Of a stretch of DNA of 64,000 nucleotides, positions 1 to 64,000 are shown in pieces. A program made the translations under genes and the position numbers. Below the pieces are notes generated by a model that did not search any database, was not told the origin of the DNA, and worked only from the letters and a program-made list of their open reading frames with translations. Numbering within the stretch: position 1 is the stretch's first letter; every line of letters starts with the position of its first letter. Origin of the DNA: Sphingobium wenxiniae (GTDB lineage Bacteria > Pseudomonadota > Alphaproteobacteria > Sphingomonadales > Sphingomonadaceae); the NCBI RefSeq assembly GCF_007830065.1, contig NZ_VLKK01000012.1, positions 1 to 64,000 of the forward strand. Reading direction: 5' to 3'.

Positions 1-399
1 GACGGCCGTTACATGGCCGTGGGCGCGCTAGAAGAACAGTTCTGGTCGGCCCTCGCCGACGCGCTGGGCCTTACCGACGAGGAGAAAAAAAGACGGCCCG
101 CGGACGCGCAGGCCCTGATCGCCCGGATGGAGGCCATATTCCTCACCGCCACCCAGGCGCAATGGAGCGAACGGCTGGCCGATATCGACGGTTGCGTGAC
201 CCCCGTGCTGTCGCTGGCCGAGGCGCCTGCCCATCCCCACAATCGGCAGCGCGCAACCTATCGCACGCTGGACGGCATCGATCATCCGCAGCCTGCGCCG
301 CGCCTGTCGCGTACCCCCGGCGTCATCCAGGGGCCGGCTCCGCGGCGCGGCGAGGGCGGCGCCGAACGGCTGCGCGCCTGGGGCGTTACCCTCCCCTGA
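1..399 (+). CDS. CaiB/BaiF family CoA-transferase, C-terminal part (5' truncated by window edge)
   Basis: The reading frame is open from the first base, so the gene starts outside the window and only about 132 C-terminal residues are seen. The opening residues DGRYMAVGALE match the conserved stretch of class III CoA-transferases and alpha-methylacyl-CoA racemases (DGRY.AVGALE..F). A later CVTPVLSLAEA motif with downstream histidines is typical of the C-terminal lobe, where enzymes of this family handle acyl-CoA substrates. The substrate cannot be told from this fragment. An internal ATG at 13 is not the true start. The frame ends at TGA 397-399. Confidence 0.85.
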   Translation, partial: DGRYMAVGALEEQFWSALADALGLTDEEKKRRPADAQALIARMEAIFLTATQAQWSERLADIDGCVTPVLSLAEAPAHPHNRQRATYRTLDGIDHPQPAPRLSRTPGVIQGPAPRRGEGGAERLRAWGVTLP

Positions 400-447
400 C
401 TTGCGGTTGTCCCCGACCGGCATCTTCGCCCGTCGCGGGACGGTGGA

Positions 448-549
448 TCAGGACCTCGCGAAATGATCGCGCCGCTGCTTCGCGAGCCGCCATATCTGCT
501 CCGAATAGGAAATCGCTCCGCCTGTGGGCGCGGTTTCTGTGACAGGCAT
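448..549 (-). CDS. candidate 33-residue small protein
   Basis: A short minus-strand frame lies in the gap between the CoA-transferase gene and maeB. It starts at ATG 549-547, with GGAGAGAAGAG just upstream as a plausible ribosome binding site, and ends at TGA 450-448. The predicted peptide begins MPVTETAPTGG and has a basic, aromatic C-terminal half (SYSEQIWRLAKQRRDHFARS). I do not recognise a family. Support is only the Shine-Dalgarno spacing and the protein-like composition. It would lie downstream of maeB on the same strand, about 100 bp past its stop. The rest of the 400-653 gap shows nothing else. Confidence 0.3.
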   Translation of the reverse strand: MPVTETAPTGGAISYSEQIWRLAKQRRDHFARS

Positions 550-653
550 CGCTCTTCTCTCCCGCCCAGGCCGCCATGCATTGATCGGCGCCCGGAAACA
601 TATCCAGCCAACCGGCCATGTGCCAGGGTGAGGCGGGCCTGCGCGCCGTTCCC

Positions 654-2915
654 CTACAGCGCGATCCCCCCCGCGCCCAGCACCGCCAGCGTCAGCAGTT
701 CCGACGCGTTGGACGACATGGTGGCGATCTGCACCGACTTTTCCATGCCGACCAGCATCGGGCCGATCATCGACGTGCCGCCCAGTTCGCGCAGCAGCTT
801 CGCGGAGATGTTCGCCGATTGCAGCCCCGGCATGACGAGGATGTTGGCCGGACCCGACAGGCGGCTGAACGGATAGTTCTTCATCACCGTGGGATTGAGC
901 GCCACGTCCGGGGCCATTTCGCCTTCATATTCGAAATCGACCTTGCGCTCGTCGAGCACCTGGATGGCATCGCGGACATTTTCCAGGAAGCTGCCGGGCG
1001 GATTGCCGAAGCTGGAATAGGACAGGAAGGCGACGCGCGGATCATGCCCCATGCGGCGGGCGACCGCCACGGTGCCTTCGGCGATGTCGGCCAGTTCCTG
1101 CGCGCTGGGGCGTTCGTGGACGGTCGTGTCGGCCAGGAAGACGGTCTGGTTCTTCGACACCATGATATGAATGCCGAAGGGCGTGTGGCCCGCCGCCGGG
1201 TCGATGACCCGCTTCACTTCCCGCAACGTCTGGCCATAGGGACGGGTGATGCCGGTGATCATCGCGTCGGCATGGCCCATCTTGAGCAGCAGCGAACCGA
1301 AGATGTTGCGGTCCCGGTTGACCATCCGCTCGCAATCGCGGCGCAGATAGCCCCGGCGCTGGAGCCTGCCATAGAGCATGTCGACCATTGCGGGCACCAG
1401 CGGCGAATTGACGCTGTTATGCAGTTCGAAGCTTTCCGGGTCGCGCACGCCCAGCGCCCTGAGCTTGTCATAGACGTCCTGCCGCCCGACCAGCACGGGA
1501 ATGCCATAGCCCATGTCGCGGCACTGGATGGCGGCGCGAAGCACGACTTCCTCCTCCGCTTCGGCGAAGACCACGCGCTTGGGATTGGCTCTCGCCATTT
1601 CATAGGCGGAGTTGAGCACCGAGGTCGTGGGGTTGAGCCGGGCCTTCAGGGACTGGCGATAGGCCGCCATGTCGGCGAACGGCTTCTGCGCCACGCCGGT
1701 ATCCATCGCCGCCTGCGCCACGGCGGAGGGCACCAGTTCCATCAGGCGCGGATCGAAGGGCGCGGGGATGATATAGTCGGGGCCGAAGCTCTGCGATTTG
1801 CCATAAGCCTTGGCGACTTCCTCCGGCACCTGTTCGCGCGCCAGTTCGGCGATGGCCTGCGCGGCGGCGACCTTCATCGCGTCGTTGATCGTCGTCGCGC
1901 GCACGTCCAGCGCGCCGCGGAAGATGAAGGGGAAGCCCAGGACGTTGTTGACCTGATTGGGATAGTCCGACCGGCCCGTGGCGACGATGGCGTCAGGGCG
2001 CGCGGCCTTGGCTTCGGGCGGGGTGATTTCGGGATCGGGATTGGCCATGGCAAAGATGATCGGCTTCTCCGCCATATGCTTCACCATGTCCGGCGTGACC
2101 GCGCCCTTGACCGACAGGCCGAGGAACACGTCGGCGCCCTTCATCGCTTCGGTGAGCGTGCGGGCGTCCGTCCGCACCGCATGGGCGGACTTCCACTGGT
2201 TCATGCCGTCGGTGCGGCCCTGCCAGATCACGCCCTTGCTGTCGCACATGATGACATTGTCATGCGGCACGCCCAGCGCCTTGATGAGTTCGGTGCAGGC
2301 GATGGAGGCCGCGCCCGCGCCGTTCACCACGACCTTCAGGTCCTTCATCTCGCGCCCGGTCAGCAGCGCCGCGTTGATGACCCCCGCCGCCGCGATGATC
2401 GCGGTGCCGTGCTGGTCGTCGTGAAAGACCGGGATGTTCATCCGCTCCTTGAGCGTCTGTTCGATGATGAAGCATTCAGGCGCCTTGATATCCTCAAGGT
2501 TGATGCCGCCGAAGGTCGGCTCCATCAGCTCCACCGCATCGATGAAACGGTCCACATCCTCCGTCTTGAGTTCGATGTCGATGGAATCGACGTCGGCGAA
2601 ACGCTTGAAGAGGACCGACTTGCCCTCCATCACCGGCTTGGACGCGAGAGCGCCGAGATTGCCGAGACCGAGGATCGCCGTGCCGTTGGAGATCACCGCG
2701 ACCAGATTGCCCTTGGCCGTATAGTCATAGGCGGTGGAAGGATCTTCCGCGATGGCGCGCACCGGAACCGCGACGCCGGGCGAATAGGCAAGGGAAAGGT
2801 CGCGCTGCGTCGCCATGGGTTTCGACGCGATGATCTCGATCTTTCCCGGCCGTCCGGTCGAATGGAAGAACAGCGCCTCGCGCTCCGAAAACTCCACATT
2901 CGACTTGTCTGTCAT
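654..2915 (-). CDS. maeB: NADP-dependent malic enzyme (malic enzyme-phosphotransacetylase type)
   Basis: Oxidatively decarboxylates malate to pyruvate with NADP, supplying NADPH and pyruvate to central metabolism. At 753 aa it has the long two-domain form. The N-terminal malic domain shows YSPGVAVPV, the metal and substrate segment around FHDDQHGTAII, and a Rossmann stretch GAGAASIAC. From about residue 430 the protein resembles phosphate acetyltransferase; this part is usually regulatory in MaeB (family knowledge). I chose ATG 2915-2913 (MTDKSN...) because it matches the usual N-terminus; the frame stays open to 3050 but that extension looks non-coding. It is divergent from mutS, with about 120 bp between the starts. 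Confidence 0.96.
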   Translation of the reverse strand: MTDKSNVEFSEREALFFHSTGRPGKIEIIASKPMATQRDLSLAYSPGVAVPVRAIAEDPSTAYDYTAKGNLVAVISNGTAILGLGNLGALASKPVMEGKSVLFKRFADVDSIDIELKTEDVDRFIDAVELMEPTFGGINLEDIKAPECFIIEQTLKERMNIPVFHDDQHGTAIIAAAGVINAALLTGREMKDLKVVVNGAGAASIACTELIKALGVPHDNVIMCDSKGVIWQGRTDGMNQWKSAHAVRTDARTLTEAMKGADVFLGLSVKGAVTPDMVKHMAEKPIIFAMANPDPEITPPEAKAARPDAIVATGRSDYPNQVNNVLGFPFIFRGALDVRATTINDAMKVAAAQAIAELAREQVPEEVAKAYGKSQSFGPDYIIPAPFDPRLMELVPSAVAQAAMDTGVAQKPFADMAAYRQSLKARLNPTTSVLNSAYEMARANPKRVVFAEAEEEVVLRAAIQCRDMGYGIPVLVGRQDVYDKLRALGVRDPESFELHNSVNSPLVPAMVDMLYGRLQRRGYLRRDCERMVNRDRNIFGSLLLKMGHADAMITGITRPYGQTLREVKRVIDPAAGHTPFGIHIMVSKNQTVFLADTTVHERPSAQELADIAEGTVAVARRMGHDPRVAFLSYSSFGNPPGSFLENVRDAIQVLDERKVDFEYEGEMAPDVALNPTVMKNYPFSRLSGPANILVMPGLQSANISAKLLRELGGTSMIGPMLVGMEKSVQIATMSSNASELLTLAVLGAGGIAL

Positions 2916-3037
2916 CGTCTCACTATCTCCAGCTTTCGTCTCCTCCGCCCTAGCGGCAACGCACTCTTGTGGGCAAGCGCGAGAAACGTCTTTTTCGCGC
3001 TCTTTCCTGCGCGGCCCGTTGCCGCTATCCGCAAGAG

Positions 3038-5689
3038 ATGCGCGCATCAAAGGACAACTCCCCTTCCCAGGCCACGCCGATGATGGCGCAATATCTTTCG
3101 CTCAAGGCCGAAGCGCGCGATTGCCTGCTCTTCTACCGCATGGGCGACTTCTTCGAACTGTTCTTCGACGATGCGAAGGCGGCGGCGGCGACGCTGGATA
3201 TCGCGCTCACCAGCCGGGGCGAGCATGACGGCGCGCCGATACCCATGTGCGGCGTTCCGGTGCACAGCGCGGAAAGCTATCTCGCGCGGCTCATCAAGGG
3301 CGGGCACCGCGTCGCCATCGCCGAGCAGACCGAAACGCCTGCGGAGGCAAAGGCGCGGGGGAGCAAGGCGCTCGTGGCGCGGGCGATCGTGCGCTATGTG
3401 ACGGCGGGCACGCTGACCGAGGAGACGCTGCTCGACGCGCGGCGCGACAATATGCTGGCGGCGGTCGCCAGCGTGGGGGGCGAGGGATCGGACGAGGTCG
3501 GCCTTGCCGCCGCCGACATTTCGACCGGCCGCTTCGAGACGATGACGCTGCGCGCCGCCGACCTGCCCGCCGAACTGGCGCGGTTGCGGCCGAGCGAGAC
3601 GGTGGTCGCAGAAGGGGCGGGAATAGAGGTCGCCGATGCGCATCTCTTCGACCGTGCCGCTTTCTCCAGTAGCCGGGCGGAAGCGGCGTTGCAGCGCCTT
3701 TTCGGGGTCGCGACGCTCGACGGGTTCGGGCAATTCGGCCGGGCGGAGCTGGCGGCGATGGGCGGCCTCATCGGCTATCTAGACCATGCGGGCAAGGGGA
3801 AGCTGCCCTTTCTCGCCCCGCCGTTGCGCAAGACGCGGGGCGCGCATGTCGCCATCGACGCCGCCACGCGCGAAAGCCTGGAGATCATCGCCACCATGGC
3901 GGGCGCGCGGGCGGGGAGCCTGCTGGGCGCGGTCGACCGCACCGTGACGGGCGCGGGCGCGCGGCTGCTGGCGCAGGATCTGGCCGCGCCGCTGATGGAT
4001 CAGGCGGTGATCGAGGCGCGGCTGGGCCTCGTCCAGCTTTTCCATGATGACGCCGCCCTGCGCGACCAGTTGCGGGCGGCGTTGCGGGCGCTGCCCGATA
4101 TTGGGCGGGCGCTGGGGCGGATCGCGCTGGGCCGGGGAAGCCCGCGCGATCTGGGGCAGCTTCGCGACGGGCTGGGCGAAGGGCGGATGCTGCGGGAACG
4201 GCTGGACAGGCTGTCGGACCAGCCGGTGCTGCTCGCCCAATTGCTCCCCGCGCTGGACGGCCATGGCGAGATGGTCGACGCCCTGTCCCGCGCGCTGGTG
4301 GCCAGCCCGCCCACGGAGACGGCCAATGGGGGCTATATCGCGGACGGCTACGACCCCGCGCTCGACGAACTGCGCCGCATGGCGGGCGACGGGCGGCGCG
4401 CCATCGCCGCGCTGGAAGCGAGATATCGCGAGCAGACCGGCATTTCCGCGCTCAAGATCCGGCATAATGGCGTGCTGGGCTATCATGTCGAAGTGCCCGC
4501 CCGCGCCGCCGACGCGCTGATGCAGCCCGACAGCGGCTTCACCCATCGCCAGACTCTCGCCGGGGCGGTGCGGTTCAACTCCGTCGACCTGCATGAGGAA
4601 GCGGGGCGCGTCGCGCAGGCGGGCGCCCACGCGCTGGTGGCCGAAGCCGCGCATCTGGAGGACCTGATCGCCGCCGTGCTGGCGCGCAAGGCCGATATCG
4701 CCCGCGCCGCCGATGCGCTCGCCCGGCTGGACGTGGCGGCGGCGCTGGCCGAACGCGCGGCGGAAGGCGGGTGGCAGCGGCCCCATTTCGTGGCCGAAGA
4801 CGGCGCGGGGCCGTGCCTCGACATCGTGGGCGGGCGGCATCCGGTGGTCGAGGACGCGCTGCGGCGCGAAGGGCAGCCCTTCGTCGCCAATGACTGCCGC
4901 CTCAATGAAAGCGACCGGCTGTGGCTCGTCACCGGGCCGAACATGGGCGGCAAATCCACCTTCCTGCGGCAGAACGCGCTGATCGTCATCCTGGCGCAGG
5001 CGGGCGCGTTCGTGCCCGCGCAGGTCGCCACGCTCACGCTGGTCGACCGCCTGTTCAGCCGCGTCGGCGCGTCGGACAATCTGGCGCGGGGGCGTTCCAC
5101 CTTCATGGTGGAGATGGTGGAGACCGCCGCCATCCTGTCGCAGGCGACGGAACGCAGCTTCGTCATCCTCGACGAAGTGGGCCGCGGCACGTCCACTTAT
5201 GACGGCCTTGCGCTGGCCTGGGCGGTGGTGGAGGCGGTGCATGAGGTGAACCGATGCCGCTGCCTCTTTGCGACGCACTATCACGAACTGACCCGGCTGG
5301 CGGAGACATTGCCGTCCCTCTCGCTCCACAATGTCCGCGCGCGGGAGTGGAAGGGCGATCTCGTCCTCCTGCACGAAGTCGCCGATGGACCGGCGGACCG
5401 CAGCTACGGCCTTGCGGTCGCGCGTCTTGCGGGCCTTCCCGCCGCCGTGCTCAAGCGGGCGAAGGACGTGCTCGCGCGTCTGGAGGCGGGCAAGGCCAGA
5501 ACCGGCGGCATCGCGGCGGGGCTGGACGATCTTCCCCTTTTCGCCGCCGCCGCCGCGCAGGAGGAAAAGGATGCCGATCCCCTGCGCGAAGCGATCGACG
5601 CCATCGACGCGGATGCCCTTTCGCCGCGTGAGGCGCTCGATCACATATATCGGCTGAAACAACTGGCGGCGGCGCGGAACGAGGATTAG
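3038..5689 (+). CDS. mutS: DNA mismatch repair protein MutS
   Basis: Mismatch-recognition ATPase of methyl-directed repair, 883 aa. The N-terminal recognition segment reads FYRMGDFFELFFDDAK, keeping the Phe-x-Glu mismatch-reading element. The C-terminal ATPase has Walker A GPNMGGKST, Walker B ILDEVGRGTSTYDG and the ATHYHEL motif. A start at ATG 3038 (MRASKDN...) gives the usual length; an upstream in-frame ATG at 2969 would add 23 unlikely residues. It is followed 11 bp later by glnD on the same strand, so the two are probably co-transcribed. Confidence 0.97.
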   Translation: MRASKDNSPSQATPMMAQYLSLKAEARDCLLFYRMGDFFELFFDDAKAAAATLDIALTSRGEHDGAPIPMCGVPVHSAESYLARLIKGGHRVAIAEQTETPAEAKARGSKALVARAIVRYVTAGTLTEETLLDARRDNMLAAVASVGGEGSDEVGLAAADISTGRFETMTLRAADLPAELARLRPSETVVAEGAGIEVADAHLFDRAAFSSSRAEAALQRLFGVATLDGFGQFGRAELAAMGGLIGYLDHAGKGKLPFLAPPLRKTRGAHVAIDAATRESLEIIATMAGARAGSLLGAVDRTVTGAGARLLAQDLAAPLMDQAVIEARLGLVQLFHDDAALRDQLRAALRALPDIGRALGRIALGRGSPRDLGQLRDGLGEGRMLRERLDRLSDQPVLLAQLLPALDGHGEMVDALSRALVASPPTETANGGYIADGYDPALDELRRMAGDGRRAIAALEARYREQTGISALKIRHNGVLGYHVEVPARAADALMQPDSGFTHRQTLAGAVRFNSVDLHEEAGRVAQAGAHALVAEAAHLEDLIAAVLARKADIARAADALARLDVAAALAERAAEGGWQRPHFVAEDGAGPCLDIVGGRHPVVEDALRREGQPFVANDCRLNESDRLWLVTGPNMGGKSTFLRQNALIVILAQAGAFVPAQVATLTLVDRLFSRVGASDNLARGRSTFMVEMVETAAILSQATERSFVILDEVGRGTSTYDGLALAWAVVEAVHEVNRCRCLFATHYHELTRLAETLPSLSLHNVRAREWKGDLVLLHEVADGPADRSYGLAVARLAGLPAAVLKRAKDVLARLEAGKARTGGIAAGLDDLPLFAAAAAQEEKDADPLREAIDAIDADALSPREALDHIYRLKQLAAARNED

Positions 5690-5700
5690 ATAGCAGACAG

Positions 5701-8463
5701 ATGGTGATGCAATTCCCTGCCCTCGGATCGCGCCGCGCCATCATCGACCGGCGCGCGATTTCCGACCGCATCACGCTTCTGGCGCAGGCGCACCGGGGCG
5801 ACACGATGCGCCTGCGCGGGGAGATCGTCCGGGAACTCAAGGCCGCGTTGGAAGCGGGACGGGAGGAAGTCGCCCGCCGCCTCGAAGCCAAGCCGACGCG
5901 CGGGCGCGAAGCGGTCACGGCCTTTGCCTTCCTGATCGACCAGCTATTGCGGCTGCTCTACGACGCCACCACCCATTATCTCTACCCGGCCAGCAACCGC
6001 AGCACGGGCGAGCGCATCGTGCTCATCGCCGTGGGCGGCTATGGCCGGGGGGAAATGGCGCCCCATAGCGACGTCGACATCGGCTTCATCACACCCTGGA
6101 AGCCGACCGGCTGGACCGAGCAGGTCATCGAATCCATGCTCTATTCGCTCTGGGACCTGGGGCTGAAGGTCGGGCACTCCAGCCGCTCCATCGACGAAAC
6201 CATGCGCATGGCGAAGGCGGATCTCACCGTCCGCACCGCCTTGCTGGAATCGCGCTATATCTGGGGCGACCGCGCGCTTTACGAGGAAACCGCCAGCCGC
6301 TTCGACGCGGAAGTGATGCAGGGCAATGCCCGCGCCTTCGTCACGGAAAAGCTCGCCGAGCGTGACGAACGGCACAAGCGCATGGGCGACAGCCGCTATG
6401 TCGTCGAACCCAATGTGAAGGAAGGCAAGGGCGGGCTGCGCGATCTTCATACGCTGTTCTGGATCGGCAAATATGTGAACCGGGTGCGGTCGGTCGCCGA
6501 TCTGGTGGACGTGGGCCTGCTGACCCAAAGCGAGCTGCGCCAGTTCCAGAAGGCGGAAGATTTCCTCTGGGCCGTGCGCTGCCATCTGCACACCATAACC
6601 GGGCGGGCGGAGGACCGGCTGACCTTCGATCTGCAACTCGAAACGGCGACGCGGATGCATTTCACCGGACGGCACGGCCTGTCGGGGGTGGAGCGCTTCA
6701 TGCGCTATTATTTCCTGAACGCGAAAATCGTGGGCGACTTGACCGCCGTGTTCCTTGCCCATCTGGACGATCAGATGGCACCCAGGGGGCGGCGCTACAT
6801 CCCCGCCTTCTTCCGCCGTCCCAAGAAGCTGGACGGGTTCGTGCTGGACCGGGGCAGGCTGGCCCTTCCCAGCGACGATTTCTTTCAGCAGGACCCCGTC
6901 CGCCTTCTCGAAATCTTCGCGCTGGCCGACAGGCACGGCCTTTCCATCCATCCCAGCGCGAAGCGCGCCGCCAGCCGCGACGCGGTGCTCATCAATGCCG
7001 CGGTGCGCAAGGACGCGCGCGCCAACGCCGCCTTCCTCGACGTGCTGACATCCCCGCGCGACCCGGAAACGGTGTTGCGGTGGATGAACGAATCCTCGGT
7101 CTTCGGCCGCTTCATTCCCGACTTCGGCCGCGTCGTCGCGCAGATGCAGTTCGACATGTATCACCATTATACCGTCGACGAGCACACCATCCGCGCCATC
7201 GGCCTGCTGTCCCGCATCGAAAAGGGCGAGTTGAAGGAGGATCATCCGCGCTCCACCGACCTCATGTCGAAGCTGATTTCGCGCCGTACGCTCTATGTCG
7301 CGGTGCTGCTGCACGACATCGCCAAGGGGCGCGACGGCGATCACAGCATATTGGGCGCGGAGATCGCGCTGACCCTGTGCCCGCGCCTTGGCCTCACCGC
7401 CGCCGAGACGGAAACCGTGTCATGGCTGGTGCGCTATCACCTGCTGATGTCGGCGACCGCCTTCAAGCGCGACCTGGCCGATTACAAGACCATCCTCGAT
7501 TTCGTCGATGCGGTGCAGAGTCCGGAGCGGTTGAAACTGCTGCTGTGCCTGACCGTGGTGGACATTCGCGCCGTGGGGCCGGGCGTCTGGAATAGCTGGA
7601 AGCGGCAATTGCTGGGCGACCTCTACGAAGCGGCGGAGGAAGTGCTGCGCCTTGGCCACAAGCGAAAGGGGCGCGGCGAGCGCGTCGCCGCCAAGCAGGA
7701 GGCGCTGCGCCGCGCAATCGACCTGCCGGAACGGGATTTCGCGACGCTGAGGAAGCGCCTGCCCGAATCCTACTGGATCGCCGAACCCGAAGACATTCTG
7801 GTCAACAATGCCCAGCATATAGTGGAGGCGGGCGATTCCCCGCTGTCCATCGCCGCGCAATATTATCCCCAACGCGGGGCAACGCTGGTCACGGTCTATG
7901 CCAGCGATCATCCGGGCCTGTTCTATCGCGTCGCGGGGGCCATCCATCTGGCTGGCGGCAATATCATCGACGCGCGCATCCACACGATGCGCGACGGCAT
8001 GGCGATCGACAATTTCCTGGTGCAGGACCCGCTGGGCGGCGCATTCCACGATCCCGGCCAGCTTGACCGGATCAAGCGGGCGATCGAGGATTCGCTCGCC
8101 AACCGCCATCGCCTCATCACCAAGCTGGCGGCGCGGCCCCTGCCCCGCACGCGGGCCGAAGCCTTCGAGATCGTGCCCAACGTGCTGATCGACAACAAGG
8201 CGTCGAACCGCTTCACGGTGATAGAGGTCAATGCCGGGGATCGTCCGGCGCTGTTGTTCAGCCTCGCAAACGCGCTCTTCCAGTCGAAGGTGACGGTGCA
8301 CAGCGCCCATGTCGCCACCTATGGCGAGCGGGCCGTCGACACATTCTACGTCACCGACCTTCTGGGCGGAAAGATCGAGAGCAAGGGCCGGTTGCAGACG
8401 CTGGAGCGCCGCTTGCTGGAGGCGGCGGGAAGCAAGATCAGCAAGACGCTGGAACGCGCCTGA
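5701..8463 (+). CDS. glnD: bifunctional [protein-PII] uridylyltransferase/uridylyl-removing enzyme
   Basis: Senses glutamine and uridylylates or de-uridylylates PII proteins, controlling nitrogen assimilation. The 920 aa match the family. The nucleotidyltransferase motif GGYGRGEMAPHSDVDIGF is at about residues 105-122. An HD phosphohydrolase motif (LLHDIAKGRDGDHS) lies near residue 540, and two C-terminal ACT domains (around TVYASDHPGLFYRVAG and VNAGDRPALLFSLAN) bind glutamine. An alternative ATG two codons downstream is possible. It sits 11 bp behind mutS and converges on the L,D-transpeptidase gene, with 48 bp between the stops. Confidence 0.97.
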   Translation: MVMQFPALGSRRAIIDRRAISDRITLLAQAHRGDTMRLRGEIVRELKAALEAGREEVARRLEAKPTRGREAVTAFAFLIDQLLRLLYDATTHYLYPASNRSTGERIVLIAVGGYGRGEMAPHSDVDIGFITPWKPTGWTEQVIESMLYSLWDLGLKVGHSSRSIDETMRMAKADLTVRTALLESRYIWGDRALYEETASRFDAEVMQGNARAFVTEKLAERDERHKRMGDSRYVVEPNVKEGKGGLRDLHTLFWIGKYVNRVRSVADLVDVGLLTQSELRQFQKAEDFLWAVRCHLHTITGRAEDRLTFDLQLETATRMHFTGRHGLSGVERFMRYYFLNAKIVGDLTAVFLAHLDDQMAPRGRRYIPAFFRRPKKLDGFVLDRGRLALPSDDFFQQDPVRLLEIFALADRHGLSIHPSAKRAASRDAVLINAAVRKDARANAAFLDVLTSPRDPETVLRWMNESSVFGRFIPDFGRVVAQMQFDMYHHYTVDEHTIRAIGLLSRIEKGELKEDHPRSTDLMSKLISRRTLYVAVLLHDIAKGRDGDHSILGAEIALTLCPRLGLTAAETETVSWLVRYHLLMSATAFKRDLADYKTILDFVDAVQSPERLKLLLCLTVVDIRAVGPGVWNSWKRQLLGDLYEAAEEVLRLGHKRKGRGERVAAKQEALRRAIDLPERDFATLRKRLPESYWIAEPEDILVNNAQHIVEAGDSPLSIAAQYYPQRGATLVTVYASDHPGLFYRVAGAIHLAGGNIIDARIHTMRDGMAIDNFLVQDPLGGAFHDPGQLDRIKRAIEDSLANRHRLITKLAARPLPRTRAEAFEIVPNVLIDNKASNRFTVIEVNAGDRPALLFSLANALFQSKVTVHSAHVATYGERAVDTFYVTDLLGGKIESKGRLQTLERRLLEAAGSKISKTLERA

Positions 8464-8511
8464 AATCGACGCGATCCCACGCCCTCCTTGGCGCGCGGGA
8501 ACGGATTGCCC

Positions 8512-9012
8512 TCAAATGATCTCCATCCCGTCGCCCGGCTGGAGCATCGGCAACAGGCGCAGCATGTCCGCCCGCTCCACCGCGACGCAGCCCGCCGTCG
8601 GACGGCCTTCCGACAGGTGGAAGAAGATCGCGCTGCCCCGCCCCGGCACCGGCGGCGCGTCATTATGGCCCAGCACGACGACCACGTCATAGGCATCGTC
8701 GGCGCGGAGCAGATTTTCGGCGGAAAAGGCGCGGGGCAGGCGGACGGGCCGATTATAGGCGGGGTCGGCGGGATCGTCCGACCAGCCGTCGCCGTCGCGA
8801 ACCCAGCGCCAGGGGAGGCGGATGCCGTGGGATTGGGCCTTTCCGGGCCGGAGCAGCACGCCCCGCAGCGGCCAGCGGCCGAGCGGCGTGCAGCCGTCCC
8901 CTTCCCGCTTGTCCGCTATCTGGCAGACACCGCCGCGCCCGATGGCGCAAGGCATGGCGATCTCGCCGAAACGCAGCCGCCGCGCCGTGCCGTCGACGCG
9001 GAGGACGGTCAT
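8512..9012 (-). CDS. L,D-transpeptidase (YkuD) domain protein without signal peptide
   Basis: 166 aa YkuD-fold protein. The catalytic signature is clear: an early GHND histidine segment, then HLSEGRPTAGCVAV with the nucleophilic Cys in the S/T-x-G-C context. Such enzymes make 3-3 cross-links in peptidoglycan or attach proteins to it (family knowledge). I see no signal peptide or membrane anchor at the N-terminus (MTVLRVDGTARRLRFGEIAM), as in the short COG3786-like branch, so its location is unclear. The start ATG 9012-9010 overlaps the ribA stop as ATGA, implying translational coupling. The frame runs open further upstream through ribA, but that part is a shadow. Confidence 0.85.
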   Translation of the reverse strand: MTVLRVDGTARRLRFGEIAMPCAIGRGGVCQIADKREGDGCTPLGRWPLRGVLLRPGKAQSHGIRLPWRWVRDGDGWSDDPADPAYNRPVRLPRAFSAENLLRADDAYDVVVVLGHNDAPPVPGRGSAIFFHLSEGRPTAGCVAVERADMLRLLPMLQPGDGMEII

Positions 9013-10067
9013 AGCTGATGGCCCGTGCGGTCGCGCTTGGTCGCCAGATAGCGTTCGTTGTGGGGGTTGGCGGGCAGGATGATGGGCAGGCGCTCCACCA
9101 CCTCGATCCCCGCCGCTTCCAGCCCCGCGACCTTGCCCGGATTGTTGGTGAGCAGCCGCACCGCGCCGATGCCCAGCAGGTCCAGCATCCGCGCCGCCAC
9201 GGAAAAATCGCGCGCATCGACGGCGAAACCCAGGCGCACATTGGCATCCACCGTGTCGAAACCCTGGTCCTGCAAGGCATAGGCGCGCAGCTTGTTGACG
9301 AGGCCGATGCCGCGCCCCTCCTGCCGCAGATACAGCAGCACGCCCCATTGCGCGTCCGCGATCTGGTGCAGCGCCTGATGAAGCTGCGGCCCGCAATCGC
9401 ATTTGAGGCTGCCCAGCACATCGCCGGTCAGGCATTCGCTGTGCAGGCGGACGACCGGCGGCGCGGCGTTGCGCCGTCCCACGACCAGCGCGACATGCTC
9501 GCGCGGCTCGTCGGGACTGCGGAAGGCGACGATCTCCGCATTTTCCGCCGCCGAAACCGGCAGCCGCGCCCGTGTGGCGATGGCAAGGTGCGCGGCATCG
9601 TCATAGGCGGCGATATCCTGCGCGCTCGCCTCGCCCTCGCAGGCGCCTTCCCCGGTCACGAAGAAGGCCGGGAGGATGCCCGCCAGCCGCGCGAGCCGCA
9701 ACGCCGCCTTGGCCGCCGCCGGAGCCGCCAGCGCCTTGGCCAGGAACGGACCCTTGAGCGGCGAGGCGAGATCGCGCACCGGATCGGCGATGGCCATGGC
9801 GGCGTCATTGTCGATCCACGGCGCGCGCGCGATCAGCACGGGCATGTCGGGATCGGCCGCCGCGATCTGGTTGGCCAGCTTCAAGGTCTGCGCGCGGGCC
9901 GCCGAAATCAGGATATCGGCCTCCCCCACGGGGTCGAAATCCTTCGTCGTGACCGCGTCCGCCCCCTCGATCGCCATCAAACGCAGCGCGCCGTCCTCCG
10001 CCCGCACCGTCACGGCCCAGCCGCGGCGGAGGGCGTCGATGGCTCGGGCGGCGTCGCGCGCGCTCAT
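9009..10067 (-). CDS. ribA: GTP cyclohydrolase II with a non-canonical N-terminal domain
   Basis: First committed step of riboflavin synthesis: GTP to 2,5-diamino-6-ribosylamino-pyrimidinone phosphate. The C-terminal domain (about residue 165 onward) is complete: zinc ligands in HSECLTGDVLGSLKCDCGPQL, catalytic RQEGRGIGLVNKL and DTVDANVRLGF. The N-terminal ~160 residues occupy the place of DHBP synthase in RibBA fusions but lack its acidic DDEDRENEGD signature, so this domain is probably not an active RibB (inference). 352 aa from ATG 10067. The start overlaps the xth stop (ATGA) and the stop overlaps the L,D-transpeptidase start, so the three genes form a coupled unit. Confidence 0.93.
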   Translation of the reverse strand: MSARDAARAIDALRRGWAVTVRAEDGALRLMAIEGADAVTTKDFDPVGEADILISAARAQTLKLANQIAAADPDMPVLIARAPWIDNDAAMAIADPVRDLASPLKGPFLAKALAAPAAAKAALRLARLAGILPAFFVTGEGACEGEASAQDIAAYDDAAHLAIATRARLPVSAAENAEIVAFRSPDEPREHVALVVGRRNAAPPVVRLHSECLTGDVLGSLKCDCGPQLHQALHQIADAQWGVLLYLRQEGRGIGLVNKLRAYALQDQGFDTVDANVRLGFAVDARDFSVAARMLDLLGIGAVRLLTNNPGKVAGLEAAGIEVVERLPIILPANPHNERYLATKRDRTGHQL

Positions 10068-10864
10068 CAGAAGGCGAATTCCGTGATGATCGGCACATGG
10101 TCCGAGGGCCGCATCCAGCCCCGGATCGGTTCGACGACGCGATGGCTGACCGCCTTTTCCGCCACGTCCGTCGTCATCCACATATGATCCAGCCTGCGTC
10201 CCCGGTCGGACACGGCCCAATCGCGCGCCCGATAGCTCCACCATGTATAGAGGCGCTGCGGCGCGGGAAAGAATTTACGGCCGATGTCGACCCAGTCGTT
10301 CGACGCCTGCAACCGCGCCAGTATCTCGCATTCCAGGGGCGTGTGGCTGACGACGTTGAGGAGCTGCCTGTGGCTCCATACGTCGCATTCCATGGGCGCG
10401 ATGTTGAAATCGCCGGTCAGGATCGTCGGCTTGTTGTCCAGCGCCGTGGACCACTGGATCATCCGCTCCAGGAAATCGAGCTTCTGCCCGAATTTCGGAT
10501 TGAGTTCGCGGTCCGGCACGTCGCCGCCGGCGGGCACGTAGACATTTTCGATCCGCACGCCATTGTCCAGCCGCACGCCGACATGGCGCGCTTCGCCATT
10601 GGCTTGCCAGTCGAGCCGGTCATCCTCGCGGATCGGCACCTTGGACAGGATCGCCACGCCATGATGCATGGGCTGGCCGTTCAGCACCTGATGATTATAG
10701 CCGCGCTGGCGGAACAAGCCGGCGGGGAAGGTGTCGTTCACCACCTTCGTTTCCTGAAGACACACTATGTCGGGCGATTCTTCGATCAGGAACCGTTCGA
10801 CGATATCGAGCCGGGCACGGACGCTATTGATGTTCCAGGAAGCGATACTGAGCGTTTGGGGCAT
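10067..10864 (-). CDS. xth: exodeoxyribonuclease III / AP endonuclease
   Basis: Base-excision repair nuclease of the exonuclease III family, 265 aa. Signature residues are visible: SWNINSVRARL at the N-terminus, the metal-binding Glu in CLQETKV, GDFNIAP with catalytic Asp and Asn, and the C-terminal RLDHMW and SDHVPI motifs. It is first in the xth-ribA-L,D-transpeptidase unit on the minus strand. Start ATG 10864-10862 gives a standard N-terminus. A structured element with a terminator-like hairpin lies about 105 bp upstream. Confidence 0.95.
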   Translation of the reverse strand: MPQTLSIASWNINSVRARLDIVERFLIEESPDIVCLQETKVVNDTFPAGLFRQRGYNHQVLNGQPMHHGVAILSKVPIREDDRLDWQANGEARHVGVRLDNGVRIENVYVPAGGDVPDRELNPKFGQKLDFLERMIQWSTALDNKPTILTGDFNIAPMECDVWSHRQLLNVVSHTPLECEILARLQASNDWVDIGRKFFPAPQRLYTWWSYRARDWAVSDRGRRLDHMWMTTDVAEKAVSHRVVEPIRGWMRPSDHVPIITEFAF

Positions 10865-10970
10865 GCTGTTCCCCTAGGAGCCAATGCGCGGCTGTGCAAG
10901 GGCGGCTCGCCACGGCTTCATCGGTGCTCCGCCGGGAGGACGCCTGTGCGTGCCGGCGCCTCCAAAAGTA

Positions 10971-11004
10971 AGACCCCCGCTCCGGGGGCATGGAACGGGG
11001 GTCT
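10971..11004 (-). terminator. intrinsic terminator-like hairpin upstream of xth
   Basis: A 9-bp perfect stem (AGACCCCCG at 11004-10996 paired with CGGGGGTCT at 10979-10971, minus-strand sense) is followed by TTACTTTTGG. The U-run is interrupted but rich. It lies downstream of lolA and upstream of xth, so it could end the lolA transcript or attenuate readthrough into xth-ribA. Confidence 0.6.
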
Positions 11005-11110
11005 CGATCGCGCCCTTGAAGCGCTTTGCGACGAGAGAGGAACCGGGTAACAGGGGGGAAATCCCGATAGTGTCTCTCGCCGTGGATTTCTTGTTAGCGC
11101 CCCGCATATG
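10971..11110 (-). ncRNA. candidate structured RNA or leader between lolA and xth
   Basis: The 300-bp gap 10865-11164 has no convincing protein gene. Read on the minus strand, it contains GAAATCC and GGATTTC about 20 nt apart, a second competing pair GGCGAGAGA with TCTCTCGTC, and the terminator hairpin at 10971-11004. Mutually exclusive helices followed by a terminator resemble either a small RNA or an attenuator leader of xth-ribA. It does not contain the conserved FMN-riboswitch core. A minus-strand frame starting at 11107 (MRGANKKS...) runs through it but does not look protein-like. Tentative. Confidence 0.3.
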
Positions 11111-11164
11111 AGCCTTAGATGAACGGTCCGGAAGATTTTCCGCCCATCGCATGCCGCGCCCGGT

Positions 11165-11803
11165 TCAGCCGCCCGGCGCGCGGCCTTTCGGCCTGGGATC
11201 GACCCAGCGGAAGGCGGAATCGGCCACCGGCACGCCATAGCGGACGTTGGAGAGGCGCACGGCCGTGCGGTTGTTCTGGGAATCCAGCGCGACCCAGCCA
11301 TAAAGCTGCAAGCCCGCGGGGGCGGAAGGATCGCGATTGAAGATCATGGTGATCGTGCCATATTCCGGCCGCTTGGGATCGCGCGCCTGGACGGACAGGA
11401 CATTGGGATCGCCGGTCTGGATCACCTTGCCGAATTTCGACAGGTCCTTGGAAGGATCGATCAACGCGCCCAGCGGCGAATTGCCGATCGGCCAGCGCTG
11501 CACCTGCCGCACTTCATAGTCGATCATGGTCAGCGCCTTGCCGTCGCCCACGATCAGCAGCGGCACGCCCTTTTGATACTGGAACCGGATCTTGCCCGGC
11601 TGCTTCAGCGTCAGTTGGCCGGTCAGGGTCTGGCCGTTGCGATCCGTCTGCGAAAAATCGGCGGTCATGGTCGTGACCGCGCGGATATAGGCATTGACCT
11701 GCGATAGGTCGGAAGGTTGCTGTTGGGCCGCGACCGGCGCGACCGGCAAGGCGAATGGCGCTGCGGTCAGGGCCAGGATCAAAGGCGCGATCACCCGCTT
11801 CAT
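11165..11803 (-). CDS. lolA: outer-membrane lipoprotein carrier protein LolA
   Basis: Periplasmic chaperone that carries lipoproteins from the LolCDE complex to the outer membrane. 212 aa with a signal peptide (MKRVIAPLILALTAAPFALP..., cleavage near AAQQQ). The mature part has the LolA features MTADFSQTDRNGQTLTGQLTL and the aromatic KIRFQYQ strand. I chose ATG 11803-11801, with GGAG 10 nt upstream, over an in-frame ATG at 11830. It is the last gene before the structured gap upstream of xth; ftsK lies 546 bp upstream on the same strand with a small-RNA candidate between. Confidence 0.9.
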   Translation of the reverse strand: MKRVIAPLILALTAAPFALPVAPVAAQQQPSDLSQVNAYIRAVTTMTADFSQTDRNGQTLTGQLTLKQPGKIRFQYQKGVPLLIVGDGKALTMIDYEVRQVQRWPIGNSPLGALIDPSKDLSKFGKVIQTGDPNVLSVQARDPKRPEYGTITMIFNRDPSAPAGLQLYGWVALDSQNNRTAVRLSNVRYGVPVADSAFRWVDPRPKGRAPGG

Positions 11804-11912
11804 GCATTTTTCTCCATAGGTTGAGGGCATTTAGCCTGAAGCTTTTCCCTTTGGCCGGAAACATTCTCGTCGCTGGTTGCCGCATCTGGCCGCACGCCTC
11901 CAGCTTCGGGCC

Positions 11913-11932
11913 GTTGACGATAGAGCGTCAAC
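11913..11932. promoter_or_regulatory. inverted repeat in the lolA upstream region
   Basis: Perfect 7-bp inverted repeat GTTGACG-N6-CGTCAAC about 110 bp upstream of the lolA start. No U-run follows on either strand in the right place for a terminator, so it could be a protein-binding site. Its minus-strand arm also offers a TTGACG -35-like hexamer. The function is unknown. Confidence 0.3.
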
Positions 11933-12050
11933 TGAAAAAAGGCTCTAGGAAGTCCGGCTTGAACCCGCCGTGAACCTGGCTGTTCCCGCCGATCCGCAGG
12001 CAGGGGCCGTCCGGCCATGCAAAAGGCGATTGCCGCAATCTTGCGACGGC

Positions 12051-12096
12051 AGCTTTCGCTGGCATGACGAATGGCTATGTCCGCCTTTCACCCAAA
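12051..12096. repeat. dispersed composite repeat, copy 1
   Basis: Carries CTTTCGCTGGCATGACG followed by TATGTCCGCCTTTCACCCAAAC. The same two blocks recur, in the same order, at 30702-30769 and 52605-52722. This copy lacks the left palindromic arm. It is non-coding and lies between lolA and the small-RNA candidate at 12137. Confidence 0.55.
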
Positions 12097-12136
12097 CCCG
12101 ATATTCAGCACGGGTTTACAAGCTGCTCAATCCGCC

Positions 12137-12168
12137 AAAAAAAAAAGGGCCGATCCGAAGACCAGCCC
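12137..12168 (-). terminator. intrinsic terminator of small-RNA candidate A
   Basis: On the minus strand GGGCTGGTC-TTCG-GATCGGCCC forms a 9-bp stem with two G-U pairs and a UUCG loop, followed by ten T. This is a textbook Rho-independent terminator. Confidence 0.88.
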
Positions 12169-12245
12169 TGGAAAAGTTTTAGGAGAGGATGCCTGAAAGG
12201 CCCGTTCCTGTTGGCGGATGTTCTCCTCTCCCGCAACTGCGAAGG
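12137..12245 (-). ncRNA. candidate small RNA, copy A of a paralogous pair
   Basis: Minus-strand element between ftsK and lolA, in a 546-bp gap without protein genes. It aligns without gaps to a second element at 18390-18490. The shared parts are a promoter-like GGTTGCA at 12274-12268, an internal palindrome CGCAGTTGCG, a perfect 33-bp block (12177-12209) containing the small hairpin GCCT-TTC-AGGC and the C-rich stretch CATCCTCTCCT, and a terminator. CTCTCCT is complementary to Shine-Dalgarno sequences, as in several alphaproteobacterial trans-acting small RNAs (family knowledge; the match to any named family is not shown). The predicted RNA is about 100 nt. The 5' end is a guess from the promoter-like motif. 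Confidence 0.6.
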
Positions 12246-12349
12246 AACGGAGAGCAATTGCAAAATTTGCAACCGCTCACGTAAAGGCCTGATTGCAAAC
12301 ATTAAAAATGGGAAGAAAAGCACCGGCAGGTAAATTCATATGCCTTTGG

Positions 12350-14668
12350 TTAGAGCGGGTTTCCGTTTTCATCCCGCAGCACTTCCCGTCGGCCGACATG
12401 ATTCGGGGCGCCGACCAGCCCGTCCTCCTCCATCCGTTCGATCAGGCGGGCCGCGCTGTTGTAGCCGACGCGCAACTGCCGCTGGAGCCAGCTTGTCGAC
12501 GCCTTCTGATTCTCGAACACCAGTTGGCACGCCTTGCGGTAGAGCTGGGCGTCCGGGCTGTCGTCGCCCAGGTCCACGCCGTCCAGGGCGAAGCTGCCTT
12601 CCTCCGGCTCCTCGGTGACGGCGGAAATATAGTCGGGCTGGCCCTGCGCGCGCCAGTGATCGGCGACCACGCGCACTTCGTCGTCGGACACGAAGGGACC
12701 ATGCACGCGCATCAGCCCCTTGCCGCCATGCATGTACAGCATGTCGCCCTTGCCCAGCAGCTGTTCCGCCCCCTGCTCGCCCAGGATGGTGCGGCTGTCG
12801 ATCTTGCTGGTCACGAAGAAGCTGATCCGGGTCGGCAGGTTCGCCTTGATGACGCCGGTGATGACGTCGACCGAGGGGCGCTGCGTCGCGAGGATCAGGT
12901 GGATGCCCGCCGCGCGGGCTTTCTGGGCAAGCCGCTGGATCAGGAATTCGACTTCCTTGCCCGCCGTCATCATGAGGTCGGCCAGTTCGTCCACCACCAC
13001 CACGATCTGCGGCAACGGCTGGAAATCGAGCTGCTCCTCCTCATAGATCGGCTTGCCGGTTTCCGGGTCGTAGCCGGTCTGGACCCGCCTGCCGAGCGGC
13101 TTGCCCTTGGCCTTGGCGGCGCGCACCTTCTCATTATAGTTGGCCAGGTTGCGGACGGAGATGGACGCCATCATGCGATAGCGGTCCTCCATCTGCTCCA
13201 CCGCCCATTTGAGCGCCCGGATCGCCTTGCTCGGCTCGGTCACGACCGGCGAGAGCAGATGCGGGATGTCGTCATAGGTCGACAGTTCCAGCATCTTGGG
13301 ATCGATCATGATGAGCCGCAACTGATCGGGCGTCATGCGGTAGAGCAGCGACAGGATCATGGCGTTGAGGCCGACGGATTTACCCGACCCGGTGGTGCCC
13401 GCGATCAGCAGGTGCGGCATGGGCGCGAGGTCTGCGATGATCGGCTCGCCCGAGATGTTCTTGCCCAGGATGATGGGCAGGGTCGCTTCCTGCCCGAACT
13501 GTTCCGACGTGATGAGTTCGCGGAAGGACACGCCCTCGCGATTGGCGTTGGGCAGTTCGATGCCGATCACCGTGCGTCCCGGAATCGTCGCGACGCGGGC
13601 CGACAGCGCGGACATGTTGCGGGCGATGTCATCGGCGAGCGCGATCACCCGGCTCGCCTTGATGCCGGGCGCGGGCTCCAGCTCATACATGGTGACGACC
13701 GGGCCGGGGCGCACCTCGACGATATTGCCCTTCACATGGAAGTCGTCGAGCACGCTTTCGAGCAGGCGCGCATTGCGCTCCAGCGCGGCCTTGTCGATCT
13801 TCTGCCCCTGCCCCGCCGGGATGGGATTGAGCAGGTCGGGCGATGGCAGCGAGCTGTTGCCGAACAGGTCGTCCTGCGACACCGGCGCGACCGGACGCTG
13901 GGACGGGGCGGGCTTGGGCGACTGGATGGTGATCGGCGGTTTGGGTTCGTTCGTCACGGTCTTGCGCGGCGCGATCACGCGCTCGGCGCCATCCTCCTCC
14001 TCATCCTCATCAGCCGGGACGCGGCCCGGAAGCGCGAAGGCCGGACGCGGCAGGTTGAGGCGCGGCAATGCAGGCCGGCGCAGCGCGAGGATCGGCTTTT
14101 CCAGCGCCAGGCTGCGATACCAGACATAGAGACCCGCGACCAGCGTCAGAACGACGAGGGCGCCGATGGCCCAGCCCTGAAAGGCGGGAATCTGCGCCGA
14201 CAGGCTCATGATGCCGCGGGCGAAGACAAGGGCGATGACGCCGCCCCAGCCCGCGGGCAGCCCCACCAGCGGATCGGGCTGGAACAGCGCGAGGGCAAGG
14301 CCGACAAGGACGATGCCGGTCAGGCATTTGCCGAACTGTCCCTTCCACTCGCTCATGTCCTGATCGCCCCACAGGCGGCGCGCGGTGATCGCCATCAGCG
14401 GCAGCACAAGCGCGGCGGGCACGCCCAGCAGCCACAGCAGGAAATCCGCCGTCCATGCGCCGGGAAGCTGCATCACGTTCCGCACCTGATCGCCCGCCAC
14501 CGTGTTCATCGACGGGTCGCTGGGCGTATAGCTGAGCAGCGCCAGCGCCAGGAACAGCGTGGCCAGCAACAGCGCGATCGAACCGATCAGCGCCCCGCTG
14601 CGGATCAGGCTGCGTTTCAGCATTTCGCGCCATTCCGGCGTGCGCTTGATTCCGCGGCTCACGGCCAT
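12350..14668 (-). CDS. ftsK: DNA translocase FtsK
   Basis: Septum-located motor that pumps DNA and coordinates chromosome dimer resolution with division. 772 aa. N-terminal membrane helices (about residues 20-175) are followed by a proline-rich linker and the motor with Walker A GTTGSGKSVGLN and Walker B IVVVVDELADLM. The C-terminal gamma winged helix (SWLQRQLRVGYNSAARLIERM) reads KOPS sequences. The linker is short compared with E. coli FtsK. It is transcribed toward the small-RNA candidate and lolA. Confidence 0.96.
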   Translation of the reverse strand: MAVSRGIKRTPEWREMLKRSLIRSGALIGSIALLLATLFLALALLSYTPSDPSMNTVAGDQVRNVMQLPGAWTADFLLWLLGVPAALVLPLMAITARRLWGDQDMSEWKGQFGKCLTGIVLVGLALALFQPDPLVGLPAGWGGVIALVFARGIMSLSAQIPAFQGWAIGALVVLTLVAGLYVWYRSLALEKPILALRRPALPRLNLPRPAFALPGRVPADEDEEEDGAERVIAPRKTVTNEPKPPITIQSPKPAPSQRPVAPVSQDDLFGNSSLPSPDLLNPIPAGQGQKIDKAALERNARLLESVLDDFHVKGNIVEVRPGPVVTMYELEPAPGIKASRVIALADDIARNMSALSARVATIPGRTVIGIELPNANREGVSFRELITSEQFGQEATLPIILGKNISGEPIIADLAPMPHLLIAGTTGSGKSVGLNAMILSLLYRMTPDQLRLIMIDPKMLELSTYDDIPHLLSPVVTEPSKAIRALKWAVEQMEDRYRMMASISVRNLANYNEKVRAAKAKGKPLGRRVQTGYDPETGKPIYEEEQLDFQPLPQIVVVVDELADLMMTAGKEVEFLIQRLAQKARAAGIHLILATQRPSVDVITGVIKANLPTRISFFVTSKIDSRTILGEQGAEQLLGKGDMLYMHGGKGLMRVHGPFVSDDEVRVVADHWRAQGQPDYISAVTEEPEEGSFALDGVDLGDDSPDAQLYRKACQLVFENQKASTSWLQRQLRVGYNSAARLIERMEEDGLVGAPNHVGRREVLRDENGNPL

Positions 14669-14768
14669 GGCTTGCTATGTCCCCCAAATGTTCCGTTTCG
14701 GCACAATGCGCCGAGCAGGGAGTCCGCGTCAAGAGTCCGCCCTATCGGCTCGTCCCGAACCGGGCTTT

Positions 14769-15680
14769 TCAGGCGACGCCGGGTTCGACATGGGGCGCGT
14801 TCGGCAGCGACGCCTTCGGCTTGAAACGGGCCGCGATCAGGCATCCCGCCACGATCAGCAGGGCGCCCGCCACGGTGCTGAACGTCAACTGCTCGTCAAA
14901 GACGAACCAGCCGATCAGCGCGGACCACAGGAAGGCGCTATATTCGACGGGGATGAGCCGCTGCGCCTCCGACCGGGCATAGGCCCAGGCCAGCAGCGCA
15001 AGCGACGTGAAGGCGACGCCGGCAGCCAGCAGGATAAGCGGCGCGGCCGTGCGCGGCGGAATCCCGGCCCAAAGCGGAGCGCCCAGCGAAAACACGCCCA
15101 GCATGACGAGATGCTGGAAGAACGCCACCTCCACAGGGGAGGCGAGCTGCGCCTGCTGCCGCTGGAGGATCAGATTCCACGCGAAGAGCACCGCCGAGAG
15201 CAGCACGGCAAACGCGCCCAGCACCGCGGCCAGATCATAATCCCCGCCGATCCGTCCCGCCATGATGACGCCCACGCCGATCAGGCCCAGCGCCGAAGCG
15301 CCGATGGCCTGCCGCCCGACAGGCTCCTTGAGCAGGAGGGCGGCCAGATAGAGGGCGATGAGCGGCGCGATGAAAGAGAGCGCGACCGCTTCCGCCAGCG
15401 GAAGATGCATCAGGCCATAGAAGAAGAGCGGCGCCATCAACGACACGGCAAGACCGCGGATCAGGTGCAGGCGCAGCACCGCCCGGACGGGCCATTTCTG
15501 CCGCGTCGCCAGCATCAGCGCCAGTCCCAGCACGCTGCCCGCCAATGCCCGCCAGAACAGCGCATTATAGAGGCCGATGGAAAGGCTCAGCCCCTTCATC
15601 AGGCCGTCCATGATCGAAAACAGCCCGACCCCGGCGCAGCAGATCAGGAAGGGGACGGCGAAGGAACGGGATTGGGGCAT
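14769..15680 (-). CDS. DMT superfamily (EamA-type) transporter
   Basis: 303 aa, strongly hydrophobic throughout, with about ten predicted membrane segments in two EamA-like halves (each with an internal glycine-rich repeat, e.g. LKEPVGRQAIGASALGLIGVG and FDEQLTFSTVAGALLIVAGC). Such proteins export small metabolites such as amino acids or S-adenosylmethionine. The substrate cannot be inferred from the sequence. The start is ATG 15680-15678. It lies 15 bp downstream of ispG on the same strand and may be co-transcribed with it. ftsK starts 100 bp downstream. Confidence 0.85.
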   Translation of the reverse strand: MPQSRSFAVPFLICCAGVGLFSIMDGLMKGLSLSIGLYNALFWRALAGSVLGLALMLATRQKWPVRAVLRLHLIRGLAVSLMAPLFFYGLMHLPLAEAVALSFIAPLIALYLAALLLKEPVGRQAIGASALGLIGVGVIMAGRIGGDYDLAAVLGAFAVLLSAVLFAWNLILQRQQAQLASPVEVAFFQHLVMLGVFSLGAPLWAGIPPRTAAPLILLAAGVAFTSLALLAWAYARSEAQRLIPVEYSAFLWSALIGWFVFDEQLTFSTVAGALLIVAGCLIAARFKPKASLPNAPHVEPGVA

Positions 15681-15695
15681 GGCGCGGAAGAGCGC

Positions 15696-16841
15696 TTATT
15701 CCGCTGCTTCGGGATGGCCCGCGTCCGTCATGTCCGCCTCGATCTCCGCCGCCTTGGCTTCGACCAGCTTCACGATATGGTCGATCATGCCTTCGTCCTG
15801 CACGATATGATCGGTGACGCCGGACAGATAGACCATATGCTTGCCCGCGCCACCGCCGGTCAGGCCGATGTCGGTTTCCCGCGCTTCGCCAGGTCCGTTT
15901 ACGACGCAGCCCAGCACCGAAAGCGAGAGCGGCGTATGGATATGCTGGAGCCTTTCCTCCAGCGCCTGCACGGTGCGGATCACGTCGAAGCCCTGCCGCG
16001 CGCAGCTTGGGCAACTGATCACCTTCACCCCGCGCGTGCGGATGCCCAGCGATTTGAGGATCTCATAGCCGACGCGCACTTCCTCTTCCGGCTCGGCCGA
16101 CAGGGACACGCGGATCGTGTCGCCGATCCCCGCCCAGAGCAGGTTGCCGATGCCGATGGCGCTTTTCACCGTCCCGCCGATCAGGCCGCCCGCTTCGGTG
16201 ATGCCCAGATGCAGCGGGCAATCCACCGCCTCGGCAAGCTGCATATAGGCCGCGACGGCCAGGAACACGTCGCTGGCCTTCACCGCGACCTTATAGTCGT
16301 GGAAATCCTGGTCCTGGAGCAGCTTGATATGGTCGAGCGCGCTTTCGACCAGCGCTTCGGGGCAAGGCTCCCCATATTTTTCGAGCAGGTCCTTTTCGAG
16401 GCTGCCGGCATTGACGCCGATGCGGATCGAGCAGCCATTGGCCTTGGCCGCGTCCACCACTTCCTTGACGCGGGCTTCGCTGCCGATGTTGCCCGGATTG
16501 ATGCGAAGGCAGGCCGCGCCCGCGTCCGCCGCCTCCAGCGCGCGCTTATAGTGGAAATGGATGTCCGCGACGATCGGCACGCGGGCGGCGCGCACGATCT
16601 GCTTGAGCGCGGCGGTCGATTCCTCGTCCGGGCAGGACACGCGGATGATGTCGACGCCCACCTCCTCGCAGCGGCGGATCTGGTCGATCGTCGCCTTTGC
16701 GTCGAAGGTCGGCGTGTTGGTCATGGTCTGCACCGTCACCGGCGCGCCGCCGCCGACGGGCACATTGCCGACCATGATCTGCCGCGACTGCCGCCGGGCG
16801 ATGTCGCGCCAGGGGCGCAGGCCGGGATTATGGTCTGACAT
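15696..16841 (-). CDS. ispG: 4-hydroxy-3-methylbut-2-enyl diphosphate synthase (flavodoxin)
   Basis: Iron-sulfur enzyme of the MEP isoprenoid pathway, converting MEcPP to HMBPP. 381 aa, typical of the bacterial short form. The [4Fe-4S] ligands are seen in [13 protein letters not shown] and [10 protein letters not shown]. The N-terminal TIM-barrel domain begins with [18 protein letters not shown]. The start codon 16841-16839 directly follows a strong hairpin whose 3' arm contains the only good Shine-Dalgarno (GGAG at 16855-16852). Confidence 0.96.
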
Positions 16842-16845
16842 GAAA

Positions 16846-16873
16846 AGGAGGCTCCGTGATGATGGAGCCTCCT
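16846..16873 (-). terminator. hairpin between the FadL-type gene and ispG, overlapping the ispG ribosome binding site
   Basis: A perfect 10-bp inverted repeat (AGGAGGCTCC, 8-nt loop, GGAGCCTCCT) is followed on the minus strand by TTTT and then, one base later, the ispG ATG. It looks like the terminator of the upstream porin gene. The 3' arm also holds GGAG placed 10 nt before the ispG start, so folding would hide that ribosome binding site. Confidence 0.7.
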
Positions 16874-16907
16874 ATAGTGCTTTATCGCGCCGGTTAGAAG
16901 CGCCGCG

Positions 16908-18209
16908 TCAGAATCGCGCGGTGAAGGATGCGGCCAGCTGATCCGCATTGCCGCTGGTCTGCGACAGGGTGGTCGCGGTGATGGCGGCGGGCGTGCCCTG
17001 ATAGGAGATGTCCGGGCGGATGATGTTCGCCTTTTCCACGAAGGTATGCGCGTAGCTGAGGTTCAGCGCGAAGGCCGGGGAGATGTTCCACGTCGCCCCG
17101 CCGGTCAGCCATACGCGGTCGCCGTCCGGCACGCGGGTGGTCAGATATTGCGGATTGGTCGGCGTGCGGTCGAACATGGTGCCCGCCCGCAGCGTCAGCG
17201 CCGGGCTGACGTCATATTCGCCGCCCACGCCGACGCTGTAGCTGTCCTTGTAATGCAGTTCCTTGACGTTGGTGCCGGCGGGCGAGGTGATCGCGATGCC
17301 CTTGAACACCGACCAGTTATACCAGCGCGCGGTGATCATGGCGCGCAGCCGCGGCGTCAGCTTGTGCATCATGCTGATCGTGACGATGTCGGGCAGGTCG
17401 AGCGGCGCGGTCGCGGCGACAGCGCCATTCGACCCGGCGAGCAGCCCTTGCAAGCCGCTGACGGTCTGCGTGCCTTGCAGATGATGCTTGATGCCGGAAC
17501 GGTAATGGACGCCCACATGGGTGTCGCCATTGGTGTAGAACATTCCCGCATTCCAGCCGACGGTCCAGTCGTCGCCTTTCACCCGCGCTTCGCCATCCGC
17601 CAACAGCGGCGAAAGCTGCGGCAGGGCGTTGGTCAGCGTGACCTTCACATATTGCACGTCGACGCCGCCGCCGACCGAGAAATTGTCATTCAGCTTATAG
17701 GCGAGGGAGGGCTGGATATTATAGGTTTTGAGGTTGGTGTAGAGGGAGTCGTACCGCCCGAAGAACCCATCGTCATAGTCCAGTTTCAGGCCGAAAGGCG
17801 CGTTGACGCCCAGACCCAGCCAGAGGCGATCGGTGACTTGAGCGGTCGCATAGAAGCTGGGGATCGGAATCACCTTGTCGAACGGATTGCCCCCCGATGG
17901 GCCAGAGACAGGCACCGAAACGGGCAGGCCCGGAACCGTGCGGGACGATCCGCGATTGGTCTGGTGCGCCGAAGCCATCAGCGCCACGCCGCCCATCGAC
18001 GTCTGGATGCCGGGCAAGTTCGTCATCGCGGCCGGATTGAAATAGACGATCGACGGATCGTCCGCCGCCGCCGCCCCGCCGGACAGGGCGCGCCCGGTTT
18101 CCTTGGGCGATTGCTCCTGCAAATAGAAACCTCCGGCAAGCGCGGGAACCGGCAGGGCGAGCGCGCCGGAAAACAATGTCAGGGCGAGGGCGCGACGGCT
18201 TCTGGACAT
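16908..18209 (-). CDS. FadL-family outer-membrane transport protein
   Basis: 433 aa beta-barrel porin of the OMPP1/FadL/TodX family, which lets hydrophobic compounds such as long-chain fatty acids or aromatic hydrocarbons cross the outer membrane. A signal peptide (residues 1-25, ending PALAG) precedes the family N-terminus GFYLQEQSPKETGRALSG...ADDPSIVYFNPAAM, which forms the hatch. The protein ends with an aromatic residue (AASFTARF), as needed for barrel assembly. The start ATG 18209-18207 has GGAGGA eight bases upstream. The ligand cannot be told from sequence. Confidence 0.88.
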   Translation of the reverse strand: MSRSRRALALTLFSGALALPVPALAGGFYLQEQSPKETGRALSGGAAAADDPSIVYFNPAAMTNLPGIQTSMGGVALMASAHQTNRGSSRTVPGLPVSVPVSGPSGGNPFDKVIPIPSFYATAQVTDRLWLGLGVNAPFGLKLDYDDGFFGRYDSLYTNLKTYNIQPSLAYKLNDNFSVGGGVDVQYVKVTLTNALPQLSPLLADGEARVKGDDWTVGWNAGMFYTNGDTHVGVHYRSGIKHHLQGTQTVSGLQGLLAGSNGAVAATAPLDLPDIVTISMMHKLTPRLRAMITARWYNWSVFKGIAITSPAGTNVKELHYKDSYSVGVGGEYDVSPALTLRAGTMFDRTPTNPQYLTTRVPDGDRVWLTGGATWNISPAFALNLSYAHTFVEKANIIRPDISYQGTPAAITATTLSQTSGNADQLAASFTARF

Positions 18210-18389
18210 GGCAAATCCTCCACTGGGAAAGGCTTGGCCCCATGATCTTGAACAACGGAGCCTTTAAGCCGGCGCATAGCAGCCTCATGGTTAATTTCCA
18301 GTGCCGGCGGCCAGGTTTCGCCCGGCCGCATCGCCGCCGGCGAGGCGGGACGTTACGGCATGAACGTCCGGGCATGGAAGCGCCAAGGC

Positions 18390-18418
18390 AAAAAAAAAGC
18401 CGCCCCGAAGGACGGCTT
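18390..18418 (-). terminator. intrinsic terminator of small-RNA candidate B
   Basis: On the minus strand AAGCCGTCC-TTCG-GGGCGGCTT (9-bp stem, UUCG loop, one G-U pair) runs into nine T. Stem bases differ from the copy A terminator while pairing is kept. Confidence 0.88.
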
Positions 18419-18490
18419 GTGAAGTTTTTAGGAGAGGATGCCTGAAAGGCCCGTTCCTTTTGCGGTGCAGCACATCCCTTCGCAATTGCG
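18390..18490 (-). ncRNA. candidate small RNA, copy B of a paralogous pair
   Basis: Minus-strand element in the 402-bp gap between pgmG and the FadL-type gene. It is the ungapped partner of 12137-12245: GGTTGCA at 18523-18517, then GCAAT, palindrome CTTCGCAATTGCGAAG, an identical 33-bp block (18426-18458) with GCCT-TTC-AGGC and CATCCTCTCCT, and its own terminator. The distances between the shared motifs equal those in copy A although the sequence between differs, which suggests conserved structure or promoter spacing. A 3'UTR fragment released from pgmG mRNA is an alternative origin. The rest of the gap (18210-18389, 18524-18611) shows nothing. Confidence 0.6.
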
Positions 18491-18611
18491 AAGAAAGCAG
18501 GTCTGATTGCGTTTCGTGCAACCGTAACGAACTGCTTTGCTTTCCGTAACGGAAAACCCGGCGGCAAATTTCCCTTTCCGGACGGATTTTTCGCGGCAAA
18601 CCCTGCCGTGA

Positions 18612-19985
18612 TCAAGATCGAGGGCGAATCACCCCCGATTCGGCCAGGTGCGAATCGAGCATGGCGATCAGGCGATCCAGTGCGGATGCGTCTTTCGCCT
18701 CGGCGCGGGCGACGAGGGCGTTCTGGGTGTTGGACGCCCGCAGCAGCCACCAGCCGTCGGCCGTGCGGACCCGCGCGCCATCCGTGTCGTCCACGGCCGC
18801 CCCCGCCGCGCGCAGGCGGGCGAGCACTTCATCGACCACGGCGAACTTCCGGCTTTCCTCCACCGGGAAGCGCAGTTCGGGCGTGTTCGCCATGACGGGC
18901 ATGGCGTCGCGCAACTGCGCCACGCTCCGGCCCAGGCGGCTGACGGTGCGGATGAGGCGGACGGCGGCATAAAGGCCGTCGTCGAAGCCATAATAATCGT
19001 CCGCGAAGAAGACATGGCCGGTCATCTCCCCCGCCAGGAGGCTGCCCGTTTCCTTCATCCTGGACTTGATCTGACTGTGCCCGGTCTTCCACATCAGCGG
19101 GACGCCGCCCCACGCCTCCACCTGGTCGAACAGGGTCTGGCTGGCCTTCACATCGGCGATGACGGCGGCGCCGGGATGGTCCTTCAGCACATCCTGCGCG
19201 AAGATGGACAGGAGCTGATCGCCCCAGATCGCCCGCCCCTGTCCGTCCACCACGCCGATCCGGTCGCCGTCGCCGTCGAAAGCCAGTCCGAAATGGAGCC
19301 GGTTGCGAAGGACAAGCGCCTTGAGGTCCGCCAGATTCCGTTCTTCGCTGGGATCGGGATGATGATGGGGAAAATTGCCGTCTATGTCGGTGAAGAGCAG
19401 ATGATGCTCACCGGGCAGGAGCTGCGTGAGCTTCTCCACCGCCGGACCGGCCGCGCCGTTGCCCGTGTCCCAGCCGATGCGGAAGGCGCCGCCGTCGAAC
19501 CCCCGCATCAGCCGCGCGACATAGGCGTCGAGCAGATCGACGGTGTCCACCCGCCCGCTTCCCGCGCGCCAGTCGCCCGCCGCCGCCTGCCCGCCCAGTT
19601 GCTGAATGTCCTCGCCGAAAAAAGGGCGGTGCTGAAATACCAGCTTGAAGCCATTGTGATCGCGGGGATTATGGCTGCCGGTTATCTGGATGCCGCCCAT
19701 GACCTCCCGCTCCGCTTCGGCGAAATAAAGCATTGGGGTTGGGCCGAGGCCGATGCGAAGCACGTCGACGCCGCTGTCCGCAAGGCCCCGGACCAGCGCG
19801 GTTTCGAGCATCGGGGAACTCAATCGCCCGTCGCGGCCGACCGCGACCGCTGATCCGCCGGCCCGCCCGATCAGGGTGCCGAAGGTCCGGCCCACGGCAT
19901 AGGCGTCTTCCGCCCCCAGCGTTTCGCCGACGACCCCGCGCATGTCATATTCGCGCAACAGGCTGGGGTGAAAGAGATGGGTCAT
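18612..19985 (-). CDS. pgmG: phosphomannomutase/phosphoglucomutase (PgmG type)
   Basis: Interconverts hexose 1- and 6-phosphates for nucleotide sugar and exopolysaccharide precursors. 457 aa alpha-D-phosphohexomutase. The phosphoserine loop is TGSHNPRDHNG, the metal loop DGDGDRIGVVD, the sugar-recognition loop GEMTGHVFF, and the C-terminal phosphate-binding loop RASNTQNALVAR. PgmG in sphingan-producing Sphingomonas feeds gellan-type polysaccharide synthesis (family knowledge). The start ATG 19985-19983 gives MTHLFHPSLLREYDMRG. Small-RNA candidate B follows about 90 bp downstream. Confidence 0.93.
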   Translation of the reverse strand: MTHLFHPSLLREYDMRGVVGETLGAEDAYAVGRTFGTLIGRAGGSAVAVGRDGRLSSPMLETALVRGLADSGVDVLRIGLGPTPMLYFAEAEREVMGGIQITGSHNPRDHNGFKLVFQHRPFFGEDIQQLGGQAAAGDWRAGSGRVDTVDLLDAYVARLMRGFDGGAFRIGWDTGNGAAGPAVEKLTQLLPGEHHLLFTDIDGNFPHHHPDPSEERNLADLKALVLRNRLHFGLAFDGDGDRIGVVDGQGRAIWGDQLLSIFAQDVLKDHPGAAVIADVKASQTLFDQVEAWGGVPLMWKTGHSQIKSRMKETGSLLAGEMTGHVFFADDYYGFDDGLYAAVRLIRTVSRLGRSVAQLRDAMPVMANTPELRFPVEESRKFAVVDEVLARLRAAGAAVDDTDGARVRTADGWWLLRASNTQNALVARAEAKDASALDRLIAMLDSHLAESGVIRPRS

Positions 19986-20016
19986 GGAGAGATTCTCCCC
20001 GCCCGCCCGGTCCGGG

Positions 20017-20454
20017 TCAAGCCTGGCCCTGACCGCTCTTGAGATGGCGGAGCAACAGGTCGCGGGCTGCGTTGATCTCCGCCGCCAGCGCTTCCGTGCC
20101 GCCGCGATCGGGATGGACCGACGCGATCAGGCGGCGGTGGGCGGCCTTGACCGCCTTCGCATCGGCTTCCGGCGGCAGGCCCAGCAAGGCTCTGGCCCGC
20201 GCAAGCCGTTCCGCGGTGGCGGGAACGGCCGGAGTCCTGCTTCGCGCCTTGCCCTTGCGGCTGCGGCCGAGGAAGAACAGCGCCGACCCCACCAGCAATG
20301 GCAGGCCCGCCACCGGTTTGCCCTTGGCCGCCATCACCGCGCCGACCAGCGCCGCGCCCAGCGCCATGCCGTCCTTCACCGTCATGCGCTGCAATCGTCC
20401 CGTCCAGATGAGCCAGCCCGCAAGAGCGATCAGCGCGATGGCCAGCCAGCCCAT
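20017..20454 (-). CDS. membrane-anchored J-domain protein coupled to mipZ
   Basis: 145 aa. Two hydrophobic segments (about residues 3-18 and 30-62) precede a C-terminal J-like domain (from about residue 78) with the HPD signature in LIASVHPDRGG. It is a DnaJ-like co-chaperone fragment that could recruit an Hsp70 to the membrane. The start ATG overlaps the mipZ stop as ATGA, so translation is coupled. The specific client is unknown. Its tight link to mipZ hints at a role near the division or segregation machinery, but this is inference only. Confidence 0.82.
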   Translation of the reverse strand: MGWLAIALIALAGWLIWTGRLQRMTVKDGMALGAALVGAVMAAKGKPVAGLPLLVGSALFFLGRSRKGKARSRTPAVPATAERLARARALLGLPPEADAKAVKAAHRRLIASVHPDRGGTEALAAEINAARDLLLRHLKSGQGQA

Positions 20455-21260
20455 CAGGCCGCGCCGATCAGGTCCATCGACAAGGCGTGGGACCGTTCGG
20501 GAAGGGCAAGGCCCGACACCATTTCCCGCAATTCCTGCCGCGCGGCGATGTGGCTGACGCCCAGTTCGCCCAGATGCCCCTTGTCGAGCAGGGTGAGGCC
20601 GGAGGGGAACAGTTCGCGGAAGATCACGCGCTCCGAAAGGCCCGGAATCACACGGAATCCGACACGGCGGGACAGTTCCATGAGGGCGTCGCCCACGCGT
20701 TTCTTGTTGCGGGCGTCGTGATGCTGGACGCGGTTGCGCAGCACCACCCAGTCGATCGACACGCCGTCCGCCTTGGCGCGGGACTTGCGCGCTTCGAAGA
20801 TCAGTTCGGAATAGAAGGACAGGCGGCGGACCTTGAAGGTTTCGGCGTCCACCTGCCCGATCAGGTCGAAATCGACGAAGCTGTCGTTCATCGGCGTGAC
20901 CAGCGTGTTGGCCCGCGCCGCCATGTGCCGGGCGAAGGCGTCGTCGCGGCCGGGCGTGTCGACGATCAGGAAATCCTTGCCCTGCGCGACGGCGGCGGAT
21001 TCCTCCTCCAGCGCCTCGATGGTGCCGCCCTTCAACACCGCATAGTCGGGCGTGGGCAGATCGATCCCGCGCCGCCGGGCGGTTTCGGCGCGATTCTCCA
21101 TATAGCGCGTGACGGTGCGCTGGCGCGGGTCGAGGTCGATCATGCCGACCCTGTGGCCCAGCGCCGTCAGCGCGATGGCGGTATGGACCGCCGTGGTCGA
21201 CTTGCCGGTCCCGCCCTTTTCATTGGCGAAGACGATGAGATGCGTTTGGGCGTTCGCCAT
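20454..21260 (-). CDS. mipZ: division-plane positioning ATPase MipZ (ParA/MinD superfamily)
   Basis: 268 aa P-loop ATPase with the deviant Walker A NEKGGTGKSTTA and the MipZ-like follow-up VGMIDLDPRQRTVTRYMENR. In Caulobacter, MipZ binds the ParB-parS complex at the origins, forms a bipolar gradient and blocks FtsZ polymerisation away from mid-cell (family knowledge). The protein differs from the ParA encoded at 45.8 kb, which has the shorter NQKGGVGKTTT form. It begins at ATG 21260-21258, divergent from panC across 110 bp, and is coupled to the J-domain gene. Confidence 0.9.
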   Translation of the reverse strand: MANAQTHLIVFANEKGGTGKSTTAVHTAIALTALGHRVGMIDLDPRQRTVTRYMENRAETARRRGIDLPTPDYAVLKGGTIEALEEESAAVAQGKDFLIVDTPGRDDAFARHMAARANTLVTPMNDSFVDFDLIGQVDAETFKVRRLSFYSELIFEARKSRAKADGVSIDWVVLRNRVQHHDARNKKRVGDALMELSRRVGFRVIPGLSERVIFRELFPSGLTLLDKGHLGELGVSHIAARQELREMVSGLALPERSHALSMDLIGAA

Positions 21261-21370
21261 CGGACCTTGATAACCCCGTTCATTGTCGCTTTGATTCTTG
21301 ACCGTCGTGCGCGGCCATGCCTTAGCACGATCTGCCCCTGACCCTTGCCCTTATCGGAGCCTTTCTTCCC

Positions 21371-22216
21371 GTGCAAACCCTGCGTGACCTTCCCGCTCTC
21401 CGCGCCGCCCTTCTGGCGCTTCGGCGCGACGGAAAGCCCGTTGCCCTGGTGACGACCATGGGCGCGCTGCATGACGGGCATATGGCGTTGGTGGAGGAAG
21501 CGCGGCGTCATGCCGGGCATGTCGCGGTGTCGATCTTCGTCAACCCGAAGCAGTTCGGACCGAATGAGGATCTCGACGCCTATCCCCGGCGGGAAGCCAG
21601 CGACGCGCATATGTTGCAGGAAGCGGGCGTGGACATATTGTGGGCGCCCACGGTGGAGGTGATGTATCCGGCGGGCTTTTCGACCAACATCTCGCTTTCG
21701 GGCGTGACCGAAGGATTGGACGGCGCGGCGCGGCCGGGGCATTTCGACGGGGTGGCGACGGTTGTCGCCAAGCTCTTCAACCAGGTGCAGCCCGACGTCG
21801 CCCTGTTCGGCGAGAAGGATTATCAGCAGCTCGCCGTCATCCGGCAGATGGTGGCGGACCTCGACCTGCCCATCGAGATCGTCGGCCTGCCGACGCAGCG
21901 GGCGGAGGACGGCCTCGCCCTCTCCTCCCGCAACGCCTATCTGACCGGGGAAGAGCGCAAGCAGGCGCTGGCCCTCCCCCGCGCGCTGGGGGAGGCAAAG
22001 CGGCAGATGGAAAAGGGCGCAAGCGTCGAATCCGCATTGGCCAAGGCGATTGCGATGCTGGCGAGCCATGGGTTCGACCCGATCGACTATGTGACCTTGT
22101 GCGACGCGGCGACACTGGAGCCGATGACGGTGCTCGACCGCCCCGCCCGTCTGCTGGGCGCGGCGAAGATCGGCGGCACGCGCCTGATCGACAACATCGC
22201 GGTGGACCCGGCATAG
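21371..22216 (+). CDS. panC: pantoate-beta-alanine ligase
   Basis: Last step of pantothenate synthesis, joining pantoate and beta-alanine with ATP. 281 aa. Motifs: TTMGALHDGHMALV (ATP-binding HxGH), VSIFVNPKQFGPNEDLDAYPR, FGEKDYQQLAVIRQMV and the KMSKS-like LSSRNAYL. The start is GTG at 21371. The short divergent gap to mipZ must hold both promoters. Confidence 0.96.
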   Translation: MQTLRDLPALRAALLALRRDGKPVALVTTMGALHDGHMALVEEARRHAGHVAVSIFVNPKQFGPNEDLDAYPRREASDAHMLQEAGVDILWAPTVEVMYPAGFSTNISLSGVTEGLDGAARPGHFDGVATVVAKLFNQVQPDVALFGEKDYQQLAVIRQMVADLDLPIEIVGLPTQRAEDGLALSSRNAYLTGEERKQALALPRALGEAKRQMEKGASVESALAKAIAMLASHGFDPIDYVTLCDAATLEPMTVLDRPARLLGAAKIGGTRLIDNIAVDPA

Positions 22217-22220
22217 GCAT

Positions 22221-22242
22221 GCAGGATGGGGGAATATCCTGC
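22221..22242 (+). terminator. possible terminator hairpin after panC
   Basis: GCAGGAT-N8-ATCCTGC, a perfect 7-bp stem starting five bases after the panC stop. The U-run is poor (CCCGATTTG), so it could be Rho-dependent or only a 3'-end stabiliser. It lies in the convergent gap before hemJ. Confidence 0.4.
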
Positions 22243-22338
22243 CCGATTTGTCATCCTAGCGACCGAAGGGCGGCGTAAGCCGACGCTGGATGGCGGCAAA
22301 TAGCCGAAAGCCGCAGTTATTCTTCCGCCCGGCTCCGT

Positions 22339-22779
22339 TCAGAACGGTTTCACGATCACCGCGATCACGATCACCGCGGCGGCGATGCCGGGAACTTCAT
22401 TGAGCAGGCGAAGCCGCTTGTCCCCCATCGGCCGCTCGCCCCGCGCCAGCTTCTTCGCATAGCCCGCGATCCAGCCATGATAGCCCGACAGCCCCAGCAC
22501 GAAGAGCAGCTTCAGGTGGAACCAGCCGAAATGCCAGGCGCCGATCTCCACCATCAGCATCAGGCCGAAAACCCAGACGAGGATCAGCGAGGGGTTGAGG
22601 ATGATCCTGAGCAGCCGCCGTTCCCGGTCGATCCATTTGTGGTCCTCGTCCGACCCGACCGCGCATTGCTGGTGATAGACAAAGAAGCGCGGCATCATGA
22701 ACAGCCCCGCCATCAGGAAGATGACGAAGATCAGATGGGCGGCCTTCACCCACAGATAGGCGGCGCCAAGATAGGCCAT
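22339..22779 (-). CDS. hemJ: protoporphyrinogen oxidase HemJ
   Basis: Inner-membrane enzyme oxidising protoporphyrinogen IX to protoporphyrin IX, the route used by most alphaproteobacteria instead of HemG or HemY. 146 aa with four hydrophobic segments. The first contains the conserved His (KAAHLIFVIFLMAGLFMMPR), with later VYHQQC, LLRIILNPSLILVW and LKLLFVLGLSGYHGW, all typical of HemJ. The start overlaps the hemE stop by one base (ATGA), giving a hemE-hemJ operon. Confidence 0.92.
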   Translation of the reverse strand: MAYLGAAYLWVKAAHLIFVIFLMAGLFMMPRFFVYHQQCAVGSDEDHKWIDRERRLLRIILNPSLILVWVFGLMLMVEIGAWHFGWFHLKLLFVLGLSGYHGWIAGYAKKLARGERPMGDKRLRLLNEVPGIAAAVIVIAVIVKPF

Positions 22780-23825
22780 CAGGCAGTCTCCCTTTCGCGC
22801 ACATAGCTAATCAGCGCCTCGACATGGTCAATGGGCGTGTCGGGTAAAATGCCATGGCCCAGGTTCATGATATGCGGACGGTTCGCGAAGGCGGCGCGGA
22901 TAGTGTCGACCGCCTGCTCCACCGCCTCGCCCCCCGCGATCAGGGCGAGCGGATCGAGATTGCCCTGCACCGGCAGTCCTTCCGGCAAGGCGCGGTCGGC
23001 CCAATGGGGATCGACCGTCTCATCGACGCCGACCGCATCGACGCCCGTGCCCCGCGCATAATCGGCGAGCTTCGCGCCCGCGCCCTTGGGAAAGCCGATC
23101 ACCGGCACGTCCGGGTGCAGCGCCTTGACCTTCTCCACGATGCGGGCATTGGGCTCTATCACCCAGCGTTCGAATTGAAGCGGGGCAAGGCTGCCGGCCC
23201 AGCTATCGAAAAGCTGCACCGCTTCCACCCCTGCCCGGATCTGGCCGTCCAGATAGACGACGGTGGCCTCCGCGATGGCGTCGATGATCGCCCCGAAACG
23301 CGCCGGATCGCCATAAGCCAGACGCCGCGCCGCGCCCTGATCCTTGCTGCCCTGCCCCGCCACCATATAGGTCGCGACGGTCCAGGGGCTGCCCGCAAAG
23401 CCAAGGAACGTCACCGCCGGGTCGAGCGCCGCCTTCACCTGCCGCACCGTCTCATAGACCGCTTCGAAACGCCCGAAATCCGGTTTCAGCGCGCCAAGGT
23501 CCGTTTCGGCCAGGATCGGCGCGAGGCGTGGTCCTTCCCCCGCCTCGAACCAGAGGTCCTGACCCATGGCATAAGGCACGATCAATATATCGGAAAAGAG
23601 GATCGCCCCGTCGAAACCGAAGCGGCGCAGCGGCTGGATCGTGACCTCGGCCGCCGCCGCGCTGTCATAGACCAGTTCCAGGAATCCGCCCTTCCTTGCC
23701 CGCAATGCGCGATATTCGGGCAGATAGCGGCCCGCCTGACGCATGAGCCACATGGGCGGCACGCTTTGACGCTCGCCTTTGAGGACCGCCAGCAAGGGCT
23801 TGGGCACGACTTGGGGACCGGACAT
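22779..23825 (-). CDS. hemE: uroporphyrinogen decarboxylase
   Basis: Decarboxylates uroporphyrinogen III to coproporphyrinogen III in haem synthesis. 348 aa. Hallmark N-terminus PPMWLMRQAGRYLPEYRALR is followed by RRFGFDGAILFSDILIVPYAMG and a conserved QLFDSWAGSL. It is transcribed away from the putative oriC that begins at its start codon. In Caulobacter and Rickettsia hemE also flanks the origin (from memory). Confidence 0.97.
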   Translation of the reverse strand: MSGPQVVPKPLLAVLKGERQSVPPMWLMRQAGRYLPEYRALRARKGGFLELVYDSAAAAEVTIQPLRRFGFDGAILFSDILIVPYAMGQDLWFEAGEGPRLAPILAETDLGALKPDFGRFEAVYETVRQVKAALDPAVTFLGFAGSPWTVATYMVAGQGSKDQGAARRLAYGDPARFGAIIDAIAEATVVYLDGQIRAGVEAVQLFDSWAGSLAPLQFERWVIEPNARIVEKVKALHPDVPVIGFPKGAGAKLADYARGTGVDAVGVDETVDPHWADRALPEGLPVQGNLDPLALIAGGEAVEQAVDTIRAAFANRPHIMNLGHGILPDTPIDHVEALISYVRERETA

Positions 23826-24112
23826 ATATTCTCTTTATATATAGAGTCTGAAAGGATGATGGAGATAGATGGGCGGTTGGCAGCGGGGTTTATGCGCTAT
23901 GCCCGGATTTGCCAACAGCTTGACTCCATGGGGACATGCATTCCCATCCGAGTCAGCGATCTTATCCCCGCTATCCACAGGCTGTGGATGAAAAACCGGA
24001 TATGTTGACGGGCTGTGCATAACTATCGGGCCAATGGGGACGGATAAGGCGCGGCATTTTCATCCCCATGCTATCCCTTGCTTTATCCACAGGACATCCA
24101 CAGAGATATCCC
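23826..24112. other. putative chromosomal replication origin (oriC)
   Basis: 287-bp gap between divergent hemE and ppsR, the place of oriC in Caulobacter (hemE/RP001; RP001 is the DUF299/PpsR family, from memory). Perfect TTATNCACA DnaA boxes: TTATCCACA at 24083-24091 and TTATGCACA at 24022-24014 (minus). One-mismatch boxes: CTATCCACA at 23971-23979 and TCATCCACA at 23991-23983 (minus), which face each other as TCCACAG-G-CTGTGGA. Weaker boxes lie at 23962 and 24094. An AT-rich stretch (23825-23848) could be the unwinding element. Three GANTC sites (23844, 23922, 23950) are potential CcrM methylation targets. Genes run outward on both sides. Confidence 0.75.
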
Positions 24113-24943
24113 ATGACGCGCATCCATCTGCATCTTTTGTCGGATTCCACCGGGGAAACGCTGGAAAACATCGCCAAAGCGGCCATCGGCCTGTTCGAGA
24201 ATGTGGAGGCGATCCGCCATTTCTGGCCCATGGTGCGCTCGGAGGTCCATCTCGACCGGATCATGGAAGATATTTCGGCCAATCCGGGCCTGGTCCTCTT
24301 CACGCTCAACAACCATCAGCTCAGGCGCAGGCTGGAAACGCGCTGCCGGGCGCTGGGCCTGCCTCATGTCGCGGCGCTCGACACCGTGACGGACGCGCTC
24401 TCCAACATATTGGGGCAGGAAACGCGCAACCGGCCGGGGCGCAAACATATCCTCGACGAAGCCTATTTCGCCCGGATCGAGGCGATCCAGTTCACCATCG
24501 CCCATGATGACGGGGTGGGGCATGAAAATTGGGAGGAGGCCGATATCGTGCTTGCCGGCGTGTCGCGCGCGTCGAAGACGCCGACCTCCATCTATCTCGC
24601 CAATCGCGGCTACAAGACCGCCAATATCCCGCTGGTCCCGCAATCCCCGCCGCCGCGCAGCCTTTATTCGCTGCGGCATCCGATGGTCGTGGGATTGACC
24701 GTCAGCCCGGAACGGCTGGTGCAGATCCGCCGCAACCGCCTGCTTTCCTTGAATCAGGCCCCGGAAACCGCCTATGTCGATCTGGAAAAGGTGCAGGAGG
24801 AACTGTCCTTCGCCCGCCGAATGTTCGCCGACAATGGCTGGCCGGTGATCGACATGAGCCGCCGCTCCATCGAGGAAGCCGCCGCCGCCATCATCAACCT
24901 GTTCAACGACCGCCTGCTGGCCGAAGGGGAGCATGAGGCATGA
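24113..24943 (+). CDS. ppsR: pyruvate, phosphate dikinase / PEP synthase regulatory kinase-phosphorylase
   Basis: DUF299 family, 276 aa: ADP-dependent kinase and Pi-dependent phosphorylase that switches PPDK or PEP synthase off and on. Signature N-terminus HLHLLSDSTGETLENIAKA and the P-loop GVSRASKTPTSIYLANRG (about residues 147-164) are clear. ATG 24113 gives the family N-terminus; an in-frame ATG at 24068 would extend into DnaA-box DNA. It is the first gene of the ppsR-maf-aroE-coaE run to the right of the putative origin. Confidence 0.93.
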   Translation: MTRIHLHLLSDSTGETLENIAKAAIGLFENVEAIRHFWPMVRSEVHLDRIMEDISANPGLVLFTLNNHQLRRRLETRCRALGLPHVAALDTVTDALSNILGQETRNRPGRKHILDEAYFARIEAIQFTIAHDDGVGHENWEEADIVLAGVSRASKTPTSIYLANRGYKTANIPLVPQSPPPRSLYSLRHPMVVGLTVSPERLVQIRRNRLLSLNQAPETAYVDLEKVQEELSFARRMFADNGWPVIDMSRRSIEEAAAAIINLFNDRLLAEGEHEA

Positions 24944-25533
24944 TCGTCCTGGCCTCGCAAAGCACAAGTCGAAGGGCGCTCCTCACCGCCGCGCAGGTGC
25001 CGTTCGATGCGCTGTCTCCCGGCGTGGACGAGGATGCGGCGAAGGAAGCGCTGCGCGCCGACGGCCTCGACGCGCGGGCGCTGGCCGATGCGTTGGCGGA
25101 ACTGAAGGCGCTGCGCGTGTCGCGGCGGGTGCCGGGCGCGCTTGTGCTGGGCTGCGACCAGACGCTCAGCCTCGATGATGGCGCGATGATCGACAAGGCG
25201 GTGGACCGCGCCGATGCCGAGCGGATATTGAAGCTGCTGTCGGGCCGGGTGCATCATCTCCACAGCGCGGCGGTGATCGTACTGAACGGCGAGCCGATCT
25301 GGCGGCATATCGAGCGGGTGCGGATGACGGTGCGGCCTTTATCCGAGCCTTTCATCCAGTCCTATCTCGATGCCGATTGGGAGGAATGTCGCTGGTGCGT
25401 CGGCTGCTACCGGATCGAAGGACCCGGCGCGCAGCTTTTCGCGAAGGTGGAAGGGAGCCAGTTCGCGATTCAGGGCCTGCCCCTGCTTCCCCTGCTTGAC
25501 TTTCTGCGCGTGCGGGGCGTTCTGGCGGCATGA
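24940..25533 (+). CDS. maf: Maf-like nucleotide pyrophosphatase
   Basis: 197 aa member of the Maf/YceF/YhdE house-cleaning nucleotide pyrophosphatases, which hydrolyse non-canonical or methylated NTPs. N-terminal LASQSTSRRALL is the phosphate-binding motif and LGCDQTLSLD holds the catalytic Asp. The subfamily specificity (dTTP/UTP versus m7GTP) is not certain from the sequence. It overlaps ppsR by four bases (ATGA) and aroE by four bases. Confidence 0.88.
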   Translation: MIVLASQSTSRRALLTAAQVPFDALSPGVDEDAAKEALRADGLDARALADALAELKALRVSRRVPGALVLGCDQTLSLDDGAMIDKAVDRADAERILKLLSGRVHHLHSAAVIVLNGEPIWRHIERVRMTVRPLSEPFIQSYLDADWEECRWCVGCYRIEGPGAQLFAKVEGSQFAIQGLPLLPLLDFLRVRGVLAA

Positions 25534-26354
25534 CCGACAAGCTCCCCTATGCCGAGGTGATCGGCGATCCGATCGCGCACAGCAAATCCCCGCTCATCCA
25601 TAATTTCTGGCTGCAATCGTTGGGGATCGAGGCGGAATATCGCAAGACCCATGTGAAGCCCGACGGCCTCGCCGCCTATTTCCTGGAGCGGCGAGCCGAC
25701 CCGGACTGGCTGGGTTGCAACGTCACCATCCCGCACAAGATCGCGGTGATGGACTATACCGACGATCCGGGCGGCGTGCGGGAGCGGATCGGGGCGATGA
25801 ACACCATCGCCTGCGAAACCGGCGGGCCGCTGGTCGGCACCAATACCGATGCGGGCGGATTCCTCCAGCCCTTGCTGCGCGACAAGTGGAAGGGGCAGAG
25901 CGCCGTCCTCGTCGGCGCGGGCGGCGCGGTGCGGGCGATCCTGTTCGCGCTGGCGAGCCTGGGCGTGCAGGAGATCACCGTCATGGCGCGCGATCCGGCC
26001 AAGGGGCAGGCGCTGCTCGACCGGGGAGGGATCAAGGGCCGGGTGATCGGCATGGACAGCCCTGTCCCCCCCGCTGATCTGCTGGTGAACGGCAGTCCGC
26101 TCGGCATGGTGGGCCAGCCGCCGCTGGACCTCGACCTTGCGCCCCTGCCGGACAGCGCGACCGTCTACGATATCGTGTACGCCCCGCTGGAAACGGACCT
26201 GCTGAAAGCCGCGCGGGCGCGGGGCCTCAAGACGTTGGACGGTCTTGAAATGCTGATCGGGCAGGCGGCGCTGGCCTTCGACATCTTCTTCGACGCGCAG
26301 GCCCCGCGAGAGAGGGACGAGGAACTGCGCGCGCTGCTGCTCGCGGCGGATTGA
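25530..26354 (+). CDS. aroE: shikimate dehydrogenase
   Basis: NADPH-dependent reduction of 3-dehydroshikimate to shikimate. 274 aa. The shikimate-binding N-terminus is VIGDPIAHSKSPLIHNFW. The catalytic Lys is in NVTIPHK, the partner Asp in GTNTDAGGF, and the nucleotide fold is VLVGAGGAVRAI. It starts inside the maf stop (ATGA) and is followed 10 bp later by coaE, as in the Caulobacter origin region. Confidence 0.96.
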   Translation: MTDKLPYAEVIGDPIAHSKSPLIHNFWLQSLGIEAEYRKTHVKPDGLAAYFLERRADPDWLGCNVTIPHKIAVMDYTDDPGGVRERIGAMNTIACETGGPLVGTNTDAGGFLQPLLRDKWKGQSAVLVGAGGAVRAILFALASLGVQEITVMARDPAKGQALLDRGGIKGRVIGMDSPVPPADLLVNGSPLGMVGQPPLDLDLAPLPDSATVYDIVYAPLETDLLKAARARGLKTLDGLEMLIGQAALAFDIFFDAQAPRERDEELRALLLAAD

Positions 26355-26364
26355 TGGGCGATTC

Positions 26365-26958
26365 ATGAAGGTCTACGGCCTCACCGGCTCCATAGGCATG
26401 GGCAAGTCCGCCGTCGCCGCCATGCTGCGGCGCGAGGGCGTGCCGGTCTTCGACGCCGACGCGGAAGTACACCGCCTGCAGGGACCGGGCGGCAAGCTCC
26501 TCCCCGCGATCGAGGCGCGCTTTCCCGGCGCTACCGGCCCCATGGGCGTGGACCGGGCGAAGCTGGGCGCGGCCGTCTTCGGCCATCCGCAAGCGTTGAA
26601 GGCGCTTGAAGCCATCGTCCATCCGGCGGTGCAGGAAGAGAGGATTCGCTTCCTGCGCGAAAACCGCTCCCGCGCCTTCGTCGTGCTCGACATCCCGCTG
26701 CTGTTCGAAAAACATGGGGACCGCAGGCTTCACGGCGTGATCGTCGTCACCGCCCCGGCCTGGAAACAGCGCAAGCGCGTGCTCGCCCGGCCCGGCATGA
26801 CGGTGGCGAAATTCCGCAAGATCCTCCATTTGCAGACGCCCGATGCCGAAAAAAGGCGGCGGGCGGACCATATCATCCACACCGGCACCACGTTCGCCGA
26901 CACGCGGGCACAGGTCAGGCGTCTGGTCGCTTGCCTTGGCGCGAAGACTGGCCGATAG
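26365..26958 (+). CDS. coaE: dephospho-CoA kinase
   Basis: Final step of coenzyme A synthesis. 197 aa with P-loop GLTGSIGMGKSAVAAM, the substrate segment FDADAEVHRL, and VLDIPLLFEK in the core. The distal SxARPGM element (VLARPGMTVAKF) replaces the more usual R-x-x-x-R lid sequence but keeps basic residues. It is the last of the tightly packed ppsR-maf-aroE-coaE run; dnaQ follows after 29 bp. Confidence 0.95.
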   Translation: MKVYGLTGSIGMGKSAVAAMLRREGVPVFDADAEVHRLQGPGGKLLPAIEARFPGATGPMGVDRAKLGAAVFGHPQALKALEAIVHPAVQEERIRFLRENRSRAFVVLDIPLLFEKHGDRRLHGVIVVTAPAWKQRKRVLARPGMTVAKFRKILHLQTPDAEKRRRADHIIHTGTTFADTRAQVRRLVACLGAKTGR

Positions 26959-26987
26959 TGGGACAGCCAGATTCGGTTAAGAGGGCG

Positions 26988-27689
26988 ATGCGCGAGATCA
27001 TTTTCGATACCGAAACGACAGGATTCGACCCCGCATCAGGCGATCGGCTGGTCGAGATCGGATGTATAGAACTTCTGAACCGGGTGCCTACCGGGCGCAC
27101 CTTCCACGCTTATTACAATCCGCAGCGGTCCATGCCCGCCGCCGCCGAGGCGGTGCACGGCCTTTCGGACATCTTCCTGTCGGACAAGCCGCTCTTCGCC
27201 CATGGGGTCGAGGATCTGATCGCCTTCCTGGAGGACAGCCAACTGGTCGCGCACAATGCGCGCTTCGACTTCGGCTTCCTCAATCACGAGCTGCGCCTGT
27301 GCGGGCGGAGCGAAGTGTCGATGGACCGCATGATCGACACCGTCGCCATCGCCCGCCAGATGCATCCCGGCGCGAAGCACAGCCTGGACGCGCTCTGCAC
27401 CCGCTATGGCATCGACCGCAGCCATCGCGTCAAGCATGGCGCGCTGCTGGATGCCGAACTGCTGGCCCAGCTTTATATCGAACTGACCGGCGGCCGTCAG
27501 ATCGGCCTTGGTCTTGCACAGGAGGAAGCGAAAGACACGATTCGGGCGGAACTGGCGGAAAACGCCGCCGTTCGCCCCATACGTCCCGCGCGCGTCTTTC
27601 AGGCGAGCGCGGAGGAGCTGGAACGGCATGCAGCGTTCATCGCGACGCTGGACAAGCCGATCTGGCTCGATGAGGCGGAGGCGGCCTGA
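26988..27689 (+). CDS. dnaQ: DNA polymerase III epsilon subunit (3'-5' proofreading exonuclease)
   Basis: 233 aa DEDDh exonuclease. Motif I FDTETTGFD, motif II HNARFDFGFL and motif III HGALLDAELLAQLY are intact. The C-terminal tail has the polymerase-binding region seen in DnaQ. I chose ATG 26988 (MREIIFDTETTGF) with AAGAGGG upstream; an in-frame ATG at 26931 overlaps coaE and adds 19 atypical residues. It is the fifth gene from the putative origin, as in Caulobacter (from memory). Confidence 0.95.
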   Translation: MREIIFDTETTGFDPASGDRLVEIGCIELLNRVPTGRTFHAYYNPQRSMPAAAEAVHGLSDIFLSDKPLFAHGVEDLIAFLEDSQLVAHNARFDFGFLNHELRLCGRSEVSMDRMIDTVAIARQMHPGAKHSLDALCTRYGIDRSHRVKHGALLDAELLAQLYIELTGGRQIGLGLAQEEAKDTIRAELAENAAVRPIRPARVFQASAEELERHAAFIATLDKPIWLDEAEAA

Positions 27690-27763
27690 CCGGGCCGGTT
27701 CCTTCGTCTCACGCCGACCGGGCCGCGCGTCCCGCGACCCGGCAAGAATAAAGGAGAAGGCAT

Positions 27764-28351
27764 ATGGACATTCGGGTTTCCGGGCATCAGGTCGACACGG
27801 GCGAGGCGCTCAAGCAGCATGTCGCAACCCGGCTGGAGGCGATGGCCGAGAAATATTTCTCCCGCACCCTGTCGGCGCAGGTGACGTTCCGTCCCGCCCC
27901 CCACGGCGCCTTCCACTGCGACATCGTCTGCCATGTCATGACCGGCCTGATCCTGAAGGGCGCGGGCGAAGCGCAGGAAGCGCATCCCGCCTTCGACCAG
28001 GCGGCGGAGCGGATCGAAAAGCAATTGCGCCGCTATCTGCGCCGGTTGAAGGACCGCCACGCCCAGGCCGTCGCCGCCGAAGCGGAGCGCGTCAACGGCG
28101 TCGATGGGTTGGACGGCGCGGGCTACACCATCTTCGCGGCTGCGGAGGATGAGGAGGATCCGGCCGAAGCGCCCCTGATCGTGGCCGAAACGCGGGTCGA
28201 CATTCCCGAAGCCAGCGTGTCGGACGCGGTGATGATGCTGGACCTGCGCAACACCAATGCGTTGCTGTTCGTCAATGCCGGAACGGCGGCCTATAACATG
28301 GTCTACCGCCGGCAGGACGGCACGATCGGCTGGGTCGAACCGCGCGGCTGA
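27764..28351 (+). CDS. hpf: long-form ribosome hibernation promoting factor
   Basis: 195 aa. The N-terminal Hpf/YfiA domain (residues 1-110, starting MDIRVSGHQVDTGEAL) is followed by an acidic linker and the C-terminal dimerisation domain (about residues 140-195, VAETRVDIPEASVSDAVMML...GWVEP). Long HPF dimerises 70S ribosomes into 100S particles in starvation. A strong AAAGGAGAAGG site sits before ATG 27764. In many proteobacteria hpf and ptsN follow rpoN, but rpoN is absent here. Confidence 0.95.
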   Translation: MDIRVSGHQVDTGEALKQHVATRLEAMAEKYFSRTLSAQVTFRPAPHGAFHCDIVCHVMTGLILKGAGEAQEAHPAFDQAAERIEKQLRRYLRRLKDRHAQAVAAEAERVNGVDGLDGAGYTIFAAAEDEEDPAEAPLIVAETRVDIPEASVSDAVMMLDLRNTNALLFVNAGTAAYNMVYRRQDGTIGWVEPRG

Positions 28352-28490
28352 CCTTCTAACGATCCGGCCCCGCGCAGGGCGCATGTTGACCTTGACCTCC
28401 ATGCGTCCTATGGGGCCGGACTTTACAGGATCCGGTTCGTGCATATTTCCCGACATGGTTGAGGCGCGGCCCGGTGGTTCCGGATTGGAC

Positions 28491-28958
28491 ATGGTTCATT
28501 TCAACGACATCCTTTCGCCCAAGGCGCTCGCAACGGGTCTGACGGCGAACGGCAAGAAACAGTTGTTCCAGAAGATAGCCGCGCTGGCGGCGGATGCTTA
28601 TGGTCTGGACGCGGAGCATGTGGCCGAGGCCCTGTTCGAGCGGGAGAAGCTTGGCTCCACCGGCTTTGGCGGCGGCGTCGCCATTCCCCATGCGAAGATC
28701 GCCGAATTGCAGAAGATGTGCGGCGTGGTCGTTCTGCTCGATCCGCCCGTGCCGTTCGAGGCGGTGGACGATTCGCCCGTCGACATCGCCTTCGCCCTCC
28801 TTTCGCCGGTGGACAGCGGTGCGGAGCATCTCAAGACCCTGGCGCGCGTGTCCCGTTACCTGCGTGACGAGAATCAGGTGACCCGGCTGCGCGGGGCGGG
28901 ATCGGCGGAGGCGCTCCATGCTCTGCTGGCTGGCGGCGAGGCGCGTGACGCGGCTTGA
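28491..28958 (+). CDS. ptsN: nitrogen PTS phosphocarrier EIIA(Ntr)
   Basis: 155 aa PTS_EIIA type 2 protein. The phosphorylatable His lies in GFGGGVAIPHAKI (about residue 65). EIIA-Ntr is phosphorylated through EINtr and NPr and tunes potassium transport, (p)ppGpp level and other regulators. I chose ATG 28491 (MVHFNDILSP) to match usual PtsN N-termini; ATG 28455 is possible. It lies 140 bp behind hpf and is followed after 4 bp by the thioesterase gene. Confidence 0.92.
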   Translation: MVHFNDILSPKALATGLTANGKKQLFQKIAALAADAYGLDAEHVAEALFEREKLGSTGFGGGVAIPHAKIAELQKMCGVVVLLDPPVPFEAVDDSPVDIAFALLSPVDSGAEHLKTLARVSRYLRDENQVTRLRGAGSAEALHALLAGGEARDAA

Positions 28959-28962
28959 GCCG

Positions 28963-29415
28963 ATGACTGGCGCCAGCGGGGAAACCGCGCATTTCCGCGC
29001 GCTGGAGTCTCTCTACCGCTCAGCGCCGATCAACCGGATGTTCCGGTCGGATCTCCAGATTCCGGAGGCGGGCCGGTCGATCATCGAATTCGACGTGGAT
29101 GAAGGGCAGTTCCATGCGGCGGGCGCCGTCCATGGCACCGTCTATTTCAAGATGCTGGACGATGCGGCCTTCTATGCCGCCAACAGCCTTGTCAGCGACC
29201 GTTTCCTGCTGACCACCGCCTTCAACCTGCTCTTTACCCGCCCCGTGCATCCCGGCCGCATCCGGGCCGAGGGCCGCTGGATCAGCGGCAAGCGCCGGGT
29301 CTATGTCGCCGAAGCCAGCCTCATCGATTCAGAAGGCGAGGAAGTGGGGCGGGGCACGGGCACCTTCATGCGTTCGCAATATCCGCTATCCTCGCTGCCC
29401 GGCTATGTCGGCTGA
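28963..29415 (+). CDS. PaaI-family hotdog thioesterase
   Basis: 150 aa single hotdog domain. The core shows GQFHAAGAVHGTVYFKMLDDAAFYAAN, the helix that normally carries the active-site acidic residue, then LTTAFNLLFTRPVHPG. Family members hydrolyse acyl-CoA thioesters; the substrate is unknown. I chose ATG 28963 because it starts just after the ptsN stop; an in-frame start at 28918 would overlap ptsN. The 3' end overlaps the next gene by 11 bases, so a ptsN-thioesterase-DUF1491 operon is likely. Confidence 0.82.
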   Translation: MTGASGETAHFRALESLYRSAPINRMFRSDLQIPEAGRSIIEFDVDEGQFHAAGAVHGTVYFKMLDDAAFYAANSLVSDRFLLTTAFNLLFTRPVHPGRIRAEGRWISGKRRVYVAEASLIDSEGEEVGRGTGTFMRSQYPLSSLPGYVG

Positions 29416-29746
29416 CCGGCTGGCCAGCGCGTTGCTGGTCGGCGTGCTGGTGCGGCGGGCCGCGGCGGCGGGCGGCTTCGCCACGGTGCTGGTGAAAGGC
29501 GACAAGACCAGCGGCGTCATCCTCATCCAGGCCTTGGAAAGGGGGCGGGAAAATGGCCTGTTCGAACGCGTGCCGGACTATGCGGGCGGCTATCGCCTCG
29601 TCCCGTGCGGACCCGCGTCCGACAAGGGGCCTGACGCGCTTGCTCAATATATAGAGCGCCGCCGCCGCTCGGACCCCGATCTGTGGATAATCGAACTTGA
29701 TATCGCGGATGCGGAACGATTCGCCGCTGAAACGATCTGTTCCTGA
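29405..29746 (+). CDS. DUF1491 family protein
   Basis: 113 aa soluble protein of unknown function that is common in sphingomonads and related alphaproteobacteria. It begins MSADRLASALLVGVLVRRA, contains a glycine-rich FATVLVKGDKTSGVILI strand and a C-terminal DPDLWIIELDIADAERF. No catalytic motif is evident. ATG 29405 lies inside the thioesterase gene, indicating coupled translation. Confidence 0.78.
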   Translation: MSADRLASALLVGVLVRRAAAAGGFATVLVKGDKTSGVILIQALERGRENGLFERVPDYAGGYRLVPCGPASDKGPDALAQYIERRRRSDPDLWIIELDIADAERFAAETICS

Positions 29747-29924
29747 TTGACTCCCCTCCGGCGCGCGGGCACAGGCCCCCGACGCTTGTTGAACGCGCAG
29801 GTTGCCATGGCCGTCCAGGGGGGACGAACAGGGTAAACACGCAGACGGGGGGCGGCCGGACGTCTTGGAATATCGGGTTTAAACGGACGTTTTCAGGCCA
29901 ATAACCGCACGTTTTTGAGATGTG

Positions 29925-30587
29925 ATGAGTTTTCGTCTGAAGGCCGCGATCATTGCGGCATTTGCGCTGTCCACCGCCGCCGCGGTCACGGCGTCCGATA
30001 TGTCCTCCGCCAGTGAGGCGATCTCGTCCACCGGGACTCTTCCCACGGACTCCGCGCTGAATACAGCGCCTTCGGCTGGCCAGAAGCCCGCCATCATCTT
30101 TGCCGCGCCGCGCGAAGTCGCGCAGCCGCTGGCTACCGATAAAACCCCTTATTCCGCCGATGGTTCCGTGCAGGCCGACAGCCTGGCCGCTCTGGTCGAC
30201 GCGCATGGCGCGCCCGAATCCGTCGAAGGCGACATGAAGTGCCTGGCCGGCGCCGTCTATTTCGAATCCAAGGGCGAAAGCCTGGAAGGCCAGCTGGCCG
30301 TCGCGCGCGTCATCATCAACCGCGCCAAATCCGGCCGCTTCGCCGACAGCCTGTGCGGCGTCGTCTATCAGCCCAGCCAGTTCAGCTTCGTGCGCGGCGG
30401 GTCCATGCCCGCGATCCCGCAGGCCAGCAAGAGCTGGCGCGAAGCCGTGGCGATCGCGCAGATCGCAATGGCCGATAGCTGGGACAGCAAGGCCGAAGGC
30501 GCGCTGTTCTTCCACGCCCGCCGCGTTTCGCCGGGCTGGGGCAAGGCCAAGCTGGCGTCGATCGACAATCACATCTTCTATCGCTGA
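29925..30587 (+). CDS. SleB-like cell wall hydrolase
   Basis: 220 aa. A signal peptide or anchor (residues 1-24) and a low-complexity Ser/Ala/Thr linker precede a C-terminal Hydrolase_2 domain (about residues 100-220). Family motifs are AGAVYFESKGESLEGQLAVARVIINRAKSG, with the catalytic Glu, and YQPSQFSFV. It probably cleaves peptidoglycan glycan strands in the periplasm. A GTG at 29922 directly before the ATG is an alternative start. A clear intrinsic terminator follows. Confidence 0.88.
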   Translation: MSFRLKAAIIAAFALSTAAAVTASDMSSASEAISSTGTLPTDSALNTAPSAGQKPAIIFAAPREVAQPLATDKTPYSADGSVQADSLAALVDAHGAPESVEGDMKCLAGAVYFESKGESLEGQLAVARVIINRAKSGRFADSLCGVVYQPSQFSFVRGGSMPAIPQASKSWREAVAIAQIAMADSWDSKAEGALFFHARRVSPGWGKAKLASIDNHIFYR

Positions 30588-30611
30588 TTCCGGTCGGCAG
30601 AAAAGGCGGAG

Positions 30612-30653
30612 GCCGATTCGGGACGAAGCGTTCCGGATCGGCTCTTTTTATTT
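30612..30653 (+). terminator. intrinsic terminator after the cell wall hydrolase gene
   Basis: GCCGATTCGG at 30612-30621 pairs with CCGGATCGGC at 30633-30642 (10 bp, one G-U pair), followed by TCTTTTTATTT. It starts 24 bp past the stop codon. Confidence 0.85.
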
Positions 30654-30701
30654 AAGGGCTGTAGAGACAGCTTTCGGCCGGGAGCGGAAATGTCCCCCCA
30701 T

Positions 30702-30769
30702 CCGTCATCCCGGCTTTCGCTGGCATGACGGAAGAGAGAGACTCTGCAATGTCCGCCGCCGCCCAAACC
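30702..30769. repeat. dispersed composite repeat, copy 2
   Basis: A REP-like palindrome (CCGTCAT at 30702-30708, ATGACGG at 30725-30731, with CTTTCGCTGG between) is followed by GCAATGTCCGCCGCCGCCCAAACC. The same two-part layout appears at 12051 and 52605. It lies between the hydrolase terminator and mmcB. Confidence 0.6.
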
Positions 30770-30807
30770 ATCTTTCCTATGTTCATGACTTGTTCTAAAG
30801 ACCGGCC

Positions 30808-31305
30808 ATGGACGACATCGCCGCCAACGATAGCTGCTCTCCCCTGACCGACGGCACGGCGCTGGCCGTGGCGCGCGGCACGCTGCGCCTGTTCTTCCGG
30901 CACGACATGAGCGGCATATTGGAAGTGCCGCTGCCCAACGGCCGCCGCGCCGACATCATGGCGCTGGATGGCGCGGGGCGCGTCACCATCGTTGAGATCA
31001 AGTGCAGCCGGGCCGACCTGCTGGGCGACCTGAAATGGCCGGATTATTTCGACTATTGCGACCGTTTCTATTGGGCCGTGCCGTCGGGCTTCGACCTGTC
31101 GCTCTTCGACAGCGAGGCGCTGTGGCCGTCGCGCACCGGCCTCATCGTCGCCGATCAATATGATGCCGAACTGATCCGCCCCGCCCCTATAGAGGCGCTG
31201 GCGGCGGCGCGGCGCAAGGCGGAGACGTTGCGCTTCGCCCGGCGCGCGGCGCGGCGGCTGACCGCGCTTGCCGACCCCGACCATGCGGCGGAGATCGGCT
31301 GGTAA
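30808..31305 (+). CDS. mmcB: MmcB family DNA repair protein
   Basis: 165 aa. The central segment RADIMALDGAGRVTIVEIKCS has the spaced Asp and Glu-x-Lys of PD-(D/E)xK nuclease folds. In Caulobacter MmcB is an SOS-related factor needed for mitomycin C resistance (family knowledge). The start ATG 30808 gives MDDIAAND. I did not see an obvious LexA operator in the 220-bp upstream gap. The gene converges on the ankyrin gene, whose stop is 3 bp away. Confidence 0.85.
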   Translation: MDDIAANDSCSPLTDGTALAVARGTLRLFFRHDMSGILEVPLPNGRRADIMALDGAGRVTIVEIKCSRADLLGDLKWPDYFDYCDRFYWAVPSGFDLSLFDSEALWPSRTGLIVADQYDAELIRPAPIEALAAARRKAETLRFARRAARRLTALADPDHAAEIGW

Positions 31306-31308
31306 GGG

Positions 31309-31926
31309 TCAGCGGAACACAGGCCCCTGTACCGGCCCGCTGGGCGCAGCGCTCTTGGGCTTGGCGCTGTCAAGCGCCTCGACAAGGCCCGGCGTGCGGC
31401 CGTCGCGCTTCGCATAGTCCCGCGCCGACATGCCCGCCAGCGTATCGCGCCGGTCGGGATTGGCGCCTTGCGCCACCAGCAGGCGGACCAGCGCCACATC
31501 GCGCAACTGCACCGCGCGGATCAGGGGCGTTTCGCCGCTGCTGTTGGTCTTGTCGACCTGCGCCCCGAACGTCAGCAGGGTCCGCACGCCTTCCTCGAAC
31601 CGCGCCTGCACGGCGTCCATCAGGGGGGTATTGCCCTGATTGTCGGTCAGATTGGGATTGGCGTCCTTCGCCAGCAGGAAAGTCAGCCATCCATTGTCGC
31701 GCCGGGCGACGACCAGATGCAGCGCGGTTTCCCCGGTGGTCACGTCGCGGCTGTTGACGATGGTCGATCCGGGCTTTTGCATCAGGTCCATCGCCTTCTG
31801 CCCGTCCACATCCTTGACCGCTTTCAGGAAGTTGTAGGCGTCCGAAAACTGGGCCTGCGCCGCCGCCGGGGACAGCATCGCCAAGGCCAGCGCCGCGCCG
31901 CGCACACTCCAAAACCGTCTCTTCAT
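31309..31926 (-). CDS. secreted ankyrin-repeat protein
   Basis: 205 aa with a signal peptide (MKRRFWSVRGAALALAML...AAAQA) and about four ankyrin repeats between residues 60 and 185 (GETALHLVVARRDN, GNTPLMDAVQARFEEG, GETPLIRAVQLRDVA, GMSARDYAKRDG). It is likely periplasmic and involved in protein binding; the partner is unknown. I chose ATG 31926-31924 since it starts the signal peptide; the frame is open further upstream but that part overlaps the divergent SCO1 promoter. Confidence 0.85.
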   Translation of the reverse strand: MKRRFWSVRGAALALAMLSPAAAQAQFSDAYNFLKAVKDVDGQKAMDLMQKPGSTIVNSRDVTTGETALHLVVARRDNGWLTFLLAKDANPNLTDNQGNTPLMDAVQARFEEGVRTLLTFGAQVDKTNSSGETPLIRAVQLRDVALVRLLVAQGANPDRRDTLAGMSARDYAKRDGRTPGLVEALDSAKPKSAAPSGPVQGPVFR

Positions 31927-31985
31927 GCTGTCACGCCCCGTTGGATTTGCAAATGCGGCCTTAGCAGGGCATGGCTGGCGGTGCC

Positions 31986-32615
31986 ATGAACAAAGCGCCG
32001 ATCCTTGCCGCCCTGCCCGTCCTTGCCTTGCTGGCCGCCTGTAATATGGGCGGCGCGGACAATGCATCAAGCCCGCAGGGCGAACTGGTGGGGGCCCGGA
32101 TCGGCGGGCCCTTCACACTCACCGATCAGGATGGGAAGAAAGTCCGCTGGGACGATTTCAAGGGCCGGTATCGCCTCGTCTATTTCGGCTATACCTATTG
32201 CCCGGACGTCTGCCCGGTGGACCTGCAACGTATCATGCAGGCCTTTGCCAGGTTCGAGAAGGAAAAGCCCGCCCTCGCCGCGAAGGTCCAGCCGATCTTC
32301 ATCAGCGTGGACCCGGAACGCGATACGCCCGCTACGATCAAGACCTATGTGAACGCTTTCCACCCGCGCCTCATCGGCCTGACCGGCACGCCGGACGAGA
32401 TCGCGAAGGTGGCGAAGGATTTCGCCGTCATCTATCATCGCGAGGAGTCGCAGGGCGCCAGCGACTATCTGGTCGGACATAGCCGCACGCCCTATCTCTT
32501 CGGTCCGGATGGCGCGCCGATCGCGCTGGTGCCGGTGGACGATCCGGCCACGCCGGACGTGGATGAGGGCGCGCCCGATCATGTGCTGGCGTCCCTCGAA
32601 AAATGGGTGAAGTGA
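31986..32615 (+). CDS. SCO1/SenC family copper chaperone lipoprotein
   Basis: 209 aa. The lipobox LLAAC (Cys about residue 19) anchors it outside the cytoplasm. The thioredoxin-like fold carries the copper ligands CPDVC in YFGYTYCPDVCPVDL and a distal His in LVGHSRTPYLFG. SCO proteins deliver copper to the CuA site of cytochrome c oxidase. An in-frame ATG at 31971 is an alternative start. It is followed after 4 bp by the YcgN gene. Confidence 0.9.
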   Translation: MNKAPILAALPVLALLAACNMGGADNASSPQGELVGARIGGPFTLTDQDGKKVRWDDFKGRYRLVYFGYTYCPDVCPVDLQRIMQAFARFEKEKPALAAKVQPIFISVDPERDTPATIKTYVNAFHPRLIGLTGTPDEIAKVAKDFAVIYHREESQGASDYLVGHSRTPYLFGPDGAPIALVPVDDPATPDVDEGAPDHVLASLEKWVK

Positions 32616-32619
32616 GGCA

Positions 32620-33045
32620 TTGGATTTCTGGGAAAAACCCCTCGACCAGCTTGACCGCGCGCAGTGGGAAGCGCTGTGCGACGGCTGCGGCAAATGCTGC
32701 CTGCACAAGGCGGAGGATGAGGATACGGGGCGCATCTATCCCACCAATGTCGCCTGCCGCCTGCTCGATCGGCACAGCGGGCAATGCACCAGCTACAAGG
32801 ATCGGCGCCGCTTCGTCCCCGACTGCGTGCGCCTGACCCCGCAAAAGGTGAAGACGATAAGCTGGCTCCCCCGCACCTGCGCCTATCGCCTGCGGGGAGA
32901 GGGTAAGCCGCTGCCCGCATGGCATTACCTCATCAGCGGCGACCGGGAAGCCGTCCACCGTGCCGGCGAATCCGTGCGCGGCTGGACCGTGGCGGAAGCG
33001 GATGCGGGCGATTGGGAACATCATCTTGTCGACCGGGAAATCTGA
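32620..33045 (+). CDS. YcgN/UPF0260 family cysteine-cluster protein
   Basis: 141 aa with the cysteine pattern CDGCGKCCLHK near the N-terminus and CTSYKDRRRFVPDC further on, typical of the UPF0260/YkgJ family with a presumed metal cluster. The function is not established. The start appears to be TTG at 32620 with GTGAGG just upstream; the residues MDFWEKPLDQL match family N-termini, which supports it. It overlaps the next gene. Confidence 0.85.
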   Translation: MDFWEKPLDQLDRAQWEALCDGCGKCCLHKAEDEDTGRIYPTNVACRLLDRHSGQCTSYKDRRRFVPDCVRLTPQKVKTISWLPRTCAYRLRGEGKPLPAWHYLISGDREAVHRAGESVRGWTVAEADAGDWEHHLVDREI

Positions 33046-33739
33046 CGAAGTCGCGATCCTGATCGACGGCGTCGCGGTTCCGGTGCGGGTGCGCCGCTCC
33101 GCCCGTGCGCGCACCTACAAGCTGTCGCTGGACGCGGCGCGGGGCGAACTGCGCCTCTCCCTCCCCGCGCGTGCCAGCCTGAAACGGGCGCTCGGCTGGG
33201 CGCAGGGGCATGAAGGCTGGGTGCGGGCGCAGATGGCGGCCCGCCCGGCCATGGCGACGCTGCGCGACGGCGCGGTCTTTCCGCTGGAGGGGCGGGATGT
33301 GCGGATATGCTGGACCCCCGGCGCATCGCGCACGATCCGGCTGGAAGGCGAGCGGCTGCTGCTGGGCGGGGCCGAAGAGTCGGTCGGCGCGCGCGTGCTG
33401 CGCTGGCTCAAGGGCCGGGCAAAGGCGGTGCTGGAAAGTGAAACGCGGGAGTTGGCGGCACAGCATGGGCTGGCGGTCGCGTCGGTCGGCGTGGGCGATC
33501 CGCGCAGCCGCTGGGGCAGTTGCGCGTCGAACGGGACGATCCGCTATAGCTGGCGCCTGATCCTCTGTCCGCCGGAGGTGCGGCAGGCGACCGTCGCGCA
33601 TGAACTGGCGCATTTGATCCATATGGACCACAGCCCCGCCTTCCACGCGGCCCACGCCCGCCTGCTGGGCCGCGATCCCCGCCCGGCGCGGGCATGGCTG
33701 CGGACGCATGGGGCGGCTCTGCATCGCTTCGTGGGGTAA
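33002..33739 (+). CDS. YgjP-like M48-type metallopeptidase
   Basis: 245 aa. The zinc motif HELAHLIHMDHSPAFH (HExxH with a downstream His) and the preceding RWGSCASNGTIRYSWRLILCP are the signature of the DUF45/YgjP family, related to SprT and WLM peptidases. The substrate is unknown. ATG 33002 lies inside the YcgN gene; a GTG at 32960 or TTG at 33026 are other possible starts. It ends 47 bp before the convergent helicase gene. Confidence 0.82.
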   Translation: MRAIGNIILSTGKSDEVAILIDGVAVPVRVRRSARARTYKLSLDAARGELRLSLPARASLKRALGWAQGHEGWVRAQMAARPAMATLRDGAVFPLEGRDVRICWTPGASRTIRLEGERLLLGGAEESVGARVLRWLKGRAKAVLESETRELAAQHGLAVASVGVGDPRSRWGSCASNGTIRYSWRLILCPPEVRQATVAHELAHLIHMDHSPAFHAAHARLLGRDPRPARAWLRTHGAALHRFVG

Positions 33740-33786
33740 GAAGGCGGATTGGCCCAGGGTGGACGTCCCAATCCTCCCCAAACACC

Positions 33787-36198
33787 CTAATCCGCCCGCA
33801 TGGCCTCTTCGATCAGGGCTTCCGCCTCCATCAGCAGGGCGTCCTCCACATCATGCTGGGCCACCTGCTCGCGCCCGATGAGGATGAGGACGGGCACGGC
33901 GAGCGGGCTGACGCGCTCCAGCGGCATGTGCAGCATGGTGGACGCGGCGCGGTCTATGAGGTCGCCCAGACGCCCCACATCGGTCATCCGTGCGCGGGCG
34001 TCGGCCCATGCCGCTTTCAGCAGCAGATGGTCGGGCTGATATTTGCGGAGCACATCGTAGATGAGGTCGGTGGAGAATGTGACCTGCCGCCCGGTCTTGC
34101 GCTTGCCGGGATGCTGGCGCTCGATCAGGCCGGAAATCACCGCCACGTCGCGGAAGGCGCGCTTGAGCAGGCTTGATTGCTCGACCCATTCCACGAATTC
34201 ATGGTCGAGTATGTCGGCGGAAAACAGGCTTTGCGGGTCGGTGACGGGCTTGAGGCCATAGACCGCCAGCGCATAATCGTTCGACACGAACCCCATCGGC
34301 ATCAGGCCCTGCGCGTCCATGCGGCGGGTGAGGAGCATCCCCAGCGACTGATGCGCGTTCCACCCTTCGAAACTGTAGCAGACGAGATAGTGGCGGCCTT
34401 CATGCGGGAAGGTTTCGATCAATAGCTGGCCCGGCTGCGGCAGGGCGGAGCGATATTTCTGCATCTCCAGCCAATCGCGCACGTCCTTCGGAAAGCGGTG
34501 CCATTCCTCCGGCTGGGCAAGGAAGCGCCGCACGCGGTCGGCCAGACGCGTGGACATGGCCATGCGGGTGCCGCCCCAGCTTGGGATGCGTGCCTGTTTC
34601 GACGTAGCGCGGACGATGAGGTCGGCGGTGTCCATCCGCACCGTCTCCAGCGCCATGCCGGAAAAGAAGAAGCTGTCGCCCGGGCGCAGGGTTGCGGCGA
34701 ACCCCTCCTCCACCGTGCCCAGCTTGCGGCCGTTGGCGAAGCGCACGTCGAGCACCGGCTGATCGACGATGATGCCCGCGTTCATGCGATGCTGCTGGAT
34801 GAAGCGGGGATGGGAGACGCGCCATGTCCCGTCCTGTTCCCGCGTCAGCCGCTTGAATCGGTCATAGGCGCGCAGGGCGTAGCCGCCGCCCTCGATGAAA
34901 TGGAGGACGTGGGCGAAGGCTTCGTCCGTCAGCGCGCCATAGGGCATGGCGGAACGGACTTCGGTCAGCAGTTCCTCCTCGCGGAAGGGCGCGGCGCAGG
35001 CCATCGCCATCACATGCTGGGCCAGCACGTCGAGGCTGCCGGGGCGGAAATCGTCGCTGTCGCGCTCGCCCGATTCCACCGCGTCCAGCGCGGCGCGGGC
35101 TTCGAGATATTCGAAGCGATTGCCGGGAATCAGGATCGCCTCGCTAGGCGTGTCGAGCCGGTGATTGGCGCGCCCGATACGCTGGAGCAGGCGGGAGGAG
35201 CCTTTGGGCGCGCCCATCTGGATCACGCAATCGACATTGCCCCAATCGACGCCCAGGTCGAGGCTGGCCGTGGCGACGAGGGCGCGCAGCCTGCCCGCCG
35301 CCATGGCGCTTTCGACCTTGCGGCGCGCTTCGATGGACAGGCTGCCATGGTGGATGGCGATGGGCAGGTTCGCATCGTTCACCGACCAGAGCGACTGGAA
35401 GATCAGCTCCGCCAATCCCCGCGTGTTGCAGAAGACGAGCGTCGTCTGCCGCCGCTCGATCTCCGCCATCACCTGTTTGGCGGCATATTTGCCGCTATGG
35501 CCGGACCATGGCACGCTGCCTTCGGGGATGAGGATGGTGACATGAGGGTCCGCCCCCTGCTCGCCGATGACGGGCGTGACCGCGTTGATGTCGCCATCGG
35601 GCGCGAGCCAGGCGCGATAGGCGTCCACATCCGCGACGGTGGCGGAAAGGGCGACGCGGCGCAGGCCGGGATGGATGGCCTGCAGGCGCGATAGCGAGAG
35701 GTTGAGCAGGTCGCCGCGCTTTTGGGTCGCAAAGGCGTGGACTTCGTCGATGATGACGGTCTTCAAATCCGCGAACATCAGGAAGCTGTCGGGATAGCTC
35801 AGCAGCAATGAGAGCGATTCGGGCGTCGTGAGCAAAATCTGCGGCGGACGCGCGCGCTGGCGGGCCTTGCGGTCCGAAGGCGTGTCGCCGGTGCGGGTTT
35901 CGACACGGATGGGCAGGTCCATCTCCTCGATCGGCGTGAGGAGGTTGCGGCGCACGTCCACCGCCAGCGCCTTCAAAGGCGAGACATAAAGCGTGTGGAG
36001 GCCGTCGGCCGGCTTTTCGATAAGGTCAGTCAGCGTGGGCAGGAACCCGGCGAGCGTCTTGCCCGCGCCGGTCGGGGCGACGAGCAGCGTGTGCTCGCCC
36101 CGGCGCGCGGCCTCCAGCATGTCGCGCTGATGACGGCGCGGTGTCCAGCCGCGATCCGCGAACCATCGCTCCAGCGGATCGGGAAGGCGTGCGTCCAT
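33787..36198 (-). CDS. Lhr-like DEXH-box DNA helicase (ligase-associated type)
   Basis: 803 aa superfamily 2 helicase. Motifs in order: Walker A APTGAGKTLAGFLP, DEVH in VIIDEVHAFA, SAT in VALSATVADV, motif VI in QRIGRANHR, then an Lhr-type winged-helix and WH/DUF region. It matches the group found in DNA-damage operons with an ATP-dependent ligase and an MRE11-like nuclease (family knowledge), but no such partner is adjacent. I chose ATG 36198-36196 (MDARLPDPLERWF); a longer frame to 36471 runs into the divergent promoter. The two genes share a 178-bp gap with AT-rich DNA near 36240-36285. Confidence 0.88.
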   Translation of the reverse strand: MDARLPDPLERWFADRGWTPRRHQRDMLEAARRGEHTLLVAPTGAGKTLAGFLPTLTDLIEKPADGLHTLYVSPLKALAVDVRRNLLTPIEEMDLPIRVETRTGDTPSDRKARQRARPPQILLTTPESLSLLLSYPDSFLMFADLKTVIIDEVHAFATQKRGDLLNLSLSRLQAIHPGLRRVALSATVADVDAYRAWLAPDGDINAVTPVIGEQGADPHVTILIPEGSVPWSGHSGKYAAKQVMAEIERRQTTLVFCNTRGLAELIFQSLWSVNDANLPIAIHHGSLSIEARRKVESAMAAGRLRALVATASLDLGVDWGNVDCVIQMGAPKGSSRLLQRIGRANHRLDTPSEAILIPGNRFEYLEARAALDAVESGERDSDDFRPGSLDVLAQHVMAMACAAPFREEELLTEVRSAMPYGALTDEAFAHVLHFIEGGGYALRAYDRFKRLTREQDGTWRVSHPRFIQQHRMNAGIIVDQPVLDVRFANGRKLGTVEEGFAATLRPGDSFFFSGMALETVRMDTADLIVRATSKQARIPSWGGTRMAMSTRLADRVRRFLAQPEEWHRFPKDVRDWLEMQKYRSALPQPGQLLIETFPHEGRHYLVCYSFEGWNAHQSLGMLLTRRMDAQGLMPMGFVSNDYALAVYGLKPVTDPQSLFSADILDHEFVEWVEQSSLLKRAFRDVAVISGLIERQHPGKRKTGRQVTFSTDLIYDVLRKYQPDHLLLKAAWADARARMTDVGRLGDLIDRAASTMLHMPLERVSPLAVPVLILIGREQVAQHDVEDALLMEAEALIEEAMRAD

Positions 36199-36376
36199 GA
36201 TGGAGATGTAGGAAGGCGCGACCGCCCTGTCACTTCCGGCCGCGACAAACAGAATAATAATACCATCAGAAGAAATAATGTTTCGCCGCGCCTCTGGCTC
36301 TTTCGCGTCCTCATGCGTTACACTCGCGCCATGACAGCGGCGCTCCAGACGCCGCATTTTGCAGGAGTATCCGACT

Positions 36377-37705
36377 ATGACCGGCGAAACCGAAGCCGAG
36401 CTGACCGGCGCAGAACCCTCCCACAACCGCCGCCGCCCCAAGGCGCCCATCATGGAGATAGAGGGCCGCAAGCTGAAGCCCGCGACGCTGATGATGGGCC
36501 ATGGCTATGACCCCACTTTGTCCGAAGGATCGCTGAAGCCGCCGATCTTCCTCACCTCCACCTTCGCCTTTGAAAGCGCGGCGGCGGGCAAGCGGCATTT
36601 CGAGGGCGTGACCGGCATCCGCCCCGGCGGCGCGGAGGGCCTCGTCTATTCCCGCTTCAACGGGCCGAATCAGGAAATCGCCGAAGACCGGCTTTCCGTG
36701 TGGGAGGAAGCGGAGGATGCTCTGCTCTTTTCCAGCGGCATGTCCGCCATCGCCACCACCCTGCTCGCGCTGGTGCAGCCGGGCGACGTGATCGTCCATA
36801 GCGCGCCGCTCTATGCCGCGACGGAATCGCTGATCGGGCGCATTCTGGGGCGGTTCGGGGTGCAGTGGGTCGATTTCCCTGCGGGCGCGACCGAAGAAGA
36901 GATCGGCGCCGTCATCGAAAAGGCGAAGGGCATGGGGCGGGTCGCGCTGCTCTATCTCGAAAGCCCGGCCAATCCGACCAATGTGCTGGTCGATCTGGAG
37001 GCGGTCGCCGCGCGGCGCGACGCCCTGTTCGCGGGCGCGGAGCATGTGCCGCCGATCGCCATCGACAACACTTTCCTTGGGCCGCTCTGGCACCATCCGC
37101 TCAGCCATGGGGCGGACCTCGTCATCTATTCGCTCACCAAATATGCGGGCGGGCACAGCGATCTGGTGGCGGGCGGCGTGCTGGGGTCCGATGCGCTGAT
37201 CAACACCGTCCGGCTGATGCGGAACACCATCGGCACCATCCTCGACCCCCATTCGGCGTGGATGCTGCTGCGGAGCCTGGAGACGCTGGAACTGCGGATG
37301 AGCCGCGCGGGCGAAAATGCGGAAAAGGTTTGCGCCTGGCTCAAGGACCAGCCGCAGGTGGAAAAGGTCGTCTATCTCGGCTTCCCCGAAACCGATCGGC
37401 AGGCGGACATCTACCGCCGCCATTGCACCGGCGCGGGATCGACCTTCTCCCTCTATCTCAAGGGCGGGGAGGCGGAGGCGTTCGCCTTTCTCGACGCGCT
37501 CAAGATCGCGAAGCTGGCGGTCAGTCTTGGCGGCACGGAAACGCTGGCGAGCCATCCCGCCGCGATGACCCATCTGTCCGTCCCGGCGGAACGCAAGAAG
37601 GCGCTCGGCATCGGCGACAATATGGTGCGGATTTCCATCGGCTGCGAGGATGCGGACGACCTGATCGCCGACTTCGCCCAGGCATTGCGGGCGACGGAGG
37701 GCTAG
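36377..37705 (+). CDS. cystathionine gamma-synthase family PLP enzyme
   Basis: 442 aa transsulfuration-type enzyme. The PLP lysine lies in SLTKYAGGHSDLVAG, with SRFNGPNQEIAEDRL and IAIDNTFLGPLWHHPL in the cofactor pocket. Family members catalyse cystathionine synthesis or cleavage, or release methanethiol from methionine; the exact reaction is uncertain. ATG 36377 follows CAGGAG by about 10 bases. Its stop overlaps the convergent HAD gene by four bases. Confidence 0.85.
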   Translation: MTGETEAELTGAEPSHNRRRPKAPIMEIEGRKLKPATLMMGHGYDPTLSEGSLKPPIFLTSTFAFESAAAGKRHFEGVTGIRPGGAEGLVYSRFNGPNQEIAEDRLSVWEEAEDALLFSSGMSAIATTLLALVQPGDVIVHSAPLYAATESLIGRILGRFGVQWVDFPAGATEEEIGAVIEKAKGMGRVALLYLESPANPTNVLVDLEAVAARRDALFAGAEHVPPIAIDNTFLGPLWHHPLSHGADLVIYSLTKYAGGHSDLVAGGVLGSDALINTVRLMRNTIGTILDPHSAWMLLRSLETLELRMSRAGENAEKVCAWLKDQPQVEKVVYLGFPETDRQADIYRRHCTGAGSTFSLYLKGGEAEAFAFLDALKIAKLAVSLGGTETLASHPAAMTHLSVPAERKKALGIGDNMVRISIGCEDADDLIADFAQALRATEG

Positions 37706-38376
37706 GGCCAGTCCACCCGCGTCCACCCGCGTTCAGCCGCCAGTTTCGCCAGCGGCTTGTGCGGGTTGGCCGCGTGGGGGACGTCGGAAAATTCCAGCAT
37801 CGGCGCATCCGACACATGGTCGGAATAGGAACGGATATAGGCTTCCGTGCGGTCGATGGCCTGCGCCGCCATCCACGCCTTTATCATGCGCAGCTTGCCG
37901 GTGTCGTAGCAATTCTCGCCCGCGATCCGGGCGCGGACATAGCGCAGATCCTGGCTCAGATGATCGGTCGCGATCACCGCGTCGAAGCCCAGCCGCCGCG
38001 CGATCGGCTCGACATAGAGGCGGTAGGAGGCGGTTGCGAGCACCAGCGTGCACCCGTCCGCCTTGTCCCGCGCGATCTGCGCCAGCGCGCCGGGGCGGAC
38101 ATTGCCTTCCACCACCTTCGCGGCATAGCTTTCCACATGCGGCATCAGCTTCGCGCGCTCGACATTCCAGCCGATCATCAGGCCCTGATTGACTTCCTTG
38201 AGCCGCTGGCGCGTCACCAGTTTCAATACATAGGCCAGCATCATCAGGACGACGCCTGGAAACAGCAGCAGCCGCCAGGGCGCCATATGCCGCGCCACAT
38301 GCAGCAGGAAGCCCGTATAGGTGCCCGAATAAGTGACCGTCCGGTCCATGTCGTAAATCGCCAGCCTGTGCGTCAT
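37702..38376 (-). CDS. HAD-IB family phosphatase
   Basis: 224 aa. The catalytic DMDRT motif is at residues 9-13, with a hydrophobic cap insertion (about residues 33-55), a motif II region LVLATASYRLYVEP and motif IV YSDHVSDAPML. It resembles HAD-IB hydrolases such as CicA and SerB-like enzymes. The hydrophobic insert may put it at the membrane, and a lipid phosphate is a possible substrate (inference). It is divergent from the MCE transporter operon. Confidence 0.85.
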   Translation of the reverse strand: MTHRLAIYDMDRTVTYSGTYTGFLLHVARHMAPWRLLLFPGVVLMMLAYVLKLVTRQRLKEVNQGLMIGWNVERAKLMPHVESYAAKVVEGNVRPGALAQIARDKADGCTLVLATASYRLYVEPIARRLGFDAVIATDHLSQDLRYVRARIAGENCYDTGKLRMIKAWMAAQAIDRTEAYIRSYSDHVSDAPMLEFSDVPHAANPHKPLAKLAAERGWTRVDWP

Positions 38377-38475
38377 GCCGCTATCGAAACTTTTTGCCCT
38401 TGCCCTTCGTTCTGACTAGCGGATGGGCCGTTTCGGCTTGCCGCGCAACCGATAATGGATCACTAATCCCGACGC

Positions 38476-39585
38476 ATGAACAAAGCCGCCGATCTTGCTG
38501 AGGAAACGCGCGACGGCGGCACGGTCGTCCGGCTTTCCGGCACGCTCACCATCGCCTGCCTGCACGACCTGCCGTCGCGGCTGGACGCGCTGGAAGGGCC
38601 TATCAGCGCCATCGATCTGTCCGATGTCGATCATATGGACACGATCGGCGCATGGACCGTGCATCGCACCGCCAAGCGGCTGGACTGCGCCGTCGGCGGC
38701 GGCAGGGCCGATGCGGAAAGGATGATCGCGGCGGTCGGCGAACTGGACGAGCCGGTGGCGATCCGTCCCGAACATGTGTCGCCCCTGAAACGCGTGCTGG
38801 GCGAAATCGGCGAAGCGGTCGTCAATTCGGGCGCGACCCTGTTCGGCCTGCTCGGCTTTTTCGGCGCGACGCTGGTCGCGGCATGGAATGTCGTCCGCCA
38901 CCCCAGCCGTTTCCGCGTCAATGCCGTGGTGCAGCGGTTCGAGGTCGTGGGCGTATCGGCGCTGGGCATCATCGGCCTGATGAGCTTCCTGATCGGCATC
39001 GTCATCGCCCAGCAGGGATCGGTGCAGTTGCGCCAGTTCGGCATGGAGATGCTGACGATCAACCTGGTCGGCCGGCTGACCTTCCGCGAACTGGGCGTAT
39101 TGATGACGGCGATCATGGTGGCGGGCCGCTCCGGCTCCGCCTTCGCCGCGCAGCTGGGCACCATGAAGCTGACCGAGGAAGTGGACGCGATGCGGACCAT
39201 CGGCGTCTCCCCCATGGAGGCGCTGGTGCTGCCCCGCACGCTGGCGGTGGTGGTGATGATGCCGCTGCTGGGTTTTTATTCGTCGGTCATCGCGGTCATC
39301 GGCGGCGGATTCCTGTGCGCGGTTTCGCTCGACATTCCGCCGATCACCTTTGTTCAGCGCCTGCGGGAAGTGGTGCCGATCACCGATTTGTGGGTCGGCC
39401 TCATCAAGGCGCCGGTGTTCGGCCTCATCATCGCCATTTCGGGCTGTTTCCAGGGAATGCAGGTCAAGGCCAATGCGGAGGAAGTCGGCTTGCGCACCAC
39501 CTCCGCCGTGGTGCAGGCGATCTTCCTCGTCATCGTGATCGACGCCTTTTTCGCGGTCTTCTTCACCTGGGTGGGCTGGAACTGA
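38476..39585 (+). CDS. mlaE: MCE-system permease with N-terminal STAS domain (MlaE/LinK-like)
   Basis: 369 aa. Residues 1-100 form a STAS-like domain (VVRLSGTLTIACLHDLPSRL...IDLSDVDHMD), fused to the MlaE permease from about residue 125 with LIGIVIAQQGSVQLRQFG and GRSGSAFAAQLGTMKLTEEVDAM. In E. coli the STAS protein MlaB is separate; fused forms are common in other proteobacteria. It is the first gene of a four-gene operon with an ATPase, an MCE protein and a lipoprotein, the same set as linKLMN of Sphingobium (needed for gamma-HCH use, from memory). It probably moves phospholipids. Confidence 0.9.
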   Translation: MNKAADLAEETRDGGTVVRLSGTLTIACLHDLPSRLDALEGPISAIDLSDVDHMDTIGAWTVHRTAKRLDCAVGGGRADAERMIAAVGELDEPVAIRPEHVSPLKRVLGEIGEAVVNSGATLFGLLGFFGATLVAAWNVVRHPSRFRVNAVVQRFEVVGVSALGIIGLMSFLIGIVIAQQGSVQLRQFGMEMLTINLVGRLTFRELGVLMTAIMVAGRSGSAFAAQLGTMKLTEEVDAMRTIGVSPMEALVLPRTLAVVVMMPLLGFYSSVIAVIGGGFLCAVSLDIPPITFVQRLREVVPITDLWVGLIKAPVFGLIIAISGCFQGMQVKANAEEVGLRTTSAVVQAIFLVIVIDAFFAVFFTWVGWN

Positions 39586-40457
39586 TGGCGGCGGAAATCG
39601 AAGCGGTCGAGGAAGAACGCGTCGAAAAGGCGGTCGAAGGCAATGGCATCGCCATTTGCGTGCGCGACCTTCGCACCAGCTTCGGCGATCAGGTCGTGCA
39701 TGACGGGCTGGACCTGGACGTGCGCAAGGGCGAAATCCTGGGCGTCGTCGGCGGATCGGGCACTGGCAAGTCGGTGCTGATGCGCGCCATCATCGGCCTT
39801 CAGATTCCCGACCGGGGCGAGATCGAGGTCTTTGGCGAACCGATGATCGGGCGGCTGGATGACGAGGCGCTGGCCATCCGCAAGCGCTGGGGCGTGCTGT
39901 TTCAGGGCGGCGCGCTGTTTTCCACGCTGACGGTGGCGGAGAATGTGGAAGTGCCGATCCGGGAATATTATCCCAATATCGACGCGCAGCTCAGGGACGA
40001 GATCGCCGCCTACAAGATTCGCATGACCGGCCTGCCCGCCGATGCCGGGCCCAAATATCCCGCCGAACTGTCCGGCGGAATGAGGAAGCGCGCGGGGCTT
40101 GCTCGCGCATTGGCGCTGGACCCGGACCTCCTGTTCCTGGACGAGCCGACGGCGGGGCTGGACCCCATTGGCGCGGCGGCCTTCGACGAACAGACGCGCC
40201 GGTTGCAGCAGACGCTGGGCCTCACCGTCTTTCTCATCACCCATGATCTCGACACGCTCTATTCGATCTGCGACCGGGTGGCGGTGCTGGCGGATAAAAA
40301 GGTGATTGCAGTGGGTACGATCGACGAATTGCTGGCGACCGACCATCCCTGGATACAGGAATATTTCAACGGCCCGCGCGGTCGCGCCGCCACGGCGGCG
40401 GTGGCGCGCGAGCGCGGCAAGACCGCTGCCGAAACCCAAGCGGACGGAAGGCGATAG
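39585..40457 (+). CDS. mlaF: MCE-system ABC ATPase (MlaF/LinL-like)
   Basis: 290 aa ABC ATPase. Walker A GGSGTGKSVLMR, Q-loop LFQGGALFSTLTV, signature LSGGMRKRAGLARAL, Walker B LLFLDEPTAGLDP and H-loop ITHDLDTL are all intact. It starts at ATG 39585, sharing one base with the mlaE stop (TGATG). The C-terminal tail after residue 260 is Arg/Ala-rich, as in MlaF, where it contacts partner subunits. mlaD follows after 3 bp. Confidence 0.93.
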   Translation: MAAEIEAVEEERVEKAVEGNGIAICVRDLRTSFGDQVVHDGLDLDVRKGEILGVVGGSGTGKSVLMRAIIGLQIPDRGEIEVFGEPMIGRLDDEALAIRKRWGVLFQGGALFSTLTVAENVEVPIREYYPNIDAQLRDEIAAYKIRMTGLPADAGPKYPAELSGGMRKRAGLARALALDPDLLFLDEPTAGLDPIGAAAFDEQTRRLQQTLGLTVFLITHDLDTLYSICDRVAVLADKKVIAVGTIDELLATDHPWIQEYFNGPRGRAATAAVARERGKTAAETQADGRR

Positions 40458-40460
40458 GAT

Positions 40461-41423
40461 ATGGAAACCCGCTCCAACCATGTGCTGGTGGGCACGGTCA
40501 CGCTGCTGCTGCTGGCCGGGATCATGCTGGCCGCCTTCTGGTTCTCACGCCTTTCGGACGGCGAGAACAAGGAATATGACATCTTCTTCAAGCAGTCGGT
40601 CAATGGCCTCGCCAAGGGATCGAGCGTCAACTATTCGGGCGTGCCGTCCGGACAGGTCGAGAAGATCGAACTGTGGAAGCGCGATCCCGGCTTCGTGAAG
40701 GTCCGCATTTCCGTCAAGGAAGGCACGCCCGTCCTGTTGGGGACGACGGCCACCATCCAGGGCGTGGGCTTCACCGGCGTGTCGGAAATCGTGCTGGACG
40801 GCGCGGTCAAGGGCGCGCCGCCGATCCGCTGCCCGGACAATAATCCGCTGTCCGCCTGCCCCGACGGCGTGCCCGTGATCCCGACCAAGCCCGGCGCGCT
40901 GGGCGAATTGCTCAACAACGCGCCGCAATTGCTGGAACGGCTGTCGACCCTGACCGAGCGGTTGACCGAACTGCTCGACGACAAGAATCAGCAATCCATC
41001 GCGGGTATCCTGTCCAATGTGGAGAAGATGACGGGCGCGCTGGCCGATCGCAGCCCGGAAATTTCCGCGACGCTGGCCGAAGCGCGCATCGCCGTGCAGC
41101 GCACTGGCATCGCCGCCGAGAATATCGGCAAGCTCGCCGCGACCACCGACTCGCTGCTGAACGATGAGGGCCGTCCGATGATGGCCGACCTGCGCAAGAG
41201 CGTGCAGGCCGCGACGCGCAGCATCGACACGCTGGACAAGACCATTGCCGAAGCCCAGCCGGGCGTCCACGCCTTCAGCAACCAGACCATGCCGGAAGTG
41301 AACCAGCTTGTCCGCGACCTGCGCGAAATGTCGCGCGCCTTCCGGGGCGTCGCGGAAAAGCTGGACCAGCAGGGTGCGGGGTCGCTGGTCGGATCGCCCA
41401 AATTGCCCGATTACAAGAATTGA
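40461..41423 (+). CDS. mlaD: MCE-domain substrate-binding protein (MlaD/LinM-like)
   Basis: 320 aa. One N-terminal membrane helix (residues 9-29), then an MCE domain (about 38-115: FFKQSVNGLAKGSSVNYSGV...GFTGVSEIVLDG), then a long alpha-helical region rich in Leu, Thr and Ala that is expected to form a periplasmic tunnel or bridge. It is longer than E. coli MlaD (183 aa) and closer to PqiB/TtgD-like forms in its helical extension. Third gene of the operon. Confidence 0.9.
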   Translation: METRSNHVLVGTVTLLLLAGIMLAAFWFSRLSDGENKEYDIFFKQSVNGLAKGSSVNYSGVPSGQVEKIELWKRDPGFVKVRISVKEGTPVLLGTTATIQGVGFTGVSEIVLDGAVKGAPPIRCPDNNPLSACPDGVPVIPTKPGALGELLNNAPQLLERLSTLTERLTELLDDKNQQSIAGILSNVEKMTGALADRSPEISATLAEARIAVQRTGIAAENIGKLAATTDSLLNDEGRPMMADLRKSVQAATRSIDTLDKTIAEAQPGVHAFSNQTMPEVNQLVRDLREMSRAFRGVAEKLDQQGAGSLVGSPKLPDYKN

Positions 41424-41440
41424 GACGAGGGAGCCGGAAG

Positions 41441-42067
41441 ATGTTCCACATGAAACACTATGGTGCCTCCCGCGCGACAGCCGCAGCGCTGGCGTTGGGC
41501 TTCATGCTGACGGGCTGCGTGTCCTTCGGCGCGAAACCGCCGCAGCAGCTCCTCTCGCTGAGCGCCGCGCAGCGCGTGGCGCCGGGCACGACGGTCGATG
41601 CCGGGCAGGCGCCCAGCCTGGTCGTGGCCGATCCCGAAGCGCCCAGGATATTGGATACGGTGCGGATTCCGGTGCGCGTATCGGCCACCTCCGTCGCTTA
41701 TGTCACCAAGGTGCAATGGTCCGACACGCCGCGCCATCTGTTTCAAAGCCTGCTCGCGGAAACGATCGCCGCCACGGGCAGCCGGATCGTGCTGGACCCC
41801 GGCCAATATTCGGGCGTTCCGGGACAAAGGCTGATGGGCGCGCTGGTCGATTTCGGCATCGACGAGCCAAGCCGCAGCGCCATCGTGACCTATGACGCGA
41901 TCCTCGCCAATCCGGGCGGAACGATCCTCGCCCGGCAGCGCTTCACAGCCCGGCAGCCGGTGAACGGCAGGATCGGCCCGGAAACGGTGGGCGCACCGCT
42001 CAACGCGGCGGCGAACAAGGTGGCGGCGGATGTGGCGGCATGGCTGTCGACGGTGTCCCGGCCTTAA
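41441..42067 (+). CDS. ABC-type transport auxiliary lipoprotein (PqiC/LinN-like)
   Basis: 208 aa outer-membrane lipoprotein candidate with lipobox FMLTGC (Cys about residue 26). The body resembles the DUF330/PqiC fold found beside MCE transporters, with HLFQSLLAETIAATGSRIVLDP as the conserved core. It would connect the MlaD-like bridge to the outer membrane. ATG 41441 follows GGGAGCCGGAAG; a TTG at 41420 is an alternative. A parS-like motif overlaps the first codons. Confidence 0.82.
   Translation: MFHMKHYGASRATAAALALGFMLTGCVSFGAKPPQQLLSLSAAQRVAPGTTVDAGQAPSLVVADPEAPRILDTVRIPVRVSATSVAYVTKVQWSDTPRHLFQSLLAETIAATGSRIVLDPGQYSGVPGQRLMGALVDFGIDEPSRSAIVTYDAILANPGGTILARQRFTARQPVNGRIGPETVGAPLNAAANKVAADVAAWLSTVSRP
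41442..41457. promoter_or_regulatory. parS-like site (imperfect)
   Basis: TGTTCCACATGAAACA differs from the parS consensus TGTTNCACGTGAAACA only at the centre (CACATG for CACGTG). It overlaps codons 1-6 of the lipoprotein gene. It is 5.2 kb from the nearest other parS-like site. Confidence 0.4.
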
Positions 42068-42113
42068 GCCGAGGCCGTGCGGCCGCTCCCGGCCATAAGA
42101 GGGGGCCGTCGCC

Positions 42114-44714
42114 TCACTCCAGACTCTTTCCCGCCTGCTCGGTCACGTCGCGGGAAAGGCCGGGTTCGGTCAGGATGCGCTCAAGCTCGGCGCGCATCAT
42201 GGCCGCGCGTCCTTCGTCGAACCGCCGCCAGCGGCCCAGCGGCGGCACGAGCCGCGCGGCGGTCTGCGGATTGATCTTGTCGAGCGCGATGATGCAGTCC
42301 GCCACCAGCCGATAGCCCTTGCCCGATTTGTCGTGGAAGGCCCATTGATTGCCCGCGAACGCCCCGAACAGCGACCGCACCCGGTTGGGGTTGGTAAGCG
42401 TGAAGTCCTTGTGCTCCCGCAGTTCGGCGACCAGTTGCACCGTATCGGGATGGAAGGCGAAAGCCTGCGTCTGGAACCATTTGTCCAGCGTCAGCGCGTC
42501 GTCGCGATAGCGGTTGTAGAAGATGTCGAGCGCCGCTTCCCGCGCATCGCTGGCGCCGTTCGCCAGCGTCGCGAGCGCCGCCTGCCGTTCCGTCATATTG
42601 TCGGCTTCGTGGAACTGGCCGAAAGCGATTTCCGGGCCGTCCTGCGCGCCCGACGCCACCAGATAATGCAGCGCGATGTTTCGCAGCTTGCGGGCGCCCT
42701 TGGCCGCGGGCGAAAGCGAGAAGGCGTTGGCCTTCGTCCTGGCATGGATGTCGCGCCACAGCGGCTCCAGCGCTTCGCCGATGCGCCGTTGCAGCGCTTC
42801 CCGCGCGGCGTGGATCGCGTCGGGATCGACGACCGCCATCTGGTCGCCCAGATAGGCTTCGCTCGGCAGGCGGATCGCCTCGGCGACGAAGGCGGGATCG
42901 AGTTGCGGATCGGTCGCGGTATGGCGGATCGCCGCGACGACCGCCGCTTCGTCGACGGGCTGGCCGCCGATGCTGCCGACCAGCACATTGACCATCAACT
43001 GCTGCATCGCTTCATAGCGGGCGAAGGGATCGTCATCGCGCGCCGACAGGAAGGCGAGGTCCGCCTGGCTGCGGTTGCTTTCCACGATCACGGGGGCTGA
43101 AAAGCCGCGATTGATCGACAGGACCGGCGGCTGGGCGAAGCCGGTGAAGGTAAAAGCCTGTTTCGCTTCCGTCAGCATCAGCAACTGGTCGCCCCGATGC
43201 TGCCCGCTTTGGGGATCGAACAGCGCCACGCGCAGGGGGATGGCCATGGGCTTCTTGTCCGGCTGGCCGGGCGTCGGCGGGACGGTCTGCTCCAGCACCA
43301 GTTCGGCGGTTCCCGCGTCGGCATCGTGGTTCAGCAGGGCGCGGACACGCGGCGTGCCGGCCTGTTCATACCAGAGGCGGAACTGGGCCAGATCGACGCC
43401 GCCCCCATCCTCCATGGCGCGGACGAAATCCTCGCAGGTGGCCGCTTCCCCGTCGTGGCGCTCGAAATAGAGGTCGGTGCTGGCGCGGAAGCGTTCCGGC
43501 CCCAGCATCAGCGCTATCATCCGGATCAGCTCCGCGCCCTTGTTATAGATGGTCGCGGTGTAGAAGTTGCTGATTTCCATATAGGATTCCGGCCGCACCG
43601 GATGCGCGAGCGGCCCTGAATCCTCCTGGAACTGGGCAGCGCGCAGGATACGCACATCTTCGATCCGCTTGACCGCACGGCTTCCCATGTCGGCGGAAAA
43701 GCTCTGGTCGCGGAACACGGTGAAGCCTTCCTTCAACGAAAGCTGGAACCAGTCGCGGCAGGTGATGCGGTTGCCCGACCAGTTGTGGAAATATTCATGG
43801 GCGACCACCCCTTCCACGCCGTCATAGTCGAGGTCCGTCGCTGTTTCCGGATCGGCCAGAATGTAGCGTGAATTGAAGATGTTAAGCCCCTTGTTCTCCA
43901 TCGCGCCGAAATTGAAGTCGGCCACGGCGACGATGTTGAACACATCCAGATCATATTCCCGGCCATAGACGCGCTCGTCCCAGGCCATGCTGTCCTTGAG
44001 GGCCTTCATGGCGTGGGCGGTGCGGGGCAGGTCCGCTTTCTTGACCCATATGCCCAGCGCGACCTCCTGTCCGCTCATCGTCACGAAGCGGTCGGCATTG
44101 CACGCAAGATCGCCCGCCACCAGCGCAAAGAGATAGCAGGGCTTGGGGAAAGGATCGTTCCAGCGCGCCCAGTGGCGGCCGCCGGGCAAATCGCCTTGCC
44201 CGACCGGATCGCCATTGGCGAGCAGCACGGGGTAGCGCGCCTTGTCCGCCTCCATCCTCACGGTGTAGCGCGACAGCACGTCGGGGCGGTCCGGGAAAAA
44301 GGTGATGCGTCGGAATCCTTCCGCCTCGCATTGGGTGCAAAGCAGGCCGCTGCTGGCGTAAAGTCCCATCAGCTTGCTGTTGCCCTCCGGCGCGAGTTCG
44401 ACCCGCGTCTCCACGACATGCGCTTGCCCCGGAAGGGCGATGACCAGCGCGCCACCGTCCAGCGCCCATTCGTCCGGTCCCAGGGCGCGCCCGTCCACCT
44501 TGACTTCCAGCGGCAGGAGGCCGTCGCCGTCCAGCCGCAACGGCCGATCCTGCCCGCCATTCCGGACGACCGACAGCGTCGCATGAACGCGCGTCGCGGC
44601 GGCGTCCAGATCGAAATCCAGTGTGATCTCCGGCACCAGCCAATCGGGTGGACGGTAATCCGAACGGCGGATGATGAGGGGCGCGGCGGCGGTCGTGGAT
44701 TGGATGTCAGCCAT
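42114..44714 (-). CDS. pepN: aminopeptidase N (M1 family)
   Basis: 866 aa zinc metallopeptidase that removes N-terminal residues from peptides. GAMENKGLNIF (substrate N-terminus recognition) and HEYFHNWSGNR (HExxH, with the distal Glu in LKEGFTVFRDQ) are intact. The C-terminal helical domain is complete. It is cytoplasmic, with no signal peptide. It converges on the MCE operon, with 46 bp between the stops. Its start ATG 44714-44712 faces parB across a 199-bp gap in which I see only a short hairpin. Confidence 0.95.
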   Translation of the reverse strand: MADIQSTTAAAPLIIRRSDYRPPDWLVPEITLDFDLDAAATRVHATLSVVRNGGQDRPLRLDGDGLLPLEVKVDGRALGPDEWALDGGALVIALPGQAHVVETRVELAPEGNSKLMGLYASSGLLCTQCEAEGFRRITFFPDRPDVLSRYTVRMEADKARYPVLLANGDPVGQGDLPGGRHWARWNDPFPKPCYLFALVAGDLACNADRFVTMSGQEVALGIWVKKADLPRTAHAMKALKDSMAWDERVYGREYDLDVFNIVAVADFNFGAMENKGLNIFNSRYILADPETATDLDYDGVEGVVAHEYFHNWSGNRITCRDWFQLSLKEGFTVFRDQSFSADMGSRAVKRIEDVRILRAAQFQEDSGPLAHPVRPESYMEISNFYTATIYNKGAELIRMIALMLGPERFRASTDLYFERHDGEAATCEDFVRAMEDGGGVDLAQFRLWYEQAGTPRVRALLNHDADAGTAELVLEQTVPPTPGQPDKKPMAIPLRVALFDPQSGQHRGDQLLMLTEAKQAFTFTGFAQPPVLSINRGFSAPVIVESNRSQADLAFLSARDDDPFARYEAMQQLMVNVLVGSIGGQPVDEAAVVAAIRHTATDPQLDPAFVAEAIRLPSEAYLGDQMAVVDPDAIHAAREALQRRIGEALEPLWRDIHARTKANAFSLSPAAKGARKLRNIALHYLVASGAQDGPEIAFGQFHEADNMTERQAALATLANGASDAREAALDIFYNRYRDDALTLDKWFQTQAFAFHPDTVQLVAELREHKDFTLTNPNRVRSLFGAFAGNQWAFHDKSGKGYRLVADCIIALDKINPQTAARLVPPLGRWRRFDEGRAAMMRAELERILTEPGLSRDVTEQAGKSLE

Positions 44715-44913
44715 GGGGGCAAGCTAGGTGCTGGACAGGCAAAAGACTAGGGCGGATCTACCTTCCGGACGCCAGATTCACGCGAAGAGGCGGGAATAAG
44801 GGGTCCGAAGGCTCACTTTACGTCTGCCCAGGCCCATTGCGCGTGATGCGAACGCGCATTGCCCGCTCCCCGGAACACTCCGCGTCTCCGTGTGAAAATA
44901 AGCTGGACGCGAT

Positions 44914-45846
44914 TCAGATACGCTCCCCCGACAGGCGCTGGCACAGCATGTCGAGTTGGTCGAGAGTGGAATAGCGCAGGGAAAGGGTGCCGCCTGCGCC
45001 CGGACTGCCGCCATGGCTGATATCGACCTTCAGGCCCAATATGTCCGCCAGATGCTGTTCGAGCGCGGCGATGTCCGCATCCTTGCCGTCGGGCGGCGCT
45101 GCGGCGCGCTGGCGCGCCGAGGCATCGCCGCCGCCGGTGCGGGCGCGGCGGACGAGGTGTTCCGTGTCCCGAACGGACAGGCCCTTCTGTTCGATCTGCT
45201 GCGCCAATGTCTCGCAATCGGGAACGCCGATCAGGGCGCGGGCATGGCCCATGGACAGCCGGCTTTCCATCACCGCCTGTTGGACCGGCTGCGGCAGTTC
45301 CAACAGGCGCATCAGGTTGGCGACATGGCTGCGCGATTTGCCGACGATCCGGCCCAGCGCTTCCTGGCTATGGTGAAATTCGGCGATCAGCTTGCGATAG
45401 GCTTCCGCTTCCTCGATGGGATTGAGGTCTTCGCGCTGGATATTTTCGACCAGCGCGATTTCCAGCGTCTCCTGCTCGTCGAAGTCGCGGACGATGGCCG
45501 GGATGCGGTGGAGTTGCGCGCGCTGGGCCGCGCGCCAACGGCGCTCCCCCGCCACGATCTGAAATCCGCCGCCATGCGCGCGCACGATGATCGGCTGGAT
45601 CACGCCGCGCTTTTCGATGGAATCGGCCAGTTCCTGCAACGCCGCCTGATCGAAATGACGGCGCGGCTGTTCGGGATGCGGCTGGATCAGGGCGACTTCG
45701 ATGCTCTGCACCGCCTTGCCGGAAGCCGAAGGCGTCGATGGCGCGACCGGTTCCTCCCGCTGCACGTCCCCCAGAAGCGCCGAAAGGCCGCGGCCCAGCC
45801 CGTGCGGGCGCCTGGCTGCTTTCGGTTTGTCATTTTCTCCGCTCAA
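44914..45846 (-). CDS. parB: chromosome partitioning protein ParB
   Basis: 310 aa. N-terminal GLGRGLSALLGD (the ParA-stimulating arm), then IQPHPEQPRRHFD, the CTP-binding GERRWRAAQ box, the NIQREDLNPIEEAEAY segment, a helix-turn-helix (LGRIVGKSRSHVANLMRLLELP) that reads parS, and a C-terminal dimerisation domain. It loads at parS and slides along DNA. The start is TTG 45846-45844 with AGGAG eight bases upstream; TTG overlaps the parA stop (TTGA). Confidence 0.96.
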   Translation of the reverse strand: MSGENDKPKAARRPHGLGRGLSALLGDVQREEPVAPSTPSASGKAVQSIEVALIQPHPEQPRRHFDQAALQELADSIEKRGVIQPIIVRAHGGGFQIVAGERRWRAAQRAQLHRIPAIVRDFDEQETLEIALVENIQREDLNPIEEAEAYRKLIAEFHHSQEALGRIVGKSRSHVANLMRLLELPQPVQQAVMESRLSMGHARALIGVPDCETLAQQIEQKGLSVRDTEHLVRRARTGGGDASARQRAAAPPDGKDADIAALEQHLADILGLKVDISHGGSPGAGGTLSLRYSTLDQLDMLCQRLSGERI

Positions 45847-46625
45847 GCCGCTTTCTCCTGTTGGGGGAGCCGCGCTATCAGCTCGCGCGCCAGCCGCATA
45901 TAGGCTTCCGAGCCGGAACAGCGGACATCATAGATCAGCGCCGGCACGCCATGGCTGGGGGCTTCGGACAGCCGCACGTTGCGCGGGATCACCGTATGGA
46001 AAACCAGATCGCCCAGACAGGCCCGCACATCGTCGGCCACCTGATCCGTCAGACGATTGCGGCGGTCGTACATGGTCAGGGCCACGCCCATGATCGACAG
46101 GGCCGGATTGAAGCGTCCCCTGATCCGGTCAACCGTCTGGAGAAGCTGGGAAAGCCCCTCCAGCGCGAAGAACTCGCATTGCAGGGGAACGAGCAGCGAC
46201 TGCGCCGCCACCATCGCATTGATGGTCAGCAGGCCGAGCGAAGGCGGGCAATCGATCAGGCAGATATCCCAACGCCCCCCCGGTGCTTCCGCGAGCACAT
46301 GGGCGAGCCGATGGGTCCGCTCCTCATAGTCGATCAGTTCGATTTCGGCGCCGGACAAATCCTGGGTCGCGGCCACCAGATCGAGTTTCGGCACCCGCGT
46401 GGCGATGACCGCGTCATCGAGCGCGCAATTGCCGACCAGCAGGTCGTAGCTGGACTGGGCACGGTCCGCCTGGTTGACGCCCAGCCCCGTCGAGGCATTG
46501 CCCTGCGGGTCCAGATCGACCAGCAGGACGCGCAAGCCGGTGGCGGCAAGCCCCGTGGCAAGGTTGATGGCGGTGGTCGTCTTACCCACACCGCCCTTCT
46601 GGTTGGCGATGGCGATACAAATCAT
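45843..46625 (-). CDS. parA: chromosome partitioning ATPase ParA
   Basis: 260 aa ParA/Soj ATPase. Deviant Walker A NQKGGVGKTTTAINLAT, Walker A' LLVDLDPQGNASTGLG and Walker B CLIDCPPSLGLLT. It binds non-specific DNA and pulls ParB-parS complexes. I chose ATG 46625-46623 ([12 protein letters not shown]); the frame is open to 46724 but the extra part overlaps rsmG. It overlaps rsmG by four bases and parB by three. Confidence 0.97.
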   Translation of the reverse strand: MICIAIANQKGGVGKTTTAINLATGLAATGLRVLLVDLDPQGNASTGLGVNQADRAQSSYDLLVGNCALDDAVIATRVPKLDLVAATQDLSGAEIELIDYEERTHRLAHVLAEAPGGRWDICLIDCPPSLGLLTINAMVAAQSLLVPLQCEFFALEGLSQLLQTVDRIRGRFNPALSIMGVALTMYDRRNRLTDQVADDVRACLGDLVFHTVIPRNVRLSEAPSHGVPALIYDVRCSGSEAYMRLARELIARLPQQEKAA

Positions 46626-47263
46626 CCTCGGCCCTTCCTCCTGACGGATGTGACGGAGCGCGCGACGATGATGGCGCTGTCCGCATCCGTCACGCTCTGT
46701 TCCACGTGAAACGCACCTTGCCACGCCGAACGCGCCGCCTCCAGTTCATTTTGCGCATTTCGTCCCTTTGGCAGCACCCACAGCGTCTTTTCGTCCGCCA
46801 GATGAACGGCGGATTCGAACAGGCGCGGCAGGGGCGCATAGGCGCGTGCGCTGATGATCGCCGCGGCGGTCGCGGGAACGGCTTCCACCCGTCCGCCGAA
46901 AACCGCCGCATGGGCCAGATCGAGTTCTTCCAGCAGGCCGCTCAGGAAATCGATCCGTTTCCTGCGCGATTCCACCATCAGCACGGGGCGGTCCATCAGC
47001 AACGCCATCACGATACCGGGCAGGCCGGCCCCCGATCCCAAGTCGATCCAGCGGCCATCCGCCGCCTCCGCCGTCAAAGGCAGCAATTGCGCCGAATCGA
47101 CGATGTGGCGCGCCCATATATGCGGCCGGGTCGATTCCGCGATCAGGTTCTGGACGCGCATCTCCGCCAGCAGGATGGCGACATAGCGGTCCAGTTTCTC
47201 CCATGTTTCACGTGAAACATCGAAATGGTTTGCGATCCAGGCGCGCGCGTCGTCCTCCGTCAC
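46622..47263 (-). CDS. rsmG: 16S rRNA (guanine-527-N7)-methyltransferase
   Basis: 213 aa class I methyltransferase (GidB). The SAM motif is [17 protein letters not shown] and the substrate element [12 protein letters not shown]. The gene contains two parS-type sites: at 47204-47219, coding for DVSRET, and at 46698-46713, coding for FHVEQ. The start is GTG 47263-47261, overlapping the mnmG stop (GTGA). It forms the conserved mnmG-rsmG-parA-parB unit. Confidence 0.95.
46698..46713. promoter_or_regulatory. parS site (near-consensus) inside rsmG
   Basis: TGTTCCACGTGAAACG matches the parS consensus TGTTNCACGTGAAACA except for the last base. It lies near the 3' end of rsmG, about 0.5 kb from the perfect copy. 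Confidence 0.75.
47204..47219. promoter_or_regulatory. parS site (perfect) inside rsmG
   Basis: TGTTTCACGTGAAACA is the exact 16-bp parS palindrome bound by ParB in bacteria from Bacillus to Caulobacter. It lies in the 5' part of rsmG and encodes VSRET in that frame. The parB gene is 1.4 kb away. Confidence 0.95.
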
Positions 47264-49110
47264 GCCGCCATCCGCCGGACGTGCACAAGAATGGCCGCGA
47301 GCGCCGCCGGTGTAATCCCCCGGATGCGGCCTGCCGCAGCCAGGCTATCCGGCCGCGCCATTTCAAGCCGCTCGATCATTTCCGTCGACAAGCCGCCAAT
47401 GGATGCGAAATCGAAATCCGTGGGGATGAATATGCGTTCGTTGCGGCGAAGCTCGGCAATCTCCGCCGCTTGGCGCTCCAGATAAGGCGCGTAATGGGCG
47501 TCTTCCCATATTTCGTCCCGCAAGTCCGCGGGAGCCTGGGCGAGCGAGGGCGTCATCGACAAAAGCAAGTCCCGCCCGACCTCCGGGAACCGCGCCCATT
47601 CGAACAGCGACCGCCGCACACCGTCCTGCCGCACCGCTGCCCCAGCCCTCGCCATGTCCGTGGCGGTCAGAGTCCGGGCCAGTTCGGCCTCGATGACAGC
47701 GCGCGCCTCCGTCCGTCTCTTCAGGCGCGCCAGCCTTTCCGGGCCGATAATGCCCTGCGCGATGCCGACGTCTCCCAATCGCGTCTCCGCATTGTCCGCG
47801 CGCAGCCGCAAGCGATGCTCTGCCCGCGCCGTGAGCATCCGATACGGCTCCGTCACGCCCTGAAGGACAAGATCGTCGATCATCACGCCGATATAGCTGC
47901 TCGCGCGGTCGAGGATCATCGGAGCAGTCCCGCCGGCATGGGCGGCGGCATTGACGCCCGCGACCAATCCCTGCGCCGCCGCTTCTTCATAGCCGGTCGT
48001 GCCGTTGATCTGTCCCGCGCAGAACAGGCCGGGAAGGACGCGCATTTCCAGCGAGGCCGTCAGTGCGCGCGGATCGATATGGTCATATTCGACCGCATAT
48101 CCGGGCACCACGATCTCCGCGCGCTCCAGTCCGCGCATGGACCTGATCATGGCCAGTTGCACAGCCGCCGGAAGCGAGGTGCTGATGCCATTGGGGTAGA
48201 CGAGCGGATCGTCCAGTCCTTCCGGCTCCAGGAAAATCTGATGTCCGTCGCGGTCGCCGAACCGCATGATCTTGTCCTCGATGGAGGGGCAATAGCGCGG
48301 CCCCCGTCCCTCGATAGCGCCGCTGAACAGCGGCGAGCGGCCCAGCCCATTGCGGATGATGGCATGGGTTTCGGCATTGGTCCGCGTAATGGCGCAGGCC
48401 AGTTGCGGCAAGGCGCGCCCTTCCGACAGGGCCGACATGGTCCAATCTCCGCTGTCGGATGGCTGCTCCTCCAGCACGGCCCAGTCGATCGTCCGTCCGT
48501 CGATGCGCGGCGGCGTCCCGGTCTTGAGCCGGCCGATGGGCAGGCCGAGCGCGCGGAGCTGAACGCCCAGCGTCGTGGCCGCGCGTTCTCCGGTGCGCCC
48601 GCCGGTCAGGATCTCCTCACCCCGGAAAAGTTTCCCGCCCAGAAAAGTGCCCGTCGCCAGCACCACGGCTTTCGCTTCCATCCGGCGGCCGTCCGCCAAC
48701 GCCAGACCCGCCGCTTGTCCCTGGGAAAGGATCAGTTCGCTGGCCTCCCCTTCGACGATCTCCAGTCCGGGCTGTGCCAGAAGCCGTTGATGGATGGCGG
48801 CACGGTATCGCTTGCGATCCGCCTGAACCCTTGGCCCTTGCACGGCCGCGCCCTTGCTGCTGTTGAGCATACGATAGTGGATGGCTGCTGCGTCCGCCGC
48901 GCGGGCGATCAGGCCATCCAGCGCATCCACTTCGCGCACGAGATGGCCCTTGCCCAGCCCGCCAATCGCGGGATTGCAGGACATGGCGCCCACCGTGGCC
49001 TTCTCGAACGTCAGCAGGGCGACCGATGCGCCCTTGCGCGCGGCCGCTGCCGCCGCTTCGCAACCGGCATGGCCGCCGCCGACGACGATGACATCATAAC
49101 ATGTTCGCAT
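47260..49110 (-). CDS. mnmG: tRNA uridine-5-carboxymethylaminomethyl(34) synthesis protein MnmG
   Basis: FAD protein that with MnmE modifies U34 of certain tRNAs. 616 aa. FAD-binding N-terminus [20 protein letters not shown], then [23 protein letters not shown] and a second GxGxxG region further on; the C-terminal helical domain ends with [16 protein letters not shown]. The start ATG 49110-49108 is 61 bp from the mnmE stop; a parS-like palindrome lies between. It overlaps rsmG. Confidence 0.97.
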
Positions 49111-49150
49111 GGGAGCGCCCTTACCAGATTTTGACGCCGCCGGTCAAAAA

Positions 49151-49166
49151 TGTTCCACGTGGAACA
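49151..49166. promoter_or_regulatory. parS-like palindrome between mnmE and mnmG
   Basis: TGTTCCACGTGGAACA is a perfect 16-bp palindrome that keeps the central CACGTG and differs from the parS consensus only by G for A at position 12. It is intergenic, just upstream of mnmG. Confidence 0.75.
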
Positions 49167-49171
49167 GGCCG

Positions 49172-50455
49172 CTATTTGCCGATGCAAAAGCCGGAAAAAA
49201 GGCGGTCGAGCATATCTTCCGTTCCCGCGCGCCCTGTCAGCGCGTCGATAGCGTGTCGCGCCTGCCGCAATTCCTCGGCCAGGATCAGCAGATCGCCGGT
49301 CTGTGCCGCCGTGCCCAGATGCCGGTGGAGATTCGCCGCGCCTTCCCTCTGCCGCGCATGGAGCGCATAGTCCCCTTCGCCGGGGAGCAGCGAGGCCGCC
49401 CGGTCCAGCAGCGCGGTGACCAGCCTTTCCATGCCCTCCCCCGTCCGCGCCGACACCGCAAGGCCGGGATGCCCCGCATGATCGACATGATCGCATTGCG
49501 CCGCGATCAGCATCGCGTCTTCTCGCGGCGCGTCTTCGGGCTGTCCCAGCCACAGCAGGACATCCGCCCCCGCAACCGCCGCCCGCGCCCGGTCCATGCC
49601 GATCTCTTCGATAGAATCGGAAGTTTCGTCGCGCAGGCCCGCCGTATCGGTGAAGAGAAAGGCGACTCCACCGATCGCGGCCGGAACTTCGATGCGGTCG
49701 CGCGTCGTCCCGGCGATCGGGGAAACGATGGCGGCCTCCCGCCCTACCAGCGCATTCAGCAGCGTCGATTTCCCCGCATTGGGCGGACCGGCCAGAACGA
49801 CGCGGATGCCGTCGCGCAGCCGCTCGGCCGATGGCGCGGACAGAACGGCCGCGACGTCCTCCGCCAGCGCGCCGATGCCCGCGCCGATCCGATGTTCGAT
49901 CTCCGCGTCGGGCACGTCATCCTCGTCGGAAAAGTCGAGTGCGGCCTCGGCCATGGCGGACAGGTCCAGCAGGCGATGGCGCCAGCCGTCGATCCGGCGC
50001 GAAAAATGGCCTTCCGCCATCATCAGCGCCGCGCGGCGCTGCTGCTGCGTTTCCGCCGCCAGCAGGTCCGACAATCCTTCGACCGCGTTCAGGTCCATGC
50101 GGCCGTTTTCAAAGGCGCGCCGGGTGAACTCTCCCGGCTCCGCCCGGCGCAGGCCCGGCAGCGCGGCCAGCGCCGTTTCCACCCCCGCAATCACCGCCCG
50201 GCCGCCATGGCAATGCAGTTCCGCCATGTCTTCCCCGCTGGCGGTGGCGGGGCCGGGAAGCCAGAGCGCCAGCGCCCGGTCCAGCGGCGCGCCGTCACGC
50301 GGATCGCGCAGCAGCATGAGGGTGGCGCGGCGCGGCGGCGGCATCCTCCGGGCAAGCGCCTCCAGCGCCGGCCCCGCTTGCGGACCGCTCAGGCGGATGA
50401 CGGCAATCCCGGCCGGCGGCGCGCCGCTCGACAGGGCGAAGATCGTATCGCTCAC
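49172..50455 (-). CDS. mnmE: tRNA modification GTPase MnmE
   Basis: 427 aa, partner of MnmG. The N-terminal formyl-THF-binding domain is followed by a helical domain that flanks the G domain, with P-loop AGPPNAGKSTLLNAL, G2 GTTRDRIEV and G3 DTAGLRD. The C-terminus CIGK carries the catalytic cysteine motif C(I/L/V)GK. The start is GTG 50455-50453, directly abutting the TAG of the upstream DUF6489 gene. Confidence 0.96.
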   Translation of the reverse strand: MSDTIFALSSGAPPAGIAVIRLSGPQAGPALEALARRMPPPRRATLMLLRDPRDGAPLDRALALWLPGPATASGEDMAELHCHGGRAVIAGVETALAALPGLRRAEPGEFTRRAFENGRMDLNAVEGLSDLLAAETQQQRRAALMMAEGHFSRRIDGWRHRLLDLSAMAEAALDFSDEDDVPDAEIEHRIGAGIGALAEDVAAVLSAPSAERLRDGIRVVLAGPPNAGKSTLLNALVGREAAIVSPIAGTTRDRIEVPAAIGGVAFLFTDTAGLRDETSDSIEEIGMDRARAAVAGADVLLWLGQPEDAPREDAMLIAAQCDHVDHAGHPGLAVSARTGEGMERLVTALLDRAASLLPGEGDYALHARQREGAANLHRHLGTAAQTGDLLILAEELRQARHAIDALTGRAGTEDMLDRLFSGFCIGK

Positions 50456-50716
50456 CTAGCCCTTTTTCTTGTCGCCGGTGGAGTTGCCGACACCGGCAAG
50501 GCCGATATTCATCATCTGCTGGAACATCCGCACCCCCGCGTCGCCGAGCGGAGAAAAGCTTTTGAACAGCGTCTCCATCTGCTCGACGCTGCCTATGCCG
50601 TCGAAGCTGTCCAGCACCGTCTTGATATATCTGTCATGAATGGGCGTGACGTCCGGCAGGCCCAGAAAGGAGCGCGCTTCGGCGGGCGTGCAATCCACAT
50701 CGACGGTGACTTTCAT
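50456..50716 (-). CDS. DUF6489 family small protein
   Basis: 86 aa. It begins MKVTVDVDCTPAEARSFLGLPDV, a motif found in small sphingomonad proteins encoded next to mnmE or polyhydroxyalkanoate-related genes (from memory). A helical C-terminal half (RMFQQMMNIG) ends in a Lys-rich tail. No catalytic residues are evident. Its stop is immediately followed by the mnmE GTG, so the two are likely co-translated. It starts at ATG 50716-50714, divergent from the dienelactone hydrolase gene. Confidence 0.7.
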   Translation of the reverse strand: MKVTVDVDCTPAEARSFLGLPDVTPIHDRYIKTVLDSFDGIGSVEQMETLFKSFSPLGDAGVRMFQQMMNIGLAGVGNSTGDKKKG

Positions 50717-50866
50717 GATCGGTCCTTGTCTGTCGCGTCACATTCCTGCCCTTCATGCCGCAAGAATGGGCGCCAGTGCAAATAAATTGGCGCGCAGGGT
50801 GGTTGCACGCGCCGCCGGAAAAGCCATTATGACGGACCGACCCGATCCCCAGCGAAAGGACATCCC

Positions 50867-51565
50867 ATGGCAGACTTCACCCCCGTTCCCACTCTGGAGG
50901 GCGACGCCCGGTTCGATGCTTATGTCGCCCGTCCCGAAGGATCGCCAAAGGCCGCGATCGTCGTCATTCAGGAAATATTCGGCGTCAATGAAGGCATCCG
51001 CCGCAAATGCGACAATTGGGCGCAAGCGGGCTATCTCGCCGTCGCGCCCGATCTGTTCTGGCGGCTGCGCCCCCATATCGAGCTGGACGCCGACGTCCCC
51101 GCCGAAATGGAGGAGGCGCTGGGCCTGTTCGGCAAGTTCGATCAGGACAAGGGCGTCCGCGACCTTGAAGCCGCCATCCGCTTCGCCCGCAAGGAAATCG
51201 GCGGCGGCAAGGTCGGCGTGGTAGGCTATTGCCTTGGCGGCCGCCTGGCGTTCATGTCCGCCTGCCGCACCGATGGCGATGCCTTCGTCGGCTATTATGG
51301 CGTCGGCATCGACAATCTGATCGGTGAGAGCCACGCCATCGGCAAGCCGGTGCTGCTGCACGTTCCGACAGCCGACGGCTTCGTTTCCGCCGAGGTGCAG
51401 CAGAAGATGCACGAAGGATTGAAGGACAACCGCCACGTCGAACTGCATGACTATGAAGGGCTGGACCACGGTTTCGCCGCCGAAATGGGCAAGCGCCGGG
51501 TGGAGGATGCCGCGCAACTGGCAGACCGGCGGACGGCGGACTTCTTCGCGGCCGCCCTCGCCTGA
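50867..51565 (+). CDS. dienelactone hydrolase family protein
   Basis: 232 aa alpha/beta hydrolase. The nucleophile is Cys in VGYCLGGRLAF, with Asp in the PTADGFV segment and His in GLDHGFAA, the Cys-Asp-His triad of dienelactone hydrolases. Typical substrates are lactones of aromatic degradation, but many members are general esterases; no aromatic pathway genes are near. Its stop overlaps the next start by one base (TGATG). Confidence 0.87.
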   Translation: MADFTPVPTLEGDARFDAYVARPEGSPKAAIVVIQEIFGVNEGIRRKCDNWAQAGYLAVAPDLFWRLRPHIELDADVPAEMEEALGLFGKFDQDKGVRDLEAAIRFARKEIGGGKVGVVGYCLGGRLAFMSACRTDGDAFVGYYGVGIDNLIGESHAIGKPVLLHVPTADGFVSAEVQQKMHEGLKDNRHVELHDYEGLDHGFAAEMGKRRVEDAAQLADRRTADFFAAALA

Positions 51566-52533
51566 TGAGCGGGCCCTGGCGGATGGTGGCCCGCCGTCAT
51601 GGCGGGCCGGAGGTGATCGAGCGCGAGGATTTCGATCCCGGCGCGCCCGGCGCGGGAGAGGTCCTGATCGCGCAGGAAGCGGTCGGCCTCAATTTCATCG
51701 ACACCTATTTCCGCACGGGCCTTTACCCTGCCCCGCTTCCCGTCCCCCTGGGTGCGGAGGGCGCGGGCCGGATCGCGGCGGTCGGACCGGGCGTGGCCCG
51801 CCTCGCGGTGGGCGACAGGGTCGCCTGCGCGAGCGGCCTTGGCGCCTATGCCACCCATCGCATCGTGCCCGCCGACCGCGTCGTTCCGATCCCTGACGGC
51901 GTTTCGGTGGAAGGCGCCGCCGCGATGATGCTGAAAGGCATGACCGCCTGCTATCTGGCCGAAGACACGATCACCCTCGCCGCCGGGCAGGTCGCGCTTG
52001 TCCATGCGGCGGCGGGCGGCGTGGGATCGGTGCTGGTGCCGTGGCTGCGGGACAAGGGCGTCGTCGTCATCGCCCATTGCGGCTCAGCGGAAAAGGCCGC
52101 GACGGTGCGGGCGGACCATAGCCTGCACGGGCCTTTCGACACGCTGGCCGCCACCGTTATCGCCCTGACCGGCGGCCAGGGCGTGGATGTCGTCTATGAC
52201 GGCGTGGGAAAGGATAGCTGGGACGCCTCGCTCGCCAGCCTCCGGCGGCGGGGCCTGATGGTCAGTTACGGCAATGCGTCCGGAGCCGTGCCGCCCGTCA
52301 GCCTGCTGGACCTCGGCAAGGGCCGGTCACTTTACGTGACGCGCCCGTCGCTGTTCGACTATGTCGCCACGGCGGAGGAACTGGCCGCGACCGCCGCCCG
52401 GCTCTTCGACCGGATGGCGCGCGGCGTCGTGCAGGCGTGCATCGGCCAGCGCTTCCCATTATCGCAAGCCGCCGAGGCGCATCGCGCGCTGGAAGGGCGC
52501 AGAACGACCGGGGCCACGATTCTCATCCCTTGA
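51565..52533 (+). CDS. quinone oxidoreductase (zeta-crystallin/QorA family)
   Basis: 322 aa medium-chain dehydrogenase/reductase without the structural zinc cysteines. GLNFIDTYFRTGLYP is the family signature, and the NADPH fold is ALVHAAAGGVGSVLVPWL. It reduces quinones or enones with NADPH. It is translationally coupled to the dienelactone hydrolase gene. ATG 51565 is the only reasonable start. Confidence 0.9.
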   Translation: MSGPWRMVARRHGGPEVIEREDFDPGAPGAGEVLIAQEAVGLNFIDTYFRTGLYPAPLPVPLGAEGAGRIAAVGPGVARLAVGDRVACASGLGAYATHRIVPADRVVPIPDGVSVEGAAAMMLKGMTACYLAEDTITLAAGQVALVHAAAGGVGSVLVPWLRDKGVVVIAHCGSAEKAATVRADHSLHGPFDTLAATVIALTGGQGVDVVYDGVGKDSWDASLASLRRRGLMVSYGNASGAVPPVSLLDLGKGRSLYVTRPSLFDYVATAEELAATAARLFDRMARGVVQACIGQRFPLSQAAEAHRALEGRRTTGATILIP

Positions 52534-52542
52534 CGCAAGCAA

Positions 52543-52588
52543 GGGTTTGTGCGCTTGCAAACCCCCCGCGCGATGATTGCTTTTTTTT
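52543..52588 (+). terminator. possible terminator after the quinone oxidoreductase gene
   Basis: GGGTTTG at 52543-52549 pairs with CAAACCC at 52558-52564, 10 bp past the stop codon. A run of eight T begins 16 bp further on (52581-52588), which is farther than in a classical terminator. Confidence 0.4.
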
Positions 52589-52604
52589 GCCCGTTCAATG
52601 CTCG

Positions 52605-52722
52605 TCATCCGCGAAAGCCGGCATCTCTCTTTCTTAAGGCGCACCTGAGCCTAAGTGAGATCCCGGCTTTCGCGGATGAGGATGAAAGAGGCCTCTGCAA
52701 CGTCCGCTCTCCACCCAAACCA
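52605..52722. repeat. dispersed composite repeat, copy 3, with long inverted arms
   Basis: Perfect 17-bp inverted arms (52605-52621 and 52663-52679, containing CGCGAAAGCCGG) enclose a 41-bp loop and are followed by TGCAACGTCCGCTCTCCACCCAAACCA. The layout matches the copies at 12051 and 30702. It occupies most of the 268-bp gap between the quinone oxidoreductase gene and terC. Confidence 0.6.
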
Positions 52723-52747
52723 CCATCCGGCGCGCGGGTCTGCCGCC

Positions 52748-52776
52748 AAAAAAAAGGGGCGGAACACCTCCGCCCC
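52748..52776 (-). terminator. intrinsic terminator of terC
   Basis: On the minus strand GGGGCGG (52776-52770) pairs with CCGCCCC (52762-52756), followed by eight T. It lies 26 bp after the terC stop. Confidence 0.87.
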
Positions 52777-52801
52777 TCTTCCATGTCCATGCAAGCCCGG
52801 A

Positions 52802-53521
52802 TCAGAACAGCGTCAGGATGCCGACCTGATGATCGACGATGCCGTCATAGATCATCTTGACCGCGACATAGAGGATGACCGCAAGGCCCAGATACGCGAT
52901 CCAGCGGAAGCGTTCGATATATTTGGCGATGATGTTCGCCGCGATGCCCATCAGCGCGACCGACAGGATCAGGCCGATGATAAGGATGCCGGGATGATCC
53001 CGCGCCGCGCCCGCGACCGCGAGCACATTGTCCAGGCTCATCGACACGTCCGCGACGGCGACGGCCCAGGCGGCGGCGGCGAAGCTCTTGGCGGGACGCA
53101 GGCCGGACACATCGTCGTCGGTCGGATCGTTCGGCGTGTCGAGGCCACGCTTGGGATGCAGCTCGCGCCACATCTTCCAGCTAACCCAGAGCAGCAGCAG
53201 CCCGCCCGCCAGGATCAGCCCGACGATCTGCATGAGCTGCGTCACCACCAGCGCGAAGCCGATCCGCAGCACAAGCGCGGCGATGATGCCGATCATGATG
53301 ACCCTCTGCCGCTGGGCGACGGGCAGGCCGGCCGCCAGCGCGCCGACGACGATGGCGTTGTCGCCCGCCAGCAATATGTCGATCATCAGCACCTGCCCAA
53401 AGGCGGCAAGCGCCGCCGGAGAGGTTATGTTACTGAAATCGTTGACGATATGGCCCCATATATCGGCGGGAGAGCCGAAACCCTGGGCCGCGGCGGCGGC
53501 GGTGGCGAAAAGGTCGAGCAT
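52802..53521 (-). CDS. TerC family integral membrane protein
   Basis: 239 aa with about seven membrane segments. Conserved acidic motifs within membrane helices, LMIDILLAGDNAIVVG and VADVSMSLDNVLAVAG, are the TerC/YjbE signature. Family members have been linked to metal (manganese) homeostasis and tellurite resistance; the ion is not certain here. An acidic cytoplasmic loop (residues 125-145) separates the halves. The start ATG 53521-53519 lies 87 bp after the rho stop on the same strand. Confidence 0.88.
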   Translation of the reverse strand: MLDLFATAAAAAQGFGSPADIWGHIVNDFSNITSPAALAAFGQVLMIDILLAGDNAIVVGALAAGLPVAQRQRVIMIGIIAALVLRIGFALVVTQLMQIVGLILAGGLLLLWVSWKMWRELHPKRGLDTPNDPTDDDVSGLRPAKSFAAAAWAVAVADVSMSLDNVLAVAGAARDHPGILIIGLILSVALMGIAANIIAKYIERFRWIAYLGLAVILYVAVKMIYDGIVDHQVGILTLF

Positions 53522-53608
53522 ATGGCCTGACGTCCCTGTGGCGGCTGATGACGAAGCGATACGGCTGGCGATCCGAAACGGCTTCGGATTGCAAACCGTC
53601 TTTTAGAC

Positions 53609-54865
<1,257 letters not shown>

Positions 54866-55138
54866 GCGAGTCGGTCCGATGGATAGAGTGTCGTGAAAGA
54901 CAGTTATATGGAGAAAAGCCCGGCAAACAGATGGCTGGGAACGTCCCGCGCCGGACGGGCGGGTGAGTGAAGAGCATTTAGCGATGGCCCTGCCATGCCG
55001 TCAAGGCGGGACATCGCCCTTTCTGATGGAAAATTGGCGGCGCTGCCGGTGCCGATCGACCGGCGGTGCCGCAATCGCGGCGATGGACCGTCCCGCCCGC
55101 GCCATGGTATAAGGCGGAAAAGCGAAAGGATGAGGGAT

Positions 55139-56095
55139 ATGCGCCGCCTCCTTCCCATGGTGGCAATGCTGTGGACGCTGTGCCCGCCTCTGGCCGCGCA
55201 GGAAACGCCCTCGCTCGATCCCGCCGTTCCGCCCGCTTTGGTCCGCACCGGCCCGCCCGCCGAGGATCGCGTCACCATTCCCATTCATATCGGCGGCAAG
55301 GGGCCGTGGAACTTCATTATCGACACAGGATCGCAGCGCACGGTGATTTCGCGCGAGCTGGCCGACCGGCTGGCGCTTCCCGTGCGCGATCCCGTCACGG
55401 TGCTCAGCATGACCGACCGGCTGCAAACCGGCACGGTGGCGCTGTCGACCCTGGGCTTCGGCGATTCGCAAGTGCGCGATATAGAGGCGCCGGTGCTCGA
55501 CGGCGCGCATCTGGGCGCGCCGGGGTTGCTGGGTCTCGACAGCCTGCAATCCAAACGGCTGCTGCTCGATTTCCGGAGGGGGCGGATGGAGATCAGCGAA
55601 AGCAAAAGCCGCTATGCCCGCGATCCCGACACCATCGTCGTCGAAGCGCGGCGGAAGAATGGACAGCTTATCCTGCTCGATTCCGACGTGAATGGGATGG
55701 CGGTCAACATCGTGCTCGACACCGGCACCAATTTCAGCGTCGGCAACATGGCGCTGATGAACAAGCTGATCCGCAAGAAACGCGCGCCGCAGCTGGAACA
55801 GGCGACGCTCACCAGCGTCACCGGCGGCACGCTGGTCGGTCAGGTGGGCAAGATCCGCGAGGTGCATCTGGGCCGCGTCACGCTGCGCGATCTGCCGCTG
55901 CTGTTCGCCGATGCCACCCCCTTTGCCGAACTGGGGCTGGCGGACAGGCCCGCGCTGCTGCTGGGCATCAATGCGCTCAAGGGGTTCGACCGGGTCGCGA
56001 TAGATTTCGGCAGGGGAAGGGTCGATTTCCTGCTGCCGGACATGGGCTGGCTGGAAAAATCGCGCTTCGCCGCGGCCGCCACGCCCGCGGGGTAA
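55139..56095 (+). CDS. secreted retropepsin-like aspartic protease
   Basis: 318 aa with a signal peptide (MRRLLPMVAMLWTLCPPLAAQ). Two DTG active-site motifs, FIIDTGSQRTVIS (about residue 60) and VLDTGTNFSVGN (about residue 195), suggest a single-chain two-lobe arrangement like gag-pol-type bacterial proteases (PF13650/PF13975). Likely periplasmic. ATG 55130 is an alternative start three codons upstream. The target is unknown. Confidence 0.83.
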   Translation: MRRLLPMVAMLWTLCPPLAAQETPSLDPAVPPALVRTGPPAEDRVTIPIHIGGKGPWNFIIDTGSQRTVISRELADRLALPVRDPVTVLSMTDRLQTGTVALSTLGFGDSQVRDIEAPVLDGAHLGAPGLLGLDSLQSKRLLLDFRRGRMEISESKSRYARDPDTIVVEARRKNGQLILLDSDVNGMAVNIVLDTGTNFSVGNMALMNKLIRKKRAPQLEQATLTSVTGGTLVGQVGKIREVHLGRVTLRDLPLLFADATPFAELGLADRPALLLGINALKGFDRVAIDFGRGRVDFLLPDMGWLEKSRFAAAATPAG

Positions 56096-56272
56096 AACCG
56101 CGCCGAGATAGGGAGCGATGGCTGTTATCGGCCGATGGCGGACCCTCAAATCCTTCTCTGCTAGGGGGAGGGGGTAGCGCCTTCCCGATAGCGCGATATC
56201 CCTCCGCCGATCCTCCGGCTCGCCCCGCTTGAAGGGTTGCAGACTCTCCTTATGCCATCGTATGCGTCGATC

Positions 56273-56491
56273 ATGCGGGCAGTCATAATTTTTGCCATAT
56301 TCGTTCTCGCCGGGTGCAGCACTCGTGCAGACCGTTACGCGAAGTCTTTTGTGCACTGGGACGCACTGTCCGATGCCGCTAATTCTGCGGATCATCGGTG
56401 TGGTGGTGGCGCCAAGCTCATCGCGGGGCGGAGAGGCTACTCGCCCGATGACTATGAGTGCCCGCCTAACAGCACCTCACCCCATCCCTGA
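56273..56491 (+). CDS. candidate small lipoprotein
   Basis: 72 aa. The N-terminus MRAVIIFAIFVLAGCSTRADRYA is a textbook lipoprotein signal with lipobox LAGC at residues 12-15; the mature part has two further Cys residues and a DYECPP end. In-frame alternative starts lie at 56252 and 56237 (TTG). The surrounding DNA (56240-56720) is visibly less GC-rich than its neighbours. No family is recognised. It could be a fragment or a recent acquisition. Confidence 0.45.
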   Translation: MRAVIIFAIFVLAGCSTRADRYAKSFVHWDALSDAANSADHRCGGGAKLIAGRRGYSPDDYECPPNSTSPHP

Positions 56492-56554
56492 GAGAACAGG
56501 TTTGCTACGCCTTTCCGCTGGTATTTTCTCAACTCGCCGCATCACAAACTGCCA

Positions 56555-56680
56555 GTCCGCAATCCACCCATCACCGTCACTCAGAGCGCCCTTTCAGCAA
56601 AGGGGATGGGCGGACGCCGTCTTGTTGGGATGGAAGCGAACACTCGATCTGATGGAAGTCGACGTCTGCAATCCACCCAT
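56555..56680. repeat. pair of near-identical 17-bp direct repeats
   Basis: GTCCGCAATCCACCCAT at 56555-56571 and GTCTGCAATCCACCCAT at 56664-56680 differ at one base and are 109 bp apart. They resemble the CCGC...CACCCA half of the composite repeats at 12051, 30702 and 52605. The 230-bp stretch 56492-56722 shows no gene. Confidence 0.5.
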
Positions 56681-56722
56681 AATTGCCATACGGCACCCCG
56701 CTTCGGGAAGCTTCCTGTCGTT

Positions 56723-58804
56723 CTACGGATCGGGCCGCTGTTGTGTCGGCCGCTGGCGGTCGCGGCCCAGTACCTGGTCGATCCATTGCTGGTCCAGCCG
56801 CTGCGGCGCGGGGCGGTCGGCGGGGTCGGGCGGGACGTCCTCGTCCGGATTGTCGCTCTGCGGCGCGTCCGGCTGCGTGCGCTCCAGCGGCAGGCCGTTC
56901 TCGTCGACCATCATGCCCCCACCCGTTCCATCGTCGGGCGCGCCATAATAGGCTTCGTCGTCCGGCTCCAACTGCCATTCGGGCAGCGTGACCTGCGTGT
57001 CGAACTGCTCCACCGGCCGCTTGGCGACGGCGACCTTCATGAAATCGGCGAAGGCGCGCGCCGGCGCGCGCCCGCCCTGTAATCCGCCCACGGCGCGCGC
57101 ATCGTCGCGGCCCATCCAGACGCCGGTGGTGATGCCGCTGGAAAAGCCCAGGAACCAGCCGTCCTTGTTGCTGCTGGTGGTGCCGGTCTTGCCCGCGACG
57201 GGCCGCCCGATCTGCGCCGCCCTGCCGGTGCCGGTGGAAACCGCCGTCTGCATGAGGTCGGTCAGCCCCGCCGCCACCCAGGGCGCGACCAGCACGCGGC
57301 TGGTGTCGTCCTGATGCTCGTAGAGCAAGCGGCCGTCGGCGGTCGTCACCTTGGTGATGCCATAGGGCGCGACCGCGATTCCCTTGCGCGCCACCGAAGC
57401 GAAGGCGCGGGTCATGTCGATCAGCCGCACGTCCGATGTGCCCAGCACCATGGACGGATGCGTGTTGATCGGCGTCGATATGCCGAAGCGCCGCGCCATG
57501 TCGGCGATGGTGGGAAAGCCCACTTCCACGCCCAGCTTCGCCGCCACGGTGTTGACCGAATAGGCAAAGGCGGTGCGCACGTCGATATCACCCGAAAAGC
57601 GCCCGTTGCTGTTGCGCGGCGACCAGCCGTTGATGGTGACAGGCTCGTCCGTGACTCCGGTATCGGGCGTATAGCCCGCCTCCAGCGCGGCCATATAGAC
57701 GAACAGCTTCCACGCCGAACCCGGCTGGCGCGTCGCGGTGGTGGCGCGGTTATAGTTGGAGGTCACATAGTCGAGGCCGCCGACCATCGCCCGCACCGCC
57801 CCGTCCCGGTCCAGCGCCACCAGCGCTCCCTGCGATCCCTTGGGCACATTGGCCTGGATCGCGGCGGTCGCGGCGCGCTGCATGGAAAGATCGATGGTGG
57901 TATAGACCTCCAGCGGCTCATTCGGTTCGGTGATGAGCGTGTCGAGCTGCGGCAGCGCCCAGTCGGTGAAGTAACGCACGCTGTTCTGCGGCGGCTCGGG
58001 GGCCATCTTCACATCCGCCAGATTGGCGCTGGCATGTTCCGCCGCGCTGATCGCGCCATTTTCCTGCATCAGGTCCAGCACCACGCCCGCGCGGCCGATG
58101 GCGGCCTCCGCATCGGCGGTGGGGGAGTAGCTGGAGGGGGCCTTCACCAGCCCCGCGATGATCGCCGCTTCCGGCAGATTGAGGCTGTCGGCGGGGTGGC
58201 CGAAGAACTTTCGGCTTGCCGCGTCGATGCCGTATGCGCCGCCGCCGAAATAGACCTTGTTGAGGTAAAGCTCCAATATCTGCCGCTTGCTGAACTTGCG
58301 TTCCAGCGCCAGCGCCAGCACCATTTCCCGGACCTTGCGGCCCCAGCTATAGCTGTTGTTGAGGAAGATGTTGCGCGTCACCTGCTGGGTGATGGTGGAC
58401 GCGCCCTGCAAGCGGCGGCCCTTGCCCCGGTTTTCGAGCGCCACCCACGCCGCGCGCGCCATGCCGATGGGATCGACGCCGGGATGCAGATAGTAACGCT
58501 TGTCCTCGGTCGACACCATCGCGTCGACCATCACCTGCGGGATCTGGTCATAGGGCAGCCAGCGCCCGAAGCTCGGCCCCAATGACACGATGACGCTGCC
58601 GTCCGCCGCATGGACGCGGATCATCTGGCCGTTGGGCGATGATTTGAGGCTGCTATAGTCGGGCAGCGACTGCATCGCGATGACGACCGCCACGACGATC
58701 GCCACCACGGCGGCGACCAGCGCGATCAGGCCCGCCTTGAGGCCCCGCATCAGCCACAGCCTTGCCGTGCCCGGCGGTTCCTTGCTCTTGCCCGATCTTG
58801 CCAT
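56723..58804 (-). CDS. class A penicillin-binding protein (PBP1A)
   Basis: 693 aa bifunctional peptidoglycan synthase. One membrane anchor (about residues 20-43), then a glycosyltransferase domain with MVSTEDKRYYLHPGVD and RRLQGASTITQQVTRN, and a transpeptidase domain with active Ser in GSAWKLF (SxxK), SVN in FAYSVNTVAAK and KTG in VAGKTGTTSSNKDGW. The last ~90 residues form a Pro/Asp/Gln-rich disordered tail. ATG 58804-58802 (MARSGKSKEPPG) is preferred over 58855. msrB lies 120 bp upstream. Confidence 0.94.
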   Translation of the reverse strand: MARSGKSKEPPGTARLWLMRGLKAGLIALVAAVVAIVVAVVIAMQSLPDYSSLKSSPNGQMIRVHAADGSVIVSLGPSFGRWLPYDQIPQVMVDAMVSTEDKRYYLHPGVDPIGMARAAWVALENRGKGRRLQGASTITQQVTRNIFLNNSYSWGRKVREMVLALALERKFSKRQILELYLNKVYFGGGAYGIDAASRKFFGHPADSLNLPEAAIIAGLVKAPSSYSPTADAEAAIGRAGVVLDLMQENGAISAAEHASANLADVKMAPEPPQNSVRYFTDWALPQLDTLITEPNEPLEVYTTIDLSMQRAATAAIQANVPKGSQGALVALDRDGAVRAMVGGLDYVTSNYNRATTATRQPGSAWKLFVYMAALEAGYTPDTGVTDEPVTINGWSPRNSNGRFSGDIDVRTAFAYSVNTVAAKLGVEVGFPTIADMARRFGISTPINTHPSMVLGTSDVRLIDMTRAFASVARKGIAVAPYGITKVTTADGRLLYEHQDDTSRVLVAPWVAAGLTDLMQTAVSTGTGRAAQIGRPVAGKTGTTSSNKDGWFLGFSSGITTGVWMGRDDARAVGGLQGGRAPARAFADFMKVAVAKRPVEQFDTQVTLPEWQLEPDDEAYYGAPDDGTGGGMMVDENGLPLERTQPDAPQSDNPDEDVPPDPADRPAPQRLDQQWIDQVLGRDRQRPTQQRPDP

Positions 58805-58924
58805 GATGTCCGTGCCGCCCCGGATACGCGCTAATGGAAAAGGGGGCCAGCGCAAATCCGGCGTCGGCCCTCAAAAAATCTCTGCCCGTCTCAAGAAGAT
58901 CGCGGCTTTACCCGCAATGAACGC

Positions 58925-59329
58925 TCACTCCGCCTCGTCGCGCGGCTTGAAGTCCAGCGATGCGCTGTTCATGCAATAGCGCAGGCCGCCCACTCCCGGC
59001 CCATCGGGAAAGACATGGCCCAGATGCCCCTCGCATTTGGCGCAGCGCACTTCGGTGCGGATCATGCCATGGCTGGAATCGCGCAGTTCGTCGACCGCGT
59101 CGATGTCCACCGGGGCGGTGAAGCTGGGCCAGCCCGACCCGCTGTCATATTTCTCGCCGGAATCGAACAGCTCCGCCCCGCAACCGGCGCAATAGTAAAC
59201 GCCGTCGGCCTTGTTGCTGTTATATTTGCCGGTGAAGGCCCGCTCGGTGCCGCCTTCCCGCAAGACATGATATTGTTCGGGGGAAAGGCGGTTGCGCCAT
59301 TCCTCTTCGGTCAGGTTCAGCTTGTCCAT
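58925..59329 (-). CDS. msrB: peptide-methionine (R)-S-oxide reductase
   Basis: Repairs the R form of methionine sulfoxide in proteins. 134 aa. The two CxxC zinc pairs (CAGC, CAKC), the DSGSGWPSF motif, [10 protein letters not shown] and the catalytic [11 protein letters not shown] are all present. The start is ATG 59329-59327 ([11 protein letters not shown]); the frame is open to 59644 but that extension overlaps holA and is a shadow. It is cytoplasmic, without a signal peptide. Confidence 0.95.
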
Positions 59330-59387
59330 GACCGCAATATGGCCCGCGTGCCTCCACCGATCAAGCCGTGGCGGCGATATGCCGCCA

Positions 59388-60413
59388 TCATCGCTCCCGC
59401 GCCGCCTGCCGGGCGATGGTGAGCAGCTCATGCCGGACCATGAGGTCGCCAAGGCCGCGCCCGCCCCGGCTGGCGCGCTCCGCCTGGGCGAGGCGCTGGA
59501 TGACGCGGGCGATGCCCTGCGCGTCCCACAGCCGCACCTGCCGCGTGACGACGCCCTTTTCCTTCCAGAATACGGCCTTGCCCGCCGATTCCATCGCCGC
59601 CTCCAGCCGCCCGTTCCGGTCGAAATCGGCGCGGATATGGGCAAGCAGCATGGCGCGGGTCAGCAGCGGGCGCAGGACGGACGCCATGGCCGCGCCGACC
59701 TCCGCCAGCCGCCCCAGTTCCTTGTGCATGGCCCTGAGATCGCCGCCCAGCACGGCGTTCACCAGCGGCGCGGCGTCGGATTCGGGATTGTCGGCGGACA
59801 GGGCGTCCAGCGCTTCGGCGGTCGCTTCCTGCGGACGGTCGGGCGCAGCGTCGAGATAGAGGATCAGCTTCTCGATCTCGCCGCTCATCAACGCGCGGTC
59901 GCCATTGGCCAGGTCGACGATCCGCCGCGCCAGCTCCGTGGGCAGGCGCAGCCCGCCTTCCCGCGCGATGGCGACGGCGATCTGCTCCGATTCCCGTGCG
60001 TCCGGCTGATAGGAGATGAAGGCCAGCGTCTGCTTGTGATCCAGCGCCAGCTTCACCAGCTTGGACGTGGCCTTGAGCGCGCCCGCCACCGCGATCACCG
60101 GATTGCCCGCCGCCTCCGCCTCCAGCAGCGCATGGAGCGCGGGCAGGGATTCCTCGCCCATGCCGTTGATCCGTATCCAGCGCTTGTCCCCGAACATGGA
60201 GAAGGCGGCCGCCTCGTCCGCCAGCCGGGCGGGATCGTCGCGCAGGGTCGCGCCGTCCAGGTCGATGCGTTCCGCCTCCGGTCCCATCGCCCGCTCCAGA
60301 CGCCTGGCGAGCGCCATGCTGCCCGCTTCGTCGGGACCGTAGAGCAGGAAGAAGCGGACATCCGCCGGGGGCGCGTCCAGCGCCTTTTCGATCTGGCCCC
60401 TATTGGCCTTCAT
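59388..60413 (-). CDS. holA: DNA polymerase III delta subunit
   Basis: 341 aa clamp-loader subunit. The N-terminus [19 protein letters not shown] and the segment [31 protein letters not shown] are typical of alphaproteobacterial HolA. The C-terminal collar is helical. ATG 60413-60411 overlaps the lptE 3' end by 14 bases, giving the common lptE-holA pair. A 7-bp hairpin (59369-59387) directly follows the stop. Confidence 0.92.
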
Positions 60414-60906
60414 GACGCTGGTTCCGCGCCGCGAACAGGGCGAGCCGCGCGACGATCTGGTCCGCGACGGTCTGCGACAGGCGTTCGAGCGCCGTATCCT
60501 CCGCCGCGATGGTCGCATATTCGCTGGAGGTCACGTCGATGCCCGCGTCCGACCCGGCGGTGTCGTCCAGCACCTGCGCGCCGGTCGCCCCGTCGATCAG
60601 TTGATAGCGGGCGCGCAGCGTGCGCCGCTCCCGCGTGATCGCGGCGTCGCCGCGGAGGCCGAAACCGCTGATCTGGTCGTCCAGCTTCACTACCAGCTTG
60701 TAGGCGGGGCCGTTGCCGCTCATCGCGGAGAACCGGTCATTGAGCGCGTTGCGGACCAGCCAGCCGCTCTTGCCCTCTATGGGCTGCACCTCGACATTGC
60801 CCAGCGCCTGCGCCACCGCGCCATGCCCGCCCCCGCCATAGACGGGCCTCAGCCCACAGGCGGAGAGAAGAACCGTGACGGCGAGCAGGGGGATGAAACG
60901 CTTCAT
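60400..60906 (-). CDS. lptE: LPS assembly lipoprotein LptE
   Basis: 168 aa outer-membrane lipoprotein that plugs LptD during lipopolysaccharide export. Signal peptide with lipobox VLLSACG (Cys at residue 17), then LRPVYGGGGHG, a family-typical start of the mature chain, and a low-conservation body. It follows leuS by 64 bp, with a REP-like palindrome between. The leuS-lptE-holA order is common in alphaproteobacteria. Confidence 0.9.
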   Translation of the reverse strand: MKRFIPLLAVTVLLSACGLRPVYGGGGHGAVAQALGNVEVQPIEGKSGWLVRNALNDRFSAMSGNGPAYKLVVKLDDQISGFGLRGDAAITRERRTLRARYQLIDGATGAQVLDDTAGSDAGIDVTSSEYATIAAEDTALERLSQTVADQIVARLALFAARNQRHEGQ

Positions 60907-60921
60907 GGGACAATCCTATAT

Positions 60922-60962
60922 CCGTTCGCCCTGGGCTTGTCGAAGGGCGTTGGGGCGAACGG
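60922..60962. repeat. REP-like palindrome between leuS and lptE
   Basis: CCGTTCGCC and GGCGAACGG enclose GGGCTTGTCGAAGGGC, a form of the widespread proteobacterial element containing CTTGTCGAAGG. It fills the leuS-lptE gap and may stabilise or end the leuS mRNA. Confidence 0.6.
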
Positions 60963-60970
60963 TTCCTCTC

Positions 60971-63484
60971 TCAGATCACCAGATTGACCAGGCGATCCGG
61001 CACCACGATCACCTTCTTGGGCGTCGCGCCGTCCAGCGTCCGCGCCACATTGGGCGCCGCGAGGGCGAGCTTTTCCAGTTCCTCCTTTGGCGTCCCCTTG
61101 GGCACGGTGATGGTGTCGCGCAGCTTGCCCATCACCTGACAGGCGATGGTGACTTCATCGTCGACCAGCAGCGCGGGATCGACCGCGGGCCATGGGGCGT
61201 CGGCGATCAGGCCGTCCTCGCCCATCGCGGCCCAGGCGTCCTCGGCCAGATGCGGCGTCATCGGCGCGACCAGCAGCGCCAGCGTGCGGATGGCGGCGCT
61301 GCGTGAGGCCGACGGCTTGGCCTTCTCCACCGCATTGGCGAGTTCGTAGATCTTCGCCACCGCCTTGTTGAAGGAAAGCGCCTCGATATCCCTGGCGATG
61401 CCGTCGATGGTCTGGTGCAGCTTGCGGTCGAGCGGCTTGTCCTGCCCCTCCGCGCCCTTGTCCGCTTCCCCGAACAGCCTCCACAAGCGATTGACGAAAC
61501 GCCACGATCCTTCGATGCCGCTTTCCGTCCAGGGCAGGTCGCGCTCGGGCGGGCTGTCGGACAGCATGAACCAGCGCACCGCGTCCGCGCCATATTGGGC
61601 GATGATGTCATCGGGATCGACGACATTCTTCTTGGATTTGGACATTTTCTCGACGCGGCCGACCGTGACCGGCGCGCCGCTTTCGATATGGACATAATCG
61701 TCGCCGGACTTCTTCACCTCGCCCGGCGAAAGCCAGCTTCCATCGCCCGCCTTGTAGGTTTCATGCGTCACCATGCCCTGCGTGAACAGGCCGGTGAACG
61801 GCTCGGCGAAGCCCAACTGTCCCATATGCTGCAAGGCCCGTGTCCAGAAACGCGCATAGAGCAGGTGCAGGATCGCATGTTCGACCCCGCCGATATACTG
61901 CCCCACCGGCAGCCATTTCTCGACCGTTTCCCGGTCGAAAGGCCTGTCCTTGGGCTGGCTGGCGAAGCGGATGAAATACCAGCTCGAATCGGCGAAGGTG
62001 TCGAGCGTGTCCGTCTCGCGCCGTGCCGGTTTCCCGCATTGCGGGCAATCGACATGCTTCCATGTGGGGTGCCGGTCCAGCGGATTGCCCGGAATGTCGA
62101 AGCTCACATCTTCGGGCAGCGTCACGGGAAGCTGGTCCTTCGGCACGCCCACCACGCCGCAATCGTCGCAATGGATGACCGGGATCGGCGTGCCCCAGTA
62201 ACGCTGGCGCGACACGCCCCAGTCGCGCAGGCGGAAGACGGTCTGCCCCGCGCCCCAGCCGCCCTCTTCGGCGCGGCGGATGACCTCGGCCTTCGCCTCC
62301 TCCACGCCCATGCCGTCCAGGAAGCGGCTGTTCACCAAGCGGCCCGGACCCACATAGGCTTCGTTCTGGATGGGCTTGGCCTCGTCGCCCTCGGCCGCGA
62401 CCACGCGCTCCACCGCCAGCATATATTTGCGCGCGAAGTCGAGGTCGCGCTGGTCGTGCGCGGGCACGCCCATGACCGCGCCGGTGCCGTAGTCCATCAG
62501 CACGAAATTGGCGATGAAGACCGGCAGCTTCCATTCCGGGTCGAAGGGATGGACCACCGACAACCCGGTGTCGAACCCCAGCTTTTCCGCCGTCTCCAGC
62601 TCCGCCGCCGTGGTGCCGCCTGCCTTGCACGTCTCAATGAAGGCGGCCGCCTCTGCATTGCCCGCCGCCACCGCCTGCGCCACCGGATGATCCGCCGCGA
62701 TGGCGACGAAGCTCGCGCCGAAAATGGTGTCGGGACGGGTCGAATAAACCTCGATCTCCGTATCGAACGGCGCGACCGGCTGGAACCGGAATTGCAGCCC
62801 CACCGACTTGCCGATCCAGTTCTCCTGCATGGTCCGCACCTTGTCGGGCCACTGGTCGAGCGTCTTCAAGCCTTCCAGCAGATCGTCGGCGAACTGCGTG
62901 ATCTTGAGGAACCACTGGCTGAGCTTGCGCTTCTCCACCAGCGCGCCGGACCGCCAGCCGCGCCCGTCGATCACCTGCTCATTGGCGAGCACGGTCATGT
63001 CGACCGGGTCCCAGTTGACCGCGCTTTCCTTGCGGTAGACGAGGCCCGCCTCCAGCATGTCGAGGAACAGCGCCTGTTCATGGCCGTAATAGTCCGGCTC
63101 GCAGGTGGCCAGTTCCCGGCTCCAGTCGATGGCGAAGCCCAGCTTCTTGAGTTGCGCGCGCATGTTGGCGATGTTGGAGCGCGTCCATTCGCCCGGATGC
63201 ACCTTCTTCTCCATCGCCGCATTTTCGGCCGGCATCCCGAAGGCGTCCCAGCCCATCGGATGCAGCACCTCATGCCCCGTCATCCGGCGGAATCGCGCCA
63301 GCACGTCGCCCATGGAATAGTTGCGGACATGGCCGATATGGATGCGCCCGGACGGATAGGGGAACATCTCCAGCACATAGGATCGCGGCTTGCCGCTGCT
63401 GTCGGACGCCCTGAACGTCTGCTTCTCATCCCAGACGGCCTGCCAGCGGGCATCGGCCTCAAGCGGGTTGAAGCGCCTTTGCAT
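60971..63484 (-). CDS. leuS: leucyl-tRNA synthetase
   Basis: 837 aa class Ia synthetase. The HIGH motif is in [20 protein letters not shown] and KMSKS in [14 protein letters not shown]. The CP1 editing domain (about residues 220-410) has the conserved TTAAE-like threonine-rich peptide ([13 protein letters not shown]) and the catalytic Asp region [13 protein letters not shown]. The start ATG 63484-63482 gives [15 protein letters not shown]. It probably follows the DUF3576 gene in one transcript. Confidence 0.97.
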
Positions 63485-63568
63485 GTCGAATCCTCAAAAT
63501 GCTTTGGGACCGGGGTTGCGCGCGGCAGCCCGGTCCCGTCCTGAAAGAAAAAGGGAAGGAAGGGTGGA

Positions 63569-64000
63569 TCAGCCCGCAATCGCCATGCGGCGCAGGTCGC
63601 GCGCCTTGGTGAGGATGATTTCCTCCAGCTTCTGCACGGTCGCGGCTTCCACCGGGGCGTTGACCCACTGGCCGCCCTGATTGACCTGACGGCTGGCCGC
63701 CACGCGCAGCGCGTCGGCCCGCAGGTCCTGGTCCAGGATCGACACGGTCAGCTTCATCCGCTCATTGGGGCTGTTGGGATTGGTGTACCAGTCGGTGACG
63801 ATGACGCCGCCGTTGGAGTCCGTCTGCACCATCGGCATGAAGGACAGCGTGTCGAGGCTGGCCCGCCACAAATAGCTGTTGACGCCGATGGTCGTGATCT
63901 TCGACGCGGCGAGGTCCGCCTTGGGCCGTTCCTTCGACCCGCCGCCGCAGGCGGTGAGCGGCAGGAGCGCGGCCAGCATCAAACCGGCGGAAACAGGAAG
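63569..64000 (-). CDS. DUF3576 lipoprotein (5' end beyond the window)
   Basis: The frame stays open to the window edge, so the true start is outside. The visible N-terminus LPVSAGLMLAALLPLTACGGG is the end of a lipoprotein signal with lipobox LTAC. The mature domain (KITTIGVNSYLWRASLDTLSFM...GGVIVTDWY) matches DUF3576, a small alphaproteobacterial lipoprotein family of unknown function usually found upstream of leuS (from memory). Possible internal starts (TTG 63982, ATG 63979) would cut into the signal peptide. Confidence 0.85.
   Translation of the reverse strand, partial: LPVSAGLMLAALLPLTACGGGSKERPKADLAASKITTIGVNSYLWRASLDTLSFMPMVQTDSNGGVIVTDWYTNPNSPNERMKLTVSILDQDLRADALRVAASRQVNQGGQWVNAPVEAATVQKLEEIILTKARDLRRMAIAG

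Follow-up and report, generated by a model that had tools for sequence, protein, structure and literature searches.

Introduction

Sphingomonads are bacteria known for the degradation of aromatic pollutants. A LysR-type regulator can be encoded beside a small RNA gene, as in the enterobacterial GcvA/GcvB system, whose RNA is unrelated to the alpha-r8 family. In Agrobacterium, a LysR-type gene likewise adjoins small RNA genes, as at the loci described here, and its product, VtlR, directly activates three RNAs; the AbcR RNAs are unrelated to those of this study, and the proposed VtlR box, GCAT-N3-TG-N3-T, differs from the TTGC-N7-GCAA dyad reported below (PMC7486931).

The alpha-r8 RNAs themselves are reported throughout the Alphaproteobacteria except Rickettsiales (PMC12559287). 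In Caulobacter crescentus they occur as four dispersed siblings, SisA-D, with a weak 5′ hairpin, a single-stranded core and a terminator, the same architecture as here; its authors detected no motif common to the regions ahead of sisA-D, in contrast to the siblings described here (PMC12559287). SisA is linked to Hfq and represses TonB receptors, transporters and metabolic genes (PMC12559287). Sinorhizobium meliloti MmgR, of the same Rfam family, is linked to polyhydroxybutyrate (PHB) and controlled by PhaR (AniA); it is a sole copy, in contrast to the multiple copies here, and the parts of the reports covered make no mention of a LysR-type cassette (PMC12542648, PMC12559287). In a sphingomonad, Sphingopyxis granuli TFA, the suhB-type RNA SuhB was found by Northern blot and dRNA-seq to be 61 nt long and to bind the thnR 5′ UTR in an Hfq-dependent manner, in a context of carbon catabolite repression, which is the kind of action that we propose here (PMC6563040). 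The covered part of that report mentions no copy number, LysR-type gene or shared cassette, and the sequences were not directly compared with ours. Three suhB genes have been predicted with Rfam in Novosphingobium sp. PP1Y (PMC4059872).

Here, we analyze two such genes, copies A and B, in a 64,000-nt stretch of DNA from Sphingobium wenxiniae (the window). We think it likely that they are two of five dispersed alpha-r8 genes, set in cassettes of one design, which a LysR-type regulator activates jointly and whose RNAs block Shine-Dalgarno sites.

Results

Copies A and B belong to a described small RNA family

Copy A lies on the minus strand of the ftsK-lolA gap and copy B on the minus strand of the pgmG-fadL gap, between genes whose proteins carry FtsK, LolA, PGM/PMM and Toluene_X/FadL domains. 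The original prediction, made from the window alone, described a gapless paralogy between the two gaps with a series of shared motifs, and this is real. On the minus strand, 69 of 106 columns are identical from -74 to +31 without a gap (+1 being the G of GCCTTTCAGGC), and a 33-base block that spans the RNA start is 100% identical. Both copies hold GGTTGCA, GCAAT, TTCGCA.TTGCG and a UUCG-loop terminator of their own, with T10 in A and T9 in B. Their Rfam E-values, 3.3e-7 and 3.3e-6, are far beyond chance.

By sequence, A and B are members of the known family RF00519 (suhB, MmgR or alpha-r8), both scoring above its gathering cut-off of 41 bits. As cmscan of the whole window against Rfam at gathering returned RF00519 only, an affinity to the CcsR and alpha-r14 groups, which had been suggested and which Rfam may not cover, found no support. 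Nor is the family undescribed in sphingomonads, as had been thought possible, being in print for S. granuli (PMC6563040) and Novosphingobium sp. PP1Y (PMC4059872).

We read GGTTGCA...GCAAT and TTCGCA.TTGCG as promoter DNA upstream of the predicted RNA. With the palindrome at -42 to -31 taken as promoter, it most likely lies outside the RNA, and the transcript becomes one of ~61-65 nt that would start, judging from promoter spacing, near 12201 and 18450, instead of one of ~100 nt from ~12240 and 18488. The features are as follows.

12137..12201, minus strand: alpha-r8 (SuhB/MmgR) small RNA copy A, ~65 nt; RF00519 match of 49.6 bits at 12208-12132; ends predicted from promoter spacing and T-run; layout 5′ hairpin GCCUUUCAGGC, then unpaired AUCCUCUCCUAAAACUUUU, then terminator
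12137..12169, minus strand: copy A intrinsic terminator (UUCG loop, T10), from sequence and fold; the stem covaries across 127 non-redundant transcripts
12182..12190, minus strand: copy A seed ATCCTCTCC (complement of GGAGAGGAT), unpaired in the fold
12208..12213, minus strand: copy A putative -10, CAACAG, positioned by column consensus over 141 copies
12231..12236, minus strand: copy A putative -35, TTGCGG, overlapping the right half of IR2, at 17-bp spacing to the -10
12232..12243, minus strand: copy A IR2, TTCGCAGTTGCG, -42 to -31
12257..12273, minus strand: copy A IR1 dyad, GTTGCAAATTTTGCAAT (TTGC-N7-GCAA), centre -64
18390..18450, minus strand: alpha-r8 (SuhB/MmgR) small RNA copy B, ~61 nt; RF00519 match of 45.7 bits at 18457-18383; predicted ends
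18390..18418, minus strand: copy B intrinsic terminator (UUCG loop, T9), from sequence and fold
18431..18439, minus strand: copy B seed ATCCTCTCC, unpaired in the fold
18457..18462, minus strand: copy B putative -10, CAAAAG
18480..18485, minus strand: copy B putative -35, TTGCGA
18481..18492, minus strand: copy B IR2, TTCGCAATTGCG
18506..18522, minus strand: copy B IR1 dyad, GTTGCACGAAACGCAAT

The genome carries a multi-copy set of siblings

A and B had been taken for a two-copy family. The genome's own assembly (4.1 Mb, 85 contigs) contains six RF00519 matches at E <= 0.001, five of them over the cut-off. All five share the core GCCTTTCAGGCATCCTCTCC. The sixth (locus L006, 37.1 bits) has the core GTCTCCTCCCTGAAC, as do copies from other families, and inspection of this locus revealed no upstream elements; we call it ancestral-type, by likeness to those copies only. 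Other genomes of the genus hold between 3 and 11 RF00519 matches each (24 genomes), and 16 genomes of other families hold 0-2. The nearest FtsK relatives among the 80 listed come from named Sphingobium species and reach 93% identity. Of 80 ftsK loci, some of them cut by contig ends, 25 hold a core where copy A lies and 30 where copy B lies, and B is present in all 25 that have A.

The predicted RNA exposes a pyrimidine-rich seed

Measured from the core G through the last T of the T-run, which was required in addition for this set, 159 distinct transcripts have a modal length of 61 nt, the length of S. granuli SuhB (PMC6563040). Removing near-duplicates left 127 non-redundant transcripts. In these, the 9-bp consensus stem of the Rho-independent terminator has changed on both sides with pairing kept, and a T-run follows; the view that these are paralogous small RNA genes with their own terminators is thus borne out. 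The 5′ hairpin is a weak 4-bp stem (GCCU/AGGC) that is present in the fold and in 127/127 transcripts; because it is invariant, partly since the copies were found by this core, covariation does not speak for it.

The segment AUCCUCUCCUAAAACUUU is unpaired in the folds. It is CU-rich and could pair with Shine-Dalgarno sequences, in keeping with the anti-ribosome-binding-site role first envisaged. Where SisA-D of Caulobacter carry the single-stranded 10-mer UUUCCUCCCU, the corresponding position of the model, likewise unpaired, reads AUCCUCUCCU here; L006 has UCUCCUCCCU.

A fixed promoter geometry accompanies the RNA copies

We surveyed the DNA upstream of 141 distinct copies of the A/B type, allowing up to three core mismatches and leaving out copies less than 95 nt from the locus start; 140 of the 141 have zero mismatches in the 20-nt core. 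A TGC-N7-GCA dyad (IR1) is found in 139 copies, 111 of which show the stricter TTGC-N7-GCAA, and TTCGCANTTGC (IR2) is found with at most one mismatch in 132 and exactly in 119. Nine copies are thus without IR2 (more than one mismatch) and two without the dyad. Where both elements occur (130/141), TTCGCANTTGC begins precisely 42 nt ahead of the core in 130/130 copies, and the distance between the starts of dyad and IR2 is 27 or 28 nt in 129. The column consensus has TTGCGN at -35 to -30 and, after 17 bp, CANANN at -12 to -7, with the dyad centred at -64. LysR-type activators characteristically have a T-N11-A site near -65 and a second site near -35. A dyad centred at -64 and an IR2 at -42 to -31, in register with each other, therefore match the layout of a LysR-type activated promoter.

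The combined pattern has three sites in the 4.1-Mb assembly, each at such an RNA copy, and none in the reversed control. Taken singly, the elements occur more widely. RTTGC-N7-GCAAY is common (14 sites in the genome, 6 in the control), and TTCGCANTTGC has 14 genome matches, two of which are both strands of one palindrome, against none in the control. Each of the five RNAs has one of these sites, and about eight lie elsewhere, one before hfq and several in open frames. Two TTCGCANTTGC sites lie in gaps before frames that we identify by reading their translations only, one outer-membrane-protein-like (L136:1500, G000:C4:211332) and one malate-dehydrogenase-like (L138:1500, C5:118586). In the window, the promoter spacer of copy A (12231-12224, minus strand) holds GGAGAGGA, the complement of its own seed; this is probably chance, as copy B lacks it.

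The hfq element, at most one mismatch away from TTCGCANTTGC, occurs upstream of hfq in 19/19 genus loci and 0/11 others, 128-140 nt before the conserved protein stretch, with TTCGCAATTGCG exact in 17/19; by eye, it could sit between a -35 and a -10. The strict dyad is present at 1/19 of the genus hfq loci. The hfq frame itself (G000:C1:87510-87947; L134, L173) has two Hfq stretches, and two Hfq matches in a single frame recur in 19/19 genus genomes searched, the second being ~60-67% identical. Among 12 genomes of other families, 11 have one match and one (G025) has two, on separate contigs.

A LysR-type regulator gene is linked to the RNA

One sibling, on contig C13 (L001), is divergent from a LysR-type gene (L001:1317-442, minus strand), with the promoter module in between. 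The regulator has 292 aa with HTH_1 and LysR_substrate domains. Its best NCBIfam model is GcvA, at 201 bits under a cut-off of 288, so that we call it GcvA-like only. Its first 60 residues are identical in nine translated loci. At E <= 1e-60, the regulator is found in 25/25 genus genomes and 0/16 genomes of other families, and 25/25 genus loci show a divergent RNA core 191-215 nt from the start of the regulator's conserved domain, accompanied by the two elements in register.

The idea that the regulator is confined to Sphingobium was rejected, as it occurs in 163 of the 199 family genomes, with one match each. From these 163 we chose 60 further loci by hand, 40 mostly of top identity and 20 of lower identity; other genera supplied 58 of the 60, and distant Sphingobium members the remaining two. 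The RNA core is divergent from the regulator in 32 of the 60: 31/40 in the mostly top-identity set, 1/20 at lower identity, and neither of the two distant congeners. Rfam at gathering places the RNA in 12, 14 and 1 loci of three sets of 20, one locus having two copies. The 32 RNA-linked loci retain the dyad in register in 30, IR2 (at most two mismatches) in 30 and both in 28. At one locus (L375, G097), two tandem RF00519 copies stand beside the LysR-type gene, the second also with similar promoter elements upstream.

Loci without the RNA bear on which protein owns the sites. Of the 28 further loci that lack an adjacent RNA, 19 are among the 20 low-identity picks. In these 28 loci, the 160 nt that precede the gene hold strict TTGC-N7-GCAA three times, and the remaining 75 kb do not hold it at all (Fisher p = 1.3e-4); the loose TGC-N7-GCA is not clearly enriched upstream in the same loci (5 seen, 2.05 expected, p = 0.057), and 25 of the 28 are also without the strict dyad. 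Another regulator could therefore own the sites. Among the 199 family genomes, an RF00519 match accompanies the regulator in 163/163, and 16/36 genomes without the regulator have one; the co-occurrence (Fisher p = 5e-18) comes from lists compared by eye and is uncorrected for shared ancestry. Feedback of the RNA on the regulator mRNA was considered and rejected: the full GGAGAGGATGC is on the regulator-gene strand in 3/9 aligned loci (L011, L012, L013), so such a site is not conserved.

The upstream elements might instead form an unusual core promoter, an extended -35 with an UP-like dyad that answers to growth rate without any dedicated regulator. IR2 overlaps the putative -35, TTCGCANTTGC also precedes hfq in every one of the 19 genus loci, and SuhB is reported to follow growth rate (PMC6563040). 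Against this, the -64 dyad is LysR-type in form, has a fixed phase and is kept at dispersed copies, and it is in register at all 25 genus copies and at 30 of the 32 further regulator-linked ones. We therefore regard a promoter of this kind as unlikely.

Candidate targets include catabolic, uptake and storage genes

GGAGAGGA, complementary to the seed, occurs 2-9 nt before ATG at 50 places, with 4 in the reversed control. The octamer AGGAAGGG, a control of our own choosing and a poorer Shine-Dalgarno sequence than GGAGAGGA, precedes ATG at 29 sites (reversed control 6). An open frame of 80 aa or longer follows 36 of the 50 GGAGAGGA sites and 13 of the 29 control sites, and all of these frames were run against Pfam. 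By our own post hoc sorting, 17/36 are catabolic, uptake-receptor or storage genes, a few of them doubtful, versus 0/13 in the control. The 36 include two TonB receptor plugs, PhaC, Tannase, FAD_binding_3, Rieske/LigXa_C and two P450s, as well as AMP-binding, thiolase, MaoC, a LysR and an IclR regulator; H_PPase, OmpA and DUF6118 are among the unrelated domains, and at least three of the 36 starts look like internal ATGs (L296, L311, L338:2601). As GGAGAGGA is itself a good Shine-Dalgarno sequence, its enrichment before ATG is no proof of targeting, and since the control is a weaker ribosome site, the target enrichment is only a lead. The reported targets, thnR for SuhB (PMC6563040) and the SisA set (PMC12559287), point the same way.

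FadL, beside copy B, did not stand out as a special target, its start region ranking 14th of 52 crude window ORFs by duplex energy. A gene with a PhaC_N domain (L322:1511) starts at GGGAGAGGACAATG, the complement of the seed, and might thus connect the RNAs with the PHB phenotypes of MmgR and SuhB. In another region (L342:1582; G000:C1:183581), GGAGAGGATGC is perfectly complementary over 11 nt to the seed region of the RNA and lies just past the stop of a frame that we read as basic-amino-acid-decarboxylase-like and before a GC-rich hairpin. This element is a possible 3′ UTR decoy for the siblings and the one candidate noted here for a sponge like the CrfA known in Caulobacter.

PHB also suggests a different owner of the upstream sites, namely the PHB-sensing repressor PhaR (AniA), with the RNAs released upon granule formation. 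S. meliloti PhaR binds the mmgR promoter and represses mmgR (PMC12542648), PHB granules have a positive effect on suhB transcription in S. granuli (PMC6563040), and at the PhaC gene here the start region contains GGAGAGGA. The PhaR box of S. meliloti, however, is YGCR-N-YGCR (PMC12542648), versus CGCA-N2-TGCG in IR2 and TGC-N7-GCA in IR1. These differing spacings disfavour PhaR, and the regulator gene that is linked to the sites is of LysR type. On balance, ownership by PhaR seems improbable to us.

Degenerate repeats, or remnants that give no transcript, are hardly a credible reading of the stretches: the copies are dispersed repeats, but 140/141 retain an intact core, the terminator changes are compensatory and the S. 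granuli homologue is transcribed (PMC6563040).

Discussion

Our preferred reading remains that of a jointly activated set of alpha-r8 genes. Each cassette would consist of a LysR-type activator site (TTGC-N7-GCAA at -64 and TTCGCANTTGC over the -35), a weak -10, and an RNA of ~61-65 nt that carries a 5′ hairpin, exposes the AUCCUCUCC seed and ends in a terminator. As regulator, the likeliest candidate is the GcvA-like LysR-type protein encoded divergently from one sibling; it would switch on the whole set jointly. The UCCUCUCC seed of the RNAs, presumably with Hfq, would then cover Shine-Dalgarno sequences of the GGAGAGGA type, and translation of catabolic, uptake and storage genes would fall.

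A broader version, which we offer tentatively and hold to be rather less likely than not to be right in full, is that the family-wide GcvA-like regulator serves as a dedicated alpha-r8 master switch whose cassette was copied in Sphingobium, and that it sets the siblings and hfq together and, through them, silences genes for catabolism, TonB uptake and polyhydroxybutyrate.

Both the RNA family and its occurrence in sphingomonads have been published; what appears to be new is the upstream promoter part. In the literature covered, mainly titles and the openings of abstracts, we found no report of a linked regulator or a shared sibling promoter for sphingomonad alpha-r8 RNAs. The shared promoter module and the linked regulator make co-regulation of the whole RNA set directly testable. 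With one regulator over all copies, a cell could dampen many nutrient genes in a single step.
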